Below, piece after piece: positions 1-20,045 of a stretch of 20,045 bases of DNA. The stretch spans positions 1 through 20,045 of IMG/VR virus record IMGVR_UViG_3300020735_000076; one strand, written 5' to 3'. Position 1 is the first letter of the stretch. Each line of letters begins with the position of its first letter. The notes beneath the pieces were generated by a model, which was not told where the DNA came from, ran no database searches, and saw nothing but the letters and a program-made list of their open reading frames with translations. The stretch is from a virus. A program made the position numbers and the translations under genes.

Positions 1-569
1 TACTGATCGGCATCCTCAAAAAAATATCAGCCCGCGGAAAGGTGGAAGAAGTACTGGAACATATTCAGGAAGTGGTGGAAGCAGGCGAAAAAGTGGTTGT
101 ATTCGCTTGGCATAAGGAAATGGTCCAGGAACTGAAAAAGAACATTCCCGGGGCTGTAACAATTGTTGGTGATGATTCAATGGATCAAAGACAAAAATCA
201 GTTGATGATTTCCAAAGTGACCCAAAAACACAGGTGATCATTTGTAATATCAAATCCGGTGGTGTAGGGATCACATTAACTGCCTCCAGTCGTGTTGTAT
301 TCATCGAATTGCCTTGGCATCCTGCAGACTGTGAACAATGTGAAGACCGTTGTCACCGTATTGGCCAGAAGGATAGTGTTCAATGTACTTATTTCCTTGG
401 CCATGAAACTATCGATGAATATATCTACAACATCATTGAAAAGAAAAGGAATATAGTGAACCAGATCACCGGTGCTGAGGATAATGTAGAAACCAATATG
501 GTTGATGAGTTCATTAATCTATTCATGCAGAAAAATAAAATCAGTGATCATGATGCAGTTATCAATTGA
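1..569 (+). CDS. SNF2-family DNA helicase, C-terminal part (5' end outside window)
   Basis: The reading frame is open from the left edge (first full codon at 3), so this is the 3' end of a longer gene. The visible ~189 residues form the second RecA-like lobe of an SF2/SNF2 ATPase. VVVFAWHK opens the lobe, SGGVGITLTASSRV is motif V, and DRCHRIGQKDSV is motif VI with the arginine finger; the HRIGQ wording is typical of SNF2 proteins. SNF2 proteins translocate on double-stranded DNA; phage versions lie in replication/recombination modules, which fits the neighbours (DUF4373, DnaC-like ATPase, nuclease). A GTG at 42 is an internal valine codon, not the start. It ends in TGA and overlaps the next gene by about 20 nt. 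The family call is secure; the exact role in this phage is inference. Confidence 0.9.
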   Translation, partial: LIGILKKISARGKVEEVLEHIQEVVEAGEKVVVFAWHKEMVQELKKNIPGAVTIVGDDSMDQRQKSVDDFQSDPKTQVIICNIKSGGVGITLTASSRVVFIELPWHPADCEQCEDRCHRIGQKDSVQCTYFLGHETIDEYIYNIIEKKRNIVNQITGAEDNVETNMVDEFINLFMQKNKISDHDAVIN

Positions 570-834
570 TTTTAGTGCGGCGATCGATTTTAAATCTGCT
601 TCGCCGATCAACAATGTGGCTCTTTCCGGGCAAAATAAATTAGTGTTCGATTATTTGAGCACTGGCAAAACGATCAATACTATTCAGGCACAGGAATTAG
701 GAATCACTGCCTTGAATAGCAGGATATCAGATCTGAGAAACAAGTCGAAAATAGTAGTGTACGACAGGTTTATAACAACAAGCGGCGGAAGTAAAATAAA
801 AGAATACTCATTATACGAATTTATTAAAAACTAA
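550..834 (+). CDS. HTH_39-like winged-helix DNA-binding protein
   Basis: A product of ~94 residues beginning MMQLSIDFSAAIDF, using ATG 550 (ATG 553 is also possible); it overlaps the helicase end by ~20 nt, suggesting translational coupling. The core reads LVFDYLSTGKTINTIQAQEL followed by GITALNSRISDLRNKSK. This is the pattern of the small phage helix-turn-helix family HTH_39 (a first helix, a T-I-x-A turn helix, then a recognition helix S-R-I-x-D-L-R). A wing-like basic strand and YSLYEF tail follow. An upstream in-frame ATG at 502 would bury a further 16 codons inside the helicase gene and is less likely. The protein probably binds DNA in the replication module, either as a regulator or as a replication accessory; the sequence does not decide which. 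Confidence 0.72.
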   Translation: MMQLSIDFSAAIDFKSASPINNVALSGQNKLVFDYLSTGKTINTIQAQELGITALNSRISDLRNKSKIVVYDRFITTSGGSKIKEYSLYEFIKN

Positions 835-844
835 GAAAGGAATT

Positions 845-1744
845 ATGGCCAGACCTAATAAAGTAAACCTTCAATACTTTCCTTTAGACGTTACATTTTT
901 TGAAGATCATAAAGTTTTAATGATTGAAGAAGAATTTGGTATCAAAGGCGGGTACATAGCTCTTCGTTTGATGGCTATGGTTTATGAACAGGGATACTTT
1001 ATTGAATGGATGAATAATCAGGAGGTGTCTATTGCAAAACGTGTTGGTAATGGTATTACCAGTGCATTAGTGGTAGAAGTATTAAAATCCTGCTTAAAAA
1101 ACAATCTGTTCAATAAGGAAATTTTCACAAATAAATCTATCCTCACTTCACGCGGAATTCAAAAAAGATGGCTTGAAGTGATGGAGCTAATGAGAAGAAA
1201 AGTTATAATAAATGAATCAATATGGTTGGTTAACTCTGAGGAAACGGTAATAAGTTCCGAAGAAACTCATCTGCCAGAGACATTTAGTACACAAAAGGAA
1301 AGTAAAAGAAATAAAATTAAAAAATCTAAATCTCATTCCGGAGCTAAAGCGCCGGTCCAAATTAAAGAAACGACAAAGTATTGGAAAAAATTGGTAGATG
1401 CTTGGTTTGAGTTTTATGGAAAAAGATTCAAAAAAGATGATAATTCTCCTGCGAAACCAATTTTCAATAAAACCCAAGCCGGTATTTTAAAACAAATCAT
1501 TGATCATCTTGAAAAAATTGCAACTGAATCAAAAAGGGATTGGACCGAAGAATATGCGGTCTATTGCCTAAAAGGTTTTTTTCAAAAAGGATGGAATCAT
1601 GATGAGTGGATCCGTAAAAATTTTGAGCTTGGAAATCTTCTGACAAAATTTAATTCAATAACTAACAAAAATTTAAATGGAAACAACGATTCAAAAGGAA
1701 TTAAGCAAATATCCAACTCCATCGACTATTCAGCAGCTATATGA
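845..1744 (+). CDS. DUF4373 (Lin1244/Lin1753-like) replication protein
   Basis: 299 residues starting MARPNKVNLQYFPLDVTFFE; AAGAAAGGA lies just upstream of the ATG. The first ~110 residues match the DUF4373/Lin1244-Lin1753 N-terminal family: a YFPLDV opening, then KVLMIEEEFGIKGGYIALRL, then a basic QKRWLEVMELMRRK helix. A low-complexity Lys/Ser linker (~145-165) separates it from a C-terminal helical domain (~175-280, with W-rich YWKKLVDAWFEFYG). In phages such proteins sit directly before DnaC-like loaders and are thought to act as replisome organisers that recognise an origin. That context is repeated here: the next gene is an AAA+ loader overlapping this one by 68 nt. Family assignment is good; the role is from context. 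Confidence 0.8.
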   Translation: MARPNKVNLQYFPLDVTFFEDHKVLMIEEEFGIKGGYIALRLMAMVYEQGYFIEWMNNQEVSIAKRVGNGITSALVVEVLKSCLKNNLFNKEIFTNKSILTSRGIQKRWLEVMELMRRKVIINESIWLVNSEETVISSEETHLPETFSTQKESKRNKIKKSKSHSGAKAPVQIKETTKYWKKLVDAWFEFYGKRFKKDDNSPAKPIFNKTQAGILKQIIDHLEKIATESKRDWTEEYAVYCLKGFFQKGWNHDEWIRKNFELGNLLTKFNSITNKNLNGNNDSKGIKQISNSIDYSAAI

Positions 1745-2501
1745 TTCAGTTGAGTTAACTCAGGAAGAGATTGACTTTGCAATTTCTGAAGCTAAGAGAA
1801 ATAAATATTATCGACTGGAAGAAGAAAAGGAGAAGGAAAGGAAAAAGAAAGAATTAATTGAAATCACAAGGCCTTGGAATGCAGAGGATATGTTTATCCA
1901 CGCAAAAATTAGGGCGAATTTACTTGTACAATCATCAGGAAAAAAAGAGTATCAAATTGATGAATTTACAGATCCGGTTTTTAAACAACTGAGTCAATAT
2001 TTCAGCAATGATCCCGGATTCGAAAAGGATGGAATGCTATTAAGCAAAGGAATTATGTTGATTGGAGATGTAGGTGTGGGTAAAACAGATCTGTTGAAAG
2101 CATTCAGTCAAAATAAACGGCTATGCTTTTTCCCTGAAACAGTTAATGAAGTGGAAAGACGTTGCAGAATCGAAGGATTAAATTTTTGGCAGGTATATAC
2201 AGGATATGTTCCAGGCCGAGGCCATTCCAAGGATGTTTTTTATCAGCCAAATATTGGATGGATGTTTGATGATCTGGGCACTGAGGAAGTGATCAAAGAT
2301 TATGGGAACACTTTAGATGTGATGGAAAGGATCATTCATGAGCGCTATATGAAAAAAGATGTCATTCCTTTTTATTCACTTCATATCACTACAAACCTAA
2401 ATGGAGAATTGATTGAAAAAAGGTATGGATACCGCATGCGCAGCAGGATCCGGGAGATGTTCAACATTATTCAATTAAAAGGATCTGACAGGAGGAAATA
2501 A
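1677..2501 (+). CDS. DnaC-like AAA+ ATPase (putative helicase loader)
   Basis: 274 residues. Walker A is GDVGVGKT at residues 130-137 and Walker B is WMFDDLGTEE near 195-204; a later R-rich segment (GYRMRSRIREMF) resembles the sensor/arginine-finger end of DnaC/IstB-type proteins. The N-terminus (1-65) is helical and charged with a long E/K run, suggesting a partner-binding region. ATG 1677 is the first in-frame Met and lies inside the DUF4373 gene (68-nt overlap); the next Met is too far downstream to keep the N-terminal helices. The predicted job is loading a replicative helicase, or remodelling the origin complex, together with the DUF4373 protein. It could instead be an IstB-like ATPase, but no transposase is nearby. 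It is followed at once by an AGGAGG site for the next gene. Confidence 0.82.
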   Translation: METTIQKELSKYPTPSTIQQLYDSVELTQEEIDFAISEAKRNKYYRLEEEKEKERKKKELIEITRPWNAEDMFIHAKIRANLLVQSSGKKEYQIDEFTDPVFKQLSQYFSNDPGFEKDGMLLSKGIMLIGDVGVGKTDLLKAFSQNKRLCFFPETVNEVERRCRIEGLNFWQVYTGYVPGRGHSKDVFYQPNIGWMFDDLGTEEVIKDYGNTLDVMERIIHERYMKKDVIPFYSLHITTNLNGELIEKRYGYRMRSRIREMFNIIQLKGSDRRK

Positions 2502-2502
2502 C

Positions 2503-2811
2503 ATGAAACAATATAGGGATGACAAGACCGGAAATATCCGCAAAGAGATTTCAATCCGTTTAAACGGATCAGGTCCGACTCATGAAGTTTATCCATTACC
2601 GACGAAGATTATTTGTGATCGTCCGAATCTGATAAAACACGTGGCATCGATGTATGTGCTGATGAATAATTTATCAAAAAGCACTGATCATATTAACCCG
2701 CAGGCTCATTTCGACATTTCAGTCGTAGAGCTGGTTTGTAAGATCTATGACGATGGTTATAACACCGGATTGAAACACATGGACCAAATGCATTCAAAAT
2801 TACAAGAATGA
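2503..2811 (+). CDS. hypothetical protein, 102 aa
   Basis: Small acidic/basic mixed protein starting MKQYRDDKTGNIRKEISIRL. It has the clearest Shine-Dalgarno in the window (AGGAGG ~8 nt before the ATG), one base after the stop of the DnaC-like gene. The middle (DRPNLIKHVASMYVLMNNLS) looks amphipathic-helical and the C-terminus (SVVELVCKIYDDGYNTGLKH) is a second helix. I see no catalytic motif, signal peptide or membrane segment. Its stop overlaps the start of the nuclease gene (ATGA), so it belongs to the same polycistronic replication unit. I do not recognise a family. Confidence 0.65.
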   Translation: MKQYRDDKTGNIRKEISIRLNGSGPTHEVYPLPTKIICDRPNLIKHVASMYVLMNNLSKSTDHINPQAHFDISVVELVCKIYDDGYNTGLKHMDQMHSKLQE

Positions 2812-3221
2812 AAGGCTGGAGTGAAGCAGATATTGAAAAATTGAAACAAAAAGGCATGGTTGCGCAACATATTGCACCAAAACTGTTACAAAAAGTACAG
2901 AAAGCGTGCAAAAAAGAACCTGCAGCATTGATCCACATCAAAGAAGTATTGTGGCTTTTGAAAGTGCCTTATGAAACAGAATACATTTTCCATCCTGCCC
3001 GGAAATGGCGGTTCGACGTGGCGATATCGGAACATAAAGTTGCAATTGAATATGAGGGTGTGATCAGTTCAGATAAAAGCAGGCATACAACGATAGTCGG
3101 TTTTTCTAATGATTGCAGAAAGTATAACCAGGCTCAATTGTATGGATGGAAAATATTACGATACACAGCTTTAAACTATAAAGAATTCTATTCAGAACTA
3201 AAACAACTTATTGAAATATGA
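2808..3221 (+). CDS. PDDEXK-type (VSR/DUF559-like) endonuclease
   Basis: 137 residues beginning MKGWSEADIEKLKQKGMV. The C-terminal ~85 residues carry the compact phage nuclease signature: HPARKWRFDVAI (catalytic Asp70), KVAIEYEGV (acidic pair Glu81/Glu83), SRHTT, then DCRKYNQAQLYGWKILRYT. The spacing D-x10-E-x-E and the final GWKILRYT strand are typical of the PDDEXK superfamily members found in phage recombination/replication modules, where they may act as Holliday-junction or flap nucleases. The gene starts in an ATGA overlap with the upstream small gene and ends in another ATGA with the next, so all three are translationally coupled. Fold-level call is good; the substrate is unknown. Confidence 0.75.
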   Translation: MKGWSEADIEKLKQKGMVAQHIAPKLLQKVQKACKKEPAALIHIKEVLWLLKVPYETEYIFHPARKWRFDVAISEHKVAIEYEGVISSDKSRHTTIVGFSNDCRKYNQAQLYGWKILRYTALNYKEFYSELKQLIEI

Positions 3222-3610
3222 AAAATCTTGATAACGACAAAATAAGGTTTGTCTGGGATGCTGTTCACAGAAGCAAATTGAATTATAAGCAGATCTGTGT
3301 GTTGTTAAATATCAGACAGGATGAATACAAAAGATTATATGCCGAAGCATTGAAAAAATTTGGTGACACACTTCCAAAAGAAGAGCTGATTAAAATAAAA
3401 GTTGATTTCGAAAAGCTGAAAAACTTTCAACCGAGCCCATCAGCAAAAGTGATCAAATTTCCAAAGGAAAAAAGAAAACTGCAGGTGCCGGTTTATGAAA
3501 AGAAAATAATTCGGTTTTCTGATGATGGTCCGAAACAAATTGTACGACCAAAAGCACAATATTCAAATCACAGTCCTATGGGAATCGCTAATCCGGGAAT
3601 GGGAAATTAA
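3218..3610 (+). CDS. hypothetical protein, 130 aa
   Basis: Begins MKNLDNDKIRFVWDAVHRSK in an ATGA overlap with the nuclease gene. Residues ~5-55 look helical and could form a small helix-turn-helix (LNYKQICVLLNIRQDEYKRLY resembles a first helix, turn and recognition helix). The rest is a basic, proline-containing tail (SPSAKVIKFPKEKRKLQVP) that looks extended and ends in GMGN. The basic tail could contact nucleic acid. I do not recognise a family; a DNA-binding accessory of the replication module is only a guess from position and charge. Confidence 0.6.
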   Translation: MKNLDNDKIRFVWDAVHRSKLNYKQICVLLNIRQDEYKRLYAEALKKFGDTLPKEELIKIKVDFEKLKNFQPSPSAKVIKFPKEKRKLQVPVYEKKIIRFSDDGPKQIVRPKAQYSNHSPMGIANPGMGN

Positions 3611-3618
3611 AAAAAAAC

Positions 3619-3945
3619 ATGAGCTGGATTACCGAAGCAAACAGATTTGGTCGCTATGAGCAGACTTATTGTGGATTCAGAATTTACTGGACCAAAGAAG
3701 CAAGCCATACAACCAGAATTGAAGTAAGAAATGGAGAAAAGTTTGAAGTGACGGATTTACATAGAGGAGATCTTGTTGCAATTGATAAAACCGGAGCAAT
3801 AATAAAAGATCATTGGATTGACAGAATCGGTGAAAAAATTGATATGGAAATGGTGTTGCGATCATATCATAAAAAAAGACAATCGAACTTATCAAAACGA
3901 TTATCCAGAGCAGAAAAAAGAGCACAACAATATCTAAAACGATAA
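3619..3945 (+). CDS. hypothetical basic protein, 108 aa
   Basis: Starts MSWITEANRFGRYEQTYCGF after an A-rich 8-nt gap. The first ~75 residues look like mixed beta strands (TYCGFRIYWTKEASHTTRIE, FEVTDLHRGDLVAI) with an RGD-containing turn. The C-terminal ~35 residues are strongly basic and helical (KKRQSNLSKRLSRAEKRAQQ). The basic helix would suit nucleic-acid binding. No known family is recognised, and there is no signal peptide or membrane segment. The gene ends two bases before the ATG of the following zinc-ribbon-like gene and is in the same transcription unit. Confidence 0.6.
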   Translation: MSWITEANRFGRYEQTYCGFRIYWTKEASHTTRIEVRNGEKFEVTDLHRGDLVAIDKTGAIIKDHWIDRIGEKIDMEMVLRSYHKKRQSNLSKRLSRAEKRAQQYLKR

Positions 3946-3947
3946 AA

Positions 3948-4232
3948 ATGGAAAATAAAATCAATGTTTACACTTGTCCAAAAGGACATAAAACAGTTAC
4001 GATCGATACAGATGAGGGTACTACTCCAATGATGCTAATGTGCCGCCAAAAAGATGATGACGGAAAACATAACTGTACTGAATGGGCCATATCAGCTTGA
4101 TACAATTGCAATCAAATGCTGCCTCCTGAATATGAATGGTATAAACCGGATTCTTTAAAAGGATTAAACCCAGGAGAAAAAGAACATGTAAGAAAGGGAG
4201 GATTATTATTGAGAAAAATAAAAAAGCAATAG
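3948..4232 (+). pseudogene. zinc-ribbon-like small phage protein split by in-frame TGA
   Basis: From ATG 3948 the frame runs 50 codons (MENKINVYTCPKGHKTVTID, ending TEWAISA) to TGA at 4098-4100. The same frame then continues without another stop to TAG 4230-4232, encoding YNCNQMLPPEYEWYKPD and a tail KEHVRKGGLLLRKIKK. Together the two halves resemble small Bacteroidota-phage proteins with a Cys-containing TCPKGH start, a T-P-M-M-L-M-C middle and a P-x-x-E-W-Y-x-P...GGLLLRKI end, so I read them as one 94-residue protein. The TGA stands where an aromatic residue would fit and is one base from TGG (Trp). TGA is used as a normal stop elsewhere here (at 567-569, 2809-2811 and others), so this is a nonsense mutation, a sequencing error or stop readthrough. 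The second half could restart at ATG 4116. Confidence 0.6.
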
Positions 4233-4233
4233 C

Positions 4234-5058
4234 ATGAAATTTATTCCAATATTATTCAGCACCGCAATGGTGCAGGCAATTTTAGAAGATCGTAAAACAA
4301 TGACGAGGCGAACAAAAGGATTAGAACTTGTAAATGAAACACCTGATCGTTTCCGGTATTGCGGAAATTCAGATGAAATAGATGTACCGAGATTGGCGAT
4401 ACCCTATGATGATAGGGTTTATTATCAGTTTGAACTTACAAATAGCAATATGGTTGCTTATGTTGTAAAGTGTCCATATAAAACCGGAGATGTACTATGG
4501 GTACGTGAAAACGGCCAATTAGCGGGATGGGATTTTGAGGATGGAGAAGCAAGGATTAAATATGAGAATGGAGATATCGAAGAATATTTTATAGGTGATG
4601 ATGACAGTTATAATTGGACTGTTAAGCAGTTTGAAAAATTGCGGGATAGTGGTATTTTAAAATTGGTTGAGTGTGATGATGAGGAGCAGGAAAGATTCGA
4701 ATTTTCAGATAAAAAACAGCCTCTTATTCCTTCCATTCACATGCCAAAGTGGACAAGCAGGATATTCTTAAAAGTTAAATCTGTTCGAGTTGAACGATTA
4801 CAGGATATAAGCGAAGAAGATGCTAAAGCAGAGGGTGTTGAACGGTGGGTTGACGATAGGCTGAAAAGTAATCCTACCCATTATCAGATATATTCTGATT
4901 TTGATAACCCGGACGATCCTGCTTTTTATTCCAGTACAGCAGTTGGAAGTTTTGAAAGTCTTTGGAGATTAATAAACGGGAAAGATAGTTGGAATGAAAA
5001 CCCGTGGGTATGGGTAATTGAATTTGAACGCATTGAAAAACCTTTAAATTTTATATAA
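4234..5058 (+). CDS. ASCH-domain-like phage protein
   Basis: 274 residues. The N-terminus reads KFIPILFSTAMVQAILEDRKTMTRR and later motifs are GDVLWVREN, IHMPKWTSRIFLKVKSVRVE, RLQDISEEDAKAEGV and the tail ESLWRLINGKDSWNENPWVW. This order (request to 'fill in' a T-R-R basic patch, a strand with WVRE, the S-R-I-x-L-x-V strand, D-I-S/T-x-x-D-A-x-A-E-G and an NPWVWVI end) is that of the phage ASCH-like family, a beta-barrel of the PUA/EVE type expected to bind RNA or modified nucleotides. The molecular role in phages is not established. An acidic insertion (~100-150) separates the halves. It starts one base after the interrupted zinc-ribbon gene and overlaps the next gene (TAATG). Confidence 0.78.
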   Translation: MKFIPILFSTAMVQAILEDRKTMTRRTKGLELVNETPDRFRYCGNSDEIDVPRLAIPYDDRVYYQFELTNSNMVAYVVKCPYKTGDVLWVRENGQLAGWDFEDGEARIKYENGDIEEYFIGDDDSYNWTVKQFEKLRDSGILKLVECDDEEQERFEFSDKKQPLIPSIHMPKWTSRIFLKVKSVRVERLQDISEEDAKAEGVERWVDDRLKSNPTHYQIYSDFDNPDDPAFYSSTAVGSFESLWRLINGKDSWNENPWVWVIEFERIEKPLNFI

Positions 5059-5519
5059 TGGCTATCAACTTAAAAAACTACACATCAACAGTTCCTGCAG
5101 TAACATCTATGGGAAGAATTCAAAAGGCTTTGGTTGAAGCCGGTGCAACAGATATCAGCATGAAATATGATACCACAACAAAGACATGCACAGCGATCAC
5201 TTTCCGCATGATCATCGCTGGCCAGATGCCAATGTTTTTCCAGCTGCCGGCAAAGATCGAACCTTGTTTCAAAGTATTATGGGCAGAAGTGAAGCGCCCA
5301 CGCCCGGAAACAAAACAGGCAATTCAGGAACAGGCAGAAAGAACAGCCTGGAAGATAATATCTGATTGGGTGGATATCCAGCTCTCTATGATCCTGCTTG
5401 AGCAAGCAGAACCGTTGCAGGTGTTTTTGCCTTATGCGTATAATCCTGCAAAGGACCAAACATTCTACGAACAATTAAAAGAAGGCGGCTTTAAAGCTTT
5501 GCCATCATCAGAAAACTAA
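5058..5519 (+). CDS. conserved phage protein of unknown function, 153 aa
   Basis: Starts MAINLKNYTSTVPAVTSMGR in a TAATG overlap with the ASCH-like gene. Features are an N-terminal helix (GRIQKALVEAGATDISMKYD), a strand region (AITFRMIIAGQMPMFFQLPA) and an AERTAWKIISDWVDIQLSMI helix followed by EPLQVFLPYAYNP and a short tail. I recognise this wording as a protein that recurs in phages and mobile elements of several bacterial groups, usually in the early/replication region, but no function is assigned to it. No signal peptide and no membrane helix are apparent. Position suggests expression with the replication genes. Confidence 0.72.
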   Translation: MAINLKNYTSTVPAVTSMGRIQKALVEAGATDISMKYDTTTKTCTAITFRMIIAGQMPMFFQLPAKIEPCFKVLWAEVKRPRPETKQAIQEQAERTAWKIISDWVDIQLSMILLEQAEPLQVFLPYAYNPAKDQTFYEQLKEGGFKALPSSEN

Positions 5520-5524
5520 AAAAT

Positions 5525-5836
5525 ATGTTCATTCAGAAAAATATCAGGTGGCTGCAGAGCAAGAAAAAGGCAACTTCCTTAGAAATGGCACATCTTTTGA
5601 ATACGAATTATCGCACATATCAATCCTGGTGCGATAAAAGGAAAATTCGTCCGTCATTGGATATGTTGATCAAACTTTCAGAAATAGCCGGAGTATCACT
5701 AACTGATTTTATAAAAACAGATTTATCAACAAAGCCACAGAAAAAGATAAATAAGAAAGATCTGGTTTATCAGAATTATATAAATGCAGATTCCAAGATT
5801 AAAAAAGCCGTTGAAACTTTATTAGAATTAAAATAA
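5525..5836 (+). CDS. Cro/C1-type (XRE) helix-turn-helix regulator
   Basis: 103 residues starting MFIQKNIRWLQSKKKATSLE. The HTH occupies about residues 5-62: the first helix ends in KKKATSLEMAHLLN, the recognition helix is TNYRTYQSWCDKRK, and then SLDMLIKLSEIAGVSLTDFI closes the five-helix XRE fold. A short basic linker leads to a C-terminal helix (SKIKKAVETLLELK) that could dimerise. It is the last gene of the early + strand run before the lipoprotein gene. As a small phage repressor/activator it is one of two candidates in this window for binding the CTAAA-N3-TTTAG palindromes (the other is encoded at 15171-15386, - strand). Confidence 0.78.
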   Translation: MFIQKNIRWLQSKKKATSLEMAHLLNTNYRTYQSWCDKRKIRPSLDMLIKLSEIAGVSLTDFIKTDLSTKPQKKINKKDLVYQNYINADSKIKKAVETLLELK

Positions 5837-5869
5837 ACAAGCATATTTTTAAACCATAATTCAAAATAT

Positions 5870-6268
5870 ATGAAAACAACAATCATTTCTTTGTTAATGA
5901 TCACATTGATCGCATGTAGCAAAAGCAGTCCCACACCAACAGTCACACCGGTGACAATTACACTAAATGCAGCAGCTTCAGGATTTGGAAACAATCCCAG
6001 CACCTCACAAACTGTTTATTGGACAATCTGTTCAGTTGATAAGGCCTCAGCGAATCAGCCAATCTATGTTACAATTCAGTTTCAGTCAGTGGATCCGGTA
6101 GCAAACAAGACAACGACATTTACCGACATCGATACAATCCCTAAAGGAGTGACAGGAGCGTGGAAGCATTACACAACTACAGCACCGGCAAATGGTAATG
6201 TCACAACTCAAAATACAACGATTACATCTGCAATCTGCAGCGATTCGAATATTACTCTGAAGTTTTAA
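5870..6268 (+). CDS. putative phage-encoded lipoprotein
   Basis: 132 residues with an N-terminal signal MKTTIISLLMITLIACSKSS: short basic start, hydrophobic core and lipobox LIAC with Cys16 as the lipidation site. The mature part is Thr/Val/Asn-rich and looks like a single Ig-like beta sandwich (strands around TVYWTICSVD, QPIYVTIQFQSVD, ITLKF), with cysteines near strand ends that could pair. No enzyme motif is seen. In phages, lipoproteins of this size can act in superinfection exclusion or lysogenic conversion; that is inference only. The gene stands alone between short untranslated gaps, so it may have its own expression. Confidence 0.68.
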   Translation: MKTTIISLLMITLIACSKSSPTPTVTPVTITLNAAASGFGNNPSTSQTVYWTICSVDKASANQPIYVTIQFQSVDPVANKTTTFTDIDTIPKGVTGAWKHYTTTAPANGNVTTQNTTITSAICSDSNITLKF

Positions 6269-6315
6269 TTAACAGCAGCAAAATCAATTCAGTGGCTATC
6301 CCCTGAATTTTTTAA

Positions 6316-6345
6316 TTTGGTGTGCTAAATTATTTAGTAATTTCA
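6316..6345 (+). promoter_or_regulatory. putative promoter with palindromic operator upstream of parB-like/mom-like genes
   Basis: TTTG (6316-6319), an 18-nt spacer and TAATTTCA (6338-6345) approximate the Bacteroidota -33/-7 pattern. The spacer contains the perfect inverted repeat CTAAAT-T-ATTTAG at 6325-6337, the same 13-mer found at 14403. The ParB-like start codon is 23 nt after the -7 box. Promoter and operator roles are inferred. Confidence 0.45.
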
Positions 6346-6368
6346 CGTCATAACAAGTCGGAGCAAAA

Positions 6369-6995
6369 ATGAATCAGGAAATAAACTCAAGGATAATCAA
6401 AACGGAATTGATCAAATGGAGAGAGCTTCAATTCATTCAGCATGAGGAATTTAAGGAATGGTTGGAAGCTGGAGACAAAAAATTATTGCAAAGCCTTGTC
6501 AGGTATCAGTTTGTTGATCCTTTCAAGGTTTGGGAAAATGAGGGTGTTTTATACTGTTTAGATGGCAAACATCGTTTCACAGATTTGCAAAAAGTGATTG
6601 AAAGCGGTGTTTCTGTTCCTGATCTACTTCCCGCCACATTTATTGATTGCACCGACATGAAAGAAGCTGCAGAACTTGTTTTGGTCTATTCTTCTGCATA
6701 TGCACGCATCACACAACAGGGATTATTCGAGCATATTAAACAATTTGATTTGTCTTTTGACGATATAAAGGAAACAATGTCTTTGAGCAGTTTGGACCTG
6801 AACACGATGAAAGATTGGTTTCTCCCGGAGCCGAATGAAGAAGATCTTATTGGTTTGCTTAAAAACAACCCACTCACAATAAAAATCACATTCAAGGATA
6901 AAGCACAATTCGACACAGCAGAAAATCTGATCAAACAGGTTTTGGATGATCATTGTCCCGGTGCATATTATTCAGTAAGCGGTGGTGAACTATGA
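6369..6995 (+). CDS. ParB-like nuclease-fold protein
   Basis: 208 residues. The N-terminal ~95 residues resemble the ParB/sulfiredoxin fold: IKTELIKWRELQFIQHEEFK, a QSLVRYQFVDPFKVW strand, then YCLDGKHRF (D65-G66-K67-H68-R69), the counterpart of the nucleotide-binding G-E-R-R/D-G-H-H-R box of ParB-like proteins. A helical middle (ELVLVYSSAYARITQQGLFE) and a C-terminal ferredoxin-like stretch (LTIKITFKDKAQFDTAENLI) follow. ParB-like proteins of this type are common next to phage packaging or DNA-modification genes. Its TGA stop overlaps the mom-like ATG (ATGA), so the two products are made together. The start ATG is 23 nt from a putative promoter. Whether it binds DNA, hydrolyses CTP or modifies nucleotides is not visible. 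Confidence 0.72.
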   Translation: MNQEINSRIIKTELIKWRELQFIQHEEFKEWLEAGDKKLLQSLVRYQFVDPFKVWENEGVLYCLDGKHRFTDLQKVIESGVSVPDLLPATFIDCTDMKEAAELVLVYSSAYARITQQGLFEHIKQFDLSFDDIKETMSLSSLDLNTMKDWFLPEPNEEDLIGLLKNNPLTIKITFKDKAQFDTAENLIKQVLDDHCPGAYYSVSGGEL

Positions 6996-7612
6996 AATTA
7001 GAAATTGCAACATATCAGGCCACGAAGTATGCAATAATGAATTTTCATTACAGCAAGACTATGCCTCCATGCGGTTGCAGTTTTTCAGTTTTCAATAATA
7101 ACAACGAATGGTGCGGAGTGATCGTTTATTCAAAAGGTGCTACCAACAGGATTGCAATGCCTTATGGTTTGGTCCAAGGTCAGGTTATTGAATTGGTCAG
7201 AGTAGCATTGAACGGAAAACAGGAAAGCACCAGCAAAGCAGTTTCCATCAGCCTGACAATGGTTAAGAAGTTAAATCCTTTGGTAAAACTGATCGTGAGT
7301 TATGCCGATACCGGCCAGAATCACAAAGGCATCATTTATCAGGCAACAAACTGGTATTATACAGGTGTTTCAAAAGGAGACACGCCAAGTTACATCCACA
7401 AGGAAACAGGAAGAAAATACCATAACAGAAACGTTTCTGTAACTGGTTTCAAAGACAACCATTCAAAACGGTGCCCGAAAGTTTCAGACTGCATCGAAGT
7501 AAAAGGAACAGATAAGCACAAATACATTTTTCCATTGGATAAAGCAATGATCCCGGTTTGTAAAAAACTTTCAATGCCTTATCCTAAAATATTACATGCG
7601 GCAATAGCTTAA
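6992..7612 (+). CDS. mom: Mom-like DNA adenine modification protein
   Basis: 206 residues with the layout of the phage Mu Mom family (GNAT-like fold; Mu Mom converts adenine in phage DNA to a methylcarbamoyl form that blocks restriction). Visible motifs: NFHYSKTMPPCGCSFSVF (17-34), CGVIVYSKGA, GQVIELVRVAL, STSKAVSISLTMVKKLNPL, and the most characteristic LIVSYADTGQNHKGIIYQAT-N-W (100-121). The partner gene upstream is ParB-like and overlaps by ATGA. The last five codons (GCG GCA ATA GCT TAA) are also the first 15 nt of a tRNA gene, so tRNA 5' processing would remove the stop codon from the mRNA. The gene sits just before the terminase genes, as fits a product acting on DNA before packaging. 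Modification of this phage's DNA is predicted, not shown. Confidence 0.78.
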   Translation: MKLEIATYQATKYAIMNFHYSKTMPPCGCSFSVFNNNNEWCGVIVYSKGATNRIAMPYGLVQGQVIELVRVALNGKQESTSKAVSISLTMVKKLNPLVKLIVSYADTGQNHKGIIYQATNWYYTGVSKGDTPSYIHKETGRKYHNRNVSVTGFKDNHSKRCPKVSDCIEVKGTDKHKYIFPLDKAMIPVCKKLSMPYPKILHAAIA

Positions 7613-7668
7613 TGGTAGAGTGTCAGTCTTTCCAGACTGAAGATGGCGTTCGAATCGACCTTGCCGCT
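7598..7668 (+). tRNA. tRNA-Gly-like with 8-nt anticodon loop (UUCC)
   Basis: A 71-nt cloverleaf. The acceptor stem GCGGCAA/TTGCCGC is a perfect 7 bp, the D arm GCTTAATGGTAGAGT has G18-G19 equivalents, and the anticodon stem is TCAGT/ACTGA. The T loop TTCGAAT is canonical, but the T stem TGGCG/CGACC has two mismatches. The anticodon loop is CTTTCCAG, 8 nt instead of 7. Relative to usual tRNA-Gly(UCC) loops (CTTCCAA) it looks like one extra T. G1-C72, C2-G71 and discriminator T73 agree with glycine identity. Read with a standard 3-base frame the anticodon could be UCC (Gly) or, less likely because C would stand at position 37, UUC (Glu). CCA is not encoded. The 5' 15 nt overlap the mom-like CDS. 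Confidence 0.82.
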
Positions 7669-7676
7669 CAAATCAT

Positions 7677-7703
7677 ATCTTTATGAAATAAATTCGTAAA
7701 GAT
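7677..7703 (+). promoter_or_regulatory. hairpin/palindrome spanning a start codon
   Basis: ATCTTTATGAA, loop ATAAA, TTCGTAAAGAT: an 11-bp stem with one G-T wobble. It begins 9 nt after the tRNA and takes in the first two bases of the ATG at 7702. It could occlude initiation of the 7702 gene, aid tRNA 3' processing, or be a protein-binding palindrome. Confidence 0.45.
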
Positions 7704-7941
7704 GGACGACAAACAAAAAATTGAAATCATGGCAGCAACAGTAAAGCCGATCATTCAGTTTATCGAAGAAAGGCGAAAATCCAGATTTGATTTACTCAAT
7801 ACATTGAGCAGTCAATCTATTGAAAATTTACCTGAGTCCATCAGGAAAACAAGAGAAGAAGAAGCTTCAAGACTTCGCGCTGTAATGCAAGAGCAGGAAG
7901 ATATCTTAACAACAATAAAAGTGCTCTATCCTAATGGCTAA
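7702..7941 (+). CDS. hypothetical coiled-coil protein, 79 aa
   Basis: Starts MDDKQKIEIMAATVKPIIQF and is helical and highly charged throughout, with a likely coiled coil in RKTREEEASRLRAVMQEQED and a short YPNG end. It overlaps the next gene by 8 nt, so it is coupled to the small-terminase candidate. It could be a packaging accessory, but I do not recognise a family. A hairpin at 7677-7703 covers its start codon. Confidence 0.6.
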   Translation: MDDKQKIEIMAATVKPIIQFIEERRKSRFDLLNTLSSQSIENLPESIRKTREEEASRLRAVMQEQEDILTTIKVLYPNG

Positions 7942-8386
7942 AATTCAAGCCGATAAGATCGAATACATGCGCCGTATCTATCAAATCCAGGGATGGATCA
8001 TTGAGGGACATCAAACTTCATTGATTATTCGTCAGATACTGCAGAACGGATGGACCAACGCGAATTCAGAAAAAAATAAACAACGACATGCAGAACGGAT
8101 GCTCAAAGCTGCCCGTGACTTGTGGACTGAAGTTCCTGAAATGGAATTGGAACAGAAACGAAAAATGAAAATTGCCGAGCTGCAGCAATACAAACGAACA
8201 TTGAAGGAAGCACATAAAGGAACTCCGTCCGGGATCAGAGCATTAGTGGCCGTGGATAAAGAAATCATTATGTTGGAAGGATTGCGCAAACCGATAAAAG
8301 TTGCTCCGACAGATGCCGAAGGCAATACACTGCCAGAACCACCAAAACAAGTAATCATCATCAATGGTAAAGAGATAGAATTCTAA
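7934..8386 (+). CDS. probable terminase small subunit
   Basis: 150 residues. The N-terminal third (EYMRRIYQIQGWIIEGHQTS, then IIRQILQNGWTNANSEKNKQ) has the look of a DNA-binding helix-turn-helix: repeated W-x-x-x-G/N segments separated by a polar turn. A central long helix (MELEQKRKMKIAELQQYKRT) would form the oligomerisation core. The end runs KEIIMLEGLRKPIKVAPTDA and a flexible tail. Size, helical make-up, the LEGL-KP wording and its place two bases before the large terminase support the call. Small terminases recognise the packaging start site on phage DNA and regulate the large subunit. Confidence 0.68.
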   Translation: MAKIQADKIEYMRRIYQIQGWIIEGHQTSLIIRQILQNGWTNANSEKNKQRHAERMLKAARDLWTEVPEMELEQKRKMKIAELQQYKRTLKEAHKGTPSGIRALVAVDKEIIMLEGLRKPIKVAPTDAEGNTLPEPPKQVIIINGKEIEF

Positions 8387-8388
8387 AT

Positions 8389-9837
8389 GTGGCAGAAGCA
8401 AAAGAAATATTATTCCAACCATTTCAAAAGCAGCAGGAATTCTTAGATGCTGCCTTATCCGGAGATTATACATTTATCACATTTGGCGGAGCGATCAGAG
8501 GAGGCAAGACATATGCTTTGCTTGCTCTTTTCATTTTACTCTGCAAAGTGTTTCCCGGATCCCGCTGGGCGATAGTGAGAAAAAACCTTCCTACGATCAA
8601 AAAGAATCTTTATCCATCATGGAATAAAATAAAGCCGACAAACTTCATCAAGTCGCATCCGATGGACCAACATATCTGCACTTTTAAAAATGGTTCACAG
8701 ATAATTTTCTTCCCGGAGAGCTATGACACAGATAAAGACTTGGACCGATGGAAAGGTTTTGAAGTGAACGGTTTTGGATTTGAAGAAATAAACGAATGTC
8801 AGCAGGCCACACTATTCAAAGCTTTTGAACGTGCCGGATCTTATATCATCAAAGGATTAAAAATACAGCCAAAGCCATTGATCGTTGCAACCTGTAACCC
8901 GACATTCGGATGGTTCAAGGATTTGGTTTATACACCATGGAAAAACAAAACATTAAAACCTTCCTGGCATTATATACAATCAAGGATCTATGACAACGTT
9001 CCATTATTGGCAGAACAGCCAGATTATCTTCCACAGCTAAAAGAAAATCTGAATCATTATGAATATGAAGTTTTCGTTGAAGGCAATTGGGATGTGCAGT
9101 TAAAGACCGGCGGAGAGTTCTTACGAAACTTTGAACTGGATCAGCATGTAAAAGCTGTTACCTATGATGAATCAACAACAGTTCATATTTCATTAGATAG
9201 CAACGTTTATCCTTACATCGCAGTTACTTGCTGGCAGTTATTCAGGACCGATACCGGTTGGAAAGTAAAACAGGTTCATGAAATCCCTTGTGAAGATCCT
9301 TACAACACTGCATCATGGGCAGGGAAATCAATTGTGAAATGGTTGAATGATATCGGCTATAATGAAAAGGTATTTCTGTATGGTGACCGGTCCACAAAAA
9401 ACAGGAATAATATCGATGATAATAAACGAAGCTTTTTTCAAATCGTGAATGAAACGATTCTGAATGCAGGATTTAAAACAGTAGACAAGATCCTGTCTTA
9501 TGCTCCATCTGTTTCATCGATTGGAGATTTTGTAAATGCAATATTTGCCGGAGAAGTGAAGGGAATAGATATTGTGATCGGTGAAACCTGTAAAAAATCA
9601 ATCAACGATTATATTGAAACCAAAACAGACAAAGACGGTACCATTTTAAAAATTCGTGTTCCACATCCAACCATTGAAGGAATCACAATGGAAAAGAATG
9701 GCCACTTAACAGATACTTTAAAAGATTTCATGGTGCAGGCATTCTATCAGGAATATCAGATGTACGTCAATCGTCACAAAAAACTTATTCCGGGAGGGAT
9801 ATCACAAATTAGTCGCACCGGGAACATTACCCTATAA
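8389..9837 (+). CDS. terL: phage terminase large subunit
   Basis: 482 residues, the ATP-driven DNA packaging motor and headful/cos nuclease. ATPase half: Walker A GGAIRGGKT (residues 33-41), an RKNLPTIKKNLYPSW segment after it, Walker B GFGFEEI with Glu132/Glu133, and a coupling motif VATCNPT (166-172). Nuclease half (RNase H-like): HISLDSN with Asp270, FLYGDRSTK with Asp333 and HLTDTLKDF with Asp442, the three acidic positions expected to hold metal. The start is GTG at 8389; an ATG at 8387 is out of frame and gives only a short peptide. The gene is followed immediately by a strong hairpin terminator, ending the packaging unit. Confidence 0.93.
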   Translation: MAEAKEILFQPFQKQQEFLDAALSGDYTFITFGGAIRGGKTYALLALFILLCKVFPGSRWAIVRKNLPTIKKNLYPSWNKIKPTNFIKSHPMDQHICTFKNGSQIIFFPESYDTDKDLDRWKGFEVNGFGFEEINECQQATLFKAFERAGSYIIKGLKIQPKPLIVATCNPTFGWFKDLVYTPWKNKTLKPSWHYIQSRIYDNVPLLAEQPDYLPQLKENLNHYEYEVFVEGNWDVQLKTGGEFLRNFELDQHVKAVTYDESTTVHISLDSNVYPYIAVTCWQLFRTDTGWKVKQVHEIPCEDPYNTASWAGKSIVKWLNDIGYNEKVFLYGDRSTKNRNNIDDNKRSFFQIVNETILNAGFKTVDKILSYAPSVSSIGDFVNAIFAGEVKGIDIVIGETCKKSINDYIETKTDKDGTILKIRVPHPTIEGITMEKNGHLTDTLKDFMVQAFYQEYQMYVNRHKKLIPGGISQISRTGNITL

Positions 9838-9865
9838 AAAAGCCTTCCCGCGAAGAAAGGCTTTT
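9838..9865 (+). terminator. rho-independent terminator after terL
   Basis: AAAAGCCTT (9838-9846), a 10-nt loop and AAGGCTTTT (9857-9865) form a 9-bp stem ending in T's, one base after the terL stop. It separates the packaging unit from the head unit, whose own promoter follows. Confidence 0.8.
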
Positions 9866-9906
9866 AAAAATCCAATAGCAACAAGTAAGATAAAAAAACA
9901 AATGAA

Positions 9907-9951
9907 TTCGAAGATAAATAAATATTTCTTACTTTAGCTAAAGAATTTAGC
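9907..9951 (+). promoter_or_regulatory. putative promoter with palindromic operator for the head gene unit
   Basis: TTCG (9907-9910), exactly 19 nt, then TACTTTAG (9930-9937): each box is one mismatch from the Bacteroidota TTTG-N19-TAnnTTTG pattern. Directly after it is the inverted repeat GCTAAA-GAA-TTTAGC (9937-9951), which would overlie the transcription start. The ATG at 9959 is 21 nt past the -7 box, giving a very short leader. Confidence 0.5.
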
Positions 9952-9958
9952 AAAATAT

Positions 9959-10639
9959 ATGACACCAGATCAATTAAAAGTATTGAGTTATGGTAGTTTC
10001 GGCTATCTGTCAGCATATGATCTTTTACAATGGTGCTCACCTCAATTTCTTATCAAACAGTACAACGTCAACAGCAATTGTATTCAATCCGGATGCAGTA
10101 TTGCTGAATCAGAAGTGATCGCAAGTTTAAAAAATAGATACGATCTAAGTGCTGAATTGGCCAAGGTAGGAAACATGCCAGCTGCAGCAATTGCAATAGT
10201 TACATCACAAATAATTACAGCGATAAATATTTTGGTACCGGGAAACAATTTTACTGCAGCACCGGTGATCAGTATCGTTGGTGGCGGTGGAAGTGGTGCA
10301 ACGGCCACAGCTGTATTAAATGGAAATACTGTTGGATCCATTGTAGTAAATACCGGAGGAACATTGTACACTTCTGTTCCACAAATAAACTTCACTGGTG
10401 GACAGAGTGCAGATACACGAAGCAATCTTTTAGTTAAAATAATTTCTTTATTGGCGATCAGGAACATCCTTGGCAACATGGAAAATATTTCTGATCAGAT
10501 GACAGCGATGTTTAAATGGGCGGACCAAACATTGAGAGATCTTCGTAATGGCCAACAAAACTTACCATTACCAGGCGTGAATATTTGTGTTTCTTCTGAA
10601 TCATTTTTAGTTGAACAATCTTTCAAAACATTGGGATAA
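9959..10639 (+). CDS. gp36/DUF1320-like head-completion protein with beta-rich insert
   Basis: 226 residues. The first ~72 (YDLLQWCSPQFLIKQYN, then AESEVIASLKNRYDLSAELA) and the last ~72 (RSNLLVKIISLLAIRNILGN, MFKWADQTLRDLRNGQQNLP) together resemble the Mu gp36/DUF1320 family, helical head-tail connector proteins. Between them, residues ~75-150 form a glycine/threonine/valine-rich stretch (VPGNNFTAAPVISIVGGGGS, GATATAVLNGNTVGSIVVNT, GGTLYTSVPQINFTGG) of the type repeated in phage surface and tail proteins (G-x-x-Y-T-x-x-P-x-I-x-F-x-G-G). So a beta domain appears inserted in a helical connector, where it could be displayed on the virion. It is the first gene after the terL terminator and has its own promoter/operator; the next gene starts in a TAATG overlap. 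Confidence 0.72.
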   Translation: MTPDQLKVLSYGSFGYLSAYDLLQWCSPQFLIKQYNVNSNCIQSGCSIAESEVIASLKNRYDLSAELAKVGNMPAAAIAIVTSQIITAINILVPGNNFTAAPVISIVGGGGSGATATAVLNGNTVGSIVVNTGGTLYTSVPQINFTGGQSADTRSNLLVKIISLLAIRNILGNMENISDQMTAMFKWADQTLRDLRNGQQNLPLPGVNICVSSESFLVEQSFKTLG

Positions 10640-10953
10640 TGAATAAAGCTGTTCAAAAACAACTTCGTGCAATTGCAGACAGATTACCTATTTGGTTTGT
10701 TGAAAGCCATGAAAATCATTTGATGACTGGCCAAGAAGTTTTGGATGAAACAGAGTATAAAGAAATTGAAGGAAAACCAATCGATGTTACAAAAGAATAC
10801 ATCATTGCAATGCCGGTTCAGGTTGCTTATAATCATTATCGCTATTTAAAAAAATTATACGCTGATGGAGGAATGAATGCTGTAAATAAATATGCATCAG
10901 AAGTGATGATTGAAGGAACACAGGAATCTATTCAAGAAAGCGTATTACAATAA
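10639..10953 (+). CDS. hypothetical protein, 104 aa
   Basis: Starts MNKAVQKQLRAIADRLPIWF, translationally coupled to the gp36-like gene by TAATG. Helical, with DRLPIWFVESHENHLMTGQE, a central PVQVAYNHYRYLKKLYADGG segment and an acidic Gln/Glu/Ser C-terminus. It lies between the connector-like protein and the portal and is probably a minor structural or assembly protein. The N-x-x-x-x-Y-R-x-L-K-x-x-Y-x-x-G-G-x-x-A-V pattern recurs in such phages to my eye, but no function is known to me. Confidence 0.6.
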   Translation: MNKAVQKQLRAIADRLPIWFVESHENHLMTGQEVLDETEYKEIEGKPIDVTKEYIIAMPVQVAYNHYRYLKKLYADGGMNAVNKYASEVMIEGTQESIQESVLQ

Positions 10954-10961
10954 TCACAACC

Positions 10962-12431
10962 ATGAGCAGAAGAGAACGCAGATTAAATGATCCTGCAATA
11001 CAAGCAAAAAGAGAACAGCACCAACTTGCCGGTGGTGGTCCTTTGTCAATCCCGGGAATAGGAAATAATGGAAAAGGTAATGGCGGCGGATGGGGCAATG
11101 GTAATAAAAAATCAAAACCTGCAACCGGTACCCAACCAGCAGTGAATCCTTTCATGATTCCAAAAGGTGCAGGCTTGAATGTTATCTCTCAAACATTTCC
11201 TTCTAATTATTTTGTTGAATGGAATTTAAGCACCTGGCGATATGCTTGTGATCAGGCTATCAAACAGGGATATACAATGTCTTATGCAACACTCGTTTCA
11301 TGGGTGTTTGAATCTTCACCGTTTATACAATCTTTATTCCGGGCAATAGAATCTCCGATCGGAAAAATACCATATTTGTTTGTTGATGAAAAAGGAAATG
11401 AGTTAATGGATTGGACCGAAGAATTATGTAATAAAAGCTGGCACAAAGATTTAAGAAAACAAATTGCACTTGCTCATTTCTGGGGATTTTTGGGATTGAA
11501 CTTTGATCCGATTAATGGCAAGGTTTATAAATATCCGATGCAGGACATTGATCCTATCAATCGTTTGTTGAAACAAAACACTTATTCATTTTATGATGGT
11601 GTGAATTTCAGTGAGCATGATAATTTATTGTTTGTTCAGCCATCAACAGCATATGAAGCATTCCTCGGATGGATGCAACCGATATCAAGAATGTTCATCC
11701 AAATGAATCTGAATGATAATAGCTGGATCGCTGCAGGTAGAAGATTAGCGTTTCCATTAATGACTGTTGGATATCCTCAAAACAGCAATGAAAAAGATGC
11801 TGCAGGGAATGATTATAATCCTTTCAAAATTCAGGCAGAAAATGTAGTGGCCACAGCTGATCCGACAAAAGGATTGGTTTATCCTTATACATTGGATCCT
11901 CAGGGAAATATTCAGAAGTCTTTAGAGATTGAATTTGAAAAGACCGGCACTGCAGCAAAAGCACATTCCATTTATCTTGATTTCAATGAAGATAAAAAGA
12001 ATGAGATCCGGGAAATGATCCTGGGCGGAACACTTACAAGCTCCACAGCAAAATCAGGAAGCAGAGCGCTTGGCGATGTGCATGCCGATAAGCTTGAAAC
12101 CATCATTGAAGATATTGCGGAGTTCGTAGAAAATTATTTGAATGACGAGTATCTCAAAAAGATAAAGAAGTTTTATAAAAATCTTCCTGAAGGCGGAAAG
12201 TTTGTTGCTAATAAGGCAAAGCAAATGAGCATGGAAGATATCAAACAACTCTCTGATGTTCTTACTGCCAATGGTAAACGATTGACTGATGAATTCTTTG
12301 AAGCAAATGGATTAGTAAAAGAATTTTTCGAAGATGCTCCAACACCAGCTGCAGGTAAACCAATCGATGACGGTGATTTCGCTGCAGTATTGCCGGAAAG
12401 ATCTTTATTCGGTTCAAAAAAAAAATTCTAA
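10962..12431 (+). CDS. portal protein (DUF935/Mu gp29-like)
   Basis: 489 residues. A Gly/Asn-rich, disordered N-terminus (~1-65) is followed by a portal core: WNLSTWRYACDQAIKQGYTM, SWVFESSPFIQSLFRAIESP, a wing/stem region with AHFWGFLGLNFDPINGKVYK, and WMQPISRMFIQMNLNDNSWI. Downstream, SIYLDFNEDKKNEIREMILG, SRALGDVHADKLETIIEDIA and VENYLNDEYLKKIKKFYKNL follow the DUF935 order of G-S-R-A-L-x-x-V-H near a long stem helix. The portal forms the dodecameric ring through which DNA enters and leaves the capsid. The ATG at 10962 is 8 nt after the previous stop. The gene ends GSKKKF at a run of ten A's; slipping there would join it to the MuF gene. Confidence 0.82.
   Translation: MSRRERRLNDPAIQAKREQHQLAGGGPLSIPGIGNNGKGNGGGWGNGNKKSKPATGTQPAVNPFMIPKGAGLNVISQTFPSNYFVEWNLSTWRYACDQAIKQGYTMSYATLVSWVFESSPFIQSLFRAIESPIGKIPYLFVDEKGNELMDWTEELCNKSWHKDLRKQIALAHFWGFLGLNFDPINGKVYKYPMQDIDPINRLLKQNTYSFYDGVNFSEHDNLLFVQPSTAYEAFLGWMQPISRMFIQMNLNDNSWIAAGRRLAFPLMTVGYPQNSNEKDAAGNDYNPFKIQAENVVATADPTKGLVYPYTLDPQGNIQKSLEIEFEKTGTAAKAHSIYLDFNEDKKNEIREMILGGTLTSSTAKSGSRALGDVHADKLETIIEDIAEFVENYLNDEYLKKIKKFYKNLPEGGKFVANKAKQMSMEDIKQLSDVLTANGKRLTDEFFEANGLVKEFFEDAPTPAAGKPIDDGDFAAVLPERSLFGSKKKF
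12416..12425 (+). other. A10 slippery run at portal/minor-head junction
   Basis: Ten consecutive A's (TTC-A10-TTC) span codons Ser-Lys-Lys-Lys of the portal, six bases before its TAA. The -1 frame over the run is open through to the minor head protein stop at 13660, and that frame offers no ATG, GTG or TTG before GTG 12677. Ribosomal or polymerase slippage on A-runs is well known; here it is inferred from the layout. Confidence 0.5.
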
Positions 12432-13660
12432 TCGGTAGAGAATATGCCTTTCTGAAAGGTGAAAAGAAAACCAAAAAGAAAAAACTGATCGAGGATGATC
12501 TGTCCGAAGATGAAAGAAAATACATCTATCAAAATCCAAAAGGAAAAGTAATCTTCACACCCGTTTATAAACAATATAATAAATATTTCTTCAAGGATAT
12601 TGTTGACAATACAAAAATCAAAACTTCATTCGAAGCTTTCCGGGACACATCTATTTTTGAGCGCTATATTTTAAACGTGTTTCAATTCAGTGCGGCAAAG
12701 TCAGCTGCAGAAGCCAAGACACTTCAATCATTGGTATATGATGAAGATAAAAAAATAAAATCACCTTCGAAGTTTAATAAAGAAGCAAAAGAAGTAACTG
12801 ATATTTTTCAGGAAACCTGGTTAAGAGTTGAAAGAGATATCTGTGTACGATCCAGCGTGCAAGGTGAACGATTCAGAAGTATGATGGAAGATTCTGATCT
12901 TTATCCATATTGGATTTATAAAGGTGTGATGGATGATCGTGAACGTGAAGAGCATGTAGAATTGGAAGGACAGATTTTTAAAATAGGAGATCCTGCAGGT
13001 GATGCATGCTTTCCTCCGGATGATTGGAACTGCAGATGCAGCGGTGATGAACTCGATGATGATGAACTCGCCAATAGAAAAGTAAACACGAATTCAGAAG
13101 CAAAACAATTGCTCGATGAACATGTTGATGAACAGTTCCGTTATAATCCTGCAGAGCAAGGAATGTTCCCGAATGATAAGCATAGTTATTTTGAAGTGTT
13201 GGGAAATGCGAATAAAGCAAATGCAGAATTATTTGATGAAGGTGATATCGAAAGCGATGAATCCTTAACAGGCCTTGGAGCGATCATAAAAGCGGCAACC
13301 GGTTTGCATTATTTTATTGAGACAGTGAATGAATGGAAAGAGAAATATGAAACCAATAAATCAGGTGATGTTATTTTCCAGAACAAACAAACTTTAACGA
13401 ATATTCGATTTACGGCCAACTCACTTCATGAGGTGCAAAAGCATAGCAGAGGCTTTGAAAATATTCCTAAAACTGTTCAACGTCCTGACGAGATCTGGAT
13501 GAGCTGGAAGGATGCAGAAAATCAAAAAGTAGTTTTGAGAAATTATATTAAATTTGGAAAGACTTGTTACATCGTACAAACGCAGGATGGAGTTATTGTT
13601 GATGCGTTCGCCATTAGTAAGAAAGCCGCAAATAAATATCGCAAAGGAGTAATTAGTTAG
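12425..13660 (+). CDS. MuF-like minor head protein with PBECR-type nuclease C-terminus; atypical start
   Basis: Frame open from the A10 run to 13660, ~411 residues; the start is uncertain. A GTG at 12677 is the first conventional start, but it would remove ~84 codons that look coding (EYAFLKGEKK, then YKQYNKYFFKDIVDNTKIKT, the usual MuF approach to VFQFSAAKSAAEA). Expression may therefore come from -1 slippage out of the portal or from a rare start codon near 12425. The MuF core has FQETWLRVERDICVRSSVQG, MDDREREEHVELEGQIF (170-186, His177) and CFPPDDWNCRC (195-205), as in Mu gpF. Residues ~285-411 (NIRFTANSLHEVQKHSRGF, VQRPDEIWMSWKD, YIVQTQDGVIVDAFAIS) match the small phage Barnase/EndoU/RelE-like (PBECR) nuclease folds often attached to MuF. 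It may be a toxin/effector carried in the head. The next gene starts 3 nt after its stop. Confidence 0.78.
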   Translation: MLIGREYAFLKGEKKTKKKKLIEDDLSEDERKYIYQNPKGKVIFTPVYKQYNKYFFKDIVDNTKIKTSFEAFRDTSIFERYILNVFQFSAAKSAAEAKTLQSLVYDEDKKIKSPSKFNKEAKEVTDIFQETWLRVERDICVRSSVQGERFRSMMEDSDLYPYWIYKGVMDDREREEHVELEGQIFKIGDPAGDACFPPDDWNCRCSGDELDDDELANRKVNTNSEAKQLLDEHVDEQFRYNPAEQGMFPNDKHSYFEVLGNANKANAELFDEGDIESDESLTGLGAIIKAATGLHYFIETVNEWKEKYETNKSGDVIFQNKQTLTNIRFTANSLHEVQKHSRGFENIPKTVQRPDEIWMSWKDAENQKVVLRNYIKFGKTCYIVQTQDGVIVDAFAISKKAANKYRKGVIS

Positions 13661-13663
13661 ATC

Positions 13664-14161
13664 ATGGCCAATAAATCACTTTCACAATTATTAACTGATT
13701 GGAGACAATCTCGCCAGGCAATGGAAACATTGAACAACAATCTTCCAAGGATCATTGGCACATCTGCAGTTAAAGTTGTAAAAGAAAATTTTAAGCTGCA
13801 GGGATATGATTCCGGGACCGGTGTTAATGGATGGGAAGCAAGAAATCCAAAAACAGATAAGGCTTATGATAAACGTCATGGTGTGAAAGGATCTGTTTAT
13901 CAAAGCAGCAATCCATTATTGGAGCAGACAAGAAATCTTTACAATAGTGTGAAATATGCAGTGATGAATAAGCTTGTGAATATTGGTGTTGATCTTGGTT
14001 TGATACCTTATGCAAAAAGAATGAATGAAGGCGGCGGTGGAATTCCACCAAGAAAATATATTCCTGGTCCCGGAGAACCGCCGAATCCCAAAATATTAAA
14101 AGCTATTTATAAGAAAGTGGATTTTGAAAGAGACAAAGCAATGAATATTTTTAAAAAATAA
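13664..14161 (+). CDS. gpG-like phage virion morphogenesis protein
   Basis: 165 residues starting MANKSLSQLLTDWRQSRQAM. A helical N-terminus leads to AVKVVKENFKLQGYDSGTGV, then WEARNPKTDKAYDKRHGVKG, PLLEQTRNLYNSVKYAVMN and GVDLGLIPYAKRMNEGGGG, then PPRKYIPGPGEPPNPK. This is the Mu gpG/tail-completion (Phage_tail_S) pattern: an early F-x-x-x-G-W run, an L-x-x-T/S-x-x-L-x-x-S-x-x-Y core, 'Y-A-x-x-x-N-E-G-G' and the R-x-Y/F-I-P-G segment. It acts in head-tail joining. Position directly after the MuF gene is the Mu order. Confidence 0.8.
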   Translation: MANKSLSQLLTDWRQSRQAMETLNNNLPRIIGTSAVKVVKENFKLQGYDSGTGVNGWEARNPKTDKAYDKRHGVKGSVYQSSNPLLEQTRNLYNSVKYAVMNKLVNIGVDLGLIPYAKRMNEGGGGIPPRKYIPGPGEPPNPKILKAIYKKVDFERDKAMNIFKK

Positions 14162-14163
14162 TT

Positions 14164-14382
14164 ATGGAAACAGAAAACCATCCGGAGTATAAACTCATTC
14201 GTGAAGAAGTAACACCGACTGCATGCGAAAAGCATAAAGTTCAGAAGTTGGTTGATTGTTACAATGATCCGAACTGGGAAGCAGAGCCCGTTGATATCAA
14301 TAAGATTCAATTCACCTGCAGAACATGCAATACAAAGCGTGTGTATATGCTTAAGCCTGAAAAAACATTATTGAAGGCCTGA
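14164..14382 (+). CDS. small Cys-containing protein, 72 aa
   Basis: Starts METENHPEYKLIREEVTPTA, 2 nt after the previous stop. It carries CEKHKVQKLVDC and later CRTCNTKRVYM: two Cys clusters that could hold one zinc ion, with a basic end (RVYMLKPEKTLLKA). Metal binding is inferred only from these cysteines and His23. No family recognised; it is the last gene before a promoter/operator region. Confidence 0.6.
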   Translation: METENHPEYKLIREEVTPTACEKHKVQKLVDCYNDPNWEAEPVDINKIQFTCRTCNTKRVYMLKPEKTLLKA

Positions 14383-14415
14383 TATTTTTTTATACTTTTA
14401 TACTAAATTATTTAG
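14370..14415 (+). promoter_or_regulatory. putative promoter with palindromic operator for the 14418 gene
   Basis: ATTG (14370-14373), 19 nt, then TACTTTTA (14393-14400), followed 2 nt on by CTAAAT-T-ATTTAG (14403-14415), identical to the 13-mer at 6325. The ATG at 14418 is 2 nt past the palindrome and 17 nt past the -7 box, so the mRNA would be nearly leaderless and the operator would cover the start site. Confidence 0.5.
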
Positions 14416-14417
14416 CA

Positions 14418-14627
14418 ATGAGTAACGTAGACAAGCACATAAATTTAGTTGTGGAAAAAATATCCGAGAATGAAAAGCACATTGTTGATAGTGCCAAACT
14501 TCCTTTAACTGATTTGCTTCAAACTCATAAAGAACAGATCGAACTCGGCCAATTATTCCAATGGTTGAATGCAGTAAAGCATTCTGAGGAAAAGAAAAAC
14601 AAAATCATTCCAATGGCTAAAGCCTAA
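14418..14627 (+). CDS. hypothetical protein, 69 aa
   Basis: MSNVDKHINLVVEKISENEK opens an almost wholly helical, charged product with no motif that I recognise; KLPLTDLLQTHKEQIELGQL could pack as an amphipathic helix. It begins immediately after the perfect 13-bp palindrome, so its initiation is probably under the same control as the gp36-like and parB-like units. It precedes the 14632 gene by 4 nt and is probably cotranscribed with it. Confidence 0.6.
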   Translation: MSNVDKHINLVVEKISENEKHIVDSAKLPLTDLLQTHKEQIELGQLFQWLNAVKHSEEKKNKIIPMAKA

Positions 14628-14631
14628 AATT

Positions 14632-15174
14632 ATGATCGGAGATATCTTAAATGCAGTAATGCAAGAATGTAAAGCTCTCTTAGTAGATGAAGGTGGTACC
14701 ATCATGCTGAAAACAGATTACAAGACCAGCAATCTTCCATCATACACAATGCCATTATTGCTTGTTGATTTATTGGATGCTCCAGACTCACTTCAATATC
14801 CCGGAGGCCTCACAAGAGTTGATTGGAATTTTGCAATGAATTCTTACAACTATGCACCGGATCCTAAAGCCGATGATCCTACCGGCTATTCAATGCAGCT
14901 TTTAGATATCATCGATAAAATACGTTCTCATTTTTCAAAAGGAATTTGGTTGAATACTACTTCACCAACAATGATCGACATCTTAAATAATTATTGTTTC
15001 AAATTTACTTTGTCAGGTATTACTTCTGCAGATGCATTGGATCAGGATGGTTTGATAATGGGATATAAAATTATTTTTGATTCTGTAGGAGTTGATGACG
15101 GCACATCTTCAGAAGTTGATTCAACTGCACCGCTTGAAACTGTTGATCAAATTGACAACCCGCCTTTTAATTAA
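14632..15174 (+). CDS. putative tail-terminator/completion-like structural protein, 180 aa
   Basis: MIGDILNAVMQECKALLVDE is followed by TMPLLLVDLLDAPDSLQYPG, WNFAMNSYNYAPDPKADDP and an SMQLLDIIDKIRSHFSKGIW helix. It ends with FTLSGITSADALDQDGLIMG-YKIIFDS and a polar acidic tail. An N-terminal helix, a central sheet with a helix between strands, and a G-x-x-I-x-Y/F strand near the end is the layout of small phage tail-terminator/gp37-like proteins, and the gene sits where one is expected in Mu-type order. I could not confirm this from motifs alone. Its end overlaps the 3' end of the - strand HTH gene by 4 bp (convergent). Confidence 0.6.
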   Translation: MIGDILNAVMQECKALLVDEGGTIMLKTDYKTSNLPSYTMPLLLVDLLDAPDSLQYPGGLTRVDWNFAMNSYNYAPDPKADDPTGYSMQLLDIIDKIRSHFSKGIWLNTTSPTMIDILNNYCFKFTLSGITSADALDQDGLIMGYKIIFDSVGVDDGTSSEVDSTAPLETVDQIDNPPFN

Positions 15175-15386
15175 TTTTTCACTTCATTCAATTTCAATCC
15201 GGATAAATAAATCATTTCAGTATCGATGCTCCAGGAGTATTCGCCGCTTTCAATGCGATCAATCGTTGGCCGGCTGAGGCCTGTTACTTGAGACAATTTT
15301 AATTTTGTAATTCTTAATCTCTTTCGCGCAAACAATAATGCTGACGCTCTTTTCTTTCTTAAATCAGATAATTCAATTGGAGACAT
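15171..15386 (-). CDS. small helix-turn-helix regulator (XRE/Cro type), antisense to the virion operon
   Basis: 71 residues beginning MSPIELSDLRKKRASALLFA. The HTH reads RLRITKLKLSQVTGLSRPTI-DRIESGEYSWSIDTEMIYLSG: a K-L-x-L-S-Q-V-T-G-L turn helix and SRPTIDRIESG recognition helix are standard XRE. It is the only convincing - strand gene here, lying between structural genes. A perfect TATATTTG -7 box lies upstream of its start (15404-15411, - strand), and one CTAAA-type palindrome (15433-15445) lies beyond it, shared with the promoter of the capsid gene. That setting, with three other copies at other unit starts, makes it the leading candidate for the factor binding the palindrome. Repressor or activator cannot be told. 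Confidence 0.74.
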   Translation of the reverse strand: MSPIELSDLRKKRASALLFARKRLRITKLKLSQVTGLSRPTIDRIESGEYSWSIDTEMIYLSGLKLNEVKN

Positions 15387-15403
15387 ATTAAAAATGGGTT
15401 ATT

Positions 15404-15430
15404 CAAATATAGTAAAATCTCTTTTACAAA
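15404..15430 (-). promoter_or_regulatory. putative promoter of the antisense HTH gene
   Basis: On the - strand TATATTTG (15404-15411) fits the TAnnTTTG -7 consensus exactly. A TTTG lies at 15427-15430, but only 15 nt away rather than ~19; the position 19 nt away touches the palindrome. The start codon is 18 nt downstream. Confidence 0.45.
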
Positions 15431-15432
15431 TG

Positions 15433-15463
15433 CTAAATAAATTAGTAATCCATTCTACTTTTA
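15433..15463 (+). promoter_or_regulatory. operator palindrome and putative promoter of the capsid fusion gene
   Basis: CTAAA-TAA-ATTAG (15433-15445) is a one-base variant of the repeated palindrome. TACTTTTA (15456-15463) matches the -7 box at 14393 and lies 18 nt before the ATG at 15482. No clear -33 box is seen; its expected place (15433-15436) is the first arm of the palindrome. Confidence 0.45.
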
Positions 15464-15481
15464 ATACAGAAATAAAAAAGC

Positions 15482-18046
15482 ATGTCGAAGAGAATAATTT
15501 TTTCTACAGCAACTCCAAACGATCAAGGCGGTGTTATTCCCAATAACGTTATTGACTTTACACGCTTCAATAAAAATCCGGTGATGTTGAAACAACACAA
15601 CTGGAATGCTGATCCGATCGGAATGTGGAAAGATATTCAACTCGAAGGTGGCAAATGGACCGGAGAGCCGGTGTTCCACGGATTAACAGATGAAAGCAAA
15701 TCCACCAAAGCCCAATATGATAAAGGTTTTATTCGTGCAGCAAGTATCGGTGGTGAAGCAGTTTGGAAAATGACAGCCGCAAATCAGTACGAATTAGATA
15801 AAGATGGAAACAGGATCTGTGAAAAATTCTACTTGTATGAAATTTCTATCGTAACACTTCCATCAAATGAAGATGCTGTTCAGGAAGATGCAGTTGAATT
15901 GCAAGCAAAAATTTACTCCTCTGGTGAAATCGAAAATATTTCTAAAACCATAACCACTCTTAGTTTAAAATTCAATTCTAATACAATGATTACGAAAAAA
16001 GAATTCGCAAAACTTAGCGCTGAAGAAAAAGCAGCTAAGATTGAAGAGATGAAAGCAATCATTGCAGACAATGAAACTTCTGAAGAAGAAAAAACATCTG
16101 CAAAAGAAATTTTATCTGCTTCTGTTTCGTCTGATGGTACCGGGTTACCAAAATGGATGAAAGAAATCATTTCTTTAGGCGGTGTTATTAAGTTCGGCGG
16201 TTCTGAAAAAGAAACCGAAGCAGCACCTGCTCCAAAAGATAAACCTGAGTCTACTCAGCAAAAAGAAAAAGAAATTACTAACCCTCAACCTAAACCAACA
16301 GGCTTGAAATCAAAGAAGGCTGCAAAAGCTGAATCTGAAATGGAAAAAGCCAAGGAAAAAGCTGAAGAAGCTGTAAAAAAGGTGAAGGAATGTAAAGAAA
16401 AGGCTGAAAAAGATGATGCCACTGAAGAAGACAAGGCAGAATATAAAAAAGCCAAAGAAGAAGCTGAAGAAGCTGCATCTGCATTTGAAGCTGCTGAAAA
16501 AGCACATAAAAAAGCTACTGAAGCGGATGATGACGATGATGAAGACGAAGAAGATGAAAAGGAATCTTCTAAGACTAAAAATAATTCCGCAAAAACAAAA
16601 TCAACCCAATCGGCTATGAAACCGGAAATTAAAACTGCTGCCCAGATTAAAGAAGATCTGAAGCTTGCTGCAGCTCCTTCACATGCTGCAAGAGTTAGAT
16701 CAATTGGCCAAGGAAAAACCTTCAGCCAATTGGCATCAAGCAAAGAAGAAAATGACAAACGCCTGATGGGTCGTGTTCTTACGAATGATGGCGGTACAAA
16801 AGATATTGCTGATTATGCAGCAGTGTTGAATGCTATCATGGCAGATGGTAAGTACAAAGCTTTAGTTGACAAGACCAGGATCATGATGAATGTTGCTGAA
16901 AGTCAAATAAGTGCTTTCCAGGCTAATCCAAATGCACGTGCCGGTATAACATTGCATGAATTGGCTTCACAATTTGGTCGCGGTGAAATCGACATGATGG
17001 GCCGTGACAATGTGATGCGTAAAATCAGTACTTTATCTTCTACAGATAATGCTCTGGCTTCACCTGCATTGAATACAATCGAATGGCTTTCATTGGCAAT
17101 CTTTAAACTGTTCCCTAACAGTTCATGGAAAAATGAAATTCCAATTTTCGGTGCTGAAATGACTGGAAAAAATACTGGTATTATATGGGCAAATGTAGCT
17201 GCTGATCCTACGATCTACAAAGGAGCACAGCCTTCAAATCCTGCATCTTACAGTTATTCTGATACTGCCGTAAGCCTTTCTTTGACTCCGTATTGGTTAC
17301 AACCAATGCTCTGGACCCCATTAACCATGCATCAATTGAGGTATGATCAAATGGGAACAGGTTGGGCACAGGCTTTTGCAAAATGGAATGCAGTTATTGA
17401 TGATAATCTGATCTACACTTTAGCTTCTACAGTTCCTGCAGCTTCTATCGTTACTACTTCAGGATTGAGTGGTTATCAAACTTCACCAATGTCATTCCCA
17501 GTTGGAGGTAATGCAGCTTACAATAAGTTCTATTATAATCCTTCATTTACAGGTAGCTTACTTGCTCCGGTATTGAATGATATCACCACAATTGAACAGA
17601 TCTACAATTATCAAAACTTCGAACTGGCAGGTGAAAAACCAACATTAGTTCTTGATCCTATCATGGATGCAATGTTGAAGAAAGATCCTGAAACCAAATC
17701 TTTATTAACTCGTTGGGTTAATCAGGACGGTGGAGAGTTTGTGAAATTCGGAAGCACTATTTTACCTCAAAGAAGCCGTGTAGCAATATACGATCCAGCA
17801 ACTGGACAGGTGAAAGATCCGAACGGTACAATTCCTTCAACTGCTATCTCTGCAGCTTTAGGATTTATTCCTTCACAAATCGGAATGGGTCTTGGTATGT
17901 TGGATGTGTTTATGATTCAGGATCCTACCAGCTACGGTTACAGAATGAGTGCCGATATAAGAATGGGCATCGCTCCATTGCGTGCTGATTTCAGCGGTAC
18001 ATCACTGTTGACTTACGGTGCTGTTTCTAATCCTTCAAATGCATAA
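15482..18046 (+). CDS. prohead protease-scaffold-major capsid protein fusion
   Basis: 854 residues in one unbroken frame, combining three usually separate head-assembly functions. (a) Residues 1-~150: U35/HK97-type prohead serine protease, with NPVMLKQHNW (His39), GFIRAASIGGEA (Ser88) and FYLYEISIVTLPS (Glu120) as the likely catalytic set. (b) ~165-390: a Glu/Lys/Ala coiled coil with a poly-acidic run (DDDDDEDEEDE) and basic blocks, the look of a scaffold. (c) ~390-854: major capsid protein with KTFSQLASSKEENDKRLMGR, GITLHELASQFGRGEIDMMG, IEWLSLAIFKLFPNSSWK, PYWLQPMLWTPLTMHQLRYD and FMIQDPTSYGYRMSADIRMG. The protease would cut away the scaffold after shell assembly, leaving the capsid domain. 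In-frame ATGs at 15986 (Met169, before the scaffold) and 16616 (Met379, before the capsid part) could give shorter products. It follows the palindrome/promoter region and ends just before a terminator. Confidence 0.85.
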   Translation: MSKRIIFSTATPNDQGGVIPNNVIDFTRFNKNPVMLKQHNWNADPIGMWKDIQLEGGKWTGEPVFHGLTDESKSTKAQYDKGFIRAASIGGEAVWKMTAANQYELDKDGNRICEKFYLYEISIVTLPSNEDAVQEDAVELQAKIYSSGEIENISKTITTLSLKFNSNTMITKKEFAKLSAEEKAAKIEEMKAIIADNETSEEEKTSAKEILSASVSSDGTGLPKWMKEIISLGGVIKFGGSEKETEAAPAPKDKPESTQQKEKEITNPQPKPTGLKSKKAAKAESEMEKAKEKAEEAVKKVKECKEKAEKDDATEEDKAEYKKAKEEAEEAASAFEAAEKAHKKATEADDDDDEDEEDEKESSKTKNNSAKTKSTQSAMKPEIKTAAQIKEDLKLAAAPSHAARVRSIGQGKTFSQLASSKEENDKRLMGRVLTNDGGTKDIADYAAVLNAIMADGKYKALVDKTRIMMNVAESQISAFQANPNARAGITLHELASQFGRGEIDMMGRDNVMRKISTLSSTDNALASPALNTIEWLSLAIFKLFPNSSWKNEIPIFGAEMTGKNTGIIWANVAADPTIYKGAQPSNPASYSYSDTAVSLSLTPYWLQPMLWTPLTMHQLRYDQMGTGWAQAFAKWNAVIDDNLIYTLASTVPAASIVTTSGLSGYQTSPMSFPVGGNAAYNKFYYNPSFTGSLLAPVLNDITTIEQIYNYQNFELAGEKPTLVLDPIMDAMLKKDPETKSLLTRWVNQDGGEFVKFGSTILPQRSRVAIYDPATGQVKDPNGTIPSTAISAALGFIPSQIGMGLGMLDVFMIQDPTSYGYRMSADIRMGIAPLRADFSGTSLLTYGAVSNPSNA

Positions 18047-18061
18047 AAAATAAAATAAAAA

Positions 18062-18085
18062 AAGCCCTCGATAACAAGAGGGCTT
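18062..18085 (+). terminator. rho-independent terminator after the capsid gene
   Basis: AAGCCCTC, loop GATAACAA, GAGGGCTT: an 8-bp stem 15 nt after the capsid stop. The T-run on the + strand is delayed (AAACCTTTTT), while an A-run precedes the stem, so it may also work for - strand transcripts. Confidence 0.7.
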
Positions 18086-18109
18086 AAACCTTTTTAAAAA
18101 ATAATACAG

Positions 18110-18619
18110 ATGAAAAAGATTTTAGCACTTTTATTGATCTCGGCAACTTTCAGTGTTGCTGTAAATGCTCAGTTACGAACTAATTCGAATATTGCTCCTG
18201 TACAAAGAGGTAGTTCTGTTACATTGGGTTCTTTGCCTTATACCGTTAACGGAATTGGTACTGCCGATACATTGGCAGTTTCAGATACTATTGCTTATGT
18301 GATTCCTTTTACAGGATCATATCAATATATCCCTTTCGTTTCTTTCGGTTGGACCAAAATTGGATCAGGCACAGCGACAGTTACGGCATCATTTTACCAG
18401 GGCAATACTCCTTACAATTTTGTTTCGGTAAAAGCCGGATCAGCAAATTCCGTCTATACAAAAACATTTACATTGTCTGCAAGCGGGACCAACTTCATTG
18501 ACTTTTTAGCGGACTCGGCGAAAGTCTCCGGGCGATATCTAAAAGTACAATTCATGACATCCAGCACAGCAAGTGTTTCCGGATCGGTCAATACGGTCGT
18601 CAGCTCTGCAATGAAGTAA
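18110..18619 (+). CDS. exported beta-rich protein with Sec signal peptide
   Basis: 169 residues. MKKILALLLISATFSVAVNA is a textbook Sec signal peptide with an A-x-A-like cut (VNA|QL). The mature part is Thr/Ser/Val-rich with repeated short strands (ADTLAVSDTIAYVIPFTGSY, TKIGSGTATVTASFYQGN, YTKTFTLSASGTNFIDFLAD) and looks like a jelly-roll or Ig-type beta protein. No lipobox and no later membrane helix. It lies between the capsid gene and the tail genes, a place where phages usually keep head decoration or head-tail genes, so an export signal is unexpected. It could be a secreted anti-superinfection or host-surface protein, or a virion protein that passes the inner membrane. Function unknown. 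Confidence 0.68.
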   Translation: MKKILALLLISATFSVAVNAQLRTNSNIAPVQRGSSVTLGSLPYTVNGIGTADTLAVSDTIAYVIPFTGSYQYIPFVSFGWTKIGSGTATVTASFYQGNTPYNFVSVKAGSANSVYTKTFTLSASGTNFIDFLADSAKVSGRYLKVQFMTSSTASVSGSVNTVVSSAMK

Positions 18620-18703
18620 AATTTATCATTTAAGTATTTAGATTTTCAATAGCAAACAGTAAGAATAAAACAACGCAAAATTTTAATCACCAAATCGATT
18701 TTT

Positions 18704-19060
18704 ATGTTCAAGACTCATCCTAATAATATTCACGGTATCAAGGCAGCTGTAAAAGCTCACGAAACAGTTTATTTCCATGGTGATGGTAACATCTATCATA
18801 AAAAGGAAGATTCTGATTTCAGAAAAGATTTTTCAAATGATCCTACCGGTTCGCATACATACCGTGTAAAATTTGGCAAAGGTGGGAAAGAGGTTCCAAG
18901 TTCATTAGAACAATTAAACAAAATGTTATTGGCTGCGAAGAGTGAAGAAGCTGTTGAATCAGCAAAACCAAAAGAAAGTTCTTCTGTAGCAACATTCGAT
19001 GTTGAAATTCCTGATGAAAAGCCTGCAAAGGAACCAAAGGAACCAAAGGAACAGAAATAG
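18704..19060 (+). CDS. hypothetical protein with KEP-repeat tail, 118 aa
   Basis: MFKTHPNNIHGIKAAVKAHE is followed by a beta-like TVYFHGDGNIYHKKEDSDF and HTYRVKFGKGGKEVPSSLEQ, then an amphipathic helix (LNKMLLAAKSEEAVESAKPK) and a charged Pro/Glu/Lys tail ending KEPKEPKEQK. It lies between the capsid-proximal exported protein and the sheath, where a head-tail or tail accessory is expected, but I recognise no family. The 84 bases before its start hold a degenerate copy of the operator (TTTAAGTATTTAG, 18629-18641). Confidence 0.58.
   Translation: MFKTHPNNIHGIKAAVKAHETVYFHGDGNIYHKKEDSDFRKDFSNDPTGSHTYRVKFGKGGKEVPSSLEQLNKMLLAAKSEEAVESAKPKESSSVATFDVEIPDEKPAKEPKEPKEQK
19027..19053 (+). repeat. 9-bp tandem repeat (aaaggaacc x3)
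   Basis: Three copies of AAAGGAACC (the third ends in A) run in frame and code for the KEP-KEP-KEQ tail of the 18704 gene. A length change of one unit would keep the frame. Confidence 0.7.
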
Positions 19061-19084
19061 CTTAATTGGCGGCTATAAAAATAT

Positions 19085-19104
19085 TTTTTATCATTCGATA
19101 AAAA
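19085..19104 (+). promoter_or_regulatory. small AT-rich hairpin before the sheath gene
   Basis: TTTTTATC, loop ATTC, GATAAAAA: a perfect 8-bp inverted repeat ending 6 nt before the sheath ATG. Only 2 of 8 pairs... are not all A-T: the stem has a single G-C pair, so it is weak and a role is only possible. Confidence 0.3.
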
Positions 19105-19110
19105 TTCAAA

Positions 19111-20045
19111 ATGAATCATCCAATTGTAATCAACGTCCTTAATAATTCTGTCGGAATAGCTCCATCAAGTAATGGAATTATGGGCATAGTTTTTAAGGCC
19201 GTTGCTGTATCAAATAATTTCGCACTTAATACGCCTTATTTACTTACTCAGTTGAGCGATCTAACTGCATTAGGTATTGATGCGGCTTATGATGCAACAA
19301 ATAAAACTGCCGTTTATCAGCAGGTAAGTGAGTTTTATGCTCAAGCTGGTGCCTGTGCATTGCTTTGGATCTATGGAATAAGTAAAGCCACTGCATTTGC
19401 AACATTTGTGGCCAGTAATGCTTTCAATGCTTTTGTAGCGTTCACTGCTCAAGCAGATCCTGCAAACAGAGTAAAGATGATTGGCTTCTGTTATGATGTT
19501 CCAAGCGCTTTACAATCTTCTGCAGATTTTCCAGCTGATGTAACTGCAACAATCACCGCATTGCAAACAGCACAACAGAATTTATTCCAACAGGGATTTC
19601 AATTCTCTTGTATTGTTGATGGTTATAACATGAGTTCTTCTGTTACTCCTTCAACGATCGGTACACAGGCAACCAATTCTGCTTTCGCAGTTTCTCTCTG
19701 TATTACCGGCACACAACCAAACGGTGTTTCAGCCGTTGGTTTGGCATTAGGTCGTTTTGCACGCATTACTATCGGCCATGGATTTGGAGCGGTAGAAGAT
19801 GGAGCTGTAAACACACCAACAGCATTTTTGACCAATAGTGTTGTTATTCCGGCATCCGGAACTTTAATCGTTGGCCATGTATATACTGTTTTCGGTGGAG
19901 CGATCACATACAACTCAGTTGTTTATAATCCCGGACAATCATTCACTGCAGTAACAGGATTCACTTCTTATACTACTTCAGCAAATGGTTATGTAGCTGA
20001 TAATTGCAGCCCCGTTCAAAATCTAACATCCTATGCAAACGGAAC
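19111..20045 (+). CDS. contractile tail sheath protein (DUF2586-like), 3' end outside window
   Basis: Frame open from ATG 19111 to the right edge, 311 residues seen. MNHPIVINVLNNSVGIAPSS begins the protein; SNGIMGIVFKAVAV, TALGIDAAYDATNKTAVYQQ, QVSEFYAQAGACALLWIYGI and VKMIGFCYDV follow the order of DUF2586-like sheath proteins. SAVGLALGRFARITIGHGFG then AVEDGAVNTP is the conserved turn (A-L-G-R-x-A-x-I/S-x-x-G-x-x-x-G-x-V-x-D-G-A). A sheath implies a contractile (myovirus) tail. From ~250 to ~295 an extra beta unit appears (LIVGHVYTVFGGAITYNSVV, YNPGQSFTAVTGFTSYT), a module seen in other Bacteroidota-phage virion proteins and apparently inserted. The gene starts 6 nt after a weak hairpin. 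Confidence 0.72.
   Translation, partial: MNHPIVINVLNNSVGIAPSSNGIMGIVFKAVAVSNNFALNTPYLLTQLSDLTALGIDAAYDATNKTAVYQQVSEFYAQAGACALLWIYGISKATAFATFVASNAFNAFVAFTAQADPANRVKMIGFCYDVPSALQSSADFPADVTATITALQTAQQNLFQQGFQFSCIVDGYNMSSSVTPSTIGTQATNSAFAVSLCITGTQPNGVSAVGLALGRFARITIGHGFGAVEDGAVNTPTAFLTNSVVIPASGTLIVGHVYTVFGGAITYNSVVYNPGQSFTAVTGFTSYTTSANGYVADNCSPVQNLTSYANG

What the first reader, a model, noticed from the sequence alone, without database searches (positions are those of the whole stretch)
12411..12680. Portal-to-MuF junction: ten-A slippery run in place of a start codon
Seen: the portal frame hits A10 (12416-12425) and stops six bases later. The -1 frame is open from the run to 13660. The first ~84 codons of that frame look like genuine MuF N-terminal sequence, but it has no ATG/GTG/TTG until 12677. 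Known: A-runs support ribosomal and polymerase slippage. Inference: some portals are made as portal-MuF fusions, setting a low copy number of the minor head protein, or MuF uses a rare start codon such as ATT 12425.
Basis: partly seen in the sequence, partly recalled or inferred. Interest (0 to 1): 0.75.

Follow-up and report, generated by a model that had tools for sequence, protein, structure and literature searches.

The report
Poly-A slip fuses phage portal, MuF
In many related phages, a conserved run of about ten A's at the end of the portal gene appears to make the copying machinery slip now and then, so that a minority of portal proteins carry an attached minor head protein, often with a toxin-like tip.

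Summary
The Mu-type portal gene (10962-12431) ends in A10 (12416-12425) and stops six bases later; the MuF frame (-1) has no ATG/GTG/TTG for 84 codons. Protein searches, blind to the run, gave 43 distinct portal/MuF junctions: 38 carry an uninterrupted A9-A12 (29 are A10), 37 of these with MuF in the -1 frame, one (L025) in +1. In 315 kb, A10 or longer occurs 33 times at the junction and once elsewhere. The startless MuF stretch is under purifying selection (Ka/Ks 0.04-0.30) and folds confidently. Of five junctions without the run, four have an ATG for MuF and one is an in-frame fusion. Run length (never A7/A8) and lack of conserved RNA structure point to RNA-polymerase slippage; ribosomal slipping on poly(A) is not excluded. 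A gut sister clade seems to reach the same fusion by UUUUUUC plus a covarying stem-loop. Best reading: a programmed slip makes a minority of ~899-aa portal-MuF fusions, setting a low MuF copy number. Mechanism and stoichiometry are inferred, not measured. I found no earlier report in the papers searched.

The parts
10962..12431 (+). Mu-type portal protein gene, 489 aa, ends ...GSKKKF stop
   Evidence: PF06074 Portal_Mu E 6.6e-21; portal alignment A3 finds PDB portal proteins, best 8rka E 2.8e-6
12416..12425 (+). A10 slippage site; A9-A12 at the same place in 38 of 43 distinct junctions
12429..12431 (+). portal stop codon TAA, read by unslipped products
12425..12472 (+). first 16 codons of the MuF (-1) frame: predicted disordered, the likely linker between portal and MuF in the fusion
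   Evidence: pLDDT < 50 for residues 1-16
12473..12676 (+). MuF N-terminal helical part in the -1 frame, without any ATG/GTG/TTG; conserved
   Evidence: helices 24-36, 45-62, 65-70 and start of 76-102, block pLDDT 93-97 from residue 21 on; Ka/Ks 0.20 window vs L049 over 80 codons
12677..12679 (+). first canonical start codon of the MuF frame (GTG); falls inside predicted helix 76-102, so an unlikely true start
12770..13042 (+). Phage_Mu_F domain (PF04233)
   Evidence: E 7.3e-13, residues 116-206 of the -1 frame product
13340..13654 (+). C-terminal PBECR2 nuclease-like domain (PF18810), toxin-like tip
   Evidence: E 1.8e-10, residues 306-410
13658..13660 (+). stop codon of the fusion product (about 488 + 411 = 899 aa)

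Best explanation
The A10 is a programmed slippage site. Most transcripts are faithful and give the 489-aa portal. In a minority, RNA polymerase adds one A (or loses two) in the run; translation then passes the portal stop and continues in the MuF frame, giving an approximately 899-aa portal-MuF(-PBECR2) fusion. Fusions co-assemble with normal subunits in the portal ring, so each head gets a few covalently anchored MuF copies, in place of the separate portal-binding MuF known from SPP1. SHOWN by sequence: run, phase, lack of a start, selection on the -1 frame, run-less relatives with a start codon, fused single-gene relatives. INFERRED: that a fusion is made at all, that polymerase rather than ribosome slips, the efficiency, the mixed ring and the copy number.
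For: Conservation: 38 of 43 distinct junctions carry A9-A12, 37 with MuF in the -1 frame; A>=10 at the junction versus elsewhere 33:1; in four phage records of 36-40 kb (Peternella_1, G001-G003) A10 occurs once each, both strands counted, at the junction coordinates. Startless frame: first canonical start at median codon 56.5 after the run, at 20 codons or more in 34 of 38. Coding selection: Ka/Ks 0.04-0.30 in 13 of 15 chosen pairs; one pair saturated, one too short. Fold: mean pLDDT 90.6, three whole helices before the first GTG. Junctions without run: L036, L041, L055, L047 have an ATG for MuF, in L055 and L041 overlapping the end of the portal gene; L045 and L077 are in-frame portal-MuF fusions without a run. 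Polymerase rather than ribosome: no slip run is A7 or A8, although 200 of 207 A>=7 runs elsewhere are; no conserved structure downstream or upstream (mean z -0.54 and -0.42 over 38 loci); L025/L026 need the opposite shift. Precedent: C. rodentium tssM1, A11 just before a stop, about 20-25% transcriptional slippage, both products needed (PMC4256274 sections 8 and 12).
Against: No RNA or protein data. [quoted passage not shown] coli systems, robustly at A11 (PMC4363877 passages), so length alone does not prove polymerase slippage. The window itself has some downstream structure (z -2.48) and L074 a strong one (z -4.69); 5 of 38 lie below -2. Four run loci have a canonical start within 20 codons (L005 TTG at codon 3, L022 codon 7, L048 GTG codon 8, L024 codon 12), so MuF could be made separately there. 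31 of 38 have at least one near-cognate codon in the first 12. L025 could be a local deletion or consensus error, though two contigs agree. The junctions are related by descent, so counts are not independent, and the named outgroup records were hand-picked (12 records).
Confidence: 0.78

Rival explanations
1. Same fusion, but made by the ribosome: -1 slip or sliding on the poly(A) of a faithful mRNA.
For: Any run of nine or more A's necessarily contains an in-frame A AAA AAA; ribosomes slide on three or more AAA codons, robustly at A11; a sister clade has a ribosome-type site, UUUUUUC plus covarying stem-loop, at the same gene junction.
Against: No slip run shorter than nine in 38 loci, though seven would do; no conserved stimulatory structure, in contrast to the UUUUUUC clade; L025 needs +1.
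Confidence: 0.18
2. MuF is a separate protein started at a rare codon (ATT 12425 or similar) next to the portal stop, by re-initiation.
For: 31 of 38 run loci have ATT/ATC/ATA/CTG within 12 codons of the run; L005, L048, L022, L024 have TTG/GTG/ATG within 12 codons.
Against: 7 of 38 have no near-cognate in 12 codons, and the 7 Peternella-clade loci none before codon 6; does not explain the A-run, its length or its phase; where the run is missing an ordinary ATG appears in 4 of 5, a fusion in the fifth.
Confidence: 0.06
3. Sequencing or assembly error: the true run is A11 and portal-MuF is one continuous gene, as in Porphyromonas phages.
For: Homopolymers are error-prone; fused single genes exist (L045, L077).
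Against: Same A10 on four contigs for the window and agreement in 11 of 11 repeated junctions; MuF out of frame with the portal in 38 of 38 run loci including the deposited Peternella_1 genome.
Confidence: 0.02
4. Phase variation: the DNA run itself changes length in the population, switching whole phages between split and fused portal-MuF (could coexist with slippage).
For: Long A tracts are expected to be hypermutable (PMC1088944 passages); L025/L026 show a changed phase.
Against: No length variation among 11 repeated junctions; a fully fused portal would then be needed in every subunit.
Confidence: 0.04

Closest known systems
Citrobacter rodentium tssM1 transcriptional frameshifting (A11 before a stop; PMC4256274)
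   Same: A-run a few bases before the stop, one long and one short product, no RNA signals found near the site, ratio of products matters
   Different: One secretion gene, in that paper found in two species; here two virion genes are joined, in a conserved way across a phage group
Phage tail assembly chaperone frameshift (lambda G/GT type; SPP1 17.5/17.5* with UUUUUUC, PMC6316719)
   Same: Programmed frameshift near the 3' end of a phage assembly gene; SPP1's putative site is the same UUUUUUC heptamer as in the gut sister clade
   Different: Tail chaperone, not portal/minor head; ribosomal; no A9+ run
SPP1 gp6 (portal) and gp7 (MuF), and MuF polymorphic toxins (PMC5576092)
   Same: MuF gene directly downstream of the portal, low copy (1-2 gp7 per capsid), toxin-like C-termini
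   Different: gp7 is a separate protein that binds the portal; here the link would be covalent and made by slippage
In-frame portal-MuF fusions (Porphyromonas phage013a_WW2885 'portal' 853 aa; PHROG 35074)
   Same: Same two domains in one chain
   Different: Every portal subunit would carry MuF; no slippage

Membership tests
Programmed transcriptional slippage (realignment) site | uninterrupted A or T run of about 9 or more | tested here: met
   A9-A12 in 38 of 43 junctions; nine is the length at which selection against such runs is evident in a large proportion of genomes (PMC1088944 passages)
Programmed transcriptional slippage (realignment) site | conserved coding sequence in the frame reached by a one-base shift | tested here: met
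   -1 frame in 37 of 38 run loci; Ka/Ks 0.04-0.30 in 13 pairs
Programmed transcriptional slippage (realignment) site | mRNA population with varied run length | not testable with these tools
   no RNA data
Programmed -1 ribosomal frameshift site (A-run clade) | slippery heptamer in frame | tested here: inconclusive
   A AAA AAA is unavoidable in any A9+ run, so its presence says nothing
Programmed -1 ribosomal frameshift site (A-run clade) | conserved stimulatory RNA structure downstream | tested here: not met
   single-sequence folding of 60 nt downstream: mean z -0.54, 5 of 38 below -2; pseudoknots and longer stretches not tested
Programmed -1 ribosomal frameshift site (UUUUUUC sister clade) | heptamer plus spaced downstream stem-loop | tested here: met
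   heptamer in 20 of 21 loci (L092 ends before it) plus L101; stem in a chosen 13 of 22: 96.7% of cells paired, covariation 0.370 vs 0.105 shuffled, 0/500 as high
Mu-type portal (PF06074) | profile match above curated cut-off | tested here: met
   75.4 bits, cut-off 23.9
MuF minor head protein / MuF polymorphic toxin | MuF domain above cut-off, directly downstream of the portal | tested here: met
   49.7 bits, cut-off 29.6; PF04233 at E <= 0.01 in 27 of 27 MuF rows of A6, which hold 27 of the 30 run loci of the window clade (L017, L018, L033 left out)
MuF minor head protein / MuF polymorphic toxin | variable C-terminal toxin domain | tested here: met
   PBECR2 at E <= 0.01 in 13 of 27; CdiA_C in L071, 39.5 bits, cut-off 26.6; toxicity itself not tested
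MuF minor head protein / MuF polymorphic toxin | small immunity gene downstream | not tested
   -

The most novel reading that the evidence does not exclude
RNA-polymerase error is used as a counting device for a virion: slippage at A10 sets how many of the portal subunits carry a covalently tethered, toxin-tipped MuF, giving mixed portal rings. Related phages reached the same product by a ribosomal UUUUUUC plus stem-loop frameshift or by full gene fusion, so what is selected is the covalent link and, in the frameshifting clades, its low dose.
Probability: 0.6. Interest if true: 0.85.

Novelty: new variant of a known kind. Interest (0 to 1): 0.8.

Why it matters
How phages place only one or two copies of a minor head protein (and MuF toxins) in a head built on a symmetric portal is not generally settled (my understanding, not searched). 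A recoding site that fuses the minor protein to a minority of portal subunits is a direct, testable answer. It also means that MuF N-termini in some current annotations (Peternella_1, the Segatella plasmid record) are probably truncated, and that a conserved A10 can help to find such genes.

Tried and rejected
Bacterial genome contigs: two scans gave no relative, so hosts are known only from named records. Phage and plasmid collections had far more matches (for example 207 records, 20 listed) than I opened; I opened 12 by hand (L044-L048, L077-L082, L101), so outgroup counts are not a survey. H21/L044 has a portal but no MuF hit and no run. RNA structure around the A-run: none conserved. Structure search of the MuF model in PDB: no match at E <= 0.001; MuF profile in PDB sequences: none at E <= 0.1. 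Rare-start and assembly-error explanations were tested and found weak. A tree of 33 window-clade portals puts the three run-less members in two places, compatible with two losses of the run; with long branches the history is unsure. Run phase in the portal frame varies (26:6:6) but does not tell polymerase from ribosome.

Earlier reports: searches (15 of 155 listed) listed no paper that by title or abstract start treats a portal-MuF frameshift; I read passages only of PMC5576092, PMC11699363, PMC8008677, PMC6095929, PMC8776804, PMC5009743 (first 300,000 of 475,107 characters held; 'portal' 0), PMC1088944, PMC3711429 ('portal' 0), PMC2628397, PMC6316719, PMC4363877, and of PMC4256274 the abstract and sections 8 and 12. 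The library lacks most subscription journals and all bioRxiv preprints.

Full report
1. THE OBSERVATION. The portal ORF (10962-12431) and the A10 at 12416-12425 are as described; the 0-frame reads TCA AAA AAA AAA TTC TAA. The -1 frame is open from 12377 to 13657, stop 13658-13660, and its first ATG/GTG/TTG after the run is GTG 12677, 84 codons on. The proteins are a Mu-type portal (PF06074, E 6.6e-21) and a MuF minor head protein (PF04233, E 7.3e-13) with a C-terminal PBECR2 nuclease-like domain (PF18810, E 1.8e-10). The window is a 20,045-base virus record.

2. RELATIVES. Scans of viral contigs with MuF, portal and the Peternella_1 portal, plus named phage records opened by hand (L044-L048), gave loci chosen by protein similarity, not by the run. 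After merging identical junctions there were 44; one (L044) had no MuF hit, and two further loci (L023, L064) ended before the junction. Of the 43 with both genes, 38 have an uninterrupted A9 (5), A10 (29), A11 (3) or A12 (1) shortly before the portal stop. By group: 30 of 33 in the window's portal clade, 7 of 7 in the Peternella clade (its portal is 19% identical to the window's), and 1 of 3 others (fF4 yes; FPSV-S1 and the Porphyromonas phage no). MuF is in the -1 frame in 37 of 38 and in the +1 frame in L025 (the same on a second contig, L026).

3. NOT CHANCE. In 40 loci (314,847 bases; four junctions dropped) A>=10 occurs 33 times at the junction and once elsewhere; A9 4 and 6; A8 0 and 40; A7 1 and 160 (the junction A7 is a second run in Peternella_1 beside its A10). 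In four phage records of 36-40 kb A10 occurs once each, at this place; in three UUUUUUC-clade records it does not occur. The A count agrees in 11 of 11 junctions seen on more than one contig or record, the window's on four contigs. These counts are not independent events, since the phages are related.

4. THE -1 FRAME LOOKS CODING AND HAS NO START. Between the run and the first canonical start, Ka/Ks is 0.04-0.30 in 13 of 15 chosen pairs (23 to 80 codons each); one pair was saturated at synonymous sites and one too short. The first canonical start lies at median codon 56.5 after the run, at 20 or more codons in 34 of 38; exceptions L005 (3), L022 (7), L048 (8), L024 (12). The predicted fold of the window's MuF (27-row alignment; mean pLDDT 90.6, pTM 0.89) has a disordered first 16 residues, then confident helices 24-36, 45-62, 65-70 and 76-102; GTG 12677 is residue 85, inside a helix. 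A start there would remove three helices and cut a fourth.

5. RUN-LESS RELATIVES. Five of 43 junctions lack the run. L055, L041, L036 and FPSV-S1 (L047) have an ATG for MuF: in L055 and L041 it overlaps the portal end, 10-11 bases before its stop, about where the fused segment begins elsewhere; in L047 it is 7 bases, in L036 346 bases, past the stop codon's first base. L045 (Porphyromonas phage) is a single 853-aa portal-MuF ORF, and L077 (gut phage, portal 44% identical to Peternella's) is also one in-frame ORF. pippi8-1 (L081) and jmh47_hp (L082) have separate genes with ordinary starts. PHROG 35074 and 220 match both proteins, portal part before MuF part. So the fused chain exists as an ordinary gene product in relatives, and the run and a start codon tend to replace each other; fF4 (A9 and a GTG 8 codons on) and L005, L022, L024 have both.

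6. WHICH MACHINE SLIPS. For RNA polymerase: the slip run is never shorter than nine, although 200 of 207 A-runs of seven or more elsewhere are A7 or A8 and a ribosome needs only seven (established knowledge of the X XXY YYZ heptamer); no conserved structure lies within 60 nt downstream or 45 nt upstream (mean z -0.54 and -0.42; 5 and 4 of 38 below -2; window -2.48 downstream, L074 -4.69); L025 needs a shift in the other direction. Nine A's is the length at which selection against such runs is evident in a large proportion of bacterial genomes (PMC1088944, passages), and A11 before a stop in C. rodentium tssM1 slips at ~20-25% by transcription (PMC4256274, sections 8 and 12). Against certainty: E. 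coli ribosomes slide on three or more AAA codons, robustly on A11 (PMC4363877, passages). I put polymerase at about four to one over ribosome.

7. A SECOND ROUTE TO THE SAME FUSION. In a gut clade (portals of L079 and L080 55-57% identical to L078's) there is no A-run. Instead the portal ends TTTTTTC GAC/GAT/GCT stop, and MuF follows in the -1 frame, beginning FFRL and continuing GLH in 14 of the 20 junctions shown; of the other six, L085, L089, L090 carry an insert and L096-L098 a different sequence. The site is in 20 of 21 loci (L092 ends before it; L100's site was found separately) and in a Segatella hominis plasmid record whose annotated MuF starts 137 bases after the portal gene. Six bases after the heptamer comes a 7-bp stem: in 13 chosen sequences 96.7% of cells pair, 13 cells changed on both sides, covariation 0.370 against 0.105 in shuffles, none of 500 as high; but the number of pairs with a change on both sides (3) and of further pair types (5) did not exceed the shuffles (111/500 and 285/500 as high). 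predicts the same helix with one more pair. UUUUUUC is also the putative slippery site of SPP1 gene 17.5 (PMC6316719, passages). The contrast with section 6 is informative: where a ribosome-type site is used, heptamer and stem are plainly conserved.

8. FUNCTION (inference). [quoted passage not shown] MuF toxins are thought to ride in the head this way (PMC6316719, passages). A minor fusion product would tether MuF covalently to a few of the portal subunits (normally twelve; recalled). At tssM1-like efficiency that would be two to three per ring, at lower efficiency about one. The C-termini are toxin-like: PBECR2 in 13 of 27 MuF rows and CdiA_C in L071, which would make a low dose sensible. 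None of this is measured.

9. NOVELTY. Programmed slippage, phage frameshifts, MuF toxins and fused portal-MuF genes are each known. Their combination at a conserved portal/MuF junction, by what look like two different mechanisms, I did not find in the searches named under Tried and rejected. The Peternella_1 paper (PMC8776804, passages) has neither 'mass spectrometry' nor 'frameshift' in its main text. Filed as a new variant of a known kind.

Noticed in passing
L078:2102-2139; L079:3707-3744; L101:3710-3747: Sister clade of gut phages: conserved TTTTTTC plus covarying stem-loop at the portal/MuF junction, a likely ribosomal -1 frameshift making the same fusion.
   Followed up: yes
L029:4996-7626; L049:2736-4655; L056:3763-5667: MuF proteins match Hint/intein-splicing profiles (PF14890/PF13403) starting at or soon after the MuF domain match; only L056 passes the curated cut-off (39.4 vs 35.8 bits). 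Possibly inteins or pretoxin-type processing domains.
   Followed up: no
L046:2740-2866 (Peternella_1, MT732475): Annotated MuF start leaves out about 40 conserved codons of the -1 frame after the A10; annotation probably truncated. The Segatella plasmid record (L101:3862) shows the same problem.
   Followed up: partly
L025:4538-4559; L026: A10 present but MuF in the +1 rather than the -1 frame; needs the opposite slip, or a consensus error shared by two contigs.
   Followed up: partly
L085, L089, L090 (near 3755-3860): Insert after the TTTTTTC site; in the translated stretch the FRL...DEY.G motif of the MuF start appears a second time, and the usual stem is lost.
   Followed up: no
L100:3347-3777: Portal frame ends early, about 430 bases before an otherwise normal TTTTTTC site and stem; broken gene or sequence error.
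   Followed up: no
3609-3617: The window's only other A9, starting in the stop codon of ORF 3218-3610 and ending just before ATG 3619; role unknown.
   Followed up: no
L036:5285-5631: About 346 bases separate portal stop and MuF ATG in this run-less clade; content not examined.
   Followed up: no
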